In this document: positions 1 to 64,000 of the stretch, piece after piece
Layout: each line of letters opens with the position of its first letter
Numbering within the stretch: position 1 is the stretch's first letter
Assembly: GCF_003626595.1 (NCBI RefSeq)
Contig: NZ_RBAK01000001.1
Coordinates: 62,001-126,000 of the forward strand
Length of the DNA stretch: 64,000 nt
Direction of reading: 5' to 3'
DNA from: Micromonospora endolithica
GTDB taxonomy: Bacteria; Actinomycetota; Actinomycetes; Mycobacteriales; Micromonosporaceae
Notes under the pieces: generated by a model
Told to the model about the DNA's origin: nothing
What the model saw: only the letters and a program-made list of their open reading frames with translations
Database searches by the model: none
Program-made: the position numbers and the translations under genes

Positions 1-1386
1 CCGGCCGTCGGCGTTGGCCTCTAGCTGTGCCAGCACATCGTGGTCATCGATGTGGTCCACCAGGGCCTGCCATGCAGAGGCGGGTGGGCAAAGGGTCCGT
101 CGGGTGCGGCGACCGCGGTGCAGCAGGTAGTCGGCCGCGATGTATCCGCTGATCCCACCCATGGTGCCGTCGTCGACCGGCCTGAGGGCGGACGCGGCAC
201 CACGCAGCACTGTGGTGGCGTAGTCCAGGGCGTGATCCAGCCAATCATTCGCGGCGGTGGCCCGCTGGGCGGAGGTTAGATACCCCGGGACAGCATCAGC
301 GAGAAGCTCACGCGTCAGCGGAGCGCCCACGCCCAGGCGCCGCGCATCCACTGCAGCTGAGATAACAGCCTGGCCGTAGGGATTCGCGGCTTGTTCCCAC
401 CAGCGAAGCAGCTCTGGTCCCGCAGCCAACACCTGGGTTACGCCGGCGTCAGTGTTGTCGAGAGCCTCCCCGATGCGCCCATCGATGTCAGCTAACTCCT
501 GCGCCCGCCGGCGCTCCGCACCGCTGAACGCAGGTGCGACGTCAATGACATGAGCAAGATCAAGAAGTTCCCGACCGGAAGCGTGGTAGTCATCATCTCC
601 AGGCCGGCACGGGGCGATGCGGGTGGCGTACTCATCGGGCCACATGGTGCCGACCACCACCGCTCCGGCTTGGAGCAGGGCGCGTGCCGTGCCGGCGGTT
701 AGGCCAGTGTCGCGGGCAAGGTACCTCTGCATTTCGTCCAGCCAGACCACGGTACGGGCGGTGGGCGCCGCAGCAAGGGCCCGGATCTCCTCCGAGTCAG
801 CCGGATGGACGAGCCACCACTCCGGAACGGTATTCCGGACGGCTTCATAGAGGGTCCGCGTCTTTCCCACCGATGATCCACCCACCAGCAGCACGAAACA
901 CCCCTGTTGGACGCCCGCGGCCAACGCCGCTCTCAGCTGGGGGTCGACATCGCGAGGGATATACATGGGTAGCTCGTCGGGAGCGACCTCGGCCCGGATC
1001 GCGGCGTGAACGCCGAGCCGCCGGGGTAACGCTTCCCGTGCCCGTATCGCACCGGCGGGTTGGGCGAGATCAGCGGTGCGCGCACGCTCCCACGCCGCCA
1101 GCCATTGAGCGAGGTCAGCCGGCGCGACTCGGCAGACTGCCAGGTAGGTCCGCAGCTTGTCCTTACTGGGCAAACGTTTGCCGTTGACGATCTCTCCAAC
1201 GGTGCTTTTGCCCAGGACTTCCCAAAGCGATTCACCTGGGCGCGACCGCAGTTTCCTCGACTCGCGCTCGATGGCCTCGTACGACAGGTCCCTGCGGCGA
1301 CGGAGCCCATCCAAGCAAGTAGCCAACTCGGCCAGGGTGTTTACCCGGGACGGATCAACTCCTGGTACGGAGCTTGATCGATCCAC
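1..1386 (-). CDS. XRE-type N-terminus plus P-loop NTPase, partial (3' end outside window)
   Basis: The frame is open from a GTG at 1386 to the left edge, so the gene is cut there. The first ~75 residues resemble the helix-turn-helix that precedes many actinobacterial signalling ATPases (Leu-Ala-Glu-Leu, then a Ser-Tyr-Glu-Ala-Ile helix, then Gly-Glu-Ile-Val-Asn-Gly-Lys-Arg-Leu-Pro-Ser). A clear Walker A (GGSSVGKT) lies near residues 168-175 and a Walker B-like VVWLDEMQ near 211-217, followed by helical sequence. Known family: such XRE-NTPase proteins are usually annotated as STAND-like regulators. Its position beside a Gabija-like pair suggests, but does not prove, a defence or signalling role. 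A GTG at 1398 is an alternative start; neither has a strong ribosome binding site. Confidence 0.75.
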   Translation of the reverse strand, partial: MDRSSSVPGVDPSRVNTLAELATCLDGLRRRRDLSYEAIERESRKLRSRPGESLWEVLGKSTVGEIVNGKRLPSKDKLRTYLAVCRVAPADLAQWLAAWERARTADLAQPAGAIRAREALPRRLGVHAAIRAEVAPDELPMYIPRDVDPQLRAALAAGVQQGCFVLLVGGSSVGKTRTLYEAVRNTVPEWWLVHPADSEEIRALAAAPTARTVVWLDEMQRYLARDTGLTAGTARALLQAGAVVVGTMWPDEYATRIAPCRPGDDDYHASGRELLDLAHVIDVAPAFSGAERRRAQELADIDGRIGEALDNTDAGVTQVLAAGPELLRWWEQAANPYGQAVISAAVDARRLGVGAPLTRELLADAVPGYLTSAQRATAANDWLDHALDYATTVLRGAASALRPVDDGTMGGISGYIAADYLLHRGRRTRRTLCPPASAWQALVDHIDDHDVLAQLEANADGR

Positions 1387-1611
1387 CCTAGTTTCCACCA
1401 ATCCGCTTACTGTCCGACAGTTGGCACCGGCCTCCGACGGACAGAGTAGTAGCCGGTCGCTTACCGCTATGGCCGCCCAGGTCATCCGCCCGCGCCCGGC
1501 GGCGCCACCTCCGGGATCCTCCGACGCCATCGCCGGAGGGCTCACACCCCGGCTGCACTGGGACTCGTCCGCCAAGGAGCCGACTGGCCCTCACCACGTA
1601 AGGAGTTCCCC

Positions 1612-1749
1612 ATGCAGCAGTGGCTCGACGTCATCCAGGCCACCAGCAATTTTCTCGCCTTCGCTGCCGCCCTCACGAACCTCACCATCGCGATCACTAG
1701 CCGCCGCACACCTTCCGGTCGACGGTCACCGAGCGGCGTCGAGAACTAG
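1612..1749 (+). CDS. Small membrane-like protein, 45 aa, unrecognised
   Basis: ATG at 1612 follows a good ribosome binding site (GTAAGGAG at 1598-1605). The 45-residue product begins MQQWLDVIQATSNF, continues with a hydrophobic stretch (residues ~14-30, Ala/Leu/Ile rich, one possible membrane helix) and ends in a basic Arg/Ser tail before TAG. It lies between the NTPase gene and the Gabija-like pair, on the opposite strand to both. No family is recognised. Strong initiation signals and a plausible transmembrane segment support it; its short length and unknown conservation are against. It could be a small toxin-like or holin-like peptide or simply a leader. Confidence 0.45.
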   Translation: MQQWLDVIQATSNFLAFAAALTNLTIAITSRRTPSGRRSPSGVEN

Positions 1750-1975
1750 CTCCCTGTTGGCGCTGGTCCTGGCACCGCCTCGGGCGTCAGGGCCAGTCCG
1801 GGGCCTCTTATCAGCATGCTTGAAGCGTGCGGGCGCTCACCGGCAGGGGCAGTTTACCCTCGGCTGCCCACCTGATGCCGGCCGCTGTCACTGGGGGTAA
1901 CAATGATCATCGCCTGGCGCGACTGAGCGTCGAGGACGAAATGATCTTGCGCCTGCGTACCCAAGCGGTGAGCCA

Positions 1976-3835
1976 TCAGATGTCCAACGCGGTCACGACG
2001 ACGGGCACGTTGCGGCTCGTTAGGTGTCGGGCGACCTCCGGAATGTGGGCGGCGGGAAGTCCGAGCGCAACAAGCCGTCGGGCGCGGGTGACGGCGACAT
2101 AGAGGACCCGGAGCGCTTCTGCCGTATCAGGTGAAGTGCTGTTGGCAAGCGGTGGTAGCGCTCTGCCCTCGATCCACAAGGCGAGCATCCGGGTCGTCCG
2201 GTCCTCGTCAGGTACCAGCATGAGAACGGCGTCAGCTTCCTCGCCCTTGACCTGGTGCACGGTATCGGCCCGTGTTGCGGGAAGACCGCCGGGGGTCGCG
2301 GGAAGTTTGGCGACCGCGCTCGCGGGCCTGGTGCCTCTGCCCCGAGGAGAGGTGATGGCGATGCCGGCAGGCGTCGTTCGTCCAGGAGCCGGCGACAGTG
2401 TGTCGAAGGTGCGGCGGGCTGCGGCACACCAATCAGCGGCGGACAGGGACAGCTCGGGCAGTTCGTGTAGTGCGGTGGCGGCCAGGCGACGGAGATGGTG
2501 CGGGTCGATGCCATAGACAGCGTGTCGGTCGCTTGCTGCGGTGCTATCGGCGTCGGGCATCCAGTACCGCACCAGTGTGGCTTGGAGAGTCTGCTCGGCG
2601 AGGGTCCGGGTGCGTTGGTCTGAGGATGGTTGACGCAGAACGCCGACGGCCCAGATGAGTGATTCGACTGGGCTGGACGGTGGCCGCCGAGCACGACCGC
2701 CGAGCCCGGGAAGGGTCGCCGCACCGTGGGCCAGGATGAGCCGGTCGGCTGGGGCGATGTCGGCGTTGGTCGCGATGGTGTCGAACACTGCGAGCTCTTT
2801 GCCCTTGTCCAGCGCGATGAGGTGGACCGGCAGGTCGCTGTCGTGGTGGTCGGCCAGTGCGTTATCAGGCACGTGTCTGCGCGGGTCGGTGCGCATGGTT
2901 GCGGCGAGTTGGCAGATGGTGGTTGATGAGCGCCAGTTGCCGGTTAGCTCGATGGTTTCGGCGTGGTGGAGCAGTCGGGTGATCGCTGGCGTGCCCGGGT
3001 TGCGGAAGCCGTAGATGGCTTGGTCCGGGTCGCCGATGATGAGTGTGGGCAGTCCGAGCAGTTGGATGCCCCGCAAGATGTCGACGTCGACGTCGGAGCA
3101 GTCCTGCGCCTCGTCGATGATCAGCTCGGTAAACCGGGTGGGAAGGGTGTGCGCCAGAAGCTCTTTCCGCATTGCGAGATTGACGCCGGCCTGGCGGCGG
3201 ACCTCCTCGCCGGTGAAGAGCCGGTGGGTGTTGGCTAGTTCGGTTCGCCGCTGCTCAGCTAATCGACAGACGGCGGCGATTTGGTCGTCGCTGAGGTGTC
3301 GGCGCCCACCCTCGAAGCGAGGAGCACCGCTCAGGGTTGCGATCGGTGCTGAGTTCCCGCCGGGATAGCGGAACTGGAAGTCGGCGAGGTCGAACTGCTG
3401 GCGGGTCTTGTCGGACCAGTATTCGATCTGCCGCAGTTGGCGGGGTGCGTCTCGCCAACTTTCGAGCCGTCGGAACGGGCGCTGGTTGGTCATGTCAGGT
3501 GGGGGTAGGAAGGGGCGGACGAGGAATCGCCAGAAGAACCCGTCCAGAGTCATGATGGCGTTCGGGTGTTGCAGCAGGTCGGGACGGTTGAGTTCGTGAG
3601 CCCGGGCACGGATCTGCGCTGCCGCCACCTTAGTGAAGGAGGTGATGGCTCGGCCGGTCGGTTGGTTGCGGGGCGTGGTGCAGTGTCGCTCCACGATGGT
3701 GCGGGTCTTACCGGCGCCCGGACAGGCGAGGACCGCGCGGGGTGCGGCAGTGGCCACGACGGTGTCCTGTTGGGCGATAGCTGACGCTCGACGCTGGTGC
3801 AAGTCGTCCGCGATGGCGGTGGCCGATGCGGTCAT
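1976..3835 (-). CDS. UvrD/PcrA-like superfamily 1 helicase, GajB-like (Gabija)
   Basis: A 619-aa UvrD-family helicase. Visible motifs: Walker A CPGAGKT (residues 38-44), motif II LIIDEAQD (~238-245), motif III GDPDQAIYGFR (~268-278), NWRSS (motif IV), HQVKGEEAD (motif V) and YVAVTRARR (motif VI) near the C-terminus. The start is placed at the ATG that overlaps the stop of the upstream ATPase gene (ATGA at 3832-3835); an in-frame ATG at 3856 would add seven residues. UvrD-like helicases directly downstream of OLD/TOPRIM ATPases define Gabija (GajA-GajB) phage defence and the class 2 OLD pairs. Assignment as GajB is from architecture and order. It is longer than the ~500 aa of the type example. 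Confidence 0.8.
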   Translation of the reverse strand: MTASATAIADDLHQRRASAIAQQDTVVATAAPRAVLACPGAGKTRTIVERHCTTPRNQPTGRAITSFTKVAAAQIRARAHELNRPDLLQHPNAIMTLDGFFWRFLVRPFLPPPDMTNQRPFRRLESWRDAPRQLRQIEYWSDKTRQQFDLADFQFRYPGGNSAPIATLSGAPRFEGGRRHLSDDQIAAVCRLAEQRRTELANTHRLFTGEEVRRQAGVNLAMRKELLAHTLPTRFTELIIDEAQDCSDVDVDILRGIQLLGLPTLIIGDPDQAIYGFRNPGTPAITRLLHHAETIELTGNWRSSTTICQLAATMRTDPRRHVPDNALADHHDSDLPVHLIALDKGKELAVFDTIATNADIAPADRLILAHGAATLPGLGGRARRPPSSPVESLIWAVGVLRQPSSDQRTRTLAEQTLQATLVRYWMPDADSTAASDRHAVYGIDPHHLRRLAATALHELPELSLSAADWCAAARRTFDTLSPAPGRTTPAGIAITSPRGRGTRPASAVAKLPATPGGLPATRADTVHQVKGEEADAVLMLVPDEDRTTRMLALWIEGRALPPLANSTSPDTAEALRVLYVAVTRARRLVALGLPAAHIPEVARHLTSRNVPVVVTALDI

Positions 3836-5661
3836 GACGGTATTGCCACCAGCCATGTCAGCGCCTCCCGGATGTAGGGCGGCACCTGCAACGGATGGTT
3901 GCCGCTCATGGTGCGGTCGAGGAAGTCCTGCGCGAAGTCGCCTTTGCGCAGCTTGGTCTTCTTCATGGCGGCGATCAGGATGCGGGCTCGTTCGTCGGCA
4001 TCGGCAGCGGCGTCGACCTTGGCTTTGACCTTCCGGCCGGCTGTCGGGCGCTGCGCGGCCCAGGCGGGCCAGAAACCAGCGTTGCCCGCTTCGAGAAGTT
4101 CTGGTTCCAGCGTGCTGGGCGCGGCGAAAACGGTGGCGACGTCGGTGGCGTTGAGGCTTCCGATCAGGCGGTGGAGCTTTCCGAGGGGGTCATGGCGCTT
4201 GCCGGGGTCAGTGTCGGTGAGCACAACCACGCGCTCGGCGATGCGGCCCGACGGTGTCATGGTGAGCAGCATCCGCAGGTAGGGAGCGAAGTCCACACCG
4301 TCGATCGCGACGATTGTGGAGCCGACGAAGCGCGTCCAATCTCGTCCGCTGAACAGTGTTCTCGCCATCGCGGGCAGCAGGATAGCCTCGGCGATCCCTT
4401 CGACCAGGATGGTGCGGGGGCCGAACAGCATGCTGCTGCGGGTGGCGTCGAGATAGCGGTTCACGCGCGCTTCGTCGCTGGGCGGCAGGCCGAGCTCGGC
4501 GACGGCGACCGCCGACGCGGTGAACCTGACCGGCATGTTCCGGGCAGAGAGGTCGACGGGGCTAGACTCACCCGGGCTGACCGGGCGCCTTTGCAGCACC
4601 ACGATGTCCGCCACGTCAGTGTGTGCCGCCAAGAGCGGCGCGTGGGTGGTGACCACAACCTGGATGCGGCCCAGCCAACCGTTGCCGGGCGCCTGCTGAG
4701 AGTTATGTGCGGTACGGGAGAGGTAGTCCAGCAGGACCGCCTGCAGCTGTGGATGCAGGTGTGCCTCTGGTTCCTCGAGGAGCAGCAGCGTCAGGTCCGC
4801 CTGGGCCGCCGCATGCAGGTGGGTCAGTACGGTCGCGATGTAGGCGAGGTTCGCATAGCCCATCCCGGACTCGGCCAGCTCACGAGGCACCACCCCCGCG
4901 TCCGCCATGCGTATCCGCAGCCCTTTCACCAGACTGGCAAGGTCCGCCCGCCCGTAGCCAAGATCGGTGACCTGCTCATGTGCGCCACTGGTTAGCTCAG
5001 CAAGGGGTTCATTAACCATCTGCGCCGCCCTCTGAAGGACCGGATTAGCCTCAATGTTCCGCAATTGGTCACCGACCGCGGTCTGGAAACGCTCACGATC
5101 GTGGCGATCTCCACGCTCATCAACGAAGGTTTCGTCGTCTAACAGGCGCGCTATGATCGCCCGGATTCGGGACGTGCCGGCCGATCCCAGTTCGCGGATG
5201 GCGTCGCGCAACGGTGGCAGGTAGACGTGGCGTAGCCGGTTTCGCGCGCCGGGATCAGGGTCGTCGGCCACCGCGCCGCTGCCGGCCGTCCAACTCGTCC
5301 TGCCCCGCGCCTCTGCGGCACCGGGTGGCTCGTAGGTGAGCGCGTAGCACGCTTCGGCCTCACCAGACATGGCCGCCGATGACGTGAACGCGTCGCTATA
5401 GGGGGCGAGTTCCGCCAGGGTGCCTCGCAGCTTCATTCGGAGCGTGAAGCCGGCGTGTTCCCCGGTACGGCACACATCGTCAGGGTCAGCCCAGAGCGAA
5501 CGCCGGCCATCAAGAGGGTCCGTCACCAGCCGCAGTGCGTCCATTCCGCCCGACTTCCCCGCGCTGTTCTCCCCCAGCAACACGGTCACGCCGCGTCGTA
5601 ATGGAACTCGGGCCTTGGTAAACGCACGGAATCCGACTAGCTCCAACTCCGCGAGGTACAT
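3832..5661 (-). CDS. OLD-family ATPase/TOPRIM nuclease, GajA-like (Gabija)
   Basis: A 609-aa protein with an N-terminal ABC/SMC-like ATPase and a C-terminal TOPRIM domain. Walker A is GENSAGKS (30-37), Walker B LLLLEEPEAHLHP (~292-304) and the H-loop TTHAP (His340). The TOPRIM residues are Glu421 (ILVEG), Asp454 (VAIDG) and Asp483/Asp485 (LTDTDPGK), so the metal site looks intact. In the family, GajA is a nucleotide-sensing DNA nickase or nuclease that assembles with GajB. ATG at 5661 has a strong GGGAGGGGAAAG site. The gene is first in a two-gene operon with stop/start overlap to the helicase. A stand-alone class 2 OLD nuclease is the alternative reading. Confidence 0.82.
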   Translation of the reverse strand: MYLAELELVGFRAFTKARVPLRRGVTVLLGENSAGKSGGMDALRLVTDPLDGRRSLWADPDDVCRTGEHAGFTLRMKLRGTLAELAPYSDAFTSSAAMSGEAEACYALTYEPPGAAEARGRTSWTAGSGAVADDPDPGARNRLRHVYLPPLRDAIRELGSAGTSRIRAIIARLLDDETFVDERGDRHDRERFQTAVGDQLRNIEANPVLQRAAQMVNEPLAELTSGAHEQVTDLGYGRADLASLVKGLRIRMADAGVVPRELAESGMGYANLAYIATVLTHLHAAAQADLTLLLLEEPEAHLHPQLQAVLLDYLSRTAHNSQQAPGNGWLGRIQVVVTTHAPLLAAHTDVADIVVLQRRPVSPGESSPVDLSARNMPVRFTASAVAVAELGLPPSDEARVNRYLDATRSSMLFGPRTILVEGIAEAILLPAMARTLFSGRDWTRFVGSTIVAIDGVDFAPYLRMLLTMTPSGRIAERVVVLTDTDPGKRHDPLGKLHRLIGSLNATDVATVFAAPSTLEPELLEAGNAGFWPAWAAQRPTAGRKVKAKVDAAADADERARILIAAMKKTKLRKGDFAQDFLDRTMSGNHPLQVPPYIREALTWLVAIPS

Positions 5662-6075
5662 CGCTTTCCCCTCCCATCACACCTGCAGGCCGGGAGGATA
5701 GCCGTGACAGCGGGGTGGTTTCGACGTACTCGCCCGTGACCATTGGCCAAGATGTTCTGGCGGTCTCGCAATTGACGGCGGAGGACGGCCGACTGGGACT
5801 CACCGGAGTAGCCATGGACTGCGGCGAGTTGTTCATCAGGCGAGGCCTGTTGGTCACGGTGCTCAAAAATCGAGGCAGGCACGGTGGTCGTTTGGCGAGA
5901 AGACCCGATTGCTCCCGATCGTTGGAGCGGCCGGGAGTGCGGGGAGCGGTGGCCGGTGTCGTATCGCTCTGGCGGCTTGTCGGTTTCCGTCGATGACGGG
6001 TGCGACGTGGTGGGCCGGTCGACGGCCACCTGCACGGTGGCGGAGGTCGGTGTGGCTGCGAACGGTTTTGGTGTC
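5662..6075. other. Stretch without a convincing gene
   Basis: About 410 bp between the Gabija-like operon and the broken MFS gene. Short open frames exist on both strands but lack ribosome binding sites and convincing codon usage. The promoter of the leftward OLD/helicase operon should lie in its first ~100 bp. No repeat or hairpin stands out. Confidence 0.4.
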
Positions 6076-6190
6076 TCAGGTCTGGACGGTGAAAGGTCGT
6101 GGTGCGACGGTGTTCACTCGGGTGGTCATGCCGATGGCGGCGAGCGCGCAGCAGGTGGCGACCGCGGCGAGCAGCGGTGTGTATCCACTA

Positions 6191-7078
6191 AATGACGTCT
6201 CGTAACTCACTGAAGGCGTTGCCTCGCCCGGGCTGACGGCTCAGCCGGCGAGGATGATGTTGTGGAGATGGGCGATGCCGGAAGCAGCGTCGGTCAATGT
6301 GTGGGCGGCGCGACGGTAATCGCGCAGAATCTTGAAGCACTTCATCCTGGCCAGGGCGTGTTCCACCTGCGCTCGCACAGTGCGGTGTTGTTTGTTCAGG
6401 TCTGCCTTCCACTCGGGTAGCTCGCTGCCGTCGGCTGGCTTGCGGTACGGGATGATCACTTCAGGGTTGCCGCGGTAGGCGCCGTCGGCCATGACCGGCC
6501 GTCCGGCCAACTTCTGGTCGATGCCGCTGGTCCGGTAGACGATCGTGTCGTTGCGGTTGCCCGGTTGCGGGTCACCGAGGGCCACCACAAGGCGGGTGTG
6601 GGCGTCGATGGCGACCTGTAGGTTCGTTGAGTAGCGGTAGTTCTTGCTCGGGGCGGCCAGGCGGTGGTCCCGGGTCGGGATGAGGGTGCCGTCGACGATC
6701 GCGATCTGGTCGACCCGGCGCCGGCGAACCGGGGCCAAGGCCAGCAGCGGGCCGAGGGTGTCGATGACCCGGTGAGCGGCGGAGTGCGACACCCCGAACA
6801 ACAGGCCGATCTGGCGCATCGTCAGGTTCGTCCGCCAGTACGCGGCCACCAGCAACACCCGGTCGGCCAAGTCGAGAGCCCACTGCCGGCCCGGCCGACC
6901 ATCAGCGATCACGTCACCACCACGCTCGGCGACTAGCCGGACCAGCCGACGGAACTGGGCGGGCTGCAGCCCAGTGAACGGGAAGATCCACTCCGAGTGC
7001 CTCGCGGTGATCACCTGCACCCAGACATCCTCGATGATCGTCCTCAGCAGACAAACGCTGGGGTTACGAGACGTCCCT
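6191..7078 (-). mobile_element. IS5-family insertion sequence, 888 bp
   Basis: Imperfect 16-bp terminal inverted repeats, AATGACGTCTCGTAAC on the left and AGGGACGTCTCGTAAC on the right (reverse complement), bound one transposase gene. The flanks carry TA (6189-6190 and 7079-7080), read as a 2-bp target duplication. With one TA removed, the target is the palindrome CCACTAGTGG and the interrupted MFS frame is restored. TA duplications are known for some IS5-family subgroups. The subgroup cannot be fixed without a database comparison. Confidence 0.8.
6241..7020 (-). CDS. IS5-family transposase (DDE_Tnp_4 type)
   Basis: A 259-aa single-frame transposase. The N-terminal half contains an HTH-like segment (TMRQIGLLFGVSHSAAHRVI). 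The DDE catalytic core follows: first Asp in QIAIVDGTLIP, second Asp in VMADGAYRG, and a C-terminal Glu in VEHALARMK. These are the landmarks of the DDE_Tnp_4 domain of IS5-like elements. The frame runs from the left repeat side to ~58 bp from the right repeat and appears intact, so the element may still be active. Confidence 0.88.
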   Translation of the reverse strand: MQVITARHSEWIFPFTGLQPAQFRRLVRLVAERGGDVIADGRPGRQWALDLADRVLLVAAYWRTNLTMRQIGLLFGVSHSAAHRVIDTLGPLLALAPVRRRRVDQIAIVDGTLIPTRDHRLAAPSKNYRYSTNLQVAIDAHTRLVVALGDPQPGNRNDTIVYRTSGIDQKLAGRPVMADGAYRGNPEVIIPYRKPADGSELPEWKADLNKQHRTVRAQVEHALARMKCFKILRDYRRAAHTLTDAASGIAHLHNIILAG

Positions 7079-7804
7079 TAGTGGTGTGCAGGAGAACGGC
7101 GCCTGCAAGGGGTGCGGTGGCTTTGGCGATGGTGACGGGGGCGGCAAGGCGTCCGGCGACGCTCGCGTAGGCGGTGGTGCCGTAACGGTCCGCGAGCAGG
7201 GCTGGGGTGGCGAGGCTGGTGACGCCAAAGCCGAGCCTAAAGCCACCGTCGGTGATGACAGCGCCGGTGCGGCTGCCGGCGAGTAGGGGCATCGTGAGGA
7301 TGGCGGCGGCTTGGGTGGCGAAGACGGCGGCCACGATCGTGGTGACGCGCAGCTGTCGGCGGGCGGCGGTGAGGACGAGCCGGCCGGTGACCGACAGGAC
7401 GCCGAGCAGGCCTGTGGCGGTGGCGGGGTGGCTGCGGCTGATCAGGTAGCCGACGAGGTGGACGGTCATGGTGCTGGTTGCGGTGCCATGCGCGATGAAC
7501 GTTGCGGTCAGGATCCAGAATCGGGCATTGCGCATCGCGGAATTGACGATCGCGCGACGCTGGGCGTGGGCCGGCGGGTTGGAGTCAGTAGGTGCTGGTG
7601 CCGCTGATGTGCGCGGTCGGCGGATGGTGAGTGCCTGCAGCGGCACGGTGACCAGACCATGGATGACGGCGAGGGCGAGGAGCGCGCCGCGCCAGCCGAG
7701 GTGCGCGGCCAGGAGACCGGCCAGGGGAATGAAGATAGTGCTGGCGAAGCCGAGACTCTTGCACCCAGATGGCCGTCGTTGCCGTCTGACCCAGGCTGCG
7801 GTCT

Positions 7805-7838
7805 GCCTCGTACCCCCGCCCGCCGAGGGGTACGAGGC
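7805..7838 (-). terminator. 12-bp perfect stem, probable terminator of the copper operon
   Basis: GCCTCGTACCCC (7805-7816) and GGGGTACGAGGC (7827-7838) form a perfect 12-bp stem with a 10-nt loop. It lies ~70 bp downstream of the stop of the last leftward gene (7907). There is no U-tract, as is common for actinobacterial terminators. It could instead be a dyad operator. Confidence 0.55.
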
Positions 7839-7906
7839 TCGCAGCAGGTCTCAGTCACGCCTGATTTAGCCGACCGAGCCTCGGGAGGCGGCGTGCCTTC
7901 CTGCTG

Positions 7907-8188
7907 TCATGGCTGTGGGTTGCCTTTCCGGTCCGTCGTGTCGGCAGGGCCGGGTTCGGTGGGACGGCCGCGCAGCGTTGCTAGGCGCTGGCGGTACTCG
8001 TCGTCGCCAATTTCGCCGGCAGCATAGCGGCGGCGTAACACATCCTCCCCCTTTTCACCCTGCTCACTACGACCTGCGAAGGAACTGCGGCGGGCGAGCC
8101 AGATCACGCCAACGACCATGGCGGCCAGCACGGCCAGGGTTGCGAGGCCCATGAACGCCATCATCGGGCCCGTCCCGTTCCTACACAT
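7907..8188 (-). CDS. SHOCT-domain small membrane protein
   Basis: A 93-aa protein. One transmembrane helix (MAFMGLATLAVLAAMVVGVIW, ~10-30) is followed by a charged linker and a C-terminal SHOCT-like motif (DVLRRRYAAGEIGDDEYRQR), a short helical module often found at protein ends. ATG at 8188 has a GGAGG site six bases upstream. It is the last gene of the leftward copper operon, 116 bp after copA. Function is unknown; similar small SHOCT proteins often accompany actinobacterial copper ATPases. Confidence 0.75.
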   Translation of the reverse strand: MCRNGTGPMMAFMGLATLAVLAAMVVGVIWLARRSSFAGRSEQGEKGEDVLRRRYAAGEIGDDEYRQRLATLRGRPTEPGPADTTDRKGNPQP

Positions 8189-8304
8189 AACTACCTCCAG
8201 CAGCCGGATTTCCAGCCGGTTGAATGTCGCTGAGCAGCCCGTGCCACGCCTCGCCCGGGTCTGATCCGTACGGCAGCCCGCGCATGCCGCGCCCCTCGCC
8301 GCCG

Positions 8305-10608
8305 CTACCCCTGGGAAGCATGTGGCTGGAAGGTACGTAGCCGCAGGCTGTTGGAGACGACGAAGACTGAGCTGAAGGCCATGACGGCACCGGCGATCAT
8401 GGGGTTGAGCAGGCCGGCGGCGGCTAGTGGCAGGGCGGCGATGTTGTAGGCGAACGCCCAGAACAGGTTGCCCTTGATGGTGCCCAGGGTGCGTCGGGAC
8501 AGCCGGATCGCGTCGGCGGCAACTCGCAGGTCACCACGGACGAGCGTCAGGTCCGAGGCTTCTATCGCCGCGTCGGTGCCGGTGCCCATGGCGAGTCCGA
8601 GGTCGGCTTGGGCGAGGGCGGCGGCGTCGTTGACGCCGTCGCCGACCATCGCCACCACCTTGCCGTCGGCCTGCAACCGCTTGATCACCTCGACCTTGTC
8701 CGCCGGCAGCACCTCGGCGATCACCTGCCCGGCTCCTTCGCCGCCCGGCGCGTGCGCGGTGATGCCGACGTCGGCAGCCACGGTCCGGGCCACGGTCTCG
8801 TTGTCGCCGGTGAGCAGCACCGGGGTCAGGCCAAGCGCCCGCAGTTGCGCGATCGCCTCACGGCTGGTCGGTTTCACCTCGTCCGCGACGATCAGCACCG
8901 CGCGTACGACGCCGTCCCAGCCGGCCACCACGGCGGTCTTACCGGCGGCCTGCGCTGCATCGATGGCCTGCGCGAGGGTAGCCGGCAGTTCGTGGCCGTG
9001 GTCGGTGAGCAGCCGTGGCCGGCCCACGAGGACGGCCCGCTGGTCGACGATCCCGGATACGCCGAGCCCTTCCAGGTTGGTGAAGTCGGTGACGGCCGGC
9101 AGCTGGCCGACCCGGTCGATTGCCGCCGCGGCGATGGCCTTGGCGATGGGGTGCTCGGAGGCGTGCTCGAGCGCGCCCGCGATGCGCAGCGCCTCGGCCT
9201 CCTCGACACCGTCGTCGGTGACGAGGCCGGTGAGGGCCATCCGGCCGGTGGTGACGGTGCCGGTCTTGTCCAGCACGACGGTGTCGATCCGGCGGGTGGA
9301 TTCCAGCACCTCGGGGCCCTTGATGAGGATGCCGAGCTGGGCGCCGCGGCCGGTGCCGACCAGCAGCGCGGTCGGCGTGGCCAGGCCGAGGGCGCAGGGG
9401 CAGGCGATGATGAGGACGGCGACCGCGGCGGTGAACGCCGCACCGGCCGGCTCTCCGGTGCCGAGCCAGAAGCCGAGAGTGCCAAGGGCCAGGACGATGA
9501 CGACGGGTACGAAGACGCCGGAGACCCGGTCGGCGAGGCGCTGCACCTGCGCTTTGCCGTTCTGCGCGTCCTCGACCAGCTTGGCCATCTGAGCGAGCTG
9601 GGTGTCGGCGCCGATGCGGGTGGCCCGAACGATGAGCCGGCCGCCGGCGTTGACGGTGGCACCCACCACCACATCGCCGGGGCCGACCTCGACGGGTACG
9701 GACTCGCCGGTGAGCATGCTCTGGTCGACCGCGGAGGCGCCCTCGTCGACAACCCCGTCGGTGGCGATCTTTTCGCCGGGTCGGACCACGAACCGGTCCC
9801 CGACCGCGAGCTGGTCGGTGGGGATGCGCTCCTCCCGTCCGTTACGCAGCACGGCGACGTCCTTGGCGCCCAGTTCCAGCAGGGCCCGCAGTGCGGCGCC
9901 GGCGCGGCGTTTGGCGCGGGCCTCGAAGAAGCGGCCGGCGAGGATGGCCGCGGTGACCGCGGCGGCCACCTCCAGGTAGATGTTGTCGGTGCCGGAGCCG
10001 CGTTCGATGGTGAAGGTGAAGGGGTGCGTCATCCCAGGCTGGCCGGCGTCACCGAGGAACAGCGCGTACATCGACCAGGCGAATGCGGCCAGGGTGCCGA
10101 CGGAGATGAGGGTGTCCATGGTGGCCGCGCCGTGACGCAGGTTCGTCCAGGCGGCCTTGTGGAACGGCCAGCCGCCGTAGACGACGACCGGTGCGGCCAG
10201 GATCGCCGAGAGCCACTGCCAGTTGGTGAACTGCCATGTCGGCACCATGGCCAACACCACCACAGGGACGGCGAGGGCGACGCTGACCCACAGCCGCTGT
10301 CGCAGCCGCCGAAGGTTGTCTTCTTCGGCGTCGGGGGCCGTAGCCGGGGTGGGCGAGGGTGGTTGCGGGACGTGCGCGGTGTAGCCGGTCTGCTCGACGG
10401 TGGCGATGAGGTCGGCCGGGCTAAGCTGTGGCGGGAACTGGACTCGTGCCTTCTCGGTGGCGTAGTTGACGGTGGCGCTGACGCCGTCGAGCTTGTTGAG
10501 TTTCTTCTCGATCCGGGCCGCGCAGGAGGCGCAGGTCATGCCACCGATCTGCAGCTCGATCAGGCCGGTGGCGGCCGGCAGTGCGGGCCCGGTGGTCTGC
10601 GACGTCAT
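8305..10608 (-). CDS. copA: Copper-exporting P1B-type ATPase CopA
   Basis: A 767-aa heavy-metal ATPase. It has one N-terminal HMA domain (GMTCASC, 23-29), eight predicted helices, the actuator TGES (300-303), the membrane metal motif CPC (403-405), the phosphorylation motif DKTGT (447-451), SEHP in the nucleotide domain, GDGVND, and the P1B-1 signatures YN (helix 7) and MxxSS (helix 8). The CPC plus YN and MxxSS set is diagnostic of Cu(I) export from the cytosol. RBS GAGGAG precedes ATG 10608. Upstream in the same direction lie DUF2752, a CopZ-like chaperone and a TauE-cupredoxin protein. Confidence 0.95.
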
Positions 10609-10760
10609 GTGTATCTCCTCGATCTGGGGTCAGCCCGCGGTGGCGGTGAATGAGGCGGCGCGCTTCACCCATCGATGGCTTGTCGGGTTGTTCCGGGCGG
10701 CGTCTGGGTCCATGGCTAGTCGATCTCGTCTGTTTGCTCGGGTGTGGGTGCCGAGGGTCG

Positions 10761-11237
10761 TCAGGCCGTCAGGTCCGGCACGTAGAACCAGGTGAACGGC
10801 GCCCAGGGCAGGTTGCGCAGTACCACCGAGTAGACGACGAACGCGATGGCGATGCCGATCGCGGTGCGCCGGCTGATGCGTGGCGTGGGTAGCTGCTTGC
10901 CGAACACCCAGCTGGCGATCCACCACAGCCACACGTAGGCGCCGACCGGGACCAGGGCGAGGGCGGCGAGGTGCATGCGGGCGGCGTCGATGATGTCGCC
11001 GTGTAGCAGGTACCAGGTCATTCGGGTGATGCCGCAGGTGGGCCCGTCGATGCCGAAGGCCATGTGCCACAGGCAGCGCCCGGACGGGTCGCCGACACGG
11101 TCGGTGGGGTTGAACGCGAGGACGTAGCCGAACCAGGCGGCCGGCACGGACAGCGCCCACAGCGGCGCGAACCGTACCCAGCCGCGCGGACGGTCCGGCG
11201 CCGCAGGCATCCCCGCCGCGCCCGCGAGGCTGCTCAT
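10761..11237 (-). CDS. DUF2752 membrane protein (copper operon copy)
   Basis: A 158-aa integral membrane protein with the DUF2752 hallmarks: FNPTD, then a Cys-Leu-Trp-His segment (GRCLWHMAFGIDGPTCGITRM) and a C-terminal LRNLPWAPFTWFY. The start is the ATG overlapping the stop of the upstream HMA gene (ATGA at 11234-11237). The family function is unknown. A second copy sits in the cytochrome c operon (32645-33109). The two conserved Cys in the GTC/CLW segment might bind metal, but that is inference. Confidence 0.8.
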   Translation of the reverse strand: MSSLAGAAGMPAAPDRPRGWVRFAPLWALSVPAAWFGYVLAFNPTDRVGDPSGRCLWHMAFGIDGPTCGITRMTWYLLHGDIIDAARMHLAALALVPVGAYVWLWWIASWVFGKQLPTPRISRRTAIGIAIAFVVYSVVLRNLPWAPFTWFYVPDLTA

Positions 11238-11461
11238 TGCGGGGCCAGCCGGGCGGTGTAGCCGGCCTCGGCGATGGCGGCGATCACGTCGTCGGGGGTG
11301 CACCGGTCCGGGTCCAGGTCCACCCTCGCCTGGCCGGCGCGCAGGCTTGTCGCCGAGGAGGTGACGCCGTCGAGGTCTTCGAGGGCGTCGTCGATGAGCA
11401 TGCCGCAGCTGGCGCAGTGCATGCCCTCGACGGTGAACGTGCGGGTGACTGTCTGTCCCAT
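11234..11461 (-). CDS. Heavy-metal-associated (HMA) copper chaperone, CopZ-like
   Basis: A 75-aa single HMA domain with the metal motif GMHCASC (13-19) and the usual beta-alpha-beta-beta-alpha-beta length. It probably delivers Cu(I) to CopA encoded downstream. ATG 11461 follows an AGGAG site. The stop overlaps the DUF2752 start by four bases, so the two are translationally coupled. A paralogue is at 44051-44266. Confidence 0.9.
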   Translation of the reverse strand: MGQTVTRTFTVEGMHCASCGMLIDDALEDLDGVTSSATSLRAGQARVDLDPDRCTPDDVIAAIAEAGYTARLAPQ

Positions 11462-11483
11462 GGTGAGGCTCCTGTCCTTCCTG

Positions 11484-12680
11484 TCAGGGGGTGATGGTGA
11501 GTTGGCCGCTGTACATGCCCATGGAGCAGGTGTAGTGCAACGTGCCGGGTTGCAGAACGCCGAGGTCGATGGGGGTGTCACCGCTTTGCGGCAGGGCCAA
11601 CTGCTTGTCCAGCGAGGGGATCACGAAATAGCTGGTGCACCCGACGACGCCGTCGGAGCGCATGACGAGCGTGGTGGGCACGCCGGCACGGACGGCGATG
11701 TTCTTCGGGCTGTAGGAGGTGTCGCGTACGGTCACGATGACTTCCTGCCGGCCGTCGGCGGCCAGGTGCACCACGGCCGGGTCGGTGACCGGCGGCGGGG
11801 CCTGGACGCCGACGGTCTGGGGCAGGTTGCGGGCGGCCAGCGGGGAGTCGGCGAGGGTCAGGCCACCGTTGAGCGTGTACAGGCCCATACCGAGCACGAC
11901 CAGGCCGGTCAGGGCCGCGAGGCGGCCCTGCCAGGCGGCGGCTGCCCTGCGGGCGGCGTAGCCGAGGATCGCGAACAGTGGGCTGGTGCCGATGACGAAC
12001 ACGGCCATGGTGGCGGCGCCGGACAGCGCGGAGCCGGAGGTCAACGCGAGGGCTTCCACGGACAGGGTGATCCCGCACGGGACGAGAATGGTGAAGAAGC
12101 CGAGCAGGGCGGGGGCGACAGCGGCCTGGGACCGGGCCCGGCCGCGTACGAACCGCATCCAGGCCGCCGGGGGCTCGAGCGTGAACTTCCTGAACCCGGG
12201 GACACCGAGTTGGGCCAGCCCGAACGCGATGATCAGCGCCCCGGCGGCCAGCTGGGTCCACACCCGCACCGTCGGGGACAGTTGTGCCGCGCCGCCGACC
12301 GCGCCGAGCAGCGCACCCAGCAGGGTGTGGGAGACGAGCTTGCCGCCCAGGAACGCCCCGACGGGGGCGAAGTCGTCACCTGCCTGGGCCCGGAGCGTGC
12401 GCAGCCCGGCCACCGCGCGCAGGCCCAGCGGCTTCCGAGGTTCGATGGTGCGGGCACGCCACTGCTGCTGCGGTTTGCGAGCCGGCGGTGCGGTCCTGCC
12501 GGGCGCCTTCCCGGACGACTTTGCTGACGCGGGTCGCTGGGCGGCGCCCGCCCCGCGCTGAGCCGCCGGTGCGGCGTTGCGTTGGCGGGTGACCAGGCCG
12601 GTGAGCAGCCCGCCCTGTACGGCGGCGCAGGAGACGCCACCGGCGAACAGGCCGGTGACCAGTACAGCACCCAGATTCAC
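11484..12680 (-). CDS. TauE/SafE-like (UreH-type) transmembrane domain fused to a C-terminal cupredoxin
   Basis: A 398-aa protein. The first ~290 residues form a multi-helix permease-like domain (FAGGVSCAAVQGG near the start; LVPCGITLSVEA; VFVIGTSPLFAILGYAARR), interrupted by a Lys/Arg/Pro-rich linker at ~45-95. The last ~95 residues look like an exported cupredoxin with candidate ligands in GCTSYF and HYTCSMGMYSG (His, Cys, Met). The product probably holds or oxidises copper at the outer membrane face. GTG 12680 (AAGGG upstream) is chosen because 35 further in-frame codons upstream are not protein-like. It is first in the leftward copper operon, just after the palindromic operator. Confidence 0.8.
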   Translation of the reverse strand: MNLGAVLVTGLFAGGVSCAAVQGGLLTGLVTRQRNAAPAAQRGAGAAQRPASAKSSGKAPGRTAPPARKPQQQWRARTIEPRKPLGLRAVAGLRTLRAQAGDDFAPVGAFLGGKLVSHTLLGALLGAVGGAAQLSPTVRVWTQLAAGALIIAFGLAQLGVPGFRKFTLEPPAAWMRFVRGRARSQAAVAPALLGFFTILVPCGITLSVEALALTSGSALSGAATMAVFVIGTSPLFAILGYAARRAAAAWQGRLAALTGLVVLGMGLYTLNGGLTLADSPLAARNLPQTVGVQAPPPVTDPAVVHLAADGRQEVIVTVRDTSYSPKNIAVRAGVPTTLVMRSDGVVGCTSYFVIPSLDKQLALPQSGDTPIDLGVLQPGTLHYTCSMGMYSGQLTITP

Positions 12681-12811
12681 AGGTGATCCCTTCGGTTGGT
12701 TAGATGCCGGTCCGCCCGGGGCCGACGGTGGCGCGGAGCGGCGACAGGCGGCGCGGTCGCGTGAGGTCTGCGGACCAACAGGCACCTCCTTCGGTGGACG
12801 CTCGCCACATT

Positions 12812-12842
12812 ACCTCCTAATCTCCTAAGGAGTTTAGGAGGT
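12812..12842. promoter_or_regulatory. Nested palindromic operator between divergent copper operons
   Basis: An outer inverted repeat ACCTCCTAA (12812-12820) / TTAGGAGGT (12834-12842) encloses an inner palindrome CTCCTAAGGAG (12822-12832). It sits between the leftward TauE-cupredoxin/copA operon and the rightward small-gene/DUF3105/DUF305 operon. The 8-mer AGGAGTTT within it recurs at the start of the BlaI-like gene (near 16325-16332). This is compatible with one regulator controlling both, possibly that BlaI-family protein. Confidence 0.5.
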
Positions 12843-12863
12843 CGGCTGCTGGGGGTATCCGCC

Positions 12864-13094
12864 GTGGGAGATCTGCTGGTCAGGCCGGTGTCAGCCACCT
12901 CCCTGCTTGCCGGGGTGGTGGTGGAGGAGATCGCCCTCGGCAGCGAACAGGGCAGCCTGCTCGCCACCCAAGCCGGGGTGCTGTTCGCTCCCGGCATCTC
13001 TCTCGACGGAGCGCCGTTCACCTTCGGCCGGCCTTCCGAACGGGCGCTGCGCCGCGCCCTCGACCGCCGCAACCTCACTCACGACAGGAAGTGA
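12864..13094 (+). CDS. Small hypothetical protein, 76 aa
   Basis: GTG 12864 starts a 76-residue frame with strongly GC-rich third positions (mostly G/C), consistent with real coding. It contains VVVEEIALGSEQ and GVLFAPGISLDGAP and ends in a basic RALRRALDRRN tail. The stop is six bases before the next gene, so it is probably the first gene of the rightward copper operon. No family is recognised. A weak GGGGGT ribosome site lies upstream. Confidence 0.5.
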   Translation: MGDLLVRPVSATSLLAGVVVEEIALGSEQGSLLATQAGVLFAPGISLDGAPFTFGRPSERALRRALDRRNLTHDRK

Positions 13095-13100
13095 CCCGCC

Positions 13101-13301
13101 ATGGAGAAGCTCGTCTACCTGCTGCCCATTCTCGTCTGCCCGCTCATGATGAGCGCGATGATGTGGATGATGATGCGGGGCAACCACACCAGCGCTGCGC
13201 TGCAGCCCGGTAGCCAGGAGGAGATCGCCGCCCTGCGGGCTGAGGTCGCGACCCTGCGCGCCGGCCAGCAGGCATCCACAGGAACGGGCGCGACGGCATG
13301 A
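13101..13301 (+). CDS. Small membrane protein of copper cluster, 66 aa
   Basis: A Met-rich N-terminal helix (YLLPILVCPLMMSAMMWMMM, one membrane segment with a Cys and seven Met) precedes a short coiled-coil-like tail (EEIAALRAEVATLRAGQ). Similar Met/Cys-rich small membrane proteins occur in actinobacterial copper loci; Met and Cys are Cu(I) ligands, so a copper-related role is inferred. A GGAAG site precedes ATG 13101. The stop overlaps the next start by ATGA. Confidence 0.7.
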   Translation: MEKLVYLLPILVCPLMMSAMMWMMMRGNHTSAALQPGSQEEIAALRAEVATLRAGQQASTGTGATA

Positions 13302-13438
13302 CCGACCTGACGCTCGCCACCGCCGAGACGCCTCCGGTGTGTCCGTGCACACGGCACGAGAAGCCGCAGAACACGAGCAGCGAACAGTTGGCCCGGTTGC
13401 GCGGCGGGGCCACGCATGAGGGATGTGGGGTCAGGTAG
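13298..13438 (+). CDS. Small Cys-containing protein, 46 aa
   Basis: The ATG at 13298 overlaps the previous stop (ATGA), and the TAG at 13436-13438 lies two bases before the next start. The product contains a CPC motif (PPVCPCTRHEKPQN), His, and a C-terminal HEGCGVR. The tight coupling on both sides supports translation. Function is unknown; three Cys and two His could bind metal. Confidence 0.5.
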   Translation: MTDLTLATAETPPVCPCTRHEKPQNTSSEQLARLRGGATHEGCGVR

Positions 13439-13440
13439 CC

Positions 13441-14109
13441 ATGGCGAAACCCAACCGATCAGGCGCCAGGCCGAAGCCGCGCCGCCCCGTGGCGAAAGCA
13501 GTGGCTGGGGGCCGTTCGCCAGCGCTGATCGCGACGTTCGTCGCGGTAGGCGTCCTCGCCGTCGCCATCATCGGCTACGCCATATACGCGGTCACCCGCG
13601 GCGATGGCGGGCAGCCGGCTGGGACGAACATCGCCGGGCTGACCAACTACCGGGCCAGCGACCCGAAGATGCTCACCCGCAACCACGTCAGGGGCGCCGT
13701 CGCCTACCCGGTGAGCCCGCCGGTGGGTGGCGATCACAACCCGATCTGGCAGGACTGCATCGGCGACGTGTACCCGGCAGCGATCGCGAACGAAAACGCG
13801 GTACACAGCCTCGAACACGGCGCCGTGTGGATCACCTACCGACCGGATCTGCCTGCCGACCAGATCGAGACCCTCGCCGGCAAGGTCCGCGGCACGCCTT
13901 ACCTGTTCATGTCGCCCTTCCCCGGACTGGACCGGCCGATCTCCCTGCAGGCGTGGGGCTACCAGCTCAAGCTCGACACCGCCACCGACCCACGCGTCGA
14001 CCAGTTCATCAAGGACTTCCGGATCAAGGCCGCACCGGAGCCGGGCGCGCCCTGCTCGAACGGGGTCACCGCCACCGGCACCACCCCGCACAACACGCCC
14101 GGAGGATGA
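13441..14109 (+). CDS. DUF3105 membrane-anchored protein
   Basis: A 222-aa protein. After a basic N-terminus, one transmembrane helix (~30-50, ALIATFVAVGVLAVAIIGYA) leads to an exported DUF3105 domain. Recognisable landmarks are YPVSPPVGGDHNPIW and NENAVHSLEHGAVWITYRPD, including the conserved His of SLEHGAVW. DUF3105 proteins are frequent next to DUF305 genes in actinobacterial copper clusters; their biochemical role is unknown. ATG 13441 is chosen over one 18 bases upstream because it follows the previous stop directly and gives the usual basic start. Confidence 0.85.
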   Translation: MAKPNRSGARPKPRRPVAKAVAGGRSPALIATFVAVGVLAVAIIGYAIYAVTRGDGGQPAGTNIAGLTNYRASDPKMLTRNHVRGAVAYPVSPPVGGDHNPIWQDCIGDVYPAAIANENAVHSLEHGAVWITYRPDLPADQIETLAGKVRGTPYLFMSPFPGLDRPISLQAWGYQLKLDTATDPRVDQFIKDFRIKAAPEPGAPCSNGVTATGTTPHNTPGG

Positions 14110-14201
14110 CCCAGCACTCTCATTCACCGGCGTGGCCACACACCCCGCTCAGACCCCCCGCACCTGAAAACGCCGAACAGGGAGAGCCACCACCGCCATG
14201 A
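14106..14201 (+). CDS. Possible 31-aa coupling ORF
   Basis: A Pro-rich 31-codon frame whose ATG overlaps the DUF3105 stop (ATGA at 14106-14109) and whose TGA overlaps the DUF305 ATG (14198-14201). The GGAGG immediately before its ATG is too close to be an ideal site. It may act only as a translational bridge between DUF3105 and DUF305. No protein features are recognisable. Confidence 0.25.
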   Translation: MTQHSHSPAWPHTPLRPPAPENAEQGEPPPP

Positions 14202-14833
14202 TCGACCCACCCACCGGCGGGCCCGCCGCCCGCACCGGCCGCCGTGCATACCTGCTCGGCGGGCTCGCCGCGGTGGTGGCCCTCGCGGTCGGCGTCGCCA
14301 TCGGCCTACTCGTACCGTCCTCCCGACCCGGTGACGGGTCGGCCGAGGCCGGGTTCGCCCGCGACATGCAGACCCACCACGCCCAGGCCGTGGAGATGTC
14401 GATGATCGCCTACCGGCGCTCGGCCGACCCCGAGATCCAGACCATCGGCCTGGACGTGGCGTTGACCCAACAGGCGCAGATCGGCACGATGCGCGACTGG
14501 CTCGACCAGTGGCAACTGCCGCCGACCGGAAGCCGGCCGGCGATGGCCTGGATGCCCGGCCACACCCTGACCGCCGACGGGCGGATGCCCGGCATGGCCA
14601 GCCGGCAGGAGCTGGACCGGCTGCGGGCCGCCACCGGCCGTGACCTCGACATCCTCTACAGCCAGATGATGATCCGCCACCACCTCGGCGGGATCATGAT
14701 GGCCGAGGAGGTCCTGCGCCGCAGCGACCGCGCCGAGGTTCGTTCCGTGGCGGAATCGATGAAGGCCAGTCAGCAGAACGAGATCACGGCGTTCATGGCC
14801 GTGCTGGCCCGCAACGGCGCCAAGCCGTCATAG
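14198..14833 (+). CDS. DUF305 (CopM-like) copper-associated exported protein
   Basis: A 211-aa protein with an N-terminal membrane anchor (~17-40) and a four-helix ferritin-like DUF305 domain. It has the paired His motifs DMQTHHAQAVEM (~57-68) and QMMIRHHLGGIMMAEE (~151-166), both typical of the family. DUF305 proteins such as cyanobacterial CopM bind copper in the periplasm; here the domain should face the cell exterior. A GGGAG site precedes ATG 14198. It is the last gene of the rightward copper operon. Confidence 0.88.
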   Translation: MIDPPTGGPAARTGRRAYLLGGLAAVVALAVGVAIGLLVPSSRPGDGSAEAGFARDMQTHHAQAVEMSMIAYRRSADPEIQTIGLDVALTQQAQIGTMRDWLDQWQLPPTGSRPAMAWMPGHTLTADGRMPGMASRQELDRLRAATGRDLDILYSQMMIRHHLGGIMMAEEVLRRSDRAEVRSVAESMKASQQNEITAFMAVLARNGAKPS

Positions 14834-14857
14834 GCAGCGGCCCCTGGGATGGCGGCA

Positions 14858-14875
14858 CGCGCCGTGACCGGCGCG
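14858..14875. terminator. Short GC hairpin between convergent genes
   Basis: CGCGCCG and CGGCGCG form a 7-bp stem with a TGAC loop, between the rightward DUF305 gene (ends 14833) and the leftward M56 peptidase gene (ends 14955). It is a likely bidirectional terminator without a U-tract. Confidence 0.4.
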
Positions 14876-14954
14876 GCGCGCATTGCCGCCACCACAGCGA
14901 CCACTACCACCAGCAGCCGCCGCATAGTAAGTCCGGAGGGCCGTCCTGGTCGGG

Positions 14955-15917
14955 TCAGGAGGGCAACGCCGGACACATGCCCAGCACCGGGAACACCTGG
15001 ACCGCCAGCAGCGTCACAGCCGGGGCCAGCGCCAGCACGGTGATCCCCGCCACCAGCCCCGCCCGCTGCGCCCGGCCGAGTGGTGCAGGTGGAGTCAACA
15101 GCCGGTGCAGCCGCTCGGCGGCGTCTCCGCCAGTCGCCGCGACCACCCCAGCCAGGGCCGGCGTCCGGGAGCCGTGGTCGATGGCGTTGGCGGTCGCCAT
15201 CGTTACCAGGGCCCGCGCCAGGCTGATCGGGGCGTGCCGGGCGATGGCCACCTCATCGGCACGCATCTCCACCAGCCGGCACAACTGAGTATGTGCCACC
15301 GCGAACAGCGCCATACGCGGGAACGCGTGGTGTAGCAGCCGCACCCCGTCCAACAGCAGATCGTGGCGGCCCGCGGCGTGAGCCCGCTCGTGCGCGAGCA
15401 CCGCCGCCACCTCGTCGCCGGCAAGCTGCTGCAGCGCACCGGTGGTCACCACCACCCGGCGGCCGTGCCCGGCCACCACGTAGGCAGCCGGTTGTGCGTT
15501 CTCCACAACAGTGGCGCCCAGCTCTGGCGCCGTCCGTCCCGCCATCGCGAGAATCCGCACATGGGCGCGACGTCGCGCCGACGCGGCCCGCGCCAGCCGC
15601 ACCCCAGTCAACAGCAGCCGGACGGTCAACCCCAACCCTGCCAGAAGTACCACAAATGCCGCACTCCGACCGAGCAGGCCGAAATCGCCACGAGCAGCCT
15701 GCACGCACCACCGCCACGCCATACAGGCCGGGGCGGTGGCGGCCTGCCACGGCGCCACCGCGGCCAGCACCGCCCCGGCCGCCGCCGTGAGCACCGCGCC
15801 AAGCACCGCATACCAGGCGGCGATGCCCAGCCTCGGCGACCGGTACACCCAGTCCGCCTTGGCAAGGCCCCGCGGCGCCAGCGTCGAAACGGCAATGGCG
15901 AACAGCAGCAGGTGCAT
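14955..15917 (-). CDS. M56-family (BlaR1/MecR1-like) membrane metallopeptidase
   Basis: A 320-aa protein with several N-terminal transmembrane helices, a zinc-protease motif HERAH (176-180, HExxH), a downstream Glu-containing helix (LVEMRADEVA) and a C-terminal helix pair. It has no penicillin-binding sensor domain, unlike BlaR1. M56 proteins of this short type sit beside BlaI-family repressors and are thought to transmit a membrane signal that inactivates the repressor. ATG 15917 lies five bases after the blaI-like stop. A longer GTG frame is possible but overlaps that gene completely. Confidence 0.82.
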   Translation of the reverse strand: MHLLLFAIAVSTLAPRGLAKADWVYRSPRLGIAAWYAVLGAVLTAAAGAVLAAVAPWQAATAPACMAWRWCVQAARGDFGLLGRSAAFVVLLAGLGLTVRLLLTGVRLARAASARRRAHVRILAMAGRTAPELGATVVENAQPAAYVVAGHGRRVVVTTGALQQLAGDEVAAVLAHERAHAAGRHDLLLDGVRLLHHAFPRMALFAVAHTQLCRLVEMRADEVAIARHAPISLARALVTMATANAIDHGSRTPALAGVVAATGGDAAERLHRLLTPPAPLGRAQRAGLVAGITVLALAPAVTLLAVQVFPVLGMCPALPS

Positions 15918-15922
15918 TCCGG

Positions 15923-16291
15923 TCACTTGGCGTTGCTCCGCTCGTGCGCCTGCAAGGCCTGGCGCAGCGCCGCAGCCTCGTCGGCGCTCATCCGACCGAC
16001 GAACCGCACGAGGGCCTCCGCCGGGTCGCCGGCCTCGTCCAGGGCGTCGCGCATCAGCAGCGCTCCGTACTCCTCTCGCGATCGGGTCGGCTCGTACCGG
16101 TGGGCCCGCCCTTCGCGTTCGCGGCGCAGCCACCCCTTCTTGTACAGGTTGTCCACGACCGTCAACACCGTGTTGTAGGCAATGTCCCGATCAGGCAGCA
16201 GATCCGAATGAAGCTCCCGCACCGTCGCCGGCGCATTGCGGACCCACAACCGGTCCATGATCGCCGCCTCAAGGTCGCCGAACCCTCGCAC
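15923..16291 (-). CDS. BlaI/MecI/CopY-family repressor
   Basis: A 122-aa winged-helix repressor: FGDLEAAIMDRLW at the start, recognition region DIAYNTVLTVVDNLYKKGWLRRE, and a C-terminal dimerisation part. GTG 16291 is chosen because it follows GGAGG at five bases and gives the family's usual N-terminus; an in-frame ATG at 16324 would add 11 atypical residues. It is paired with an M56 peptidase and sits next to the copper block. In the CopY/BlaI family such proteins repress copper or beta-lactam genes; no beta-lactamase is present, so copper control is the likelier role (inference). Confidence 0.82.
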   Translation of the reverse strand: MRGFGDLEAAIMDRLWVRNAPATVRELHSDLLPDRDIAYNTVLTVVDNLYKKGWLRREREGRAHRYEPTRSREEYGALLMRDALDEAGDPAEALVRFVGRMSADEAAALRQALQAHERSNAK

Positions 16292-16609
16292 ACCCACCTC
16301 CGATCGCGAACACCTAACCAGCATAGGAGTTTGAAGCGGGGCCGGCCAACCTCGGAGGTTTCACAACAGCGGAACCCGGGCGCTATTGCAGGTCAGCCAA
16401 TCCAGCCTGCCGACCCGCGCGTCGATGATCAGCAGCCGTAGGCCACTCCTTATGCAACACCCGATCCCGGGGGGTGCCGGAGCAGAGTGGGCCGCACCCG
16501 CCACCCCGAGAGGACTGCACAGGAAGCGGAGACGCGGCTCTGCAGTCGACCAAAGAGACGCCTCGACGGGGCCGAGTCATCCCTCACCGCGTTTCAGCCG
16601 GCGCCGCCG
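16292..16609. other. Intergenic promoter region of blaI-like gene
   Basis: About 320 bp without a supported gene. It contains the 8-mer AGGAGTTT (around 16325-16332), shared with the copper operator at 12812-12842, and should hold the promoter for the BlaI/M56 pair. A 65-codon leftward frame (16383-16580) has no ribosome site and is not counted. Confidence 0.4.
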
Positions 16610-17491
16610 TCATCGCCGAGCGCCAGCCGGCACCCGCGGCTCGCTGTGCCGTCGCCGCCGGCCATACCGTACGAGCGCCACGGCCACGACGGTGGCTGCG
16701 GCAGCGAGTGCCCACAGCAGCGGATTGCTTCGCAGGTCCGCCGGGAGTTGCTGGGCGAGCACGAACACGCCCATCACCACCACGAACCAGCCGAAGACCT
16801 TGCGCAGCACGTCGGCGGGGATCAGGCCGGCGAGTCGTCCGCCGGCCAGGCTGCCGGCGACGGCGGCAGCGGTAACCGCGACGGCCAGCCCCCAGTCGAC
16901 GCTGACGCTGGAGAGATATCCAGCCAGTCCAGCGAAGGATTTCATCGCGATGACAACCAGGGAGGTGCCGACCGCGACCGGCATCGGCAGGCCACCGAGC
17001 AGCGCCAGGGCGGGGACGACGAGGAATCCACCGCCGGCACCGATCAGGCCGGTGACCAGGCCGACGACGACACCGTCGACGACGACCCGCGCCACCGGCA
17101 GCTCCCGAGGTGCTGGCCTGCCCTCAACGTCCCTTCGGCCACGGATCATCGCGACAGCCGTCGCTAGCATCATGAGCGCGAACCCGGTCAGCAGCACTCC
17201 GGCGGGGATGAACTCTGCAAGCCGTCCGCCGGCGTACGCGCCGGTCATCCCGGCGGCGCCGAAGATCAGCCCGGTGCGCCAGCGCACCCGGTTCGCGCGG
17301 GCGTGCGGCAGCACCGCGACGGCGCTTGTCACGCCGACGACCAGCAGTGAGGTGGCGATGGCCTCTTTGGCGGGCAGGTCGGCGACGTAGACCAGCAGCG
17401 GCACGGCGAGGATTGACCCGCCACCGCCGAGCAGGCCGAGAGCGATCCCGATCAGCACGGCTCCCGCGATGGTCAGCATCAGGCCGGTCAC
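16610..17491 (-). CDS. TauE/SafE-family sulfite/sulfur permease
   Basis: A 293-aa protein with two repeats of the TauE/SafE fold: GLLGGGGSILAVPLLVYVADLPAKEAIATSLL in the first and GLIGAGGGFLVVPALALLGGLPMPVAVGTSL in the second. It has eight or so membrane helices and a basic C-terminus. Related permeases export sulfite or import small sulfur species. The GTG start overlaps the stop of the rhodanese-DUF2892 gene (GTGA), and it is the last gene of the sulfur operon. Its role is probably moving sulfite or thiosulfate made by the persulfide enzymes. Confidence 0.85.
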   Translation of the reverse strand: MTGLMLTIAGAVLIGIALGLLGGGGSILAVPLLVYVADLPAKEAIATSLLVVGVTSAVAVLPHARANRVRWRTGLIFGAAGMTGAYAGGRLAEFIPAGVLLTGFALMMLATAVAMIRGRRDVEGRPAPRELPVARVVVDGVVVGLVTGLIGAGGGFLVVPALALLGGLPMPVAVGTSLVVIAMKSFAGLAGYLSSVSVDWGLAVAVTAAAVAGSLAGGRLAGLIPADVLRKVFGWFVVVMGVFVLAQQLPADLRSNPLLWALAAAATVVAVALVRYGRRRRHSEPRVPAGARR

Positions 17492-18084
17492 GACCGGCTC
17501 GCCGTAGATGTACCGCGCAGCTGCCCGACGATGGTGTCGATGTCACAGCTCGCCCCCCGGTTGTAGGGCAGCTTGCTCAGAAGCATGCCCATCGCACACG
17601 TGTTGGTGACGGCGGCGAAAGTCAGCCCTGCGCCGATGAACGCGGCCACCCACTTCGCGCCCGGCACAACGACCGAGGCGAGGATGCTGAGCAGCACGAT
17701 CGACCCCGCGACGAGGCGGACCTGCCGCTCCAGTTCCCACCGCGGCCGGCCCGTGTTCACGGGCGCGCCCGCGCCCTGCCAGGCGACGATCCCGCCGGTG
17801 AGAACCTTGAGGTGAGGCAGCCCCGTCTGGGCGAGAGTCTGCTCGGCCTGGGTGGCGCGGACGCCGGAGCGGCAGACCAGCACCACGTCCTCGTCGAGGT
17901 GGTCACGCAGTTCGGCGCGGTGTTCCTTGAGCAGGTCCAGGGGCACGTTGTAGGAGCCGGGGATGTGGGCGGTCTCGAACTCGGCCGGGGTGCGGACGTC
18001 CAGCACTCGGGGTGCCTGGCCGGAGTCGATCAGCTCGCGCAGGGTCGCCGCGTCGAGCGTCGCAGGGGTCGGGGAGTTGGTCAT
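17488..18084 (-). CDS. Rhodanese fused to DUF2892 membrane domain (YgaP-like)
   Basis: A 198-aa protein. Residues ~10-105 form a rhodanese domain with the active Cys71 in LVCRSGVRA. The remainder is a DUF2892 domain with two membrane helices (LVAGSIVLLSILASVVV and FIGAGLTFAAVTNTCAMG). The architecture matches YgaP, a membrane-bound sulfurtransferase. A GAGGACAG site precedes ATG 18084. It lies between the MBL-rhodanese gene and the permease in a sulfur-detoxification operon. Confidence 0.88.
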   Translation of the reverse strand: MTNSPTPATLDAATLRELIDSGQAPRVLDVRTPAEFETAHIPGSYNVPLDLLKEHRAELRDHLDEDVVLVCRSGVRATQAEQTLAQTGLPHLKVLTGGIVAWQGAGAPVNTGRPRWELERQVRLVAGSIVLLSILASVVVPGAKWVAAFIGAGLTFAAVTNTCAMGMLLSKLPYNRGASCDIDTIVGQLRGTSTASRS

Positions 18085-18209
18085 GTCTGTCCTCGTTCAG
18101 TGTGGGTCCTGTCCGCAGGGCGGGCAGGGTCGGTCAGGCGGCCGGCCAGGGTGCGGCGGTCACCGTGTGGGAAAGAGCGGTTGTGAGCGGGTGTCGAGGC
18201 GACCAGCGG

Positions 18210-19610
18210 TCAGGCGGCGGGTGCCATGGTCACGCCGGCCTGGGCGGCCCGGTCGAACATGTCGTCGATCAGCACGACCTGCCGGCCGGCGTTGACCAGC
18301 AGCGACGCGGCGGCGGTGGCCCGGTAGCCGGAGCCGCAGTGCACCCACACCACGCCCGCGGGCACGTCAGCCAAGCGCTTGGGCAGATCGGGCAGTGGGA
18401 CGTGCACCGCCCCGTCGATGTGGCCGGCGTTCCACTCGTTGGTCATCCGCACGTCCAGCACCAGGTCGGGTGCCGGCAGGCGGTCGGGTGTGTGCCCGGC
18501 CTTGGCGGCGGCCAGTGACGGAAAGTCGGCGATGGTCAGCGCGCGCAGGTCGTCCGGGTCGGAAGCCCACTGCTCGGGCTGGCCGGTGGTCTGGGCGGCG
18601 GGTCGGTCGATGCCGATGCGGACCAGTTCCCGCTGGGCGGCGGCGACCTGCTCCGGGGTTTCGGCGAGCAGGGTGATCGGGACCCCCCAGTCGATGAGCC
18701 AGCCCAGCCAGGTCGACATCGGCCCGTCGAGGCCGAGGCTGACGGTGCCGGCCAGGTGTGAGGCGGCGTACGCCTTGCGGTGTCGCAGGTCGACCACCCA
18801 CTGGCCGGCGGCGATCCGCTCGCGCAGCTCGGCGGCGTCGGCTCTGGTCACCGGGCTGAGGTCGACCGGCGTAGGGCCGGTGGCGTTGGCCGCACCCATG
18901 TGGGCGTAGTAGGCCGGGTAGGCGTCGAGCCCGGCCAGGGTCTCGGTGACGAATTCGTCCGCGGCGAGCCGCATCACGGGGTTGGCCTGCTTCTCCCGTC
19001 CGATGGTCGACTCGGGCGCGTCGGCCTGGCTCGCGGAGCAGAAACTGCCAAACCCGTGGGTCGGCCACACCTGCGCCCCGTCGGGCAGCAGGTCGGCCAG
19101 GCGCCGCGCCGAGGCGTGCTGGTGGTGGGCCAACTCGTGGGCGTGCCGCTGGCCGAGCAGGTCGGTACGGCCGGTGGTGCCGAACAGCAGGGAGCCGCCG
19201 GTGAAGACGCCGACCGGCTGCCAGCCGCTGCCAGCGGCCTCGTCGAGCACGTACGACAGGTGGTGGAACGTGTGCCCGGGCGTGCCGACCACTCGCAGGC
19301 GCAGGGTGTCCGAGACGGGCACCTCGTCACCATCAGCTACCGGCATTCGATCAAAGCCCACCTCGTCGGCCGCCGCCACCAGGTAACGCGCGCCGGTGAT
19401 GCGGGCCAGTTCCAGCCCGCCGGAGACGTAGTCGTTGTGGATGTGTGTCTCCACCACGTGAGTGATCCGCACGCCCCTCTCACCCGCGAGGTACAGGACA
19501 CGATCGATGTCGCGCTGCGGGTCAACCACGATCCCCACCTGGCCGTCGGAGGCCAGGTAGCTGCGGTCGCCGAGCGACGACGTCGCGATGACGGTCACCT
19601 CGATTGCCAC
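18210..19610 (-). CDS. MBL-fold persulfide dioxygenase with two rhodanese domains (CstB/BigR-operon type)
   Basis: A 466-aa protein. The N-terminal metallo-beta-lactamase fold shows HIHND (56-60), PGHTFHHLSY and WPTHGFGSFC. The middle rhodanese domain (VVDLRHRKAYAASH) lacks its Cys. The C-terminal rhodanese keeps it in VHCGSGYRA (~Cys424). This is the architecture of CstB, which oxidises persulfides and transfers sulfur to form thiosulfate. GTG 19610 follows AAGGGAGAAGC and gives a normal MBL start; 26 more codons upstream overlap the operator. A CsoR-type site at 19632-19647 is immediately upstream. Confidence 0.88.
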   Translation of the reverse strand: MAIEVTVIATSSLGDRSYLASDGQVGIVVDPQRDIDRVLYLAGERGVRITHVVETHIHNDYVSGGLELARITGARYLVAAADEVGFDRMPVADGDEVPVSDTLRLRVVGTPGHTFHHLSYVLDEAAGSGWQPVGVFTGGSLLFGTTGRTDLLGQRHAHELAHHQHASARRLADLLPDGAQVWPTHGFGSFCSASQADAPESTIGREKQANPVMRLAADEFVTETLAGLDAYPAYYAHMGAANATGPTPVDLSPVTRADAAELRERIAAGQWVVDLRHRKAYAASHLAGTVSLGLDGPMSTWLGWLIDWGVPITLLAETPEQVAAAQRELVRIGIDRPAAQTTGQPEQWASDPDDLRALTIADFPSLAAAKAGHTPDRLPAPDLVLDVRMTNEWNAGHIDGAVHVPLPDLPKRLADVPAGVVWVHCGSGYRATAAASLLVNAGRQVVLIDDMFDRAAQAGVTMAPAA

Positions 19611-19631
19611 TGCTTCTCCCTTCACGCACAC

Positions 19632-19647
19632 ATACCCCCAGGGGTAT
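19632..19647. promoter_or_regulatory. CsoR/CstR-type operator upstream of persulfide dioxygenase
   Basis: ATACCCCCAGGGGTAT is a near-perfect palindrome of the kind bound by CsoR/CstR repressors (ATACCCnnnnGGGTAT core). It lies 22 bp before the GTG of the MBL-rhodanese gene. A sister site precedes the repressor gene itself (20031-20046). Confidence 0.75.
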
Positions 19648-19739
19648 GCAGGAAACAGACTTCTGCCTTGTTTTGGCACATAGTTCACCCGCTCACGTCG
19701 CCGTTGTCCGGCGACTGAGCAGGCGCTCTCAGCTGTGGA

Positions 19740-20009
19740 TCAGGCGAGGGCCAGGAAGAGCTTCTCCAGCTCCTCCTCGGTCATCTCCGTGGCCTCGCCG
19801 CGCTCACGGGCGGCGTTGCATTGCCGCATACCCGAGGCGATGATCTTGTATCCCGCCCGGTCGATCGCCTTCGACACGGCGGCGAGCTGGGTCAGCGCCT
19901 CCCGGCAGTCCTGCCCGCTCTCCATCATCTCGATGACCGCATTCAACTGCCCCCGCGCTCGCTTGAGCCGGGTCAACGCCTCGCTGGTCATCTCGGGTCG
20001 AAGCTTCAC
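19740..20009 (-). CDS. CsoR-family repressor, CstR-like persulfide sensor
   Basis: An 89-aa DUF156/CsoR-family protein: RLKRARGQLNAVIEMMESGQDCREALTQL...IIASGMRQC. The two Cys (35 and 64) have the 29-residue spacing of the CstR pair (Cys31/Cys60 in the staphylococcal protein). The His of copper-sensing CsoR, four residues before the second Cys, is Gly here. This favours persulfide over Cu(I) sensing and fits the downstream persulfide dioxygenase operon. GTG 20009 follows GGGAGGTG; the CsoR-type site at 20031-20046 implies autoregulation. Confidence 0.85.
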   Translation of the reverse strand: MKLRPEMTSEALTRLKRARGQLNAVIEMMESGQDCREALTQLAAVSKAIDRAGYKIIASGMRQCNAARERGEATEMTEEELEKLFLALA

Positions 20010-20030
20010 TGGACACCTCCCGCAATCAAC

Positions 20031-20046
20031 ATACCCCCGGGGGTAC
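20031..20046. promoter_or_regulatory. CsoR/CstR-type operator upstream of the cstR-like gene
   Basis: ATACCCCCGGGGGTAC, one mismatch from a perfect palindrome, 22 bp before the GTG of the repressor gene. The spacing to the start is the same as at the other site of this operon. Confidence 0.75.
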
Positions 20047-20562
20047 CGTGTCCGCCACCAAGCCCCCAACAGTCATCGGTTAGGTCGACCACGCATCCGC
20101 AACCGATGCGATTGCCAGCCATCCGCCTCAACCACCGGGGGAGACACCGGCGCAACCGGCGTGATCAGCACGCCCTACAGGGCGAGACAACCGGCGCTAA
20201 TGCCGTCAAATGGAGACTCGAACGCCCAGAAGGTCAGCGAGCAGAGACTGGCCTGTGAAGGTTGAGGCGGTTCACCCGATGAGACCACGCCCGTCCGCAT
20301 CGGCCGCGGGCCAGCATCCCGCCAGTGGAGAATGCCGAGTAACGACCGCGCCTTCTCAATACCCCGTGGCACCACAACGAGACGTCCCGATGGTGGAACC
20401 CGCCGGTCGCCTGCGATCCAAGATCGGCTGGCGGCGACAGCCCCGGCTGGCCCCTGAGTCATCGGCCGCCTCGTCCGGCTGTCCGGGATCTGCGCAGCCA
20501 TCCACCCCGATGCGAAGGCCGTAGACGTAATGGGGCGGCCTGCCGCAGGGAAGGAGTAGTGG
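20047..20562. other. Stretch without a supported gene
   Basis: About 515 bp between the leftward cstR-like gene and the rightward ligase gene. Long open frames here lack start signals and typical codon use. It presumably carries the cstR promoter at its left end and the ligase promoter at its right end (AAGGAG at 20551-20556 is the ligase ribosome site). No repeat was seen. Confidence 0.35.
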
Positions 20563-21921
20563 ATGGGTAGGGGCATGGTCGGGCTGCTGCGCGACACCCG
20601 CAGAGCCAGGCGGCAGGGACCGGATGCAGTGCAGTGGCGGCAACGGGACCGCCTCGCCGAGATCGTGGCCGTCGCGCGTGCCGGTTCGCCGTACTACCGC
20701 CACCTCTACCGGGATCTCCCGGCGCGGGTCGAAGATCCCACGCTGCTACCCGTGAGCAGCAAGCAGGAACTGATGGCACGCTTCGACGAGTGGTCCACCG
20801 ACCGGGAGGTGACACTCGAAACGTGCCTCGCGTTTGTCGATGACCCTGGCCTGGTTGGTCAGCGTTTCCTGGGCAGGTACACGCTCGCCACGACCTCGGG
20901 AACCACGGGCACCCGGGGCATCTTCCTCGTCGACGCCCGCAGCCTCGCCGTAGCCGCCGCCTTGGCCGTCCGCATGATGACCGCCTGGCTCAACGCCAGG
21001 GACGTCATCAGGATCGTCGCCGGTGGCGGGCGCATGGCGATGGTGACCGCGACGGGCGGCCACTTCGCCTCCACTGTCGCCGCGGCCCGCCTACGTCGGC
21101 GCGGCGACAGGGTCGCGGTCATCCCGGTGGGGACGCCCCTGCCAGAGATGGTGGCGAGACTGAACCGTTTCCGCCCGCTCGTCCTCGCCCCCTACGCCAG
21201 CATCGGCGCGCTGCTGGCCGGCGAGCAGGACGTCGGCCGCCTGCACATCAACCCGGTGCTCGTGGTGCTCTCGGCCGAAGGACTTCCACTGCGGGAGTAC
21301 GACCGGATCGCCCAGGCGCTGCACACCAAGGTCCGGCACAGCTATGCCGCCACGGAATGCCCGTTCCTCAGCTACAGCTGCGAGCACGGCTGGCTGCACA
21401 TCAACAGCGACTGGGTCATCTGCGAGCCCGTCGACGCCGACGGCCGGCCCACTTCGCCGGGCGAGCGGTCGCACACCGTGCTGATCAGCAACCTGGCCAA
21501 CAGGGTGCAGCCCATCCTGCGCTACGACCTGGGCGACAGCGTCCTGCAGCGGCCCGACCCGTGTCCCTGCGGCAACACGCTGCCGGCGGTCCGCGTGCAG
21601 GGCCGCACCGCCGACCTGCTCACCTTTCCCACTGGCGATGGCGGGCACGTCACGATCCCCCCGCTGGCCTTCGACACGCTGCTGGACCGCATCCGACACA
21701 TCGACCTGTTCCAGATCGTGCAAACCGAACCAGCAACCCTGCGCGTCCGCCTACAGTCTGCGGCCGGCGCCGACCCTGAGGCTGCGTGGGAGGCGGCGCA
21801 GAGGCAACTCATTGGTCTCCTCACCGAACACAACCTTCGGCATGTCACGCTCGAGCGCGCTGAGGAGCGACCACAACAGTCCGCGGCCGGCAAGTACCGC
21901 CCCGTCATCCCGCTCAGCTGA
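20563..21921 (+). CDS. Phenylacetate-CoA ligase-like (PaaK/CapK) adenylate-forming enzyme
   Basis: A 452-aa AMP-binding protein of the PaaK/CapK group. It has the phosphate loop TLATTSGTTGTRG (~108-120), HSYAATECPF (~265-274), the adenine/ribose region LRYDLGD (~318-324), and a Cys-Pro-Cys-Gly segment (DPCPCGNTLPAV) typical of this subfamily. ATG 20563 follows AAGGAG. Such enzymes activate aromatic or other acids as CoA or carrier thioesters; the substrate is unknown. It stands alone: the nearest genes run the other way, and no paa or carrier protein gene is nearby. Confidence 0.82.
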   Translation: MGRGMVGLLRDTRRARRQGPDAVQWRQRDRLAEIVAVARAGSPYYRHLYRDLPARVEDPTLLPVSSKQELMARFDEWSTDREVTLETCLAFVDDPGLVGQRFLGRYTLATTSGTTGTRGIFLVDARSLAVAAALAVRMMTAWLNARDVIRIVAGGGRMAMVTATGGHFASTVAAARLRRRGDRVAVIPVGTPLPEMVARLNRFRPLVLAPYASIGALLAGEQDVGRLHINPVLVVLSAEGLPLREYDRIAQALHTKVRHSYAATECPFLSYSCEHGWLHINSDWVICEPVDADGRPTSPGERSHTVLISNLANRVQPILRYDLGDSVLQRPDPCPCGNTLPAVRVQGRTADLLTFPTGDGGHVTIPPLAFDTLLDRIRHIDLFQIVQTEPATLRVRLQSAAGADPEAAWEAAQRQLIGLLTEHNLRHVTLERAEERPQQSAAGKYRPVIPLS

Positions 21922-22162
21922 TCGACAGCCCGTGACGCTAGTGGCGCCCGCATGGCGCGCCTCAAGTCAGGCCGGGCAGGTCGCGCTTCACGGGACCGCC
22001 CGGTGGCCGGGGGTAGGGAGCAGCCACGTCGGGGCGCCAGCCGAGGAATGCGGACCAGCGCGACGGCCGGAAGCCAGCGTCGAACCGGGGGTGACTAGGA
22101 CCCCGTGCCGCAGCGCGTCACCGGATGGATAGCCCAGGAGGTGTTGCCCCCGGGACGCTCGA

Positions 22163-22774
22163 TCATCGCCGCTGCTCTCGCTGGTATTCGCGAGATTCGC
22201 GCCACGCGTCGATGCCCGCCTTTGCGGCTACGCCGGCGACTACCAGCGCGGCGACCGGGTCGGCCCACCACCAGCCGAGAGCGGCATTGAGCCCCAGCCC
22301 GACCAACAGGCTGACCGACAGGTAGTTCGACACCCACGTCTCCTGGGACTGGGCGAACACAGCCTGGTTGTCCAGCGCTCTCGCGGTGCGGCGTTGGGCG
22401 ACGGCGACCGGGATCATGACAGCGAGGGCCACAACGTTGAGGGCGATGCCGACGAGCGACGCATCGGGGCGCTCCCCGTCGATCAGGTCCGAGATGGACT
22501 TGTAGGTGACGTAGCCGGACAGGGCGAGGAAGCTGCCGGCGATGAGGCGCAGCGCCGATGCTTGGCGGGCACGGGCCCCGCCGCGCAACTGCCAGACGAT
22601 GACGGCGGCGGCGAAGACCTCGATGGTGGAGTCGATGCCGAAGCCGACCAGGGCGATGGAGCCGGCGATGAGGCCGGCGGTGACCGCGACGGCTCCCTCG
22701 ATAACGTCCCAGCCGATGATGAGCCAGGCGAGGCGCTGCGCCCTCCGGCGCAGCGCCTCGTCCCGGCCGGTCAC
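22163..22774 (-). CDS. Cation-diffusion-facilitator-like transporter (short type)
   Basis: A 203-aa protein with 5-6 membrane helices. Motifs typical of a short CDF-like family are GSIALVGFGIDSTIEVFAAAV and LGWWWADPVAAL. It lacks the C-terminal cytoplasmic domain of standard CDF exporters. The GTG 22774 overlaps the stop of the P1B-4 ATPase gene (GTGA), so it is translated with it. A closely similar gene lies at 39871-40587, also downstream of a metal-sensing ArsR protein. It probably exports a divalent metal. Confidence 0.8.
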   Translation of the reverse strand: MTGRDEALRRRAQRLAWLIIGWDVIEGAVAVTAGLIAGSIALVGFGIDSTIEVFAAAVIVWQLRGGARARQASALRLIAGSFLALSGYVTYKSISDLIDGERPDASLVGIALNVVALAVMIPVAVAQRRTARALDNQAVFAQSQETWVSNYLSVSLLVGLGLNAALGWWWADPVAALVVAGVAAKAGIDAWRESREYQREQRR

Positions 22775-24741
22775 CCGACGCTGACCTTCGCCGGCGCCGC
22801 CGCGGTGTCTCCCGCCACCGGAGTGGTGGCCGACGGCGGTAGGGCGTGGGCGCGGCCGGCCCGTACACCGTTGGCGATGATGACGACCTCGGCGATCTCG
22901 TGGACGGCGACGACCGCCGCCAGACCAAGCACACCGAACAGCGACAGCGGCATGAGACCGACGATGATCGCCAGCGACAGGCCGACGTTCTGCAGCATGA
23001 TCCGGCGGGCACGACGGGCGTGATCGAGGGCCTGGGGCAGGTGGCGAAGGTCCTCACCCATCAACGCCACGTCGGCGGTTTCGATCGCCACATCGGTGCC
23101 CATGGCGCCCATGGCCACGCCGAGGTCGGCCGTGGCCAGGGCCGGGGCATCGTTGACGCCGTCACCGACCATTGCCGTGGGTCGCTGGGCGCGCAGCTGC
23201 TCGACGATGCGGGCCTTGTCCTCCGGGCGCAGGTCGGCGTGCACGTCGGTGATGCCGGCCTGGGCAGCGAGGGCGGTCGCGGTGGCGTGGTTGTCGCCGG
23301 TGAGCATCGACACCTGGTAGCCGCCGCGGCGAAGCCGCTCGACCACCTCGCCCGCCTCCGGTCGCAGCTCGTCACGGACCGCGATCGCGCCGACGAGTTG
23401 GCCGTCGTCCTCGATGAGCACGGCGGTGGCGCCGGCGTGCTGCATGCGCTCGACGGTGTCGGCGAGCTCACCGGGGTGCAGCCAGCCGGGGCGGCCCAGC
23501 CGCACGGTGCGCCCGTCGACGACACCGACCAGCCCGGCGCCGGTGATCGCCTCGACGTCGGCGGCCGGCCGCGGCGTGTCCACGGCGGCGAGGATCGCCC
23601 GAGCCAGGGGATGTTCGCTGCGCGCCTCCAGCGCGGCGGCCAGCTCCAGCACCCGCTCGCGGCTGGCACCGCCGGTCGCGGCGACCTCGATGACGGTGGG
23701 CCGGTTGCGGGTCAGGGTGCCCGTCTTGTCTAGCGCCACCCCGCGGATGGTGCCCAACGCTTCCAGCGCGGCGCCGCCCTTGACGAGCACGCCGAGCTTG
23801 CTGGCGGCGCCGACCGCGGCGACCACGGTGACCGGCACGGAGATCGCCAGCGCACACGGCGAGGCGGCGACCAGGACGACCAGGGCCCGTTCGATCCAGG
23901 TGGCGGGGTCGCCGAGCAGGCTGCCGAGCACGGCGATGAACGCGGCGGCGATCATCACCCCGGGAACGAGGGGTTTCGCGATGCGGTCGGCGAGGCGCTG
24001 GCTGGCGCCCTTGCGGGCCTGTTCGGCCTCGACGATCCGCACGATCCGCGCCAGGGAGTTGTCCTCGGCGGTGGTGGTCACCTCCACCTCGAGTACGCCG
24101 GTGCCGTTGATCGACCCGGCGTAGACCTCGCTGCCGGTGTCTGCCTCGACCGGTACGGATTCGCCGGTGATGGCGGAGACGTCCAGGGCGCTGCGGCCGG
24201 CGCGGATGATGCCGTCGGTGGCGATCCGCTCGCCGGGCCGCACCAACATCACCTCGCCGATGCGCAGATCGGCCGGGGCGACGGTCTGTTCCCGGCCGTC
24301 GCGCAGCACGGTGGCCTGGGCGGGCACCAGCGCGAGCAGGGCGCGCAGACCGCGCCGGGTCCGCGCGAGGGAGTACTCCTCCAGGCCTTCGGAGATGGAG
24401 TAGAGGAACGCGAGCATCGCGGCCTCGCCGACCTCGCCGAGTAGCACGGCGCCGACCGCGGCGATGGTCATGAGCGTGCCGACGCCGATCTTGCCGCGGG
24501 CGAGGCGGCGCAGCGTGGAGGGCACGAACGTCCACGCGCCGACGGCGAGCGCGAGCGCCTGCAGGGTGAGCTCGACTGGTCGCGGGGCGCCGGACCAGCC
24601 GGCGATCAGTCCGGCCAGCAGCAGGACGCCGGCCACGGCGGCGGCGCGCAGTTCGGAGACCTCCCAGATCCGCTCGGGCTCGCGCTCCTCGGCTTCGTCG
24701 GTGCTGGGCTTGTCGTCGCCGCAGCCGCAGGCGTCGCTCAT
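22771..24741 (-). CDS. P1B-4-type heavy-metal ATPase (Co/Zn/Cd/Ni class)
   Basis: A 656-aa P-type ATPase. Instead of an HMA domain the N-terminus carries a short CGCGDD motif (5-10). It has TGES (192-195), SPC as membrane metal motif (294-296), DKTGT (338-342), SEHP, GDGVND and a helix-8 HEIAE motif. SPC plus an HE-containing last membrane block is the P1B-4 signature (CtpD/CzcP-like; Co, Zn, Cd, Ni or Fe). Substrate cannot be fixed by sequence alone, but the CmtR-like sensor upstream suggests Cd/Pb/Zn. Located 98 bp after the exchanger gene, coupled to the CDF-like gene. Confidence 0.9.
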   Translation of the reverse strand: MSDACGCGDDKPSTDEAEEREPERIWEVSELRAAAVAGVLLLAGLIAGWSGAPRPVELTLQALALAVGAWTFVPSTLRRLARGKIGVGTLMTIAAVGAVLLGEVGEAAMLAFLYSISEGLEEYSLARTRRGLRALLALVPAQATVLRDGREQTVAPADLRIGEVMLVRPGERIATDGIIRAGRSALDVSAITGESVPVEADTGSEVYAGSINGTGVLEVEVTTTAEDNSLARIVRIVEAEQARKGASQRLADRIAKPLVPGVMIAAAFIAVLGSLLGDPATWIERALVVLVAASPCALAISVPVTVVAAVGAASKLGVLVKGGAALEALGTIRGVALDKTGTLTRNRPTVIEVAATGGASRERVLELAAALEARSEHPLARAILAAVDTPRPAADVEAITGAGLVGVVDGRTVRLGRPGWLHPGELADTVERMQHAGATAVLIEDDGQLVGAIAVRDELRPEAGEVVERLRRGGYQVSMLTGDNHATATALAAQAGITDVHADLRPEDKARIVEQLRAQRPTAMVGDGVNDAPALATADLGVAMGAMGTDVAIETADVALMGEDLRHLPQALDHARRARRIMLQNVGLSLAIIVGLMPLSLFGVLGLAAVVAVHEIAEVVIIANGVRAGRAHALPPSATTPVAGDTAAAPAKVSVG

Positions 24742-24839
24742 CGGGCACCTGCCCGGTAGGGAGCCGGACGGTTGCGCGCTGCCGCGGGCTGAGGGCGGCG
24801 TGGGGGGTTGGCGTGCATGGGTGCATTCTCCGATCGGTG

Positions 24840-26051
24840 CTACAGGGACTTGATCAGCTCGGGGACGTGACGGCGCTGCCGGATGAGCAGCACGATGGCC
24901 AGCACGGTGTAGGCGACGGCGATGACGTAGCGGATGTTCGGTGCTGGCAGCACGAACTGCACGGCGAACAGGCCGAACAGCAGGGCGGCTTCACCGCGGG
25001 TCAGTCGCAGGTCGGTCAGGACGGCCACGCCGAGCAGCGTCTGGGCGGTGGTGAGCACCAGCTCCTCGGTCTGCCGGGCGTCCAGCGGCAACCCGGCGAA
25101 CTCCCCGCCGCCGAGGTAGAACGCGACCGGCAGGCACGCGATCAGCAGAGTCCACTGGTTCAGCTTCGCGGCCAGCAGCGCACCCATCCCGTCGTCGGCG
25201 CGCCCACGCAGCGCGAACGTGATCGCGACGATGACCTCCGGGGCTTCGGAGGCGACCGGGGCCAGCCACTGCACGAGCAGAAACTCGTCGATGCCCAGGT
25301 CGGCGCCCGCGCCAACGAGGGCGCCACCGAAGGGTTCCGCGGCGGCCAGGATGATCGCCCCGGCGGCGATAAATAGGGCGGCGACCAGGCCACGCCGGCG
25401 GCCGGCCGGCTGAGCGGCGACGGTGGCGGCCACTCCGGCGAGTTCTTCCTCGCCTTCCTCCTTTCCGCGGATCCGCCACAGGTAGGCGGCGAACAGTCCG
25501 CCGAGCACCAGCGAGTCGTACCAGGCCAGCCGGCCGGTCAGCGGGATGACCAGGGCGTAGATGGTGGCGATGGCGAGGAACACGATCTCGGTGCGGCGGT
25601 GTGACTGCAAGGTCACGGCGTTGCGTTCGCCGCGGACGCCGCGGCGGCGTACCGCGTAGATGGCGAAGATGACCAGCAGCGGCCAGGCCACGCCGATCAG
25701 CAGGCGGTTCGCGCCGGTCATGTTCGCCGTGGCGTAGGCGGCGTACTCGGGCTGGTGCCCCGCGGTGTAGGCGAAGTAGATGTCCACCGCATACTCGGGC
25801 AGGATCGCCACCAGCGCCAGGATGGCCAGCGCGAGGCTGCCGGAGATGTCCACCCGGGCGGCCTCCGAGGCCCACATCAGCAGCGCCACCGAGGCGAGCA
25901 CGGCGGCGCCGAAAACGGCCACCGCCGCCACCGGCGCCAACTCCACCCCGGCCAGCCGAATGATCACCGCCGGGGCGGCGACCGCCACCGCGAGGGCGAT
26001 ACGAGCCCCGGCGCCCCGGCCGGTGACGGTGGTTTCGATCTCAGCGCCCAT
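24840..26051 (-). CDS. Sodium/calcium-exchanger-family membrane antiporter
   Basis: A 403-aa protein with ~10-11 helices and two inverted repeats of the Na/Ca exchanger superfamily. The first contains AILPEYAVDIYFAYTAG (with GANRLLIGVAWP), the second WLAPVASEAPEVIVAITFAL, matching the alpha-1/alpha-2 ion-binding segments. It is similar to cation antiporters found in CmtR/cadmium operons of actinobacteria. The start at 26051 overlaps the lspA stop by 11 bases. It probably exchanges a divalent cation for protons or sodium. Confidence 0.82.
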   Translation of the reverse strand: MGAEIETTVTGRGAGARIALAVAVAAPAVIIRLAGVELAPVAAVAVFGAAVLASVALLMWASEAARVDISGSLALAILALVAILPEYAVDIYFAYTAGHQPEYAAYATANMTGANRLLIGVAWPLLVIFAIYAVRRRGVRGERNAVTLQSHRRTEIVFLAIATIYALVIPLTGRLAWYDSLVLGGLFAAYLWRIRGKEEGEEELAGVAATVAAQPAGRRRGLVAALFIAAGAIILAAAEPFGGALVGAGADLGIDEFLLVQWLAPVASEAPEVIVAITFALRGRADDGMGALLAAKLNQWTLLIACLPVAFYLGGGEFAGLPLDARQTEELVLTTAQTLLGVAVLTDLRLTRGEAALLFGLFAVQFVLPAPNIRYVIAVAYTVLAIVLLIRQRRHVPELIKSL

Positions 26052-26604
26052 CGCGGCCGCCCGTGATGTCGGCGAGGTGGACCGCGTCGCCTTCCGTGGA
26101 CGGGGCGGCCGTGATCGGCACGTTGCGCATGCTCAGCAGCACCGCTACGGCGACGCCGCAGATCAGAAAGCTGTCGGCGAGGTTGAACGTGGGCCACCAG
26201 TCCAGGTAGAGGAAGTCAACCACGTGGCCGTGGCCCACGCTGGGTGCGCGGAACAGCCGGTCGACCAGGTTCCCGGCGGCGCCACCGGCGATCAGACCGA
26301 GGGCGGCAGCCCAGCCGCGGTGGGTGACGTTGCGGGCGTACCACACGATGCCGGCGATGACCGCGACCGCGACGATCGTGAATACCGGTGTGAAGTCGGT
26401 GCCGATGGAGAACGCCGCTCCCGGGTTGCGAGTCAGCCGCAGGTGCAGGCCACCGAGCAGCTCCACCGGTCGGCCGGGCAGCCACGCCGCCGCGGCGCTC
26501 TTCGACGCCACGTCGATGGCGAGAGCGAGCAGGGCCGCGCCCGCCAACCACCAGCGCCGACGCTGTGTAGCGCCCACGCTGGCGGGGGTGTGCGGGGCGT
26601 TCAC
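26041..26604 (-). CDS. lspA: Signal peptidase II, accessory copy
   Basis: A 187-aa lipoprotein signal peptidase with four membrane helices. The catalytic Asp pair is visible: GNLVDR (Asp115) and NLADS (Asp144), plus the conserved NPGAAFS and DVASK segments. It lies between the CmtR-like gene (ATGA overlap at 26601-26604) and the exchanger gene. lspA copies embedded in cadmium-resistance operons are known from other mobile elements; the reason for the linkage is unclear. Confidence 0.92.
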   Translation of the reverse strand: MNAPHTPASVGATQRRRWWLAGAALLALAIDVASKSAAAAWLPGRPVELLGGLHLRLTRNPGAAFSIGTDFTPVFTIVAVAVIAGIVWYARNVTHRGWAAALGLIAGGAAGNLVDRLFRAPSVGHGHVVDFLYLDWWPTFNLADSFLICGVAVAVLLSMRNVPITAAPSTEGDAVHLADITGGRDGR

Positions 26605-26948
26605 TGGTCAGCCTCGCCGTAGCTCGGGCACAACGCTACCCGCTCACCGGTGACCTCGAGGAGGTTCTCGGCGGCAGCGAGTAGGTCCATCAGCTCCATG
26701 CGGGTCAGGAAGTAGAACGACTGCCGACCCACCGCCCGGAAATCCACCAGCCCGCACTCGCGCAGGCAACTCAGGTGCGCCGACACCGTGGACTGCGCCC
26801 AGCCCAGCTCCTTGACCAGGTCCACCACCCGCGCCTCCCCGACCGCGAGCCGGCGCAGGATCGCCAACCGGGTCGGATCTGCCAGCCCGCGGAAGAGCGC
26901 GGCTGCCGGGGTTAGAGCCTCACGCGCCGCATCTTGCGTAATCGCCAT
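26601..26948 (-). CDS. ArsR/SmtB-family metal sensor, CmtR-like
   Basis: A 115-aa winged-helix repressor. The recognition helix carries HLSCLRECGLV with Cys61 and Cys65, and a third Cys107 sits in the tail. This Cys-x3-Cys plus distal Cys layout is that of mycobacterial CmtR (Cys57, Cys61, Cys102), which senses Cd(II)/Pb(II). It heads the operon lspA, exchanger, P1B-4 ATPase and CDF. An inverted repeat overlaps its start codon (26941-26956), suggesting autorepression. Confidence 0.88.
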   Translation of the reverse strand: MAITQDAAREALTPAAALFRGLADPTRLAILRRLAVGEARVVDLVKELGWAQSTVSAHLSCLRECGLVDFRAVGRQSFYFLTRMELMDLLAAAENLLEVTGERVALCPSYGEADQ

Positions 26949-26956
26949 GTGGCGAT
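26941..26956. promoter_or_regulatory. Inverted repeat over the cmtR-like start codon
   Basis: ATCGCCA and TGGCGAT flank a TG centre; the cmtR-like ATG lies inside. A second repeat GGGATC/GATCCC (26976-26991) is upstream. Either could be the repressor site for the leftward metal operon; the rightward MFS gene starts at 27142. Confidence 0.45.
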
Positions 26957-27141
26957 GATAACGTACGCCTCAGGCGGGATCGCTTGATCCCGATCACATC
27001 CGGATCCGGCGATGCTGTGGCCGTTCCACACCAGCAGGGTGTCATGCGGTGCAGCGCACTGTAGGCCGAACCGTGCACGACTCCGGATGGTCTGGTTCGC
27101 CTAGGCGATGGTCGCCGGGCGGTGCAGGTAGGGAGACCCCC

Positions 27142-28722
27142 GTGACGCACCCGGCAAACCCACGGCGGTGGGGTGCCCTCGCGGCGCTCGTGCTCGCCGC
27201 GCTCACCCTCGGCTTCGACATCACCATCCTCAACGTGGCCCTGCCCACCATGGCCGGCGACCTGTCCGCCGGCACCTCCGCGCTGCAATGGATCGTCAAC
27301 GCCTACATCCTCGTGTTGGCCGGCCTGATCCTGACCTGCGGCGCCCTGGGCGACCGGTATGGCCGCAAACGCCTGCTCATCGTCGGCCTGGCCCTGTTCG
27401 CCGCCGCCTCTGCAGCGGCGACCTGGACCACCTCTGTCGAGGTGCTCATCGCCGCCCGCGCCGTGATGGGCCTCGGTGGGGCGATGATCATGCCCGTCGC
27501 GTTCGCCGTCCTCCCGGCCCTGTTCCCACCGGCGGAGCGGGGCAAAGCCGTCGCCCTGGTCGTGCTGGGCACTGGCCTGGGCATCCCGCTCGGCCCGCTG
27601 ATCGGCGGCTACCTCCTGGAAAACTTCTGGTGGGGCTCGATCTTCCTGATCAACCTGCCCATGGCCGCCATCGCGATCCTCGCCATCGCTGTCCTCATGC
27701 CGGAGAACCGCGACCCGCACCCCGCGCGACCCGACCTGCCCGGCGCGCTGCTGTCCACCGCCGGGCTGGTCGCCTTGGTCTACGGCATCATCGAAGCACC
27801 CGGCCGCGGCTGGAGCGACCCCCTGGTACTCGGCGCCCTCGCGGTCGCCGCGGTGCTGCTCGCCGCCTTCGTCACGTTCGAGTTGCGCACCGCCGAGCCC
27901 ATGATCGAACTGCGGCTGTTCGGTCGCGCCCAGTTCCTGTGGGCCAGCGTCGCTGGCGTGCTGGTCACCTTCGGCCTGCTCGGCATGCTGTTCGTCATGC
28001 CCCAATACCTGCAGTTGGTGAAAGGGCACGACGCGTTCGGCACGGGCCTGCGGCTGCTACCGCTGATCGGCGGCCTCGTCGTCGGCGCCCCCGCCGGGGA
28101 ACGTCTCGCCGCCCGCACCCGCTACCGGATCCCGGTCACCGCCGGGCTGCTCATCCTCGCCGGCGGACTCGCGCTCGGCGCCACCACCGACGTCGACACC
28201 GGCTACGGGTTCATCGCCGGCTGGATGGCCGCCGTCGGCCTGGGCATCGGCCTGGCGCTGTCACCGGCCATGGACGCCGTGCTCGGCGCTCTACCACCCG
28301 AACGGGCCGGCGCCGGCACCGCCATCACGATGACCCTGCGCCAGGTCGGCGGCGCGCTGGGCGTCGCGCTGCTGGGCAGCCTCCTCGCCAAGGGCTACAC
28401 CGATCGCGTGGACGTGACCGGCCTGCCCGCGCCGGCCGCCGACGCGGCTTGCGAATCCCTCGCCGCGGCCCTCGCCGCCGCCGCCCGCCTCGGCGAGCCC
28501 GCCCTGGCCGCCAGCGCACAGAGCGCCTACCTGCACGGCATGACCATCGTCCTGTACACCACCGCCGCCATCGCGGTCCTCAGCGCTCTCCTCACCGCGG
28601 CGCTGCTCCCCGGCCGGCCCCACTCGGCCGAGGACACCACACCCGAACACGCCGACCAGCCGCTCGTCGCACCCGGCGGCACGGCGACCCCGGCAGGCGA
28701 AACCACCACCCCGATTGGGTAA
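27142..28722 (+). CDS. MFS efflux pump, DHA2 (EmrB/QacA, 14-helix) type
   Basis: A 526-aa transporter with 14 predicted helices. It has the DHA2 motifs DITILNVALPTM (helix 1), GDRYGRKRLL (loop 2-3), ARAVMGLGGA, and GLGIPLGPLIGGYL (antiporter motif C). GTG 27142 is preceded by GTAGGGAGA and yields the typical start. It runs divergently from the cmtR-like gene and is followed by an AraC-type regulator. It is 60-odd percent alike by eye in many blocks to the pump at 36832-38364. Substrates are probably drugs or dyes, unproven. Confidence 0.9.
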   Translation: MTHPANPRRWGALAALVLAALTLGFDITILNVALPTMAGDLSAGTSALQWIVNAYILVLAGLILTCGALGDRYGRKRLLIVGLALFAAASAAATWTTSVEVLIAARAVMGLGGAMIMPVAFAVLPALFPPAERGKAVALVVLGTGLGIPLGPLIGGYLLENFWWGSIFLINLPMAAIAILAIAVLMPENRDPHPARPDLPGALLSTAGLVALVYGIIEAPGRGWSDPLVLGALAVAAVLLAAFVTFELRTAEPMIELRLFGRAQFLWASVAGVLVTFGLLGMLFVMPQYLQLVKGHDAFGTGLRLLPLIGGLVVGAPAGERLAARTRYRIPVTAGLLILAGGLALGATTDVDTGYGFIAGWMAAVGLGIGLALSPAMDAVLGALPPERAGAGTAITMTLRQVGGALGVALLGSLLAKGYTDRVDVTGLPAPAADAACESLAAALAAAARLGEPALAASAQSAYLHGMTIVLYTTAAIAVLSALLTAALLPGRPHSAEDTTPEHADQPLVAPGGTATPAGETTTPIG

Positions 28723-28760
28723 GACGCCTAGCCGGACCCTGGCCAGCCTGAGGTGCTTCC

Positions 28761-29573
28761 GTGACCGTGTCCGCGCACACCCCCGACGACCGTCCGGGTC
28801 CGGTGCCGCGTCAGCCGTGGCGGGGCCAGGCGCTGCTGCGACCCGGGCACCTCATCTACCGCGGCATGGTAGGCCCCACCGGCAGCCACGCCCACCACGC
28901 GGTACAGATCCTCGCCGCGGCGACGCCGCTCAACCTCACCGACGCCGCCGACCACACCGTGAACACGACCGCCGCAGTCATCCCCGCCAACACTCGCCAT
29001 CGCATCACCGGCAACACCGCCCTGGCGGTGATGGTCTACCTCGACCCGTCGACCACCGCCGCCCACCTGACAGGCCGGCTCGACGGCGACCCCGCAGACG
29101 CTCGACGGTGGGCCAGCGCCGGTGTGCACCTGGCAGGGGCAGCCGGCACCCTCACGGATCTCCCAATCGCCGAGGTGCTGCCGCGACTGCTGCACCTTCT
29201 CATCCCGTCAGGCGGGCACCACCGAAGCTCAACACCGCCAGCCCATCCCGCCGTGACACGTGCGCTCGCCGACATCGAACGCCGACTGCCCAACGGGACC
29301 GTACGCCTCGGCGACGTGGCCACCGCCGTCGGTCTGTCACCGGACCGGCTCGCACATCTCCTCACCGCCGCACTGGGACTGCCGTTTCGCCCCTACGTGC
29401 GCTGGCGGCGCTTGCAGATCGCCATCGCTCACGTCGCCGCGGGAACCACCCTGACCTCCGCCGCCCACGCCGCCGGTTTCGCCGACAGCGCCCACCTGAC
29501 CCGCACCAGCCACCGCACCTTCGGCCTCGCCCCGTCCACGCTGACCGGCGTGCACTTCCTCACCGACCGGTAG
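28761..29573 (+). CDS. AraC-family transcriptional regulator
   Basis: A 270-aa protein with an N-terminal cupin-like sensor (~1-150) and a C-terminal pair of helix-turn-helices (~170-265): LGDVATAVGLSPDRLAHLL and LTSAAHAAGFADSAHLTR, the classic AraC pattern. GTG 28761 follows GAGGTG. It lies 39 bp after the MFS gene and 48 bp before a fatty acid hydroxylase gene, both in the same direction, so it probably controls one or both. Confidence 0.85.
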   Translation: MTVSAHTPDDRPGPVPRQPWRGQALLRPGHLIYRGMVGPTGSHAHHAVQILAAATPLNLTDAADHTVNTTAAVIPANTRHRITGNTALAVMVYLDPSTTAAHLTGRLDGDPADARRWASAGVHLAGAAGTLTDLPIAEVLPRLLHLLIPSGGHHRSSTPPAHPAVTRALADIERRLPNGTVRLGDVATAVGLSPDRLAHLLTAALGLPFRPYVRWRRLQIAIAHVAAGTTLTSAAHAAGFADSAHLTRTSHRTFGLAPSTLTGVHFLTDR

Positions 29574-29621
29574 CCAGTTCGTTCAAGCCTCCCGTGCGCC
29601 GCGGCGGCGACGCTGGCGTTC

Positions 29622-30575
29622 ATGAAGACCGGCACCTGCACCCATCCCGCCGTCGCGTCGGCCCTGCGCTACGGCTACGCGCCGGTGATGCTGCTCGGCG
29701 TCAACGGCGCAGGTATCGCTGTCGCCGCAGCGGGCGCGCCCAAGCTGTGGCTGCTCGTCCTGCTCGCCGCGGCGGTCGCGCTGTCGTTCGCTGTCGAGCG
29801 GCTCATCCCCTACACCCCCGACTGGAACACCGGCCACGACGACGCCGGCCGGGACCGAATCCATGCCATGGTCAACGAGACCCTCATCCTCGCCAGCGTC
29901 GCGGCGATCCCGCTGCTGGCGGCCACCGTGCCCACCGCCGCGCTGTGGCCGACGCGGTGGCCGTTCCTGCTGCAGGTCCTCGCCGCGATCCTCGTCGCGG
30001 ACCTGGGGATCACCCTGGTCCACTACGCCAGTCACCACATCGGCGCGCTGTGGCGTTTCCACGCCGTGCACCACAGCCTCCGCCGCATGTACGGCCTCAA
30101 CGGCCTGATGAAACACCCCCTGCACCAGACGATCGAAATGACCGCCGGGGTCGCCCCGCTCATCCTCCTCGGACTACCCGTGAACGTCGCTTCCGCGCTC
30201 GCCCTGGCCGTCGCGGTCCAGTTGCTGCTGCAGCACTCCAACGCCGACTACCGCGTCGGCCGGCTCACCTATCTGCTGGCGCTCAACGAGGGCCACCGTT
30301 TCCACCACCTCAAGTGGGCCGGCGTCGGTGACGTCAACTTCGGACTGTTCACCCTCCTCTGGGACCACGCCCTGGGCACCTTCTCCTACGACCCGGCGCG
30401 GCGCTTCACCACCGACGACCTCGGCATGGCCGCCAAACCCCACTACCCGCACCGCTACTGGGCCCAGCTCATCGAGCCGTTCAAGCGCTCCGGGGCCTGC
30501 CACAGCCAACCCTCGCCTACAGCGCTGGGGCACTCCGACAACCGTCCGCCGCAGCCGGTCGCACCGGCCCGCTGA
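29622..30575 (+). CDS. Sterol desaturase/fatty acid hydroxylase-superfamily di-iron enzyme
   Basis: A 317-aa integral membrane protein with the eight-His iron signature of the family: HYASHH, FHAVHHS, QHSNADY and GHRFHHLKW. Four helices surround these motifs. Such enzymes hydroxylate or desaturate lipids. The gene follows an AraC regulator and ends 75 bp before the convergent cytochrome c operon. Its substrate is unknown. The C-terminal ~35 residues (Pro/Ser rich) are low complexity. Confidence 0.85.
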   Translation: MKTGTCTHPAVASALRYGYAPVMLLGVNGAGIAVAAAGAPKLWLLVLLAAAVALSFAVERLIPYTPDWNTGHDDAGRDRIHAMVNETLILASVAAIPLLAATVPTAALWPTRWPFLLQVLAAILVADLGITLVHYASHHIGALWRFHAVHHSLRRMYGLNGLMKHPLHQTIEMTAGVAPLILLGLPVNVASALALAVAVQLLLQHSNADYRVGRLTYLLALNEGHRFHHLKWAGVGDVNFGLFTLLWDHALGTFSYDPARRFTTDDLGMAAKPHYPHRYWAQLIEPFKRSGACHSQPSPTALGHSDNRPPQPVAPAR

Positions 30576-30649
30576 CCGCCACCGCCCCCGCCTTGGGCCC
30601 GCGCCTTGCCGGGCGACATCAGCGGGGGCGGCATGTCCTCGCTCGGCGT

Positions 30650-31552
30650 CTACGGGCAGGAGGTGGTGGACACGACGGAGACCGTATCGCCGTCGCCGCG
30701 CACGGAAACGGTTGTGGAACCGCGCTGGTAGGCGTAGAAGGCAGGCTGATCAACAATCACCGAGGCGTCGGCGGTCAGCGGGCGCAACGCGTCGGCCAGC
30801 AGAGCCGGAGCGGCCGTACGGCTGCGGGCGGTCACCGTGCGGATGGCGCCACCGCCTGGACACGGTGCCTGCGCCACGGCCGGCTGCGCCGGTGCGGCGC
30901 CGAGCGCCGCCAGAACCGGTGCCACGGCGGCCGGGTCCCGTCCATCCGGCACCGCAGCGGCGGGCAGCGGCGCCGCCGGTCGGCATCCGCTGTCGAGGGT
31001 GAGGGTTACCTCGCCGGGCTCGTTCAGGGTGCCCCGGACGGCGACGAAGCCACCCGCGTCAGCGTGCAGTTCCGGCGCCCCGCCCGGGGCATCCGGGCCG
31101 ATCGTGGGCCGGTACCGGGGTGGTAGGCGCCGAGCGATCGCCCGCAGCGCCTCGGCGGCCTGCGGCTCCGGCGCGGCGAGGACGAGGGTGCGTCGCAGGA
31201 GCGCCCCTTCGCGCAGAGGACTGATTCGGCAGCCTTGGGTGACCGTGTCGGCGGAGATCGAGAGGACTGGTAGCGGGGTGGCGGCGGCTGCCAACTCGCC
31301 CACGGCACGGTCCACCACGACATCGGCGTGCGCGAGGTCGCGCTGCTCGCGCACGGTCGGCGGGCTGCGGTGGGCCGAGATCATGGCGGCGGCGAGCAGC
31401 GACAGCGCCCACACCACGGTGACGGCCAAGAGCCACCGCCGTCGGCCCGGCCGCGCTGCGCCGCCTGAACGCAGGGACACCACCTCCGGCAGGGTGTTGC
31501 TCCCGGGAGGGGCCGTCCGGTGCTCGTTGGCCAAGTCGCCGCCCATGCTCAC
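30650..31552 (-). CDS. Membrane-anchored extracytoplasmic protein of the cytochrome c operon
   Basis: A 300-aa protein: ~40 cytosolic residues, one membrane helix (WLLAVTVVWALSLLAAAMI, ~41-59), then a secreted Ala/Pro-rich domain of ~240 residues with four Cys. No family is recognised. Its GTG is four bases after the ccsB-like stop, so it is the last gene of that operon. It may be a c-type cytochrome partner or a copper/haem handling factor, but no CxxCH haem motif is present. Confidence 0.6.
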   Translation of the reverse strand: MSMGGDLANEHRTAPPGSNTLPEVVSLRSGGAARPGRRRWLLAVTVVWALSLLAAAMISAHRSPPTVREQRDLAHADVVVDRAVGELAAAATPLPVLSISADTVTQGCRISPLREGALLRRTLVLAAPEPQAAEALRAIARRLPPRYRPTIGPDAPGGAPELHADAGGFVAVRGTLNEPGEVTLTLDSGCRPAAPLPAAAVPDGRDPAAVAPVLAALGAAPAQPAVAQAPCPGGGAIRTVTARSRTAAPALLADALRPLTADASVIVDQPAFYAYQRGSTTVSVRGDGDTVSVVSTTSCP

Positions 31553-31556
31553 CCCG

Positions 31557-32552
31557 TCAGTTGGTGCCGGCGTAGGAGTGCAGGCCGGCGATGACGAGGT
31601 TGACGGCGAAGAGGTTGAACATCATGGTCACCCAGCCCAGGACGGCGAGCCACGCCACGACCGGCCGTTTGACACTGGGGGTGGCGCGGGCATGCAGATA
31701 GCCGGCGTAGGCCACCCAGGAGATGAAAGCCCACGTCTCCTTGGGGTCCCAGCCCCAGTAGCGGCCCCAGGCGGCTTCGGCCCAGATCGCTCCGGCGACG
31801 ACGGCGAAGGTCCAGATCGGGAAGGCGAGCACGTGCATCTGGAACGTCACCCGCTCCAGCGTCTCCACAGCGGGCAGGTAGCGGCCGAGGGACGACACGA
31901 AACCGGGCGCCCGGCCCGCCTCGGCGGCGCGGTCGTGGCGCAGTCGAATCAGGTACGCGGTGGCGGCGATGAACCCGAGCAGGAAGACTCCGGAGGCGGT
32001 CGCGGCGGCGCTGACGTGGATCTTCAGCCAGTACGAGTTGAGCGCGGGGACGAGGGGTCCGGCTGGCGTGTGCAGCCGCATGCCGGCCAGGCCGAGCAGG
32101 GTGACCGTGGCCAGTGTCACGTACAGGCCGACGGGGCGGACCGCGGGGCGGCGGGTGAGCAGACCGAGCCAGGCCAGGACACCGACGAGGGTGACCGCGA
32201 GAACGAACTCGTACATGTTGCCCCACGGCACTCGTCCCGCAGCCAGGCCGCGGGTGAGCAGGCACGCCGTGTGGGTGACCGCGCCCAGTGCGGTCGCCGC
32301 CACGGCAAACCACCCGGCCAACCGCAGGCGCCCGACGGATGCCGCCGGGGGCAGCTCGTTGTCGCCGTCGGTTCGGGGTGCTGGAAGGTCCGCGGCCGGT
32401 GCGGCGACCGCCGCGGCCATCGCCGGCACGCGCCTGACGGCGTTCACGACCGCACGGGGACGGCGAAGGGCGTGTTCGACGGCGTAGCCGACCATTGCTG
32501 CCAGGTAGATCAGCAGTGTGGCGATGAGCAACTGGTCGGACAGCACTGCCAT
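31557..32552 (-). CDS. System II cytochrome c synthase subunit CcsB/ResC
   Basis: A 331-aa protein with eight or so helices and the tryptophan-rich haem-handling motif WGRYWGWDPKETWAF (~262-276), diagnostic of the CcsA/ResC/CcmC superfamily. Conserved His residues occur in the flanking helices (TFQMHVLAFP; VTHTACLL). With ResB it forms the haem exporter and cytochrome c synthase on the outer membrane face. It lies 92 bp after the DUF2752 gene. Confidence 0.92.
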   Translation of the reverse strand: MAVLSDQLLIATLLIYLAAMVGYAVEHALRRPRAVVNAVRRVPAMAAAVAAPAADLPAPRTDGDNELPPAASVGRLRLAGWFAVAATALGAVTHTACLLTRGLAAGRVPWGNMYEFVLAVTLVGVLAWLGLLTRRPAVRPVGLYVTLATVTLLGLAGMRLHTPAGPLVPALNSYWLKIHVSAAATASGVFLLGFIAATAYLIRLRHDRAAEAGRAPGFVSSLGRYLPAVETLERVTFQMHVLAFPIWTFAVVAGAIWAEAAWGRYWGWDPKETWAFISWVAYAGYLHARATPSVKRPVVAWLAVLGWVTMMFNLFAVNLVIAGLHSYAGTN

Positions 32553-32644
32553 GGCGAATCATTCCTCGTTCTGTCGCTTCTCGGGAACTGGCCGGACAGA
32601 CCCGGCCCCGTGTCGCGGGCGGGCGTGGCGCAGCGTGTTGGGAA

Positions 32645-33109
32645 TTACTGAATGTCGGTCAGGTGCAGCCAGGTGAACGGCGGCCAGGGCAGGTTCCGCA
32701 CGACGGCGAAGACCATCCAGGACGCGCCGTAGGCGATCATCAGCCAGCGGGGCAGCGGCGCGGCGGGCAGCTGCCGGCCGGCCGCGTGGGCCGCCCAACG
32801 CGCCCACGCGTAGATCACGAACGGCACCGCGAGCAGGGCAGGCAGGTGATGGCGGGCGGCTTGCGCCAGGTTGCCGTGCATCAAATGCCACACCATCCGG
32901 GTACCGCCGCAGGTCGGCCCCTGGGTGCCGGTCAGTGCCGTCCACAGACAGCCGCCGCTGGGATCGGGGATCGCATCGGTCGGGTTGTGGGTGAGCACCC
33001 AGGCGAGAGCTGCGGCGAGCAGCGCCGCCGAACCGAAAGGCCCTGCCAGCGCCCACCGACCTCGCGGACCTGGTCGGTGACCGTCGGCCACGGGCGGTAC
33101 GGCAGTCAT
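32645..33109 (-). CDS. DUF2752 membrane protein (cytochrome c operon copy)
   Basis: A 154-aa paralogue of 10761-11237 with the same landmarks: HNPTD, GGCLWTALTGTQGPTCGGTRM and VRNLPWPPFTWLH. ATG 33109 is preceded by GGAGGG at five bases. An in-frame ATG at 33226 overlaps the ccdA stop (ATGA) and would add 39 residues. Family function is unknown. Presence in both the copper and the cytochrome c blocks hints at a role in metal or redox handling at the membrane. Confidence 0.78.
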   Translation of the reverse strand: MTAVPPVADGHRPGPRGRWALAGPFGSAALLAAALAWVLTHNPTDAIPDPSGGCLWTALTGTQGPTCGGTRMVWHLMHGNLAQAARHHLPALLAVPFVIYAWARWAAHAAGRQLPAAPLPRWLMIAYGASWMVFAVVRNLPWPPFTWLHLTDIQ

Positions 33110-33222
33110 GGACCCTCCATCAGGTTGTCGATCTTCTGAGGGTGGGTGCCTCAGATGCCGGGGCGGCGCTGTCCCTGACGCTTCCAGCAGCGCCGCTGAG
33201 GGTCGGCGTGCCACGTTGACAC

Positions 33223-34014
33223 TCATATGCCCACCTGCCCGGGGCCGACCGTGACGCGCAACCAGATGGTGAACGTCGACCACCAGCCGGCCATCAACGC
33301 GACCCCGACCACGATGAGCAGCAGCCCGCCCACACGGGTGATCGCCCGGCTGTGCCGGCGGGCCATCGCCAGGGCGCCCAGCACCCGGCGCAGGCCCAGC
33401 CCGAACAGGACGAACGGTGCGCCGAGACCGACGCAGTAGGCCACTGCAAGGGCAACCGCCCGGCCAGTGGTCGCGTCCACGGCGGCCAACGCCAGGACCG
33501 CTCCGAGGGTGGGACTGACGCACGGCACCCAGCCCACACCGAACACCACGCCGAGCAGCGGCGCCCCAGCCAACCCGGGCGCGGGCAGACGCCGCAACCG
33601 CCGCTCGTACTGACCCGCCGGGACCAACCCGAGGAAACTCAGCCCCAGCACCACGGTCAGCCCGCCCGCCACCATCTCGACGGTGCGGGCGTGAACGAGC
33701 AGCAGCCGTCCCGCGCCGGCCACAGCAACGGCGGTCAGAATGAACACGACGGTGAACCCCGCGACGAACAGCACCGTGCCGGCCAACATCCGGCCCCGAA
33801 CCCGGGCAGTGGCGACGGCGGGCGTTGTGGGTGGCCCGCCGCCGGCCGGGCGGGCCAGGTCATCACCGGCCATACCGGTGATGTAGGAGACGTAGCCGGG
33901 CACCAGTGGCAGCACGCACGGCGACAGGAAACTCGCCAGCCCGGCCAGCGCCGCCACCCCGAGGGCGAGCAGCAGCGGACCGGAGGTGGCCACCCCGGCG
34001 AAGACCTCACCCAC
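33223..34014 (-). CDS. ccdA: Thiol-disulfide membrane transporter CcdA
   Basis: A 263-aa protein with six helices and the two redox Cys in their usual contexts: FLSPCVLPLVPGY (Cys33) and GWVPCVSPT (Cys165). CcdA carries electrons from cytosolic thioredoxin to outer-face thioredoxin-like proteins such as TlpA/ResA, which keep apocytochrome c reduced. GTG 34014 overlaps the tlpA-like stop by eight bases. Confidence 0.92.
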   Translation of the reverse strand: MGEVFAGVATSGPLLLALGVAALAGLASFLSPCVLPLVPGYVSYITGMAGDDLARPAGGGPPTTPAVATARVRGRMLAGTVLFVAGFTVVFILTAVAVAGAGRLLLVHARTVEMVAGGLTVVLGLSFLGLVPAGQYERRLRRLPAPGLAGAPLLGVVFGVGWVPCVSPTLGAVLALAAVDATTGRAVALAVAYCVGLGAPFVLFGLGLRRVLGALAMARRHSRAITRVGGLLLIVVGVALMAGWWSTFTIWLRVTVGPGQVGI

Positions 34015-34621
34015 CGCTGGAGCGCTCCCCCGCGATTTGGCGGATCAACGGCTCCAGCTCCCGCTGCGTGACCGCTTTGCGCAGCACCACCGCCACCCGC
34101 CCCTTTCGGTCGACGATCAGGGTGGCCGGGATGGTATTGGGCGACACGTCGGTAAAGCCCAACGCGATGCGCCCGGCCGAGTCGAACAGGCTCGGATACA
34201 GCTCCCGGCCCTCGACGAACGCTTTGGCCTGGTCCCGTCCGTCGCGGATGTTGATCCCCACGAACCGCACCCCGAGGTCCTTGGTCGCGGTGTAGGCGCC
34301 GTTGAGTTCGTCGGCCTCCGCCCGGCACGGCGCGCACCACGACGCCCAGAAATTGACCACGACGACCATGCCGTCGAGGGAGGCCGGGTCGAACCGGCTG
34401 CCGTCGAGGACTTCACCTTCCAACGTCGGAGCCTCACCGCGTTCGGCTGCCGGGTAGACCACGCTGGCGCCTGGGGCAACCCGTCCAGCATCCCCGCCCT
34501 GCAGCACCTCGGTGCCGGACTGCCCACCGTCACGAGGCGGCCCGCCGGCGCAGCCGGCCATCGACACGGTGACCGCCGCCAGCACGGCCATCGTGCGTAG
34601 CCATCGCGAAGACGTCCTCAC
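34007..34621 (-). CDS. TlpA/ResA-like thioredoxin lipoprotein
   Basis: A 204-aa predicted lipoprotein: lipobox SMAGC (Cys24) after a hydrophobic segment, then a TlpA/ResA domain with active site WCAPC (95-99) and the family Pro loop SPNTIPATLIVD. It should reduce apocytochrome c haem-site cysteines outside the membrane using electrons from CcdA. GTG 34621 overlaps the stop of the ArsR gene (GTGA). Confidence 0.9.
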   Translation of the reverse strand: MRTSSRWLRTMAVLAAVTVSMAGCAGGPPRDGGQSGTEVLQGGDAGRVAPGASVVYPAAERGEAPTLEGEVLDGSRFDPASLDGMVVVVNFWASWCAPCRAEADELNGAYTATKDLGVRFVGINIRDGRDQAKAFVEGRELYPSLFDSAGRIALGFTDVSPNTIPATLIVDRKGRVAVVLRKAVTQRELEPLIRQIAGERSSGG

Positions 34622-34968
34622 GACTGCTCGCCGCCCTGCTCGGCGCACAACGTCACCGGGTGCCCGCTGTCAGCCAGCAACTCCTCGGCGGCGCGCAACA
34701 GCGTCTGCAGACTCGGCGCGGCCAACCGGTACAGCACCGACCGGCCCGGGCCCGGACGGCTGACCACCAAACCACAGTCGCGCAGGCACGCCAGATGCCC
34801 CGACACGCCTGACTGCTTGCCGCCCACCGCCTGCACCAGCTCGTTGACCGTGCGTTCACCGTCGAGCAGCGCGGTCAACAGCGCCAACCGGGTCGGCTCG
34901 GCCAGCCCTCGGAACAGCCGCGCGGCGACCTGGGCGTCCGCCTGCGACGCCACCGCCAGTATCGTCAT
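34618..34968 (-). CDS. ArsR-family metal sensor embedded in the cytochrome c operon, CmtR-like
   Basis: A 116-aa winged-helix protein with HLACLRDCGLV (Cys61, Cys65) in the recognition helix and a tail Cys108, the same three-Cys layout as the regulator at 26601-26948. It is translated within the operon: its ATG overlaps the resB stop (ATGA) and its stop overlaps the tlpA-like start. A soft thiophilic metal (Cd, Pb, Cu or Zn) is the probable ligand, so the cytochrome c operon may be metal-regulated. Confidence 0.85.
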   Translation of the reverse strand: MTILAVASQADAQVAARLFRGLAEPTRLALLTALLDGERTVNELVQAVGGKQSGVSGHLACLRDCGLVVSRPGPGRSVLYRLAAPSLQTLLRAAEELLADSGHPVTLCAEQGGEQS

Positions 34969-36599
34969 GGGCGGACATTATCAGCCGAAGCTGATACCGG
35001 ATCGGTGACCGCCTCATCGTCGGCGGCCCGGGGCGGCGGACTGACCGTGGGCTCCGCCTTCGCAGCGGCCACCACCGCGGCGAACTCGGCGGCGAACCCG
35101 GGATAGTCGCTGCGGGCAAGACCGCCCGCCGTGATCGCGCAGGCGTCGCCCGTCGGAGTGAGCCGGAACCACACCCTGCGGCGGCGCACCGACAACGTCG
35201 CCACCAGGCCCCCCATCATGACGATCACGCCCGCCAGCACGATCGGCTCACCCGGGTCGTTGCGTACGGTCACCGTGACCCACCGGCGGGTGCCGATGAA
35301 CTCCAGAGTCGTGCCGTCGTCCAGGGTCCACCGCTCACCCGGCCGCAGCATCTTCGCCTGCCCCGGCAGTTGCGTGAGCCGGCCGCTGTCCAGGGCCCGG
35401 CGCGGCACCTCGTACACCGACTGCGGCACCCCCGTCTCCAGGCCGAGGTTGCCGCGGTAGGCGGTCAACAGCAGCCCTGGCGCGCGCTCCGCCGGATGCG
35501 CCGACAGCGACGGTGGGCCGGACGTGGGCACGGTCGGCACATACACCCCGGAGAACGCCACCTGCGCGTCGGCTGACCGTCTCCCGGAGCGCGTGTCGGC
35601 GTTGGCGTCGGGAAAGATCGCCGCGCCCTCACTGGTGGTCATTTCGTCGATCGGCAAGAACGGTGACACGGACGTCTGGGAGCGGCCCTGACGGTCGGTG
35701 TAACGCAGCACCGGTGCGTACCCGTGCCCGAGCAGGTACAAGTTCGCTCCGTCCAGCCGCAGCGGCGTGTTGACCTCCAGAAGATGCCGCCCCCCCTCCC
35801 GCTGCGGGGTGGACCAGCTGACGTCCGCGCGGAACACCGTCGGCTGGCCGTTGTCGAGGAACTCCGCCTGGAACCGGTTCAGTTCCACGCAGAACGCGGG
35901 CAGGTCACCGGGCTGCAGCCGGGGCCCCAGGCCGTACTCGTCGAACTGCTGCAGGTTCGTGCAGAACCCGGTGTCCGGTCCAGCCACCAGGATGCGGTTG
36001 CCGTACCAGCCCCACCCGTAGCCGATCGCCACCCCACCCAACACGGCCAGCAGGGAGAGATGGAACAGCAGATTTCCGGTCTCCCTGAGGTATCCCTTCT
36101 CCGCCGCCACCGTTACCTGGCCGTCATCACCGGCGCGAACCGCGACTCGGTAACGCCGTGACCGGAGCAGCGACCGCAGCCGCTCGGCAGCCTCCGACGC
36201 TGCGGACATCGACACGCCGACCTCGGCGTGGGCCGGCAGCCGGCCGAAGTTCCGTGGCGCGGACGGTGGACGCCGCCGCAACGCCGCCACGTGCTCACGC
36301 AATCGCGGCAGCACACACCCCACCAGTGAAGTGAACAACAGCAGGTAGATCGCCCCGAACCACGGCGACGAGTACACATCGAAGAACCCGAGGCGATCCA
36401 ACCACCGGCTCAACTCCGGATTCTCGAGGCGGTAGGCGTCAACCTTCTCCACACCCAGGTTGCGCTGCGGCAGCACCGAACCCGGCGCCGCCGCCACAGC
36501 CAGGAGGAACAACAGCACGAGCGCGGTGCGCATACTCGTCAACTGCCGCCACCAGCCACGACCCAGCCGTGTCACCCGCGTCCAACCTCGTCGTTTCAC
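34965..36599 (-). CDS. System II cytochrome c synthase subunit ResB
   Basis: A 544-aa protein from GTG 36599 (GAGGG upstream). An ATG at 36626 without a ribosome site is the alternative. Three N-terminal helices (MRTALVLLFLLAVAAAPGSVLPQR; YLLLFTSLVGCVLPRL; LLFHLSLLAVLGGVAIGYGWGWYG), a large outer domain and a final helix (VLAGVIVMMGGLVATLSVR) match ResB/Ccs1. It is the first gene of the operon resB, arsR, tlpA, ccdA, DUF2752, ccsB, anchored protein. Confidence 0.9.
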   Translation of the reverse strand: MKRRGWTRVTRLGRGWWRQLTSMRTALVLLFLLAVAAAPGSVLPQRNLGVEKVDAYRLENPELSRWLDRLGFFDVYSSPWFGAIYLLLFTSLVGCVLPRLREHVAALRRRPPSAPRNFGRLPAHAEVGVSMSAASEAAERLRSLLRSRRYRVAVRAGDDGQVTVAAEKGYLRETGNLLFHLSLLAVLGGVAIGYGWGWYGNRILVAGPDTGFCTNLQQFDEYGLGPRLQPGDLPAFCVELNRFQAEFLDNGQPTVFRADVSWSTPQREGGRHLLEVNTPLRLDGANLYLLGHGYAPVLRYTDRQGRSQTSVSPFLPIDEMTTSEGAAIFPDANADTRSGRRSADAQVAFSGVYVPTVPTSGPPSLSAHPAERAPGLLLTAYRGNLGLETGVPQSVYEVPRRALDSGRLTQLPGQAKMLRPGERWTLDDGTTLEFIGTRRWVTVTVRNDPGEPIVLAGVIVMMGGLVATLSVRRRRVWFRLTPTGDACAITAGGLARSDYPGFAAEFAAVVAAAKAEPTVSPPPRAADDEAVTDPVSASADNVRP

Positions 36600-36831
36600 C
36601 ACACCCTCACTAACTTGGCGATTCATCGCCGCCGGCCGACGATAGCAACCAAACCTGATGCCCCTCACTTCGGTCGACGGCGAGGCCGACGCCGCCCGGA
36701 TGGATTGCGCAACGCTTTGGACAACGGCCCGCCACGGCAGCAGTCTGTTCCGGTCCTCGCCGCATCCCGCCGAGCTCGGCTGTGACTTGATGGCCCCCTG
36801 CCGGCACTACCGCCAGCCGTCAGGCTTTGCT

Positions 36832-38364
36832 TCATGCCGTCGCGGTCGGATCCGCGGCGACGGAGTCGATGGTCGGGCGATCGCTTACTCGGCCGGGCAT
36901 GAACAGCAGGGCCGCGGCAGCGCCGAGGGCGGCGACGGTGGCGCAGGCGATGAGGACCCAGACCATGGCGTCGACATAGGCGCGGTCCGCGGCGTCGGCT
37001 AGCGCCGGCAGGCCCAGACGGTGCGCGACGGCTAACGTCCCGGCGATCGATTGTGTCGCGGCGTCGATGGCTGGCGCGGGTAGGCCGGTGGTGTCGATGC
37101 GGTCGCGGTAGGTGGCGGACAGCAGGCTGCCGAGGAGGGCAACGCCGAGAGCTCCGCCGGTTTGGCGCATGGTCATGGTGATGGCGATACCGGCGCCGGA
37201 GCGTTCGGGTGGCAGGACCGCTAGCACCGCGTCCATGGCTGGGGCGAGTGTGGCGCCAATGCCGAGTCCCACGATGGTGTACCAGGTCGCGATGAACCCG
37301 TAGTTGCTGGCGGCGTTTGTCAGGGCGCCGAGGAGCAGTCCGGCGGTGGTGACGACGAGCCCGCCGACGATCGGCGCGCGGTGGCCGACGCGGGCGGCGA
37401 GGCGAGTGGCGATGCCGGCGCCCACGACAAGGCCGACGATGAGTGGCAGCAGCCGCAGCCCAGTGTCGAGGGCGTCGAAGCCCAGAACGAACTGGAGATG
37501 CTGAGGTGCGATGAACAGCAGTCCGAACAAGGCAAAGCTGGCGAGGGTGGCGGTGATGGAGCCCCACCGGAACTGTCGATCCCGGAACAACCGTAGGTCG
37601 ATCATGGGCTCCCGGTGGTGCAGCTCCCACCACGTGAATCCGGTGAGCAACATCGCGGCGGTGAGCAGCGTGACGATGACGGTGGGTGCGGTCCAGCCTT
37701 GTTCGGGGGCTTCGATGACGGCGTAGACGAACGCGACCAACCCGGCGGTGGACAAGACGGCGCCGGCTGGGTCGAGGCGCGACGGGTGGGGGTCGCGGGA
37801 CTCGGGCAGGAACACGGCGACGCTGATGGCGGCCAGAGCGACGATGGGCAGGTTGACCAGGAAGATGGTGCCCCACCAGAAGTGCTCGAGGAGGTAGCCC
37901 CCGATGATGGGGCCCAGCGGTATGCCGACGCCCATGCCGGACACGAGCACGGACACCGCGCGGGCGCGGTCAGCGCCGGTGAACAGGGCCGTGAGGGACG
38001 CGAGGGTGGTCGGCATGATGAGCGCGGCGCCGACCCCGAGCCCGGCGCGGGCGGCGATGACCTGGGTGGCGGTGTCAGCCCAGGCGGCGGCGACAGACGC
38101 GGCGGCGAAGACGGCTAGGCCGAGGAGTAGGCCGCGGCGGCGGCCGTAGCGGTCGGCGAGGGCGCCGAAGGGCAGCAGCAGGCCGGCGAAGAGCAGGACG
38201 TAGGCGTTGACCATCCATTGCAGTGCGCTGGTGTCGGCGGTGAGGTCGGTGGCGATGGTGGGTAGGGCGACGTTGAGGATGGTGATGTCGAATCCGATGG
38301 CGACGACGGCGACGGTCAGTCCGGCCAGGGCCCAGCGGTGTTGTCGCCCCTTTGTTGCGGTCAT
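36832..38364 (-). CDS. MFS efflux pump, DHA2 (EmrB/QacA) type
   Basis: A 510-aa, 14-helix transporter with DITILNVALPTIATDL, ADRYGRRRGLL, GVGAALIMPTTLASL and GVGIPLGPIIGGYLLEHFWW (motif C). An AAGGG site precedes ATG 38364. It closely resembles the pump at 27142-28722, suggesting duplication or a shared origin. It lies downstream of a CDF transporter gene in the same orientation. Confidence 0.9.
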   Translation of the reverse strand: MTATKGRQHRWALAGLTVAVVAIGFDITILNVALPTIATDLTADTSALQWMVNAYVLLFAGLLLPFGALADRYGRRRGLLLGLAVFAAASVAAAWADTATQVIAARAGLGVGAALIMPTTLASLTALFTGADRARAVSVLVSGMGVGIPLGPIIGGYLLEHFWWGTIFLVNLPIVALAAISVAVFLPESRDPHPSRLDPAGAVLSTAGLVAFVYAVIEAPEQGWTAPTVIVTLLTAAMLLTGFTWWELHHREPMIDLRLFRDRQFRWGSITATLASFALFGLLFIAPQHLQFVLGFDALDTGLRLLPLIVGLVVGAGIATRLAARVGHRAPIVGGLVVTTAGLLLGALTNAASNYGFIATWYTIVGLGIGATLAPAMDAVLAVLPPERSGAGIAITMTMRQTGGALGVALLGSLLSATYRDRIDTTGLPAPAIDAATQSIAGTLAVAHRLGLPALADAADRAYVDAMVWVLIACATVAALGAAAALLFMPGRVSDRPTIDSVAADPTATA

Positions 38365-38450
38365 GAGTGGCTGCCCTTCGATCAGGGGTGGTTGAGGGCG
38401 TGCGGGTTCTGCCGGCCGCTGTCGGAGCGGTCGGCGCTGCGGTGATGCTG

Positions 38451-39371
38451 TTAGAGGTGGGTGGGGTGTTCGTGGTCGGCGTGGCCGGCCGGTTCGAGTT
38501 GGAAGGTGCTGTGTTCGACGTCGAAGTGCCCGGCAAGGCAGGTTTGCAGGGCGTCGAGGAGTTGTGGGGCGTGGCCGTCGTGGAAGCAGGAATCGTCGAC
38601 CACGACGTGCGCGGTCAGGACGGGCAGTCCTGAGGTGACGGTATGCACGTGCAGGTCGTGCACGCCGAGGACGTGGTCGACGTCGGTGATGTGCTGGCGG
38701 ATCTGTTCGAGGTCGGCCTCGGCGGGGGCGGCTTCGAGCAGGATGTTGACCGCGTCGCGGAGCAGCCGCAGCGCCCGTGGGGCGATGACGAGGCCGATTA
38801 GCAGGGACACCATCGCGTCGGCGCGGGTGAAGCCCGTCAGCGCGATGACCCCGGCCGCCGCGAGGACACCGACCGAGGTGCCAGTATCGGTGGCGACCTC
38901 CAAAAACGCGCCGCGCATATTCAGGCTCGCGGCGCGGGCCCGGTAGAGCAACGCCACCCCGACGAGGTTGCCGACCAGACCGATCGCGGCGAAGACGGCC
39001 ATGCCACCGGGTTGCACGTCGACCGGTTCGAACAGCCGCCGGACGCCTTCGATGAAGACGTAGACGCCCATCCCGGCCAGGATCAGGCCGTTCACGGCGG
39101 CGGCGAGGATCTCGGCACGTGCCCAGCCGAAGGTGCGCCGCCCGGTCGCCGGGCGGGCGGCGAGCATGGCCGCGCCGAGAGCGAGGGCGACACCGCCGGC
39201 GTCGGCCAGCACATGCCCGGCGTCGGCCAGGAGCGCGAGGCTGCCGGTGATGACCGCGCCGACGACTTCGACAGCGAAGATCACCACCGACACCATGAGC
39301 ACGCCGGCCAAGGCTCGGCGGTGCTGCCCGGTCGCCGTCACCTGATGGCTGTGGCCGTGGTCGTGGCCCAT
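38451..39371 (-). CDS. CDF zinc/cadmium/cobalt exporter, CzcD-like
   Basis: A 306-aa cation diffusion facilitator. The N-terminus is His-rich (GHDHGHSH), helix 2 has SLALLADAGHVLADAGG with the His/Asp metal site, helix 5 a matching EVATDTGTSVG, and the cytosolic C-terminal domain has DLHVHTVTSG. ATG 39371 follows GGAGAC. The gene is divergent from the ArsR sensor at 39527, with an inverted repeat between. Confidence 0.9.
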   Translation of the reverse strand: MGHDHGHSHQVTATGQHRRALAGVLMVSVVIFAVEVVGAVITGSLALLADAGHVLADAGGVALALGAAMLAARPATGRRTFGWARAEILAAAVNGLILAGMGVYVFIEGVRRLFEPVDVQPGGMAVFAAIGLVGNLVGVALLYRARAASLNMRGAFLEVATDTGTSVGVLAAAGVIALTGFTRADAMVSLLIGLVIAPRALRLLRDAVNILLEAAPAEADLEQIRQHITDVDHVLGVHDLHVHTVTSGLPVLTAHVVVDDSCFHDGHAPQLLDALQTCLAGHFDVEHSTFQLEPAGHADHEHPTHL

Positions 39372-39458
39372 CAGTGGGTCTCCTTCACCGTGTTCGTCGC
39401 GCCGTCGGTGTCGTGCTGGCCAACCAGACCAGGAATCATGCTCACATGCGCATACTAA

Positions 39459-39521
39459 GATGAATCGATCGGGCTTCGTCAAGACTTGCGCAGAAATAGT
39501 TCAGCATTCTGTTTATTCATC
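39459..39521. promoter_or_regulatory. Widely spaced inverted repeat in the CDF/arsR divergent promoter
   Basis: GATGAAT (39459-39465) and ATTCATC (39515-39521) are perfect 7-bp arms 49 bp apart, in an AT-richer stretch between the leftward CDF gene and the rightward ArsR gene. They are candidate operator half-regions. The ArsR ATG (39527) has no ribosome site, so its mRNA may be leaderless. Confidence 0.35.
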
Positions 39522-39526
39522 CGCTG

Positions 39527-39871
39527 ATGTATCGTCAGGTGGTGGAGACTCTGACACACGGGCAGGTTCTGGCCCGCTTCGGTCACGCCCTGTCCGACCC
39601 GGTCCGCGCCCGACTGCTCCTCGCCCTGCGCGAGGGGCCCGGCTATCCGGCCGACCTCGCCGACCTGCTGGGCACGAGCCGGCAGAACCTGTCCAACCAC
39701 CTGGCGTGCCTACGCGGCTGCGGCCTGGTCGTCGCCGTACCCGAGGGCCGCCGCAACCGCTACGAACTGGCCGACGCACGCCTCGCGCACGCCCTCGGGG
39801 ACCTGCTCGGCCTGGTCCTGGCCGTCGATCCGGCCGCCTGCCCGGCCGCCGAAGCCGAGGGGTGCTGCTGA
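39527..39871 (+). CDS. ArsR-family metal sensor, CmtR-like, third copy
   Basis: A 114-aa winged-helix repressor with HLACLRGCGLV (Cys61, Cys65) and a Cys-rich tail (Cys105, Cys113, Cys114). The recognition-helix pair matches the sensors at 26601 and 34618; the tail differs. The stop shares its A with the next start (TGATG at 39869-39873), coupling it to the CDF-like exporter. It probably represses itself, that exporter and the divergent CzcD-like gene. Confidence 0.85.
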   Translation: MYRQVVETLTHGQVLARFGHALSDPVRARLLLALREGPGYPADLADLLGTSRQNLSNHLACLRGCGLVVAVPEGRRNRYELADARLAHALGDLLGLVLAVDPAACPAAEAEGCC

Positions 39872-40587
39872 TGGGCGCGCCCCTGCCGCTCGTGTCGCTC
39901 GGCCCGTCACCGGCCCGACAGTCGGTCCTGGTTCGGCGGGTGCGCCTGTTCGTCGCCGCGACCATCACTTACAACGTCGTCGAGGCGGTCATCGCCATCA
40001 GCGCCGGAAGGATGGCGTCCTCGACCGCGCTGATCGGGTTCGGGCTCGACTCGATCATCGAGGTGGCCTCGGCCGCCGCGGTCGCCTGGCAGTTCTCCGG
40101 CCCCGATTACGAACGCCGCGAACGCGCCGCGCTGCGCGTCATCGCGTTGTCCTTCTTCGCCCTGGCCGCCTACGTGTCCGTCGAATCGGTGCGCGCGCTC
40201 GTCGGCGCCGACCGCGCCGAGCACTCCACGATCGGCCTGATCCTCGCTGCGGTGTCGCTGGCGGTGATGCCAGTCCTTTCCGCCGCGCAACGCCGTGCGG
40301 GACGCGAACTGGGGTCGGCCTCGGCCGTCGCGGACTCCAAGCAGACCCTGCTGTGCACGTACCTCTCGGCAGTGCTCCTGGCCGGTTTGGCGGTCAACTC
40401 GCTGTTCGGCTGGTGGTGGGCCGACCCCGCCGCCGCTCTGATCATCGCCGCGGTCGCGGTCAAGGAAGGCCGCGAAGCCTGGCGCGGCGACAGTTGCTGC
40501 GCCCCCGGCGCCGCCTTGCGCTCCCCCGCCGACCGCAGCGACGCCAGTGGGTGCGACGACGGGTGCTGCACCACCGACAACGCTTGA
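39871..40587 (+). CDS. Cation-diffusion-facilitator-like transporter with Cys-rich tail
   Basis: A 238-aa membrane protein of the same short CDF-like type as 22163-22774 (STALIGFGLDSIIEVASAAAV; LFGWWWADPAAALIIAAVAVKEG). A C-terminal tail adds two Cys pairs (SCCAPG, DGCCTT) and may bind metal. It is translationally coupled to the upstream sensor gene. Like its paralogue, it lacks the standard CDF cytosolic domain. Confidence 0.82.
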   Translation: MGAPLPLVSLGPSPARQSVLVRRVRLFVAATITYNVVEAVIAISAGRMASSTALIGFGLDSIIEVASAAAVAWQFSGPDYERRERAALRVIALSFFALAAYVSVESVRALVGADRAEHSTIGLILAAVSLAVMPVLSAAQRRAGRELGSASAVADSKQTLLCTYLSAVLLAGLAVNSLFGWWWADPAAALIIAAVAVKEGREAWRGDSCCAPGAALRSPADRSDASGCDDGCCTTDNA

Positions 40588-40738
40588 TCCGACGCGGGCC
40601 ACCACGGTCACCACGTGAGAGGTGGGTGACGTTGTCCCCGCTGGCGGTGCGGCCACTTCCTGAGACGTGGCAAGAGCGGTGCCTTTGCTGGGTGCCGCGG
40701 GTCTCGTCTACACCCCTGCGGGTCCATTGGCGTTGACG

Positions 40739-41317
40739 TCAGGCTGCTGGTGCTCGGAGCAACCCAGGCGAGTCAGCGAATCTTCGGAAGCTCCTCCGGC
40801 CACCGCTGGCGGGCGACACTGCGTTCCACTGGGCCACCGGATCCGAACCGCCGCCACGGGCTGCGGCGGGGTCGACGACCGGGTGATCAGCCCCGCCGAC
40901 CAGCTGGTGCGTCCCACGTCCCTGCTCGGTCTTCGCCGCCAGCACATAGGTAGTTCCGGTGCGCAGGAGCGGCTCGCCCTCCACTTGCCAACTGTCCTTG
41001 CCGAGCGTTCCGCCCAGTTGCACGACGCGCAGCGTCTTGACCGGCTGACCCTTCAGGGTCTGACCAACGGTCACGTCGAACACCGTGTAGGGCGTGCCAT
41101 CCCGCTCCTGCACGTCCGCGATGCGGTCGACTGTGCCGACGACGACGTAGTCCGAGTACCCCGCCACCTTCGTATCGTCGCCAACGTCGAAGGCGTAGGA
41201 GGAGTGCACCGAATGCTCTTCACCCGCGCGCAGCGAGGCGTAGGCCAGCCAGCCGCCGGAAGCCACCGCGACGGCGGCGACACCTGCGACCAGCGGTCGC
41301 ACGAGGCGGCGGTGCAT
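40739..41317 (-). CDS. Secreted or membrane-anchored hypothetical protein
   Basis: A 192-aa protein with a basic start and one hydrophobic segment (LVAGVAAVAVASGGWLAYA, ~8-26: signal peptide or anchor). An outer-face domain follows with SDYVVVGTVDRIADV and YTVFDVTVGQTLKG, resembling small beta-barrel hypothetical proteins of actinobacteria. The start is ATG 41317 with GGGGAA upstream. The C-terminal third is Ala/Gly/Ser rich and may be disordered. Function is unknown. Confidence 0.6.
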   Translation of the reverse strand: MHRRLVRPLVAGVAAVAVASGGWLAYASLRAGEEHSVHSSYAFDVGDDTKVAGYSDYVVVGTVDRIADVQERDGTPYTVFDVTVGQTLKGQPVKTLRVVQLGGTLGKDSWQVEGEPLLRTGTTYVLAAKTEQGRGTHQLVGGADHPVVDPAAARGGGSDPVAQWNAVSPASGGRRSFRRFADSPGLLRAPAA

Positions 41318-41660
41318 GCTCAGTTCCCCACACATTGTCAGACGAGTTGATGTCCCATGCCTGCAGGTCGTTGTTCATCTCGAGGTTGCAGCAGACGCAA
41401 CAGGTGTCAATGACCACGATCTCGGGCCCGCGATCGAGCTTCAGCGGTTGAACTCGTGGGTCACCACAGAGTGCTTCTGGGACTCGTTGTCCGTGTCCAT
41501 GCAGTGCTCTTCAGCTTGATGTCGGCACCGCCGGCGCCGCATTCGAACGAACCAACCCGAACGGCTGTCGCTAGAGGACGTGTCCTCGAAACAACCACGT
41601 CAGCCTACGTCGTCTTGAAGAATTGTGAGTGGAGCCGGGGCCCCCGCTGGCGCAACCGCG
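41318..41660. other. Gap with a short inverted repeat and a Cys-rich open frame
   Basis: A leftward frame through this stretch encodes VVIDTCCVCCNLEMNND and runs past the start of the secreted protein gene; it has no clear ribosome site. GAGGAC/GTCCTC (41574-41587) is a possible terminator for the leftward TetR gene ending at 41661. Nothing else is supported. Confidence 0.3.
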
Positions 41661-42248
41661 TTATGTATCGCCCCGCGTGTAAGCGGCCAGGACGGTCTCG
41701 GAGATGAGGCGTGGCGCGTCTGCCTGTTCTAGGAGCCCGTTGGCCACATCCAACGCCGCGCCCTTCAGCAGGTGGTGCAGGACGCTGGTCAGCCAGGTCG
41801 CCGGGAGGTCGTCTCGAAAGGCTCCTTCGGTTTGACCGCGACGGATCAACTCGTCGACGCGTTGAGCGGGTTCGGCGTGCAGTTGGTGTATCCGTCCGGG
41901 AGGAAGTGCCGTCTGCGCCGCTACAAGCACGGCGCTCGCCCGGGCGATCAGTAGCCAACTCGACTCGATCAGGACGCGCAATGCCCGCCGAGGGTCGCCT
42001 GCGAGATCCAGACTCTCCAGTACCGCCTCCCCCTCGGAGATGACTCGTACCAGCGCAGCCTCGATGAGGGCGTCCCGAGTCGGGAAGTGCCCGTAGAGCG
42101 TCACTCGACCCACTCCCGCGGCCTGGGCGATCTCACTCACGCTCGCGTCGGCGTTCCGACTGAGGCAGGTGATCGCGGCGTCCAGGATCTTCTCCACATT
42201 CTGCCGAGCGTCGGCTCTGCGGTCCTGGCTGGTTGCCGAGCGGGACAT
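41661..42248 (-). CDS. TetR-family repressor
   Basis: A 195-aa protein with an N-terminal TetR DNA-binding domain (VSEIAQAAGVGRVTLYGHFPTRDALIEAAL, ~37-66) and a helical ligand domain. It is divergent from an MFS pump with a 94-bp shared promoter carrying inverted repeats. It very likely represses that pump and is relieved by a pump substrate. Confidence 0.9.
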   Translation of the reverse strand: MSRSATSQDRRADARQNVEKILDAAITCLSRNADASVSEIAQAAGVGRVTLYGHFPTRDALIEAALVRVISEGEAVLESLDLAGDPRRALRVLIESSWLLIARASAVLVAAQTALPPGRIHQLHAEPAQRVDELIRRGQTEGAFRDDLPATWLTSVLHHLLKGAALDVANGLLEQADAPRLISETVLAAYTRGDT

Positions 42249-42302
42249 GCAACTCCCTCAAGTCGAACAGTGCTGTATGAGTTATGGTAGCCGCTACAAC
42301 TC

Positions 42303-42316
42303 GAACACTACTGTTC
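42303..42316. promoter_or_regulatory. TetR-type operator in the divergent tetR/MFS promoter
   Basis: GAACACTACTGTTC has perfect 5-bp arms (GAACA/TGTTC). A related site, GAACAGTGCTGT, lies at about 42265-42276. Two similar sites in one divergent promoter fit TetR binding as two dimers. Confidence 0.5.
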
Positions 42317-42342
42317 AACTTACTTAGAGGAGGCGGATAGTC

Positions 42343-43734
42343 ATGGCCGAAACCATGGCCCCGACGAGTCCGACGCGCGGTCCCAACCCGCACCGCTGGA
42401 AGATCCTGGGACTCGTCGGCGTCGCCCAATTGATGTTGATCCTGGATGTCACCGTCGTCGCGATCGCCCTTCCCCACGTGGGTGCGGACCTCGGCCTCGA
42501 GCGGGAGACCCTCACCTGGGTGGTGAGCGGTTACACCCTCGCCTTTGGTGGCCTGCTGCTACTCGGGGGCCGCGCCGCCGACCTGTTCGGAGCCCGACGC
42601 CTTGTCATGGTGGGGCTTCTGCTGTTCACCGCCGCGTCCCTGCTCGCAGGACTGGCAACCAACGGTCCCATGCTGTTGGGCGGTCGCATCGCCCAAGGCG
42701 TTGCTGCGGCGATCCTGTCCCCCGCCGCGCTCTCTCTGGTCGTCACGATCTTCGACGGCGACGAACGCAACAAGGCCCTCGGGATCTGGTCCGCGCTGGG
42801 CGGCAGCGGGGCGGCCCTGGGGGTCCTCCTCGGTGGCCTGCTGACCGCCGGACCGGGCTGGCCGTGGGTGTTCTTCATCAACGTCCCGGTGGGACTCGTC
42901 CTGCTGCTCATCCTGCGAGTACAACTCCCGTCGCAGCAGAGCACTGGCGCGTCGGGTCGGCTTGACGTACCGGGAGCGGCGCTGGTGACCGCTGCCACCG
43001 GAACCCTGATCTACGCCCTGATTAGGGCCGGAGACCAGGGCTGGGCTACTCCAACGACCGCGGCGCTTCTTGCAACGGCGGTGGTTCTCTACGGTGGTTT
43101 CGTCGTCCGTCAGCGCCTCGCGGCGAGCCCGCTCATGAATTTGCGACTGCTGTCGCGCCGACCGGTGGCGACCGGAACTCTGCTGATCCTGGTGGCCACC
43201 GCCCTGATGATCACCGTCTTCTTCCTCGGGTCGTTCTACCTTCAAGACCACCGCGGCTACGGCGCCCTGCAGACCGGGTTGCTCTTTCTCCCGGTAGCGC
43301 TGGCGACCATGCTCGGGGCCAACGCAGCGGGCCGCGTCATTGGCCGTACGGGCCCGCGCACCCTCGCCGTGTTGGGACTTCTCCTCGCCGCGGCGGGCTT
43401 CGTGATCCCTGCGCTATGGGGCGGGACCGCGGCCATGGTTTCCGGCGTCAGCCTTGCCGCCGCCGGCACCGGAGCCGTCTTCGTCGTCGCATCCGCCACT
43501 GCTCTAGCGCAGATCGATCCACGAGAGGCCGGGCTGGCGTCTGGAATTGTTAGCACGTTCCACGAGTTCGGGGCATCTCTCGGCGCCGCTGTCGTGTCGA
43601 GCATGGCCGCGGCGAGTATCGCCGGGACCAGCACTGAAGGGTTCTCCCGTGGTTTCACCACCGGCGCCATCATCGCGGTCGCCGCCGCTGGCCTGGCCTT
43701 CATAATCACGCCCAGACCACGCTCCAGTAACTGA
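42343..43734 (+). CDS. MFS multidrug transporter, DHA2 type
   Basis: A 463-aa transporter with ~14 helices. Motifs: LDVTVVAIALPHVG (helix 1), GGRAADLFGARRL (loop 2-3), ARIAQGVAAAILSPAAL-like region, and GSGAALGVLLGGLL (motif C). A GAGGAGG site precedes ATG 42343. A strong hairpin follows the stop. It pairs with the divergent TetR gene, a common drug-efflux arrangement. Confidence 0.9.
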   Translation: MAETMAPTSPTRGPNPHRWKILGLVGVAQLMLILDVTVVAIALPHVGADLGLERETLTWVVSGYTLAFGGLLLLGGRAADLFGARRLVMVGLLLFTAASLLAGLATNGPMLLGGRIAQGVAAAILSPAALSLVVTIFDGDERNKALGIWSALGGSGAALGVLLGGLLTAGPGWPWVFFINVPVGLVLLLILRVQLPSQQSTGASGRLDVPGAALVTAATGTLIYALIRAGDQGWATPTTAALLATAVVLYGGFVVRQRLAASPLMNLRLLSRRPVATGTLLILVATALMITVFFLGSFYLQDHRGYGALQTGLLFLPVALATMLGANAAGRVIGRTGPRTLAVLGLLLAAAGFVIPALWGGTAAMVSGVSLAAAGTGAVFVVASATALAQIDPREAGLASGIVSTFHEFGASLGAAVVSSMAAASIAGTSTEGFSRGFTTGAIIAVAAAGLAFIITPRPRSSN

Positions 43735-43739
43735 CTCCT

Positions 43740-43782
43740 GAACGTGTCGCCGATGGGGTCGGACTCCACCGGCGACACGTTC
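43740..43782 (+). terminator. 12-bp stem-loop after the MFS gene
   Basis: GAACGTGTCGCC and GGCGACACGTTC (perfect 12-bp stem, 19-nt loop) begin five bases after the MFS stop. No U-tract follows. It is a probable transcription terminator. Confidence 0.6.
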
Positions 43783-44021
43783 GGCAAGATTGGCGCTGGA
43801 TTGCGCCGGCCGGCAAGCAGCCTCCGCCAGGCAAGCGACATCGCCGCATCGGGGCGCCTCTGTGACGGGCCCCGTTGTGTGCGCCGGAAGGCTCTGAGGC
43901 ACCCGAGCCAGGACCTGGCTGGGGTGCGTGAGCCGACGAAGCATGCGGTGCAGGAGTAAATACCCGTAGGGGGTGGGGGTTGTCCGGTGCCACTTCTGTG
44001 ACGTAGGGTCCGAGCAAGTGC
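43783..44021. other. Intergenic stretch upstream of the HMA gene
   Basis: About 240 bp (316 bp between genes in total). It ends in a partial CsoR-type site (ATACCCGTAGGGGGT at 43960-43974) and then the full operator at 44022-44038. No gene is supported. Confidence 0.4.
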
Positions 44022-44038
44022 ATACCCTGTAGGGGTAT
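44022..44038. promoter_or_regulatory. CsoR-type operator upstream of the orphan HMA gene
   Basis: ATACCCTGTAGGGGTAT has perfect ATACCC/GGGTAT arms. It lies 12 bp before the HMA ATG (44051). No CsoR-family gene is near; the only one in the window is the CstR-like gene at 19740, so either that protein or a chromosomal CsoR is expected to bind. Confidence 0.7.
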
Positions 44039-44050
44039 AGGAGAAGGGGG

Positions 44051-44266
44051 ATGGTCGTGGGTGCCAAGACCTACAAGGTCAACGGAATGACCTGTAACGG
44101 CTGCGCGAACAAGGTGAAGGCCGGAGTCGGTGCGGTAGAGGGCATCGCCAGCGTCGAGGCAGACTCTGCCACCGGTCAGGTGACGGTGACGTCAGACGTG
44201 AACATCGACGACGCCACCATCGTGACGGCGATCCAGGAAGCCGGTTACGAGGCGGTCCCCGCCTGA
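44051..44266 (+). CDS. HMA-domain copper chaperone, orphan copy
   Basis: A 71-aa single HMA domain with GMTCNGC (13-19) and the normal ferredoxin-like length. A GGAGAAGGGG site precedes ATG 44051. The metal motif is CNGC rather than the CASC of the operon copy at 11234. It has no ATPase partner beside it; its own CsoR-type operator suggests copper-induced expression. Confidence 0.88.
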   Translation: MVVGAKTYKVNGMTCNGCANKVKAGVGAVEGIASVEADSATGQVTVTSDVNIDDATIVTAIQEAGYEAVPA

Positions 44267-44444
44267 CGAAAGCGCGACAGTCCAGGCCGGGCCTTCTGCG
44301 CCCCGCTGTCCCACCTCGGCAGCTCGGCCCAGCCTGGACCGGAGGCTGAAATGCGGTCGCTACCCGTTCGCCAAAACGGCCGCGCACTACTAGGGCGACC
44401 CTCCACTCCGCCGTTATCAAACGAATGGCGGTAACCGACTCCGC

Positions 44445-44627
44445 CTAGCCGCAGTGTGGGGAGTCGGGATCGGCTTCGCCGCGATCCCCCGGGTAGGCGA
44501 CCGTCGCACCGGCCTCCTCCGACAGTCGCCGAGCCAGCTTCCGGCCTTGGCCGATCCACTCCCGGTACTGCTCGTCGGTGTCTACCCGACCACCGCCGTA
44601 CTCGCTGTGCAGGCCTTTCCAGTCCGA
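44445..44627 (-). pseudogene. Remnant of an unidentified gene (C-terminal 60 codons)
   Basis: A leftward frame bounded upstream by an in-frame TAG reads LHSEYGGGRVDTDEQ, EWIGQGRKLARRLSEEAGA and DPDSPHCG before TAG at 44445. It has real-protein codon bias but no start codon and no ribosome site. It looks like the tail of a decayed gene; the family is not recognised. The rest of 44267-44882 shows no supported gene. Confidence 0.35.
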
Positions 44628-44882
44628 CTACGCCCGCAGCCTGGTGCCCAGGCGTGCCGAGAGGCCCAGCCCTTCCGGGCGTGCCATGCCCACAACTCCG
44701 CGGCAGGAACGGCCACCAGGAGCGGGGATCGCACCCCAAGCCCACAGAGAAAGGCACCGTAGTCGAAGTGACGTCCAAGCGTCACGCACCAGGCGGGCGG
44801 CCTCGCGGGCAGCACAGGGGCATGCCGCCGGCCATGCCGCCATCCACCACCGCCTCGGCTTCAACCGGTTTCGATGCAGATC

Positions 44883-45446
44883 CTAGGGGCGTAGCCCCGC
44901 GACCGTGACGGCGACAAGCCCGTTGACAGCAGCTTCGGTCGATAGCTCGGTCGCGGCGTCTAAGGCATGCAGGCAGTAGTTCGCGAGTTCGCTCGGTGCG
45001 ATGTCGTCGCGGACGTGTCCGTCTGCCGCAGCCTCGGAGAGCAGTTCGGCGAAGAAGTCGCGCAGGTGGCGACGTGCCTGGAGCAGATGAGGGCCTCGAT
45101 GCAGCAGCGACGCGAGCGGATGGTTCCGGTGCCCATGCTGAATGGTCGCGTAGGCATTCAGCACGGCGTGGAGCCGTTGCTCCGGACCGCCACCCTTCGA
45201 GCCGATGGCGGCGAGGTGGTCGAGATGGTGCCCGATTTGCCGTTCATGCCACGTGATCATGATGGCTTCGACGTCGGGGAAGTACTTGTAGAGCGTCGCC
45301 CGCCCGATCCCGGTGGCTTTGGCGATCTGCGACATCGTCACCGACGTCAGTCCGTGCTGTGCTACGAGGTCGGCGGTCGCGTCGAGGACGGCGGCCTGCA
45401 CGGTCCGGCGGTGTTCCTCGATCGTGGTCGTCCAGAGCCTGGGCAC
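44883..45446 (-). CDS. TetR-family regulator
   Basis: A 187-aa TetR-like protein: TMSQIAKATGIGRATLYKYFPDVEAIMITWHERQ forms the DNA-binding helix-turn-helix (~37-70), followed by a helical regulatory domain with several His. It is divergent from the small membrane protein gene at 45544, with a perfect 17-bp palindrome between. That small protein and others like it are common TetR partners in actinobacteria. Confidence 0.88.
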   Translation of the reverse strand: MPRLWTTTIEEHRRTVQAAVLDATADLVAQHGLTSVTMSQIAKATGIGRATLYKYFPDVEAIMITWHERQIGHHLDHLAAIGSKGGGPEQRLHAVLNAYATIQHGHRNHPLASLLHRGPHLLQARRHLRDFFAELLSEAAADGHVRDDIAPSELANYCLHALDAATELSTEAAVNGLVAVTVAGLRP

Positions 45447-45477
45447 GAAGTAATCATACGTCGCGGCCCCCTGGCGT

Positions 45478-45494
45478 CACCATGACTCATGGTG
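45478..45494. promoter_or_regulatory. 17-bp palindromic operator between tetR and the small membrane gene
   Basis: CACCATGACTCATGGTG has perfect 8-bp arms around a single C. It lies 31 bp upstream of the TetR gene and 49 bp upstream of the small membrane protein gene, so it is a likely TetR site controlling both. Confidence 0.65.
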
Positions 45495-45543
45495 CGACAC
45501 TCTGTCTCGAAAAACCGATAGGCGCTTGAGAGGCAGATGCTCC

Positions 45544-45879
45544 ATGGACGATCAAACGGTGAACAGCGACGGTCAGAGTTCGACCACTCGTCTGGTGAAG
45601 GCCTCGTCCGATGCTCGCGCGACGGCGACTGGTCGGGCCCCGCGCTGGTTCAAGGTGCTGGCGGTGGTCGGGGCAGCGCTGCTGTTGCTGGTGATCGCGA
45701 TTCTGCTCGCCGGTCACGGGCCCGGCCGGCACATGCACGGTGCGGCCCCCGCAGCCGCGCTGCGAGCCGTTCGTCTCGCTCCACGCCGTTGGGCCACACG
45801 GTCATGCCGACAACTTGGCGGGCAAGGTCCAGTCGGCGTTTTCCGAACGTCCGGACGGTCTTCTCGACGATGGTCATGA
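45544..45879 (+). CDS. Small single-pass membrane protein, apparently 3'-truncated
   Basis: The first ~65 residues look genuine: a polar start, then WFKVLAVVGAALLLLVIAIL (one membrane helix) and GHGPGRHMHG, a His/Gly-rich outer tail. After about residue 68 (position ~45750) the frame enters the antisense of a nuclease gene, losing natural character. The original stop seems to have been removed by a recombination at this point. Function is unknown; it partners the divergent TetR gene. Confidence 0.55.
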   Translation: MDDQTVNSDGQSSTTRLVKASSDARATATGRAPRWFKVLAVVGAALLLLVIAILLAGHGPGRHMHGAAPAAALRAVRLAPRRWATRSCRQLGGQGPVGVFRTSGRSSRRWS

Positions 45880-46597
45880 CTGCGTCGTGGATGTGCTGGC
45901 CGTCGTGGCTGTCCCAGCCTCTTGCGCGGCACAGCGGCATGGCCACTTCGATGATGCTGCTCGCGGCGATGTCGTCGCGGTGGGACACCGGGATGAAGGT
46001 CAGCATCGGCATGAATCGCACTACCAGCTGTACGAGGGGATCGGTGTCGGACAGGTGCTCGGGTCGAGCCGGCGGTTGACCGGTCGGCATGGCGGATGTC
46101 CGCTTGTGCTGCGACACCATGAGAAACTGTCGGGCGAGTTTCTTCGCCCAGACGAGCAGCAGTTCGGGGTTGGGCTGCTTGGCCTCGCATACACCCGCTA
46201 GTTCCGCGGATTGCCCCGGTCCTTTGGTCAGGCCGGCGTTGGTGAGGTGCAGGGCACGGATGGGGCGGCCGGATGCGGCTACCGCGATCCATCGGTCGAA
46301 CAGGTGGGTGAGTCCGCCGTCGTCGCAGAGGTCGGCGATGGACCATGTTCCGCGGTTGCGGCTTCGATGTTTGACTGATGCGAGATCAACTTGGCCGTTG
46401 GCGAAGAGCACCATGAAGTCTTCGTGGTGCTCGCAGACGACCGCGATCGGCCCATCGGGCTCGAACAAGCCATAGCACCACCGGGCGATGACTTCGCACT
46501 GGAAGCGGAAGTTGGCCTGGGCTTCGGCGCCATCGTCTTCTGGGGCATCGGGCAGTTCCAAGACAAGCGGCAGAGCCTCTTGTTGCTGCCCTGTCAT
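45650..46597 (-). CDS. DUF4297/Cap4-like nuclease, 3'-truncated
   Basis: ATG 46597 follows GGAGGTGGCC. The N-terminal ~110 residues match the DUF4297 (Cap4 nuclease) pattern: ANFRFQCEVIARW, CEHHEDFMVLF (Asp60), DLASVKHRS (Lys76) and TWSIADLCDDGG. These are the catalytic residues of a PD-(D/E)XK nuclease found in CBASS and related defence. Genuine coding ends near 45760; the remaining residues to 45650 read the antisense of the membrane protein gene. The C-terminal sensor part and any partner genes are missing, so it is probably inactive as a system. Confidence 0.65.
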   Translation of the reverse strand: MTGQQQEALPLVLELPDAPEDDGAEAQANFRFQCEVIARWCYGLFEPDGPIAVVCEHHEDFMVLFANGQVDLASVKHRSRNRGTWSIADLCDDGGLTHLFDRWIAVAASGRPIRALHLTNAGLTKGPGQSAELAGVCEAKQPNPELLLVWAKKLARQFLMVSQHKRTSAMPTGQPPARPEHLSDTDPLVQLVVRFMPMLTFIPVSHRDDIAASSIIEVAMPLCRARGWDSHDGQHIHDAVMTIVEKTVRTFGKRRLDLARQVVGMTVWPNGVERDERLAARLRGPHRACAGRARDRRAESRSPATAALPRPPPAP

Positions 46598-46890
46598 GGC
46601 CACCTCCAAGACGACACAGCGCAACGTAGTCTTTCGACTTCGCAGCGCTGCATTCTTCGTACCGGAAGGTGAGCACGGCGTAAAGACCTAGATCGGCCCG
46701 TTCACGTCAACGGCTTGGTGCCTGTCTATCGCCCTGATAGCCATAGTCCGGCTTTTCACGGCGCAGATCGCAGGACGCCCTAGGGCAGCTTCGTCGTGAT
46801 CATCAGGCGAACGGCCCCCTTGCGCGACCCCGAACCTTGTTCAAAGTCGCACGTCTAGCTGCTAGAATACGCCTGTATTACACTCGCCTG
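46598..46890. other. Intergenic region between nuclease and toxin genes
   Basis: About 290 bp with the nuclease promoter at the left. A -10-like TAGAAT near 46863 precedes the toxin GTG at 46891, which has no ribosome site and may be nearly leaderless. No gene is supported. Confidence 0.35.
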
Positions 46891-47166
46891 GTGCCGTACG
46901 AGTGGGAAGAGTGGGCGTTGCAGGCCCTGGCGGGCATCCAGCCCTATGAAGTCCGCCAGGTCTTGGAGGCCAAGCAGCGGTGGCCGCGTCCCGGTGCTGA
47001 CGCCACCGGGTTGCGGGTGCTGACCGTGTGGGCTCGCACCCGCAACGGTCGGCCTTTGATCGTGGCCGTGCACCACGTCGACGGCTTCACCTGGAAGATC
47101 ATCGGCGCACGAGACATGAGCGACACCGAACGTGCCGACTTCACCCGATGGGAGCAGACGCGTTGA
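46891..47166 (+). CDS. BrnT-like toxin of a type II toxin-antitoxin pair
   Basis: A 91-aa protein from GTG 46891: YEWEEWALQALAGIQPYEV, then a beta-rich core LRVLTVWARTRNGRPLIVAVHH and WKIIGARDMSDTERADF. The last segment resembles the IISAR...E region of BrnT ribonuclease toxins. It precedes its partner, the usual brnT-brnA order. The assignment rests on weak similarity; a DUF4258-type RelE-fold protein is the alternative. Confidence 0.6.
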   Translation: MPYEWEEWALQALAGIQPYEVRQVLEAKQRWPRPGADATGLRVLTVWARTRNGRPLIVAVHHVDGFTWKIIGARDMSDTERADFTRWEQTR

Positions 47167-47510
47167 GCGACAACCAGCACCTGCCACGCACCCCGGAAGA
47201 GGCCGCCGCGCTGATGAAGGACCTCACCTTCGACCCGGCACCGACGACCGCGGAGCAGGAAGCGGAACTGCTCGCCTCCCTCCCGCCAGAAGGCGCCGAG
47301 GTCATGGTCGTGCGGTCGCTGCGCATGCCGACCGATCTCGATGACGCGGTCACCACCGCCGCCAAGGACGCCGGCGTCACCAAAACCGCCTGGATCCGCC
47401 AGGCGATCGAAATTGTGCTGACCATGCAGTCCGACGACGATCAGCCGATCTCCCGCGCCGACGCCCTGCGCGCGCTCACTTTGCTCCGCCCGGTCCGCCG
47501 CGCCGCGTGA
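47163..47510 (+). CDS. Ribbon-helix-helix antitoxin
   Basis: A 115-aa protein from TTG 47163, which overlaps the toxin stop (TTGA) and lies seven bases after GGGAG. A first, acidic half (TPEEAAALMKDLTFDP) is followed by VVRSLRMPTDLDDAVTTAAKDAG and VTKTAWIRQAIEIVL, a ribbon-helix-helix DNA-binding motif. This order (acidic toxin-neutralising part plus RHH) fits an antitoxin that autoregulates the pair. An ATG at 47148 in frame is possible but lacks a ribosome site. Confidence 0.65.
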   Translation: MSDNQHLPRTPEEAAALMKDLTFDPAPTTAEQEAELLASLPPEGAEVMVVRSLRMPTDLDDAVTTAAKDAGVTKTAWIRQAIEIVLTMQSDDDQPISRADALRALTLLRPVRRAA

Positions 47511-47529
47511 GCACGTAGACCACCGCCGG

Positions 47530-47997
47530 GTGTTGCGGAGCGACTTGGCGGCGGGCCCCAGGATCAGCTGTACTTTCGGCGAGCCGACCAGCTTATTGAT
47601 GAACTGAATGGAACGGCTGGTGAGGTTCCCGAGCTGGCCGTCGCGCAGGATGCGGAGGCTGGTCAAGAACCTGGTACAGCGTCAGGGACCGAATCTTGAA
47701 CGCGGAGAGTCGGTGGCGCCAGATCCGTCCGCGCTGGCGATGCATGTGTGCGGAATTCAGCATCGCCTGGCATACCGTGAGCAGCGCACTGCGGCCTGGG
47801 TTGGACGAACCGTCAAAGACCGTCGGGTAGTAGCGCTCCGAGCGGACGTCCTCCACGTGGGAGTTGAACTTATGGGCGTCCAAGTGGCTCACAAACGTCA
47901 GGCCAGGACGCCACGCTGGCCGCCTAGTGTGGCGACGGAGTGACCGTACTCCTGGTAAATCGCCTGGATGTCGGCTCAGTCGCAGTGTACTCAGCAA
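47530..47997 (-). pseudogene. Frameshifted hypothetical gene
   Basis: One leftward frame reads LTFVSHLDAHKFNSHVEDV, then YPTVFDGSSNPGRSALLTV and IRSLTLYQVL near 47672. The protein-like reading then continues in a second frame as TSLRILRDGQLGNLTSRS, FINKLVGSPKVQLILGPAAK, to ~47530. The switch at ~47665 indicates a single-base frameshift. The 3' end runs into the antitoxin region. No family is recognised. Confidence 0.45.
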
Positions 47998-48030
47998 CGC
48001 ATACGCGGCGACCGCTGATCAGGTGCACGC

Positions 48031-49197
48031 TCATCGGCAAGACCGGGCGTCAGCATGGGCGAATCCCAGAGCCTCGTCACGCAGCCCTTCCAGCACTTCG
48101 ACGTTATGCAGCATGACGCCGGGGTTGTAGCTATGGGTCACCTTCAGCCTCGACATCCGATCGAGCACCTCCTCGTCGGTCAGCTGGGCCAGCCACGCTG
48201 CGATCTGCTGGTTGCTTGGGGATCCGTCCACCTGGCCGATCAGACCGACCAGGTCTGTCCGGACGACTGCCGCGCCCAGGCGCTGAATTTGGCGATCTGC
48301 GGCCGACGTCGTCGAACCCATCGACATCGCGTGGCGTTCGTCCTGGTGACCAACGGCGATCTCATAGCGCGTCCGAAGCGCCGGCTCGGGCGGCTCCGTG
48401 CCCGTGACGAGGCGCGGCACCGCCTGGGTACGGACCCAATGGGAGATCTCATCGAGCTCCTGCATCAGCACCGGCCACCGGCTCGTGCCCGGTCGATTGA
48501 TCCCGATCGTCGGAAACAGGGTGACGGGGATGGTGGTGCCGATCGGGGTCTCCGCGATGACGTCGCCGACGCGTAGCGGCTCTTCGGGCCGCGGTGGCAG
48601 GTCGCGTACCGAGCGGGGCATCTGGTTGTCCTGGTACATGGCAGCCAAGCGGACCGCGGTGATCGCGGGCGTCCTGTGCTTCGCATGGTTCGTGTGGAGC
48701 ACCAGTCGAGCCAGAGGGTGCGTCTGAGGATCGCTCTGACGGTGGAAGGGCTGCAGGCGATCGATCCGCCGCACGAGTTCGCTGCCAGCTCGGAGCGATG
48801 GCGGACGGTTACGGAGCTGCTTTTTCGTCCACTCCTCGAACTTTTCGTATGTGTCCGACGCGGGTATCTCGACGAGCCTAGCCGCCTTCTCGTCGAGCGG
48901 CGCACCGTCCAAGAACTCGACCTCGGCGAACAGCGTGTGCTCAAGCGCGGCCCGCAGTGCCACTAACGCGTCGGCGACGAGGAGTGGCACCTTGCGTGGG
49001 ATCGGAGCCACGCTGCCCACGACGGTCCGGCTGAACGACCCCGCCGGAACCTCACGCAAGCCGAGCACGCCTTGGGCCTGTGTCTGGTAGGCGAAGAGCA
49101 GATCGCCGACCTGTCCGATCAGCTCATCCGCGTGCGACAGCGTCGCAGCGACGCCGAGATGGCGCTCGGGGAGCCAATGGGGCATCGAGTCCGTCAC
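48031..49197 (-). CDS. Hypothetical protein, 388 aa, HEPN-like motif possible
   Basis: A largely helical N-terminal half (SHADELIGQVGDLLFAYQTQ) contains VADALVALRAALEHTLFAE around residues 73-91. RAALEH there fits the R-x4-H form seen in HEPN ribonucleases, but such short motifs arise by chance. A middle beta-rich region and a helical C-terminus follow. No family is recognised. It has no clear operon partner; the neighbouring 47.5-48.0 kb segment is decayed. Confidence 0.6.
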   Translation of the reverse strand: MTDSMPHWLPERHLGVAATLSHADELIGQVGDLLFAYQTQAQGVLGLREVPAGSFSRTVVGSVAPIPRKVPLLVADALVALRAALEHTLFAEVEFLDGAPLDEKAARLVEIPASDTYEKFEEWTKKQLRNRPPSLRAGSELVRRIDRLQPFHRQSDPQTHPLARLVLHTNHAKHRTPAITAVRLAAMYQDNQMPRSVRDLPPRPEEPLRVGDVIAETPIGTTIPVTLFPTIGINRPGTSRWPVLMQELDEISHWVRTQAVPRLVTGTEPPEPALRTRYEIAVGHQDERHAMSMGSTTSAADRQIQRLGAAVVRTDLVGLIGQVDGSPSNQQIAAWLAQLTDEEVLDRMSRLKVTHSYNPGVMLHNVEVLEGLRDEALGFAHADARSCR

Positions 49198-49797
49198 GCC
49201 GCGATTTTACGTGGGTCTCGAAGTCGCGCACCCCTCGTGCAACTCCCCCACCGACGAGTCGCCCCAGGCTTTACCCGAGTCCTGGTCGCTTGCGGCTGAG
49301 TGCGGGCGGCGAGTTTCCTCGAACCGCATTCCAGTGGCCGGGGCGTCAGCACCATCGCCATCGGCCGGTTGCTGGGCAATGCAGCAGAGTCCACAAACCG
49401 TTAAACCTGCCTGCCATCCGTAGGAAGGACGGCGCGACTCTCTGAGTCGCGCCGCTTCGTTGGTCGGGATCACACTGAAGTCGTCGGACCGCAGTAACGG
49501 ATACGCTTTGCCCCTGAGCTGCCGGTATGCGGTTCGAATTCTGCCAGGTATGGTCCACCGATAGTCCCTGACCTGGGGAAACGCCAGGCGGTGGTTGGGC
49601 AGTGCGACGAACCGCCTCTGCCAGATATGCGGTGGGCTGGAAAAACGTCGCGGTCGCAGAGCCGATCACCGATGCACCGATAATGTCGCCGGCACCCGTT
49701 GCTCCTGTAGCAGGAACGGCAGGTTGGTCGTCTCTGTCGATCGGCAGGTCCCGGGCGGCACTCGCCCCCAGGGTCACCGGTTCGCCGGGCGTAGTAG
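49198..49797. other. 600-bp gap with one strong hairpin
   Basis: No supported gene. GC content falls slightly and several short frames cross without ribosome sites. The only clear structure is the hairpin at 49431-49453. Confidence 0.4.
49431..49453. terminator. 10-bp perfect stem with 3-nt loop
   Basis: GGCGCGACTC and GAGTCGCGCC with TCT loop. It lies between the leftward 809-aa gene (ends 49798) and the start of the next leftward gene (49197), and likely terminates the former. The following bases on the + strand (gcttcgtt) are mildly T-rich. Confidence 0.55.
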
Positions 49798-52227
49798 TCA
49801 GCGCTGCGTCGGCACTGGCCGAATCGTCCGAAGCGCCTCGATGCCCATCAGTCCCATGTTGGTGACCACGGCGTCCAGTTGAGGGTCGGGACCGGGCAAG
49901 CGGTTGTCGTAGGCGGTGGCGACCAGCGCACCGGTGTCGCCGTCGTAGAGCAGCCCGAAGGACCGGTCGAGCTGCCACTGGTGCTTCTTCGCGCTGGCGT
50001 ACCGCGCCAGCTCCGCGCGAGCGGCTGCGGGGGCGACGTAGGGCGGATGCGTCATCCACACGAGCACGAAGCTGTCGCCACGTCGTGTTCCGCCGGGCAT
50101 GGCGGCGCTGTGTGGACGCCCGTCCGCGCGGGTCTGGCCGGCGAGACGCTCACCCAGACCGGCCCACCGTCGTTGCGTAGGGGTGTCTCCGCCCAGAAGA
50201 GTGGCGGACATCGCCAGCCATCCCGGTTCTGCCCGAGCGGCGAGGTTGTCAACGAGCTGCAACAGGCCCCGATCCGCCATCAGGCGGGGCTTGTCAGCCG
50301 GGGTCCGGCGGTATCCGAGCCGGTGCATGTACCAGGCGTCGAGAGCGTCCGTCCGGCTCGTCAGGAGCTCCAGCTGCTGTTTGCGGTACTTGCGCCGGTC
50401 CCTGACCCGGGGCGCGCCAAGCTGTGGGAGCTCGCGATGTACGGCATCGGGATCGGGTTCGGCGTACAGCTTCGCGGCGAGGAAGTACAGATAGAAGTCG
50501 AGTTCGTCGACAGCATGGAACCGTCGTGTGATGTCCGGCTCGGTGCGCCGGCGTAGGTACAACAGCAACTCCGCGGGCCGGTCGATGAGTTCGCTGATGA
50601 TGCGCAGGTCATGCAGCGAGACAGTCCACGGCAGGGCACTGTCGGTCAGTAGGCCGGCGGCGACGAGGTCGCTCGTCACGGTGGCGATGCCGGACAGGTC
50701 CTCGAGACTGACCGCGAAGGCGTGCACTTCGCACACACCGCTGAGATCCAGCCAACTGTTGTCGCGCAGGCGTAGCCCGCCGTCGTCGAGTATGCGCCGG
50801 CGGAGCCGCTCGCTCTGGTTCCCGGCGTCGGTGACGATGCGACGGAGGTCCTGCCGCAGCCGCAGCGGATCCCCGGTCCGCGACCGCGCGCGCAGGGCCA
50901 CAGCCTTGCCTTCGATGATGATCGCGACGTCGTCGCAGATGAGCAGGCCGTCGCCCTCGACTACCTTGGTGTAGCGTGCCGGTTCGGTTTCGGCGCCTGT
51001 GGCCGGGACGAAATACTCCAGGCCCAGATGCGTGACGCACCCGGGCAGATGCGCCGCGATGAGATCAGCTGCTGCCTGCTCGACGTACTGGCCGCGGTGC
51101 TTGCTGTAGACGTCCCAGGCGCGCTGATCCAAACGCAGCGCCTCCTCCACCCGCTCGCGAATCGCCGGAATCAGCAGCCCGCCGTGCACGACGACGAAGC
51201 TACCGTCGGGATCTCGCAAGATTGGGCGTACCCGCAGCGGAGACCGGCCCTGAAAGAACTCCAGCGCCACCTCGGCCGACGGCCGCTGCACCAGCGGCGT
51301 TGTATACAGGTCGAGCACGGTGCGGACAGTCTCCACATCGACGCCGGCACTGCGGGCGATGACCTCTTCGGTGAAGGTCGAGCAGGCAGCGGGATTGTCC
51401 CAGACCTGAGCCCACAGGTGCCGAGCCTGCGCGACCACCTCCGGTGGCAGGTCACCAGCCGTCGCAGTGTCAGAGTCGGCCAACTGCCTGAACTCGCGCA
51501 ACGCACCGAAGCGGCCGTGCCAGGCCTCGTCGTGCAGGGCCTGCAAGGCCGAGAACACGTCCCTGATCTGCCTCACCGTGCAGCCCATGACCCTGCGGCA
51601 GGCGTCTTGCACGGCTGGCTGGTCGAACAGCGCCGTCAAGGTGTCCTCAACCATGTGGCCGTATGCGACGTTACGCACCGCCACCTCACGCAGCCGTGCG
51701 CCGAAGCTCAGGCGTCGCAACGGATCAGCGTCCAGCGCGGAACCGAACATGATCAGCATGGAGCCCGCGTCAAAGGCCTCCCTGGCGGCGATCTGAATGT
51801 CCTCGACAATCTGCTCCGGCCTCATCACCGGCTGGTCCCCGTCGCCTCCTGCGGAGGCAGCACGGCTACCGCGCGCCGCCATGATCAGCGCCACGAGCTC
51901 GATCACTGCGGCACTACCTTCGTGTTCGGTCTCTTGGAAGGTCTCCGGGTTAGCCATCGCGTTGTGAAGCCGGACGTACTCGAGAACGTCGAAGGCATCG
52001 CACTGCGCGGTCAGCCGCGCGATGCGCTGTACCGCATCAGTGAGCCGCGCACCGGCAAGCGCTGCTGCGGCGTCCAGATCGCCCAGCTCGGCGTACTGCC
52101 CGAACCGTTCAAGCCCCTCCAAGGCAAGTCGAATCGGGCGAGGAAGGTCGCGACCTGATGCCCCGACCTGCTTCGCGCGACGAAGCCTACGGCGCTTCTC
52201 CGCCTTCCTGCGCTTCACGCCTGACAC
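49798..52227 (-). CDS. Large unknown protein with PD-(D/E)XK/NERD-like nuclease motif, 809 aa
   Basis: GTG 52227 is taken because the coding-like sequence starts with a very basic segment (KRRKAEKRRRLRRAKQ) there; a GTG at 52218 is equally possible. A long helical N-terminal half carries no known motif. In the middle, YVEQAAADLIAAHL (Glu384) is followed by EGDGLLICDDVAIIIEGKA with Asp426, Glu439 and Lys441, the D...E-x-K pattern of restriction-like nucleases as in NERD proteins. The C-terminal ~300 residues are unassigned. It lies 164 bp downstream of the DUF2510 gene, same strand, possibly its own unit. Confidence 0.65.
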   Translation of the reverse strand: MSGVKRRKAEKRRRLRRAKQVGASGRDLPRPIRLALEGLERFGQYAELGDLDAAAALAGARLTDAVQRIARLTAQCDAFDVLEYVRLHNAMANPETFQETEHEGSAAVIELVALIMAARGSRAASAGGDGDQPVMRPEQIVEDIQIAAREAFDAGSMLIMFGSALDADPLRRLSFGARLREVAVRNVAYGHMVEDTLTALFDQPAVQDACRRVMGCTVRQIRDVFSALQALHDEAWHGRFGALREFRQLADSDTATAGDLPPEVVAQARHLWAQVWDNPAACSTFTEEVIARSAGVDVETVRTVLDLYTTPLVQRPSAEVALEFFQGRSPLRVRPILRDPDGSFVVVHGGLLIPAIRERVEEALRLDQRAWDVYSKHRGQYVEQAAADLIAAHLPGCVTHLGLEYFVPATGAETEPARYTKVVEGDGLLICDDVAIIIEGKAVALRARSRTGDPLRLRQDLRRIVTDAGNQSERLRRRILDDGGLRLRDNSWLDLSGVCEVHAFAVSLEDLSGIATVTSDLVAAGLLTDSALPWTVSLHDLRIISELIDRPAELLLYLRRRTEPDITRRFHAVDELDFYLYFLAAKLYAEPDPDAVHRELPQLGAPRVRDRRKYRKQQLELLTSRTDALDAWYMHRLGYRRTPADKPRLMADRGLLQLVDNLAARAEPGWLAMSATLLGGDTPTQRRWAGLGERLAGQTRADGRPHSAAMPGGTRRGDSFVLVWMTHPPYVAPAAARAELARYASAKKHQWQLDRSFGLLYDGDTGALVATAYDNRLPGPDPQLDAVVTNMGLMGIEALRTIRPVPTQR

Positions 52228-52391
52228 ACCAAGATCGTACGTCCGGTTGCGCTCGCTGCTGGCCCCCCGAGCCGGCAACGAGCCCTCAATTTGACGCCAC
52301 GAATACTCCTGGTGACCTTGCAGCACGGGATCCTGCCGGCCTGCCAACCGGCGTAGTCGATCCCACCCTGTCACACATTGGCGGACAGTCG

Positions 52392-54989
52392 TTACGGCCT
52401 GTGGATGTGCTCCGCCCATGCTGCGCCGTCCCACCAGCGCAGCTGCCCCGGCACCTGAGGGTCCGGGTACCAGCCGGCGCCCGGGGCGGCCGCGGCAGAA
52501 ACCTGCCGGCGGCCGAGCAGCCGCCCCAGCACGCCTGAGCGTCGGTCGGGAGCCGCAGTGTCGGCGGCCGACGGGGCCGCAGGTGGCGGTGCGGACGGTT
52601 GCCTCGATGGGTCTGGGGCAGGCTGCGCCACAGGAGCCACAGGAGCCGCAGGCGCCGGGGCTAGCCGTTGCTCCGGGGCGGGTCGGGGCGGTGCTGCCTG
52701 GCCGCTGGACGCCTGGAGCCTCCCGAGCGGAGCTGTCTGCGCGGGCGGCGAAGCCAACGCCGGTGGCCGCACCGAAGTGTTCGTCGACTCCGTGCCGCCG
52801 ACCCGTTCCGGGGTTCGCCCTGCGGTGATCGCGGTAGGACGGACGGTGTCGAGTCCGGCACGGACCTGCCTGACTACGGTCGCGTACCGGTCGAAGGCGA
52901 CGGTGCCGGGCCAGGTGAGCCGGGCAGCGCCGAACTCCTCTGGAGTCGGCGGCCGGTCGAGCGCCTCCTCGATCTGGACGAATCGTGGGGCCTCGGCGGC
53001 CAGCCTGCGGAGGTCCCACGAGAGGCGGTTGCCCTCAATGTCCTCAGCCGCGCGACTGTTGGGGACGTACCGGCCACCGAGGGCGGTGAAGACCCGGTTG
53101 CAGAACGCCGCCCGGCCATAGGGCATCAGCTGCACGCGAGCCTGCTCGACCGCTGCCCTTTCGCCGACGGCGGCGTAGAGCGCGGCGAGGTCTCCACCGA
53201 ACCACGAATTGGCGACCGGCGCCCCGAGGGTGGCGAACTGCTTGGCGGTAGGGAGCTTGCCGCGGCGGGTGACGGCAAGGTTCACCTGGCGGGCGAGCTC
53301 GCGCAGCGGCACCTCCCAGGCGCGGTTCAGCGCAGTCTCCAGGTTCTGGGCGGTCCATGCGCGGCGATGCGCGGTGACGATGTCGCGGAGGATCTCGAAC
53401 CCGTCGCGGCGAACGCCCCCGCCCATCGACATCGTCACGGTGACGCCGATGCCTGCGTCGAGGACGCGGCGGTCGGCCCACAGTTCCTTCGGGGGACCTA
53501 GCCGCCGCTGCGCGGCGCGCAGGTCACCGAACAGTTGCGGGTCGACCGGTGTGCCGGCAGCGGCGAGGGCCTTGACGTCGCGGCTGTAGTGCTCTGCCGC
53601 GCCGTCGATGTCAGTGCGGGAGTACGGGCCTTCGCAGTAGTACCAGCAGGTGAGCGCTATGTTGTTCCAGAAGGTCAGAGCGGGGCCGAACGCGGCGACC
53701 ATCTCCGCGTGTGGGAACAGCGTCGAGACGATGCGGTCGGGGTAGCGCGGAACGCACGCGCCGCCCCACAGGGCGTCGATGTCGACGAGCACGGCTGAGG
53801 GCAGAACCCGCTCGAAATCGGGGCGGGTGAACGGCACGTCCTCGCCGATGCCGAAGCCGCGGCCTGGCGCCAGGTCCGGTGGCGCCGGCATGCCGGACAC
53901 CTGCCGCGCGTGGATGGTGTCGAACGCGGCCCAGTAGCGGCGCAGGACGTCGAGGCGGCGCTGGATGGGGGAACGAATCTCGTCGGTGCCGAGGTAGCTG
54001 GCGAGGATCTTCGCGACCTCCTCGACCGGCAGGTTCTTTTCAGCGGCGGCCTGCTCGACCTTCGCTGAGGCCTGCACATACAGCCGCGGCTCAGGCAGAG
54101 CGGTGGTGATCTCCTCGCCCGCGGCTACCGCCTCGCCGAGGTAGTCCAGCAGCGCCAGCCAGTTGCCGCCGAAGTAGGCGGCGGCCGCTGGTTGCAGCGC
54201 CTTTGTCAGTACCGCGCGTGCGGTGGGCGCGTCCTTGTTCGCCTTCGCGTAGTACCGGCGAACCAGCGGCCGGAGCACCTCGGCGCGCCAGCGGCTCACT
54301 GTCTGCCGGCCGACGACCTGGCGGAGCGCGTCGAGCAGCGCTACCTTCGTCGCGGTCTGCTCCGCGGTCGGGAGCTGTGACCAGCCGTTGCCCGGACGCA
54401 TCCGGGTCAGCGCGGAGTGCACATGCTCGCTCGTGAGTCCGAGCGCGGTGTAGGAGACGTCGACCGCGGCCCAGGCGGCGTCTCGGGCGGCGGGCACGTG
54501 CGCGCCGGCGTCGGGGCCGCGCAGGATCAGTGGTGCGTAGAGGGTGTTGGCGAACGGGATAAGCAGCGCCCAGTTGGCCAGCGCGTCCGGGTTGCCGCTG
54601 AACTTGACGCGTACGCCGTCGGTCGCCGCGGTGTTCATCGCCCACCGCGGCTCGATGGCGTAGTACGCGGGGAGGTTGACCGTTCCCGGCTTGATCGGCG
54701 CGGACTCCGGCAGCCACCACGCGCCCGCGGCCTGTTGCGTGGCGAGGTCGAACCCCTCCTTGAGCGCCGCACGGGTCGAGGCGGGAACGTGCCGGAGCGT
54801 GAGTGCCCTGGTGGCTCCGGCGGCGGTCACCTGCACGGGGGGCTTGCCTGCGAACGCCGCAGCGGTGACCGCGGCCAGCAGCTCGTCCACCGCGGCGAAC
54901 CGCTTGCCGGCACCGGCCTCGTCCTCGACGGCCAGCCACTCCTCTGCATTTGTGGTCGCGGCCAGTCGGCGCCCCAGGCTGTCAGTCAC
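52392..54989 (-). CDS. Large unknown protein with C-terminal DUF2510, 865 aa
   Basis: GTG 54989 overlaps the helicase stop by eight bases. The first ~700 residues are a novel-looking mixed domain (segments LIPFANTLYAPLILRG, LVDIDALWGGACVPRYPD, TFWNNIALTCWYYCEG). They are followed by a Pro/Ala/Gln-rich linker (~710-830) and a C-terminal DUF2510 module GWYPDPQVPGQLRWWDG (~838-854). DUF2510 is a short Trp-rich module usually at the ends of actinobacterial membrane proteins; here no membrane helix is seen. Function is unknown. Its coupling to a nuclease-helicase suggests a joint, defence-like role. Confidence 0.7.
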   Translation of the reverse strand: MTDSLGRRLAATTNAEEWLAVEDEAGAGKRFAAVDELLAAVTAAAFAGKPPVQVTAAGATRALTLRHVPASTRAALKEGFDLATQQAAGAWWLPESAPIKPGTVNLPAYYAIEPRWAMNTAATDGVRVKFSGNPDALANWALLIPFANTLYAPLILRGPDAGAHVPAARDAAWAAVDVSYTALGLTSEHVHSALTRMRPGNGWSQLPTAEQTATKVALLDALRQVVGRQTVSRWRAEVLRPLVRRYYAKANKDAPTARAVLTKALQPAAAAYFGGNWLALLDYLGEAVAAGEEITTALPEPRLYVQASAKVEQAAAEKNLPVEEVAKILASYLGTDEIRSPIQRRLDVLRRYWAAFDTIHARQVSGMPAPPDLAPGRGFGIGEDVPFTRPDFERVLPSAVLVDIDALWGGACVPRYPDRIVSTLFPHAEMVAAFGPALTFWNNIALTCWYYCEGPYSRTDIDGAAEHYSRDVKALAAAGTPVDPQLFGDLRAAQRRLGPPKELWADRRVLDAGIGVTVTMSMGGGVRRDGFEILRDIVTAHRRAWTAQNLETALNRAWEVPLRELARQVNLAVTRRGKLPTAKQFATLGAPVANSWFGGDLAALYAAVGERAAVEQARVQLMPYGRAAFCNRVFTALGGRYVPNSRAAEDIEGNRLSWDLRRLAAEAPRFVQIEEALDRPPTPEEFGAARLTWPGTVAFDRYATVVRQVRAGLDTVRPTAITAGRTPERVGGTESTNTSVRPPALASPPAQTAPLGRLQASSGQAAPPRPAPEQRLAPAPAAPVAPVAQPAPDPSRQPSAPPPAAPSAADTAAPDRRSGVLGRLLGRRQVSAAAAPGAGWYPDPQVPGQLRWWDGAAWAEHIHRP

Positions 54990-57060
54990 GCAAGCCTCGC
55001 ATCACCTCGACGTACTGCTCGAACGTCACCGGGTTGGCGGTGCTGGCCGCGTAGGCGGCGTACCGGGCGGCCAGCGCCTCCCGTTCGCGTTCCGCGCGGC
55101 GGGTCTCGACCCGATCGGCGTCGTACACCACGCGGGTGGCGATCTCGCCGCGCTCGAACAGGACGAAGGCGTCCATCCGGCCGGCTTCGTCACCGCCGGT
55201 AGTTCCGGGCGACGGCGGCCGGGTGCCGCCCGGGCGGGCATCGAGCGTCGCGTCCCCGGTGACCGGGTCCATGTCGTTCTCGGCGTAAAGGGTGTCCAGG
55301 TGCTCGTTGAGGCCAAGCTCAGCGTGCAGCACGACGTCGAGGAATTGCTGCTCCGGGCCGACCCGGCCGATCAGCGCCGGGTGGAGCAGCACGCGGATCC
55401 CGCGGCCGATGAACTGGTAGAACTCGCTGAAGCTGCCGTACGGGCGCATCGGGACGACGACGCAGATTGGCGGGAAGTCGTAGCCCTGGCCGAGCATCTT
55501 CAACTGCACAATCGCGTCCAGGTCGCCGGCATCGGACTCGAACCGCTCGCGGACCCGCTTGATCTGGGTGTCGGTCATCGAGTGGTGCAACACGTCGCAG
55601 GCGATGCCGTGCTCGTTGGCGATGCGGGAGATCTGCTCGGCGTGCGCCTGCCCCATCGCCGCGAACAACACCCTCGGCTTGACCGGGAACAGCAGCTCCC
55701 GCTGAGCGTCCAGCGCGCTGGCCACCGCCCGCATGACCTGGCGGATGGGTTCGGTGGACCGTGCGGTGATACGTGACAGTTTGCGTTCGTCTCCGAGTAC
55801 GGCGAGCAGCGCGTCGCGGCCGACGATCTCCTCTCGGCGCCCGTCGGGCCACACCAGCTCGTAGGTGGTCACTGCGGTGTCGGGGACGAAAGGCAGCACC
55901 CGCAGGTTCTTGGCGTTGCCGTCTGCGATGGAGTCGATCAGCCGGTAGCGGTAGACGACGTCGCCGTCGATCGGTTTGCCGTCCAGGCGGGTGAAGCAGG
56001 CGCTCATCAGCAGCGACCGGGCGCCAGCAAAGTGCGCGAACAGTCGCTGGTAGGACTCCGCGGCGGCGATGTGCGCCTCGTCGACGACGATCATGTCCAC
56101 GTCGCCGGGGGCGAGCTTGGCCAGCAGGTCGTCGGGGTCGTCACCGGTGCCCAGGGAATGGAAGTTGGTCACGATCACGTCGGCGGCGAGCAACTGTTCT
56201 CGCGTGACGCGCCGGATGCCGCCGGTGTCCCGGTCGAGCACCCGCACCACTGGCGGGCGGCGGCCGGGGATGAGCGGGCCGCCGGGGAGCCCGTAGAGGG
56301 CGTTGCCAGGCGTCTGGTGGTCGAAGGCGCGATCGAATGCGCCCCGGATGACATTGCCCGGCGTGACGACCAACGCGCGGCGCCGGGTGAACGCTAGGGC
56401 CGCGACCACGCCGAGGACCGTTTTGCCGGCACCGACGCTCATCACGCAGGCGGCCTTCGTGCCACCGGAGCCGTAGTAGTTGCCGAGCGCGGCGAATGCT
56501 TGCTTCTGACACTCCCGCAGCGTGCGGAGGTCGACGGCGGATCGGACGCCGACGAAGTACCCGGAGGAGGTCGGCGTCGCAGCGCGTGGTGAGGGTGCCA
56601 ACGCCCACATCGGGTCGGGGGCCATGTCGGGCGTCTCCACATGGGGATCGGGAATGACGAGGAGGGCAAGCGCGGCGTCGCGAGTGAGTACCGCTTGAAG
56701 CTGGGCAATGCAGCGGGCGGCGTCGGTGCGGATCGCGTCGTAGGAGAACCGGACGACGGCACGGCCGGTGGCGGTCAGGTCGTTCTGCCGGAGCCGGTCG
56801 TACGTGAACGCCGCACGGGTGCCATGCACGGCGAAGCCGTCGAGCTCGACAGCGACAGCCAGCTCGTCGCCGACGATCTCGTAGTCCAAGCGATAGGTGT
56901 GTCCGTCGACGGTGACCTCGGCCTGCGGGCGGACGCGAGCGGCGATCGCCCGGGACGCGGCCGGCGTGAGTACCCACCGCAGGAACGCCCACTCGAGGAA
57001 CGAGTCGCTGGGCAGCACATCCGCCAGCGACGTGACCTTGCCCGCCTGGGTGGGAATCAT
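54982..57060 (-). CDS. DUF559-type nuclease fused to a DEAH-box SF2 helicase
   Basis: A 692-aa fusion from ATG 57060, which overlaps the upstream stop (ATGA). Residues ~20-120 resemble a DUF559/Vsr-like endonuclease: TYRLDYEI (Asp59), VAVELDGFAVHG (Glu72, Asp74), YDRLRQNDL and VRFSYDAIR. Then comes an SF2 helicase: Walker A SVGAGKT (208-214), VVDEAH (325-330), MSACFTR (motif III, SAC in place of the usual SAT) and YQFIGRGIR (motif VI, ~548-556). The domain order is like Type I/III restriction or DNA-repair motors but with the nuclease at the N-terminus. Likely a DNA-translocating nuclease. Confidence 0.8.
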   Translation of the reverse strand: MIPTQAGKVTSLADVLPSDSFLEWAFLRWVLTPAASRAIAARVRPQAEVTVDGHTYRLDYEIVGDELAVAVELDGFAVHGTRAAFTYDRLRQNDLTATGRAVVRFSYDAIRTDAARCIAQLQAVLTRDAALALLVIPDPHVETPDMAPDPMWALAPSPRAATPTSSGYFVGVRSAVDLRTLRECQKQAFAALGNYYGSGGTKAACVMSVGAGKTVLGVVAALAFTRRRALVVTPGNVIRGAFDRAFDHQTPGNALYGLPGGPLIPGRRPPVVRVLDRDTGGIRRVTREQLLAADVIVTNFHSLGTGDDPDDLLAKLAPGDVDMIVVDEAHIAAAESYQRLFAHFAGARSLLMSACFTRLDGKPIDGDVVYRYRLIDSIADGNAKNLRVLPFVPDTAVTTYELVWPDGRREEIVGRDALLAVLGDERKLSRITARSTEPIRQVMRAVASALDAQRELLFPVKPRVLFAAMGQAHAEQISRIANEHGIACDVLHHSMTDTQIKRVRERFESDAGDLDAIVQLKMLGQGYDFPPICVVVPMRPYGSFSEFYQFIGRGIRVLLHPALIGRVGPEQQFLDVVLHAELGLNEHLDTLYAENDMDPVTGDATLDARPGGTRPPSPGTTGGDEAGRMDAFVLFERGEIATRVVYDADRVETRRAEREREALAARYAAYAASTANPVTFEQYVEVMRGLRD

Positions 57061-57683
57061 CCGCCGTTGTCCTCCGCGGCGAACGCTACACACCGCTCCC
57101 GTGCGCGCCGGGCAGGTGGAGTGTCGCTGTTGTCGAACTGGTCGGCGAGCTCCAGCACCCGGGCTGCGTCGCCGAGCGCCCCCTCGGTGAGGTAGAGGTC
57201 AAGAAGTGTCCGGAACGCCGTGATGCTGACGAACCGCACCCCGCCGTCACGGTGCTCATAGGTGACCGCGCCGGGGCAAGCCTGGATCAGTTGGAGGTCT
57301 AGCCAGCACAGCCGTTCCAGCTCGACGAATGCCTGCGGCCCCTCGGCGCGACGCGACCACAGCAGCGAGATGACCTCCTGGATCGCGAAGTGGTAATCGG
57401 CGGGTTCACCGGGTAGCTCGAGAGCTTCGGCGAGGGTGCGCAGCACCCGGGCCGTTGTCGCCTTACGGGAATCATCGAGACGGTGAGCACCGGCAGGGGC
57501 CTGACTGGTGGTTCCGTTTGGCAGCGGCCAACTCAGCGACGGCGGCATGTCCGGCCAGCGGTTCACTGTCGGGCGGACGCTGCGCTGCCTGAGCTTGGAC
57601 ACGTCCAGCCCGGGCGGCGGGGAGTAGCGGACGCCTGGCATATCCGCGAAGCGCGGGAACCACAGCGGCACCTGCGAACTCAT
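57057..57683 (-). CDS. Hypothetical protein, 208 aa, first gene of nuclease-helicase operon
   Basis: Begins MSSQVPLWFPRFADMPGV. A Pro-rich N-terminal third leads to a helical domain with ATTARVLRTLAEALELPGEP, FAIQEVISLLWSRRAEG and FRTLLDLYLTEGALGDAARVLELADQF, resembling a few helical repeats. No catalytic motif is seen. Its stop overlaps the helicase start. It may be a specificity, sensor or adaptor subunit; this is inference from gene order only. Confidence 0.65.
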   Translation of the reverse strand: MSSQVPLWFPRFADMPGVRYSPPPGLDVSKLRQRSVRPTVNRWPDMPPSLSWPLPNGTTSQAPAGAHRLDDSRKATTARVLRTLAEALELPGEPADYHFAIQEVISLLWSRRAEGPQAFVELERLCWLDLQLIQACPGAVTYEHRDGGVRFVSITAFRTLLDLYLTEGALGDAARVLELADQFDNSDTPPARRARERCVAFAAEDNGG

Positions 57684-57967
57684 CGGACGCCCTTCCCCGC
57701 AACGGCGGCGGCGGGGCCGCGTTGCTGAATCAGCACGTAAAGTACCGACGGCCGGCTACGTTGTCACGCTGCGCCGCCCCGACGCACCCTCATCAATGAG
57801 TAGCCGGGCTGGCCGTCAGACTCCGTCTCGATCGCTGTCCGTCAGCCGACCGGCCGGATGCCGCCGATAGCACCCGAAAGGGTGACAGAGCTGCGTGAAC
57901 CAACCGCTCCTCCTACTCTGGACGTGAGAACCATGACGGGGGTAGATGCGCCGATCGTGGAGGTCCT

Positions 57968-59350
57968 ATGGCGACGAGGATGACGGCAGCCGCGGAACGG
58001 GGCACTCTTTCGTCGTGGGCCGCCGGGCAGCGGAAGCTACGGCCGCAGCGGTTCACCACCGCTACGGATGGGCTGCGGTTCGCGTTCTACGGCCGGATGT
58101 CCACCGTCGACTTCCAAGACCGGGCTTCGTCCTGCCGGTGGCAGCGCGACTACGCCGAAGACTTGATCGCCAGTCACGGCCGGATCGTGGTCGACTTCTT
58201 CGACGAGGGCACCTCTCGCCGGGTGGCCTGGTCGGACCGGCCGCAGGCGGCACGGCTGCTCGCCGCCGTGACAGACGCGGCACGCGGGTTCGACGCGATC
58301 GTCGTCGGTGAGTACGAGCGCGCCTTTCACGGCCAGCAGCTTGAACAGTTGACCCCTCTCCTCGTTCGGCACGGCGTGCAGCTGTGGCTGCCGGAAACCT
58401 ACGGGCCGGTGGACTTCGACAACCCCCGGCAGTTGGCGCTGCTGGACCTGCTGGGCGTGCACTCCCAGCGGGAGGTGTCCCGGGCCCGGCATCGCACAAC
58501 TGCAGCCATGCGCGCCCAAGCCGAGTTGCAGGGTCGACATCTCGGCGGTCGGCCACCCTATGGCTATCGCCTTGTGGACGCCGGCCCGCATCCGAACCGC
58601 GCTCACGCCGCTTGGGGACGCCGTCTGCATCGCCTAGAGCCCGACCCTGCCACCGCGCCCCCTGTGCGGTGGATTTTCGAGCAGCGGCTCGCGGGGCGCA
58701 GCGTGGCCAGCATCGCCCGCGCCCTCAACGACACCGGCATCCCCTGCCCGTCCGGCGCCGACCCGGCACGTAACCCGCACCGCAGCGGCCGATGCTGGAT
58801 ACTGACCACGGTCGCGGCGATCCTGGCCAATCCCCGATACACCGGCCGCCAGGTGTGGAACCGGCAGCGCACCGACCAGGACGACGTCGAGCCCGATGGA
58901 ACTCTCGCGCGGCACCGCGAGGTCCAGCGCTGGAACACCGCCCCGCACTGGGTCATCTCCCGACAGATCGCGCACCCACCGCTGGTCACCGAGGAGCAGT
59001 TCGTCGCGGCTCAGGCGATCCACACCGCGCCGACGCCAACCGACGGCGCCCATCGCCACTACCTGCTTGCCGGCCTCGTGTGCTGCGGCATCTGCGGCCG
59101 GATCATGGACTCCCATTGGGTCCACGGCCGACCAGGCTACCGCTGCCGCCACGGCCACACCAGCAGCCGCACCAAGACCTCACCGCGGCCGAAGACTCTG
59201 TACATCCGGGAAGACCACCTCCTCGACCGCATCCGCCACGAACGCGGACTTCACCGCCACCACCCCGCGCTGCGCAGCCCCGACTCAGTGAAGGTCGCTT
59301 CCTACCTGTGCACGGCTACAGGACGCCGACGAGCTGCGGTGCGGGTGTGA
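57968..59350 (+). CDS. Large serine recombinase
   Basis: A 460-aa site-specific recombinase. The resolvase domain shows FYGRMSTVDFQDRASSC with the nucleophile Ser45, IVVGEYERAF, and QREVSRARHRTTAAM before the recombinase domain (GGRPPYGYRLV; ILANPRYTGRQVWNRQR). A zinc-ribbon LVCCGICGRIMD...CRHG sits near 355-385. GGAGGTCCT precedes ATG 57968. The last ~30 residues overlap the convergent SNase gene and look atypical, so the 3' end may be altered. Such enzymes integrate phages and islands. Confidence 0.88.
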   Translation: MATRMTAAAERGTLSSWAAGQRKLRPQRFTTATDGLRFAFYGRMSTVDFQDRASSCRWQRDYAEDLIASHGRIVVDFFDEGTSRRVAWSDRPQAARLLAAVTDAARGFDAIVVGEYERAFHGQQLEQLTPLLVRHGVQLWLPETYGPVDFDNPRQLALLDLLGVHSQREVSRARHRTTAAMRAQAELQGRHLGGRPPYGYRLVDAGPHPNRAHAAWGRRLHRLEPDPATAPPVRWIFEQRLAGRSVASIARALNDTGIPCPSGADPARNPHRSGRCWILTTVAAILANPRYTGRQVWNRQRTDQDDVEPDGTLARHREVQRWNTAPHWVISRQIAHPPLVTEEQFVAAQAIHTAPTPTDGAHRHYLLAGLVCCGICGRIMDSHWVHGRPGYRCRHGHTSSRTKTSPRPKTLYIREDHLLDRIRHERGLHRHHPALRSPDSVKVASYLCTATGRRRAAVRV

Positions 59351-60221
59351 GGTTGAGGTGGCTGACGGCGTCGCGGAGGTCCGTAGGCCAGATCCACAGC
59401 CGGTATTCCGGGTCGATGTCGGCGTAGTCCTCGGGGCCGTGCAGGACTCGAGTGCGCATGTCGGCGCAGTATCGCTCGCGCCAGGACCGCTCATGGACGG
59501 TGAGCGGCTGGTCGGTGACCTTCTTGCGGGTGATCTGAAACAGCTTCTCGATGGCCCGGTACTCGTAGGCCAACAGCGTCTGTGGGTCGGCCCAAATCCC
59601 GGCGCGGTTGGTGCGGGCATCGGCGGCGGCCTGAATCAGCAGGGCCAGGTCCTCAGCGCCGGGAATGGACGGGTAGATCACGAATGGGGCGGCCCAGCCG
59701 GCGGTGACGAGGTCGAGGTTGAACGTTGGCCGCTGGTGCTTGGGGATCTCGCGGCGTTCCTTCTCGGTGTAGTTCGGGGCGACGTAGGCCAGCAGCCGGT
59801 GGTTGTCGTCGAAGGGGCTGTCGGCTGTTCGGATGAAGATGGACCGCGGTGTCCCGCCCGGTCGGGCCAGGCGGGTGGTGATGTTCTGCTTGCCGAACGC
59901 GGACGCGGCCTGGCCCTGGGTGAAGTGCAGGCTTCCCGCTTGTCCGGTCTCCAGCTTGGGAAGTAGGAACTCGGCCAGGCCGGGGCCGACGGGCGCCTTG
60001 CCCTGGCGGATCCACTGCGCGAGCTGCGCGAAATCTTGGTCGATCTCGCTGGCCCGCTGGACGCTGCGGGCGGTGACCTCGGGGGTGTCCACGGACAGCA
60101 TCCGCACCGGCATGCGCAGGTTCGGGGTGTCCCCGTCGGTGACATCAACCAGAGCACGAGACCCCAGCGACGGCATGCTCTCCCCCGCCGGCGACCAGAA
60201 GATCTGCACAGCCTCGATCAC
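59316..60221 (-). CDS. SNase-like (thermonuclease-family) protein
   Basis: A 301-aa protein from GTG 60221 (GGAGGCGACCC upstream). Residues 24-48 carry the staphylococcal-nuclease-like pattern LVDVTDGDTPNLRMPVRML with VDTPE, giving Asp29/Asp31, Arg40 and Glu48 as probable calcium and catalytic residues. The long insertion after this (KLETGQAGSLHF...) and a C-terminal extension are unusual for a simple SNase. No signal peptide is visible, so it may act in the cytosol. It converges with the recombinase gene, overlapping its 3' end by 35 bp. Confidence 0.7.
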   Translation of the reverse strand: MIEAVQIFWSPAGESMPSLGSRALVDVTDGDTPNLRMPVRMLSVDTPEVTARSVQRASEIDQDFAQLAQWIRQGKAPVGPGLAEFLLPKLETGQAGSLHFTQGQAASAFGKQNITTRLARPGGTPRSIFIRTADSPFDDNHRLLAYVAPNYTEKERREIPKHQRPTFNLDLVTAGWAAPFVIYPSIPGAEDLALLIQAAADARTNRAGIWADPQTLLAYEYRAIEKLFQITRKKVTDQPLTVHERSWRERYCADMRTRVLHGPEDYADIDPEYRLWIWPTDLRDAVSHLNLTPAPQLVGVL

Positions 60222-60461
60222 GGGTCGCCTCCAAGACCTACACGGCACCACTGTCACCAGCGAGTGCACCACGACCAGAGCAGCAGGCCAGCGATAGTGG
60301 CAGGAATCCGACCACGAGGTCCAAGCCAAAGCGGATGGCAGCCGCGATCGCTTCTCTACAGGCGGCCCTCGACCATCACCTGCCGCAGTCGACGTTGGTC
60401 GATCACGTGCGTCAGGTACGTGGCGGGTCAGCCGCCAGCGCGCCGTCCTCGACGCTGCCGC

Positions 60462-60833
60462 TCAGCGGGTTTTCCTTGTCGCTCGTTTGCGGGGCGGCGT
60501 CAACAGCTCGGCGATCGCGGTGATCGCTGATGGCACCAGACGGTAGTACGCCCAGACTCCGCGCTTCTCGCGCTCGATCAGGCCGGCCTCGGTGAGGATC
60601 CGTAGGTGGTGACTCACGGTTGGCTGGGACAGACCGAGCGGCGCGGTGAGGTCACTCACGGACGCCTCGCCTTCGGGGGCCGACTGGATCAGACTGAGCA
60701 GTCGCAGCCTGGCCGGATCAGCGAAGGCTTTGAGCACTCCCGCGAGCCGCTCGGCATCGGCACGTTTGATCGGCTCGCCAGCGAGGGGCGAGATCGCAGG
60801 CGTTGACGTTTTCGCGGTTCCCACGTCTTGCAT
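60462..60833 (-). CDS. ArsR-family regulator lacking cysteine
   Basis: A 123-aa winged-helix protein: GVLKAFADPARLRLLSLI, LTAPLGLSQPTVSHHLRILTEAGLIER, and a basic C-terminus. It contains no Cys at all, so it cannot use the thiol metal sites of ArsR/CmtR sensors. The His pair in SHHLR is part of the DNA-binding helix. It may sense a non-thiophilic ligand or act constitutively. A small palindrome abuts the start codon. No obvious target gene follows it. Confidence 0.85.
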   Translation of the reverse strand: MQDVGTAKTSTPAISPLAGEPIKRADAERLAGVLKAFADPARLRLLSLIQSAPEGEASVSDLTAPLGLSQPTVSHHLRILTEAGLIEREKRGVWAYYRLVPSAITAIAELLTPPRKRATRKTR

Positions 60834-60834
60834 C

Positions 60835-60845
60835 GTTGCAGCAAC
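60835..60845. promoter_or_regulatory. Short palindrome upstream of the Cys-free arsR gene
   Basis: GTTGCAGCAAC, two bases before the ATG (60833). A wider repeat CTTGCA/TGCAAG (60827-60832 and 60851-60856) surrounds it. It is a candidate autoregulatory site. Confidence 0.4.
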
Positions 60846-61501
60846 ACCCCTGCAAGGCTTGTGAAACGAGGGGCGAATCACGCTAACTTCACCGCGTAGG
60901 CCCTCCACGGCTGTTGCCGTCTTGTCGGTGTCTATATGGCGAGGACCCGGTCGACAGAGATCGGCGGAACCAGTAACCGCTGACTCCGAGGAAGGCTTGG
61001 TCAACTTCCATGGGCGACGAGTGGCGTTCGTGGTGGTCGCGGACGGTGACTGCAAGGTACCGCATCTGTTGTGGTCCGCTCGGGAACGGGTCACCGCCGC
61101 TCGTGCCGATGGTGGCATCGCGACAGTCTGAAAGCTGCCGACGACCCGGCCAGCGCCGGTGCCAAGGTCTCGCACGTGCAGCGGGGTCCGTTGGAGGTTT
61201 GGCGCCTACGACGGAACGACGAATTCGGTGTTGACGTAGCTTGGGCGGAGGCGGCCGATCCAGGCGAGGTCGACGATGAACGCGCAGCCAAACTGCTGCG
61301 GATGGCTCATCCTTTGAACCCGCTTCACGACGGTGGCGTCGACCTCGGGCCAACCTTGATGCGGGCAGTCAGGGCGCCCTCTTCGTCTGGTACCAAATGT
61401 TCCAAGGCTAAGCTGGGAGTGCGCCTGACCTGACTCGTGGCGCCGTTCCTGTTGGCACGTAGACGGGGCGGCAAGGGGCGTCGGCGCTCAGGGGAGAGTC
61501 T
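60846..61501. other. Stretch without a supported gene
   Basis: About 650 bp. Open frames on both strands have irregular codon use and no ribosome sites, suggesting decayed sequence. No repeats were noticed. Confidence 0.35.
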
Positions 61502-61744
61502 TTAGTCTGGTCCGATGGACGGGTCTGGTGCCCCGCTAGGAATCTCGCTGTCATGGTCAGGCCCAGATACTGCGCCGAGGCTGCCGACTGCGGCTGCGCC
61601 GTCAAGGGCACCAATCTGGCCGGGGCTTGCACCCTCATCGAGAAGCTCGGCGAGGTGCTCCTGCTGGCCCTCGGTGGTGTTTCCCGCGGCAGCCACATCG
61701 TCTCGTTCTCCGGCGCCAGAGCGCCGCTCATCACTGTTGTCCAT
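61502..61744 (-). CDS. Small acidic hypothetical protein, 80 aa
   Basis: ATG 61744 (GGAAAGG nine bases upstream) opens an acidic, Gly/Ala/Asp-rich frame (ERDDVAAAGNTTEGQQEH, AELLDEGASPGQIGALDG) ending in TAA. Codon bias is moderate. No family is recognised; the composition suggests a disordered protein. It could also be chance. Confidence 0.35.
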   Translation of the reverse strand: MDNSDERRSGAGERDDVAAAGNTTEGQQEHLAELLDEGASPGQIGALDGAAAVGSLGAVSGPDHDSEIPSGAPDPSIGPD

Positions 61745-62083
61745 AACGGAGTGCCTTTCCCGGTTCAAGTTGAGGCAAACACACCGGCCGGCCTGGTGTG
61801 AACAGGGGCGTCACCGGCGTCACTTGGGGCAAGTAGGCTCGGCGCCTCGCCCCTGCTTGACCGAAGCGCTGGGCGACTGCGCCTGCCCGCGTTGCGCCGG
61901 GCCGCCTCGCTACGCCATGAGCGCCCGGCAGTGTCGCCGGGCTTGTGGTCGCGTTCTCATCGAGCAGGACAGCCTTCGACACTCGAGGCGCCAGTCGGCT
62001 CGCTGCCCAGCGCGTTGTGTAGCCGGGCGGGCCTGGTAGACAGCCGGTGGACAGGCTGAACGTCGGCGTGGTTACATCATTAG
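61745..62083. other. Promoter region of the arsenic operon, otherwise empty
   Basis: About 340 bp without a supported gene. Its right end carries the arsR operator (from 62072). Confidence 0.35.
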
Positions 62084-62111
62084 GTGATGATATCACCGTC
62101 GCCTGATGTAA
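62072..62111. promoter_or_regulatory. Nested operator around the arsR start
   Basis: An outer repeat TTACATCA (62072-62079) / TGATGTAA (62104-62111) encloses an inner repeat GGTGAT (62083-62088) / ATCACC (62092-62097). The arsR start codon (62084 or 62087) lies inside, so binding would block both transcription and translation start. Confidence 0.65.
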
Positions 62112-62392
62112 TCAGGTTGCTGGCGGACCCGATGCGAGCGCAGATCGTCGCGCTGCTCGCCGACGGCCCTGCCTGCACCTGCCACTTGGTGCAGGACACC
62201 GGGGCGAAGCAGTCGAACGTCTCGAATCATCTCCGGCTGCTACGCGAGGCCGGCCTGGTGGTCGCCGAACCGTACGGCCGGTTCACCTACTACCGTCTGG
62301 TGCCCGAGGCGCTGGAGGCCGCTGCAGGGCATCTCGCCGATCTGGCGAGCAGGGCTCGCGCCCGGTCCGGGGCTCGCAGGGAGTGCCCATGA
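62087..62392 (+). CDS. arsR: Arsenic-responsive repressor ArsR
   Basis: A 101-aa winged-helix repressor with Cys30-Thr-Cys32 in GPACTCHLVQ, the As(III) motif of many actinobacterial ArsR proteins, and KQSNVSNHLRLLREAGLV as recognition helix. ATG 62087 or GTG 62084 starts it; there is no ribosome site, so a leaderless mRNA is likely. The stop overlaps the acr3 start (ATGA at 62389-62392). Confidence 0.9.
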   Translation: MISPSPDVIRLLADPMRAQIVALLADGPACTCHLVQDTGAKQSNVSNHLRLLREAGLVVAEPYGRFTYYRLVPEALEAAAGHLADLASRARARSGARRECP

Positions 62393-63483
62393 GCAGCGTC
62401 GACCAGCGCGGGACGCAGCCCTCCGCGGTGGTGGCCCGGTTGTCCCGCCTCGATCAGTTCCTGCCGGTCTGGATCGGTGTGGCGATGGTGGCCGGCCTGC
62501 TTCTCGGTCGCCTTATCCCGGGCTTGAACAGTGCGCTGGAGGCGGTGAAGGTCGGCGGGATCTCCCTGCCGATCGCGGTCGGCTTGTTGGTCATGATGTA
62601 TCCGGTGCTGGCCAAGGTCCGCTACGACCGGCTGGACACCGTCACCGGTGACCGGCGGCTGCTGCTGTCGTCGTTGCTGCTGAATTGGATCGTCGGGCCG
62701 GCGCTGATGTTCGCCCTGGCGTGGATTTTCCTGGCTGACCAGCCGGAGTACCGCACTGGTCTGATCATCGTCGGTTTGGCCCGTTGCATCGCCATGGTGA
62801 TCATCTGGAACGACCTGGCCTGCGGGGACCGGGAAGCTGCTGCCGTCCTGGTTGCGCTGAACTCGGTTTTCCAGGTCCTCGCGTTCGGTTTGTTGGGCTG
62901 GTTCTATCTGACCCTGCTGCCGCAGTGGCTGGACCTGCCCGGCGCCGAGTTGGCCGTGTCTGGTTGGGACATCGCCGTCAACGTTCTGATCTTCCTCGGC
63001 GTCCCGCTGCTCGCCGGGTACCTGACCCGCCGGCTGGGCGAACGCGCGCGAGGCCGTGACTGGTACGAGGCCTGTTTCCTGCCGAGGATCGGTCCGGTCG
63101 CCCTGTACGGGCTGCTGTTCACCATCGTCATCCTGTTCGCGCTGCAGGGCGGGGCCATCACCTCCCGCCCCTGGGACGTGGTGCTGATCGCGGTGCCGCT
63201 GCTGGTCTACTTCGCGCTCATGTGGGCCGGGTCCTACGCCCTCGGTCGGGTGATCGGTTTGACCTATGAGCGCACCACCACCCTGGCGTTCACCGCCGCG
63301 GGCAACAACTTCGAACTCGCCATCGCCGTTGCCATCGGCACGTTCGGGGTAACCAGCGGCCAGGCTCTCGCCGGGGTGGTCGGTCCGCTGATCGAGGTGC
63401 CGGTGCTGGTAGCGCTGGTTTACGTCAGCCTCGGCCTGCGGCGTCGGCTGTTTCCCGACGCTGCGCCGGCGGTGCTGCGATGA
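62389..63483 (+). CDS. acr3: Arsenite efflux permease ACR3
   Basis: A 364-aa, ten-helix arsenite permease. Family landmarks: LPIAVGLLVMMYPVLAKVRY, GLARCIAMVIIWNDLACGD (the conserved Cys of helix 4), NSVFQVLAFGLLGWFYL and AFTAAGNNFELAIAVAIG. ATG 62389 follows AGGGAG. It removes As(III) produced by the downstream reductase. Confidence 0.93.
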   Translation: MSSVDQRGTQPSAVVARLSRLDQFLPVWIGVAMVAGLLLGRLIPGLNSALEAVKVGGISLPIAVGLLVMMYPVLAKVRYDRLDTVTGDRRLLLSSLLLNWIVGPALMFALAWIFLADQPEYRTGLIIVGLARCIAMVIIWNDLACGDREAAAVLVALNSVFQVLAFGLLGWFYLTLLPQWLDLPGAELAVSGWDIAVNVLIFLGVPLLAGYLTRRLGERARGRDWYEACFLPRIGPVALYGLLFTIVILFALQGGAITSRPWDVVLIAVPLLVYFALMWAGSYALGRVIGLTYERTTTLAFTAAGNNFELAIAVAIGTFGVTSGQALAGVVGPLIEVPVLVALVYVSLGLRRRLFPDAAPAVLR

Positions 63484-63683
63484 ACTGCCTGGACTGCGGC
63501 GCCACCGGCGTCGTGGGTGTCTGCACCGACTGCGGCGCCGCCGTGTGCCGCGATCACGTCGTCGTCGCCGAGGTGCACCTGACCCGCATCGCACCGGTCG
63601 ACCGGCAGGAGACGGTCGAACCAGCGGCACGTCAGTTGCGCTGCACCACCTGCAACGCCGCCTATCTCGCCGCCACCAGCTGA
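63480..63683 (+). CDS. DUF2180 zinc-ribbon protein of arsenic operon
   Basis: A 67-aa protein with four Cys pairs: CLDC, CTDC, CRDH and CTTC, typical of DUF2180. Starts by ATGA overlap with acr3. DUF2180 genes recur in actinobacterial ars operons; function unknown, probably metal or metalloid binding. Confidence 0.8.
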   Translation: MNCLDCGATGVVGVCTDCGAAVCRDHVVVAEVHLTRIAPVDRQETVEPAARQLRCTTCNAAYLAATS

Positions 63684-63703
63684 CCACCGCAAGGAGTGCT
63701 GAC

Positions 63704-64000
63704 ATGAGTGACAAGCCCAGCGTTCTGTTCGTCTGCGTGCACAACGCCGGTCGCTCCCAGATGGCCGCTGGCTGGCTGCGTCACCTCGCCGGCGATGCCG
63801 TCGAGGTCCGCTCCGCAGGCTCCGCGCCCGCCGACACGATCAATCCCGCCGCGGTGCAGGCCATGCGGGAGGTCGGCATCGACATCACCGGCCAGAGTCC
63901 CAAACTCCTGGAGTACGCCACCGCGGAGGCCTCGGACGTCATCGTCACCATGGGCTGCGGCGACGTGTGCCCGGTGTTTCCCGGCAAGCGTTACGAGGAC
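63704..64000 (+). CDS. arsC: Thioredoxin-coupled arsenate reductase ArsC, partial (right edge)
   Basis: Cut by the window end after 99 residues. The N-terminal phosphatase loop CVHNAGRS (Cys11, Arg17) and the redox pair in MGCGDVC (Cys85, Cys89) identify a low-molecular-weight-phosphatase-type ArsC that uses thioredoxin. A strong AAGGAG site precedes ATG 63704. It reduces arsenate to arsenite for export by ACR3. Confidence 0.93.
   Translation, partial: MSDKPSVLFVCVHNAGRSQMAAGWLRHLAGDAVEVRSAGSAPADTINPAAVQAMREVGIDITGQSPKLLEYATAEASDVIVTMGCGDVCPVFPGKRYED

What the first reader, a model, noticed from the sequence alone, without database searches (positions are those of the whole stretch)
49798..57683. 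Candidate undescribed defence operon: 208-aa protein, DUF559-SF2 helicase, 865-aa DUF2510 protein, 809-aa nuclease-like protein
The first three genes overlap by 4-8 bases and must be co-translated; the fourth lies 164 bp downstream on the same strand. The set contains one fused nuclease-helicase, one further nuclease-like motif and two large proteins without recognised domains, next to a large serine recombinase and an SNase. Known helicase-based systems (Type I RM, DISARM, BREX, Gabija, Zorya, Druantia) do not show this gene set as far as I can tell. The defence role is inference from guilt by association.
Basis: partly seen in the sequence, partly recalled or inferred. Interest (0 to 1): 0.85.

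Follow-up and report, generated by a model that had tools for sequence, protein, structure and literature searches.

The report
Three-gene candidate phage-defence operon
Three of the four genes form a compact, horizontally spread unit, built around a DNA-cutting motor protein, that is probably an undescribed way for soil bacteria to destroy invading DNA; the fourth gene is an unrelated neighbour.

Summary
The four open frames exist as described. Three (A 208 aa; B nuclease-helicase, ~692 aa; C 865 aa) form a real unit: same order and strand in 19/19 genome loci (C in 18; one contig ends inside B), 6/6 further genomes and four Streptomyces plasmids, mostly Actinomycetota. A, B and C diverge in step. 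D (809 aa) is not part of it: absent from every such locus examined, found without the unit elsewhere. In B, nuclease and SF2 motifs are invariant. A (weakly TPR-like) and the core of C (no fold match) match no Pfam, NCBIfam or PADLOC family above cut-off; C ends in TerD in Streptomyces, in DUF2510 here. Neighbours include Gabija, Wadjet, pPIWI-RE, Mokosh-like and Lamassu-like genes, but against controls the excess is clear only for strong matches, and the window's own neighbours show none. One distant actinobacterium has A-C without B, followed by Mre11-like and Rad50-like genes, suggesting an A-C module with an exchangeable motor-nuclease. Best reading: a new DNA-targeting defence system without its own methyltransferase. 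Defence is inferred, not tested. Ten searches of the held library found no paper describing this gene set.

The parts
57057..57683 (-). A: 208-aa protein, predicted TPR-like helical adaptor, first gene of the unit
   Evidence: translation; homologue directly upstream of B in 19/19 loci; model pLDDT 90.5; TPR-like matches weak
54982..57060 (-). B: nuclease-SF2 helicase (692 aa from ATG 57060; frame open from GTG 57093)
   Evidence: start chosen because the conserved frame begins there and overlaps A by 4 bp
56641..57003 (-). N-terminal DUF559/MTES_1575-type nuclease domain of B (about aa 20-140)
   Evidence: Pfam; D59, E72, D74, H79 invariant in 18 of 18 rows; the catalytic reading of these residues is recalled knowledge of the fold
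55351..56568 (-). SF2 helicase core of B (about aa 165-570)
   Evidence: ResIII and Helicase_C; GxGKT, DEAH, SAC and QFxGRGxR motifs invariant
52392..54989 (-). C: 865-aa protein, conserved core about aa 1-710, no known fold found
   Evidence: homologue directly downstream of B in 18/19 loci, contig ends inside B in the other; model with a good core and some weak stretches; no fold match
52398..52478 (-). DUF2510 tail of C (aa 838-864); in Streptomyces relatives a TerD domain stands at this end
52160..58642 (.). block 90% identical to Micromonospora sp. MW-13 (L013); includes C, B, A and the first half of the serine recombinase, excludes all but the first 70 bp or so of D
49798..52227 (-). D: 809-aa NERD/PD-(D/E)XK-like protein; neighbour, NOT part of the unit
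   Evidence: absent from the A-B-C loci examined; found without B elsewhere; motif
57968..59350 (+). divergent large serine recombinase (460 aa); neighbour, shared only with MW-13 among the loci compared
   Evidence: family F7 in 2 loci only

Best explanation
A-B-C is a mobile three-gene anti-invader system. B is an ATP-driven DNA motor with a Vsr-like (DUF559) nuclease at its N-terminus; C, with A as helical adaptor, recognises the target and loads or licenses the motor, which then cuts or degrades the DNA. There is no methyltransferase in the unit, so self and non-self would be told apart by DNA structure, ends or foreign modification rather than by own methylation. Shown: gene content, order, co-divergence, conserved motifs, spread and neighbours. 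Inferred: DNA as target, ATP use, the division of labour between A, C and B, and the defence role itself.
For: Same order and strand in 19/19 (C 18/19) genome loci, 6/6 further genomes and four plasmid records. Overlaps: A-B in 18 of 19 loci, B-C in 17 of 18. Distance matrices of A, B, C over 16 loci correlate, Spearman 0.83-0.88, 0 of 1000 permutations as high; A and C diverge faster (mean distance 0.50, 0.49) than B (0.28). Full-length C in 6/6 Streptomyces-like genomes with B and 0/6 without. Nuclease and helicase motifs invariant. Sporadic: B in 6 of 392 genomes of one Streptomyces-like genus and 2 of 200 of the window's family (lower bounds). Neighbours: GajA 2e-210, JetC E 0, PprPIWI/PprDinG 5e-70/3e-115, Mokosh-like, HEC-06, GajB, LmuB; strong PADLOC matches (E <= 1e-30) in at least 9 of 91 neighbours against 1 of 108 controls, one-sided p 0.004. 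One genome has A-C followed by Mre11-like and Rad50-like genes, with no B found.
Against: At E <= 1e-10, with a lower bound for neighbours (10 of 91 identified) and an upper bound for controls (8 of 108), the excess is not significant (p 0.26); by locus at E <= 1e-30 it is 7/24 against 1/18, p 0.06. The E <= 1e-30 threshold was set after seeing the results, and the controls are subtelomeric Streptomyces-like regions only. The window's own neighbours, left out of that test, match PADLOC only through one HTH domain. A and C have no informative homology, so the recognition role is a guess. Many Streptomyces copies are subtelomeric, where accessory genes of all kinds collect.
Confidence: 0.57

Rival explanations
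1. Replicon maintenance or transfer: a helicase operon of linear replicons, comparable to TtrA, that helps conjugation or telomere handling.
For: Subtelomeric and inward-facing in many Streptomyces-like replicons: 1.3 kb from the record start in SirexAA-E, 8.7 kb from both ends in G734, 97 kb from both ends in G755, 36 kb in G700; in 13 of 16 contigs over 20 kb the 5' side is nearer the contig end. Found on linear plasmid records.
Against: The end-positioned helicases that fit the published TtrA description are a different family with HA domains (PMC3424136 and PMC8743542, passages) and B lacks them. The unit is rare, lies 1.23 Mb inside one chromosome (G795) and about 114 kb inside a 1.28-Mb contig in the window genome, and occurs in MAG contigs assigned to Myxococcales and Armatimonadetes (the latter is a 4.6-kb contig that may be wrongly binned).
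Confidence: 0.15
2. Plasmid or conjugation exclusion rather than phage defence (a Wadjet-like anti-plasmid function).
For: Copies on large linear plasmids and near a Wadjet JetC gene; a motor-nuclease without a methyltransferase suits DNA-topology or end sensing (inference).
Against: The other identified neighbours belong, by name, to anti-phage systems; nothing here separates the two targets.
Confidence: 0.15
3. A DNA repair operon (nuclease-helicase with a damage-recognition protein).
For: B is distantly RadD/XPB-like in its helicase part; an A-C variant stands beside Mre11/Rad50-like genes.
Against: Sporadic and horizontally spread (lower bounds); decayed copies occur (L028, L034, L035); housekeeping repair genes are usually conserved in a genus (general knowledge).
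Confidence: 0.08
4. A four-gene system that includes D.
For: D follows C by 164 bp on the same strand and is itself nuclease-like.
Against: D in 0 of 19, 0 of 3 and 0 of 6 A-B-C loci, within the flanks held; the 90% block shared with MW-13 stops about 70 bp into D, where MW-13 has a transposase; D occurs on 10 plasmid records, none of which is one of the four with full-length B.
Confidence: 0.03

Closest known systems
Type I restriction HsdR / EcoAI-type R subunit
   Same: N-terminal PD-(D/E)XK-type nuclease followed by an SF2 translocase in one chain; weak profile match NF046051, E 3e-8, over the helicase part
   Different: No methyltransferase or specificity subunit found in the unit; nuclease is DUF559/Vsr-like; score 33 against a cut-off of 550
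ARMADA (YprA-type helicase with Vsr-type nuclease; PMC12458937, passages read)
   Same: Vsr-type nuclease domain fused to an SF2 helicase in a defence operon
   Different: ARMADA nuclease is C-terminal on a YprA-like helicase with BrxHII-like helicase and methyltransferase partners; B has the nuclease N-terminal, no DUF1998 match and no such partners
Type IV / CglI-NgoAVII-like and SauUSI-like ATP-dependent restriction (partly recalled; helicase partners mentioned in PMC7159879, passages read)
   Same: DNA recognition plus SF2 motor plus nuclease
   Different: Those use PLD nucleases and B3 or DUF3427-type recognition (recalled); no such match in A, B or C
Mre11-Rad50 (SbcCD)
   Same: In G340 (L111) an A-C pair is followed by Mre11-like and Rad50-like genes in place of B
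   Different: In the window and in the other loci read the motor-nuclease is B
TtrA, terminal helicase of Streptomyces linear replicons
   Same: SF2 helicase often near replicon ends and facing inward
   Different: Helicases at the TtrA position carry HA domains and form a separate family; B carries an N-terminal nuclease and has A and C as partners

Membership tests
Type I restriction-modification | HsdM methyltransferase and HsdS specificity subunit in the operon | tested here: not met
   A and C match no methyltransferase or HsdS family in Pfam, PADLOC or NCBIfam at E <= 1; B matches R-subunit profiles only weakly
Type I restriction-modification | R subunit with nuclease plus SF2 translocase in one chain | tested here: met
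   domain order in B and invariant motifs; architecture only, not family membership
TtrA | C-terminal helicase-associated (HA) domains | tested here: not met
   B has none; HA-domain helicases in L014 and L033 (near the end) and in L020 and L025 do. That the end-positioned ones are TtrA rests on position and on PMC3424136/PMC8743542 passages, not on a TtrA reference sequence
ARMADA/DISARM/Druantia (YprA family) | YprA helicase with DUF1998, and methyltransferase partners | tested here: not met
   no DUF1998 or methyltransferase match in A, B or C
Gabija, Zorya, BREX, Mokosh, Wadjet, Lamassu and other PADLOC 2.0 systems | match to the system's signature proteins | tested here: not met
   A and C no match at E <= 1; B only generic helicase models, best 3e-10; systems described after PADLOC 2.0 were not tested by profile
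SauUSI / NgoAVII-type ATP-dependent restriction | PLD nuclease | tested here: not met
   nuclease of B is of the DUF559/MTES_1575 type; no PLD match in A, B or C. The defining feature is recalled
Any family with a solved fold similar to C | structural similarity | tested here: inconclusive
   Foldseek PDB best E 0.58, BFVD best E 0.1, VIA-align Z at most 5.0; model long and uneven, domains not searched singly
Candidate anti-phage system | protection against phage | not testable with these tools
   needs a challenge experiment

The most novel reading that the evidence does not exclude
A and C form a reusable recognition module that is paired with exchangeable DNA motor-nucleases: a Vsr-like nuclease-SF2 helicase in most hosts and an Mre11-Rad50-like pair in at least one other actinobacterial lineage. 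This would be a new class of methylation-independent DNA immunity with a previously unseen sensor fold.
Probability: 0.3. Interest if true: 0.82.

Novelty: new variant of a known kind. Interest (0 to 1): 0.63.

Why it matters
If true, it adds a DNA-targeting system with two undescribed protein families to the defences of antibiotic-producing actinomycetes. A sensor module that accepts either a helicase-nuclease or an Mre11-Rad50-like effector would show directly how defence systems swap their cutting engines, and it can be tested with a single operon in a laboratory Streptomyces.

Tried and rejected
Four-gene system: rejected because D is absent from the A-B-C loci examined. TtrA: considered because Streptomyces copies cluster near replicon ends; rejected as family membership because the HA-domain helicases at the ends are a separate, far more common family (386 plasmid records match, 278 over at least 80% of the query). 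A reading of L033 836-1603 as a second copy of B was dropped: it is that HA helicase. Phage origin: no record with 80% or more of B, and for C only a 4% match, among 50,697 phage records; pattern-based scans of IMG/VR found no relative of C and two partial helicase matches for B. The plasmid helicases 22-30% identical to B were read in three records: the match excludes the nuclease region, and they sit with replication and mobilisation genes, with recombinase and drug-resistance genes, or with methylase, HNH and mobilisation genes, without A or C; set aside. Internal duplication in C (aa about 238-300 against 561-622): above all shuffles in only 4 of 16 members, two of them closely related, so not claimed. 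Weak VIA matches of C aa 550-609 to chain F of RNA polymerase complexes (Z 2.5-3.1; sigma factor by recall) hint at a helix-turn-helix, too weak to use. A is a helical model: its best Z of 9.8 is within what the tool calls a common arrangement for helical bundles. The 9-of-91 against 1-of-108 comparison used a threshold chosen afterwards; the E <= 1e-10 comparison is not significant. The 134-against-7 family count is inflated because one protein matches many models of a gene (one protein filled the 25 rows, 23 of them GajA models). Only 30 of the 91 neighbours were scanned one by one, picked by me as likely (large or next to such), at E <= 1e-20 or 1e-10. Left out of the neighbour test: the window's own neighbours (scanned, no defence match), L016, L021 and L031 (short contigs), L035 (broken B, no C) and the two plasmid loci L084 and L085 read later; 117 neighbours were reduced to 91 by removing related proteins. 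The 6 further genomes are not all independent of the first 19: L056 shares 14.7 kb at 95% with L019, and L058 and L060 share long stretches with L034. Genome G453 has A and the first part of B on one short contig (with one stop inside) and the rest of B and C on another; it is not in the counts. (DNA flank search in relatives) was uninformative because the query hits a multi-copy family. Papers seen only as listings, such as PMC3710099 and PMC7824862, which hold TerD and helicase terms, were not opened.
Full report
Observation. The four open frames are on the minus strand at the stated places. A is 208 aa, B 692 aa from the likely start ATG 57060 (703 from GTG 57093), C 865 aa and D 809 aa. 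A and B overlap by 4 bp, B and C by 8 bp, and D begins 164 bp after C. Pfam places ResIII, Helicase_C and DUF559 in B and a DUF2510 tail in C; A and D have no domain above cut-off.

What the unit is. A search with B gave 19 genome loci at 59-93% identity: Micromonospora, Streptomyces, actinobacterial MAGs, and MAG contigs assigned to Armatimonadetes (4.6 kb, possibly wrongly binned) and Myxococcales. A lies directly upstream of B in 19 of 19, and C directly downstream in 18 of 19; in L031 the contig ends inside B, and in L016 inside C. Six more genomes of one genus have A-B-C (6 of 6). They are not all independent of the first 19. Four Streptomyces plasmid records carry A, B and C, with C in two pieces in three of them, so decay occurs. 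Nonomuraea L035 has A and a broken B without C. With the nearest start codons, A and B overlap by 1-11 bp in 18 of 19 loci (2-bp gap in L016), and B and C by 4-11 bp in 17 of 18 (L028 has a broken B frame).

D is not a member. It was absent from the 19 genome loci, the 3 plasmid loci and the 6 further genomes, within the flanks held. The block shared with Micromonospora sp. MW-13 (90% identity, window 52160-58642) ends about 70 bp into D, where MW-13 has a transposase. D relatives were found in 9 other genomes of 396 searched, three of them with E below 1e-100, and on 10 plasmid records, 8 of them over at least 80% of D; none is one of the four records with full-length B. Its family keeps a NERD-like motif.

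Unit behaviour. Distances among 16 loci correlate between A, B and C (Spearman 0.83-0.88; 0 of 1000 permutations as high), and A and C diverge faster than B (0.50 and 0.49 against 0.28). In 12 Streptomyces-like genomes searched with C, full-length C was present in 6 of 6 with B and 0 of 6 without; the other hits began at profile position 710 or later, that is, in the TerD tail. B is rare: 6 of 392 genomes of that genus, 2 of 200 of the window's family (probably Micromonosporaceae), 1 of 396 Actinomycetota, the own genome. These are lower bounds, because only the top 2 or 5 first-look candidates per genome were scored.

Proteins. In 18 B sequences the residues D59, E72, D74 and H79 of the DUF559-like domain and the SF2 motifs are invariant. 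The catalytic reading is recalled knowledge of the fold. A folds with mean pLDDT 90.5 into helices that resemble TPR proteins only weakly (best Foldseek E 0.038; VIA Z 9.8, rmsd 3.0 over 124 residues). C has mean pLDDT 72.9 with most of the core at 75-95 and a disordered tail; no match in PDB or BFVD. C carries a TerD domain at its end in Streptomyces (PDB TerD chains, E 3e-7) and DUF2510 here.

Surroundings. Flanks vary between loci. I compared 91 deduplicated neighbours from 24 loci with 108 proteins from 18 control regions of six Streptomyces-like chromosomes without B. Identified neighbours include GajA (L059), GajB (L033), JetC and an LmuB-like protein (L018), PprPIWI and PprDinG (L025), Mokosh-like proteins (L017, L057), HEC-06 (L034) and an AriA/OLD-like protein (L024) (30 of the 91, picked by me, were scanned singly). 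With strong matches (E <= 1e-30) at least 9 of 91 neighbours (8 identified plus at least one REase_MTase_IIG protein) against 1 of 108 controls match (one-sided p 0.004); at E <= 1e-10 the bounds are 10 of 91 against 8 of 108 (p 0.26); by locus 7 of 24 against 1 of 18 (p 0.06). The strict threshold was chosen afterwards. The support for a defence island is therefore moderate. The window's own neighbours were not in this test; the six flanking proteins scanned gave no defence match beyond an HTH domain.

Position. Many copies are subtelomeric: SirexAA-E 1.3 kb, G734 8.7 kb from both ends, G755 97 kb from both ends, G700 36 kb; G795 is 1.23 Mb inside. In 13 of 16 contigs over 20 kb the 5' side is nearer the contig end. 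The helicase that fits TtrA (described in PMC8743542 and PMC3424136, passages read) is a separate HA-domain family at the ends of linear plasmids. The window copy lies about 114-120 kb from the start of a 1.28-Mb contig.

A variant without B. Among 386 Actinomycetota genomes searched with C, one other full-length C was found, in G340 (E 6e-172). There A (11 of 11 invariant residues kept) and C (50 of 55 kept) stand together near a contig end, followed on the same strand by a 367-aa Mre11/SbcD-like protein (E 2e-10) and a 932-aa Rad50-like protein (E 1e-5), then a frame on the other strand that looks by eye like a tyrosine integrase. No B was found in that genome, which is 97% complete, with all 4 candidates scored. 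This is a single case, and the gap between C and the Mre11-like gene is 226 bp, so a chance neighbour is possible. If not, A-C is a recognition module with an exchangeable motor-nuclease.

Mechanism. I think it most likely that C, with A as adaptor, recognises foreign DNA or a DNA structure and loads the B motor, which cuts or degrades the DNA. No methyltransferase was found in the unit, so own methylation is an unlikely self marker. The Mre11-Rad50 variant favours sensing of ends or branched DNA. Recognition and loading are inference.

Prior work. Ten literature searches and passages from seven papers (PMC8743542, PMC7159879, PMC3424136, PMC10482375, PMC13092281, PMC12839542, PMC12458937) gave no description of this gene set. 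Most subscription papers and all supplementary tables were out of reach, other listed papers were not opened, and PADLOC 2.0 dates from 2023.

Verdict. An undescribed, horizontally mobile A-B-C unit is well supported. Defence is the best explanation at about 0.57. D should be removed from the claim.

Noticed in passing
L111 (G340:C31:56000-67325): A-C without B, followed by Mre11-like and Rad50-like genes and an integrase-like frame; a possible effector swap.
   Followed up: partly
L087 (Gordonia sp. KTR9 pGKT2, 5569-8028): A homologue of D sits between a helicase-related gene and DUF1156 and DUF499 genes, which looks like a multi-gene defence operon.
   Followed up: no
window 58642-59275 and L013 7633-8474: The shared block breaks inside the serine recombinase gene, and pieces of that gene match in a different order in MW-13, suggesting recombination within it.
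   Followed up: no
L015:16322-17977: A phage-type integrase is fused to an Mrr_N domain downstream of C.
   Followed up: no
L019:8390-14856, also L022, L023, L027, L028: A large protein family (F4; STAND/NACHT-like by Pfam in L019, the only one tested) lies downstream of the operon in five Streptomyces loci; in four (L019, L023, L027, L028) it is followed by a partner of unknown family.
   Followed up: partly
L026:7250-8848: A protein joining a Peptidase_S24 and a DUF3427 domain stands about 0.6 kb upstream of A in the Myxococcales MAG.
   Followed up: no
L034:17345-17908: An antisense 'hypothetical protein' is annotated over a part of C that appears broken by a frame change in three related plasmids.
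   Followed up: no
window 60462-61175: ArsR-type HTH protein with an N-terminal extension of about 150 aa beside an SNase gene.
   Followed up: no
NZ_LT559118.1 (H5): An 11.85-Mb record labelled a Nonomuraea plasmid is the size of a chromosome; probably mislabelled.
   Followed up: no
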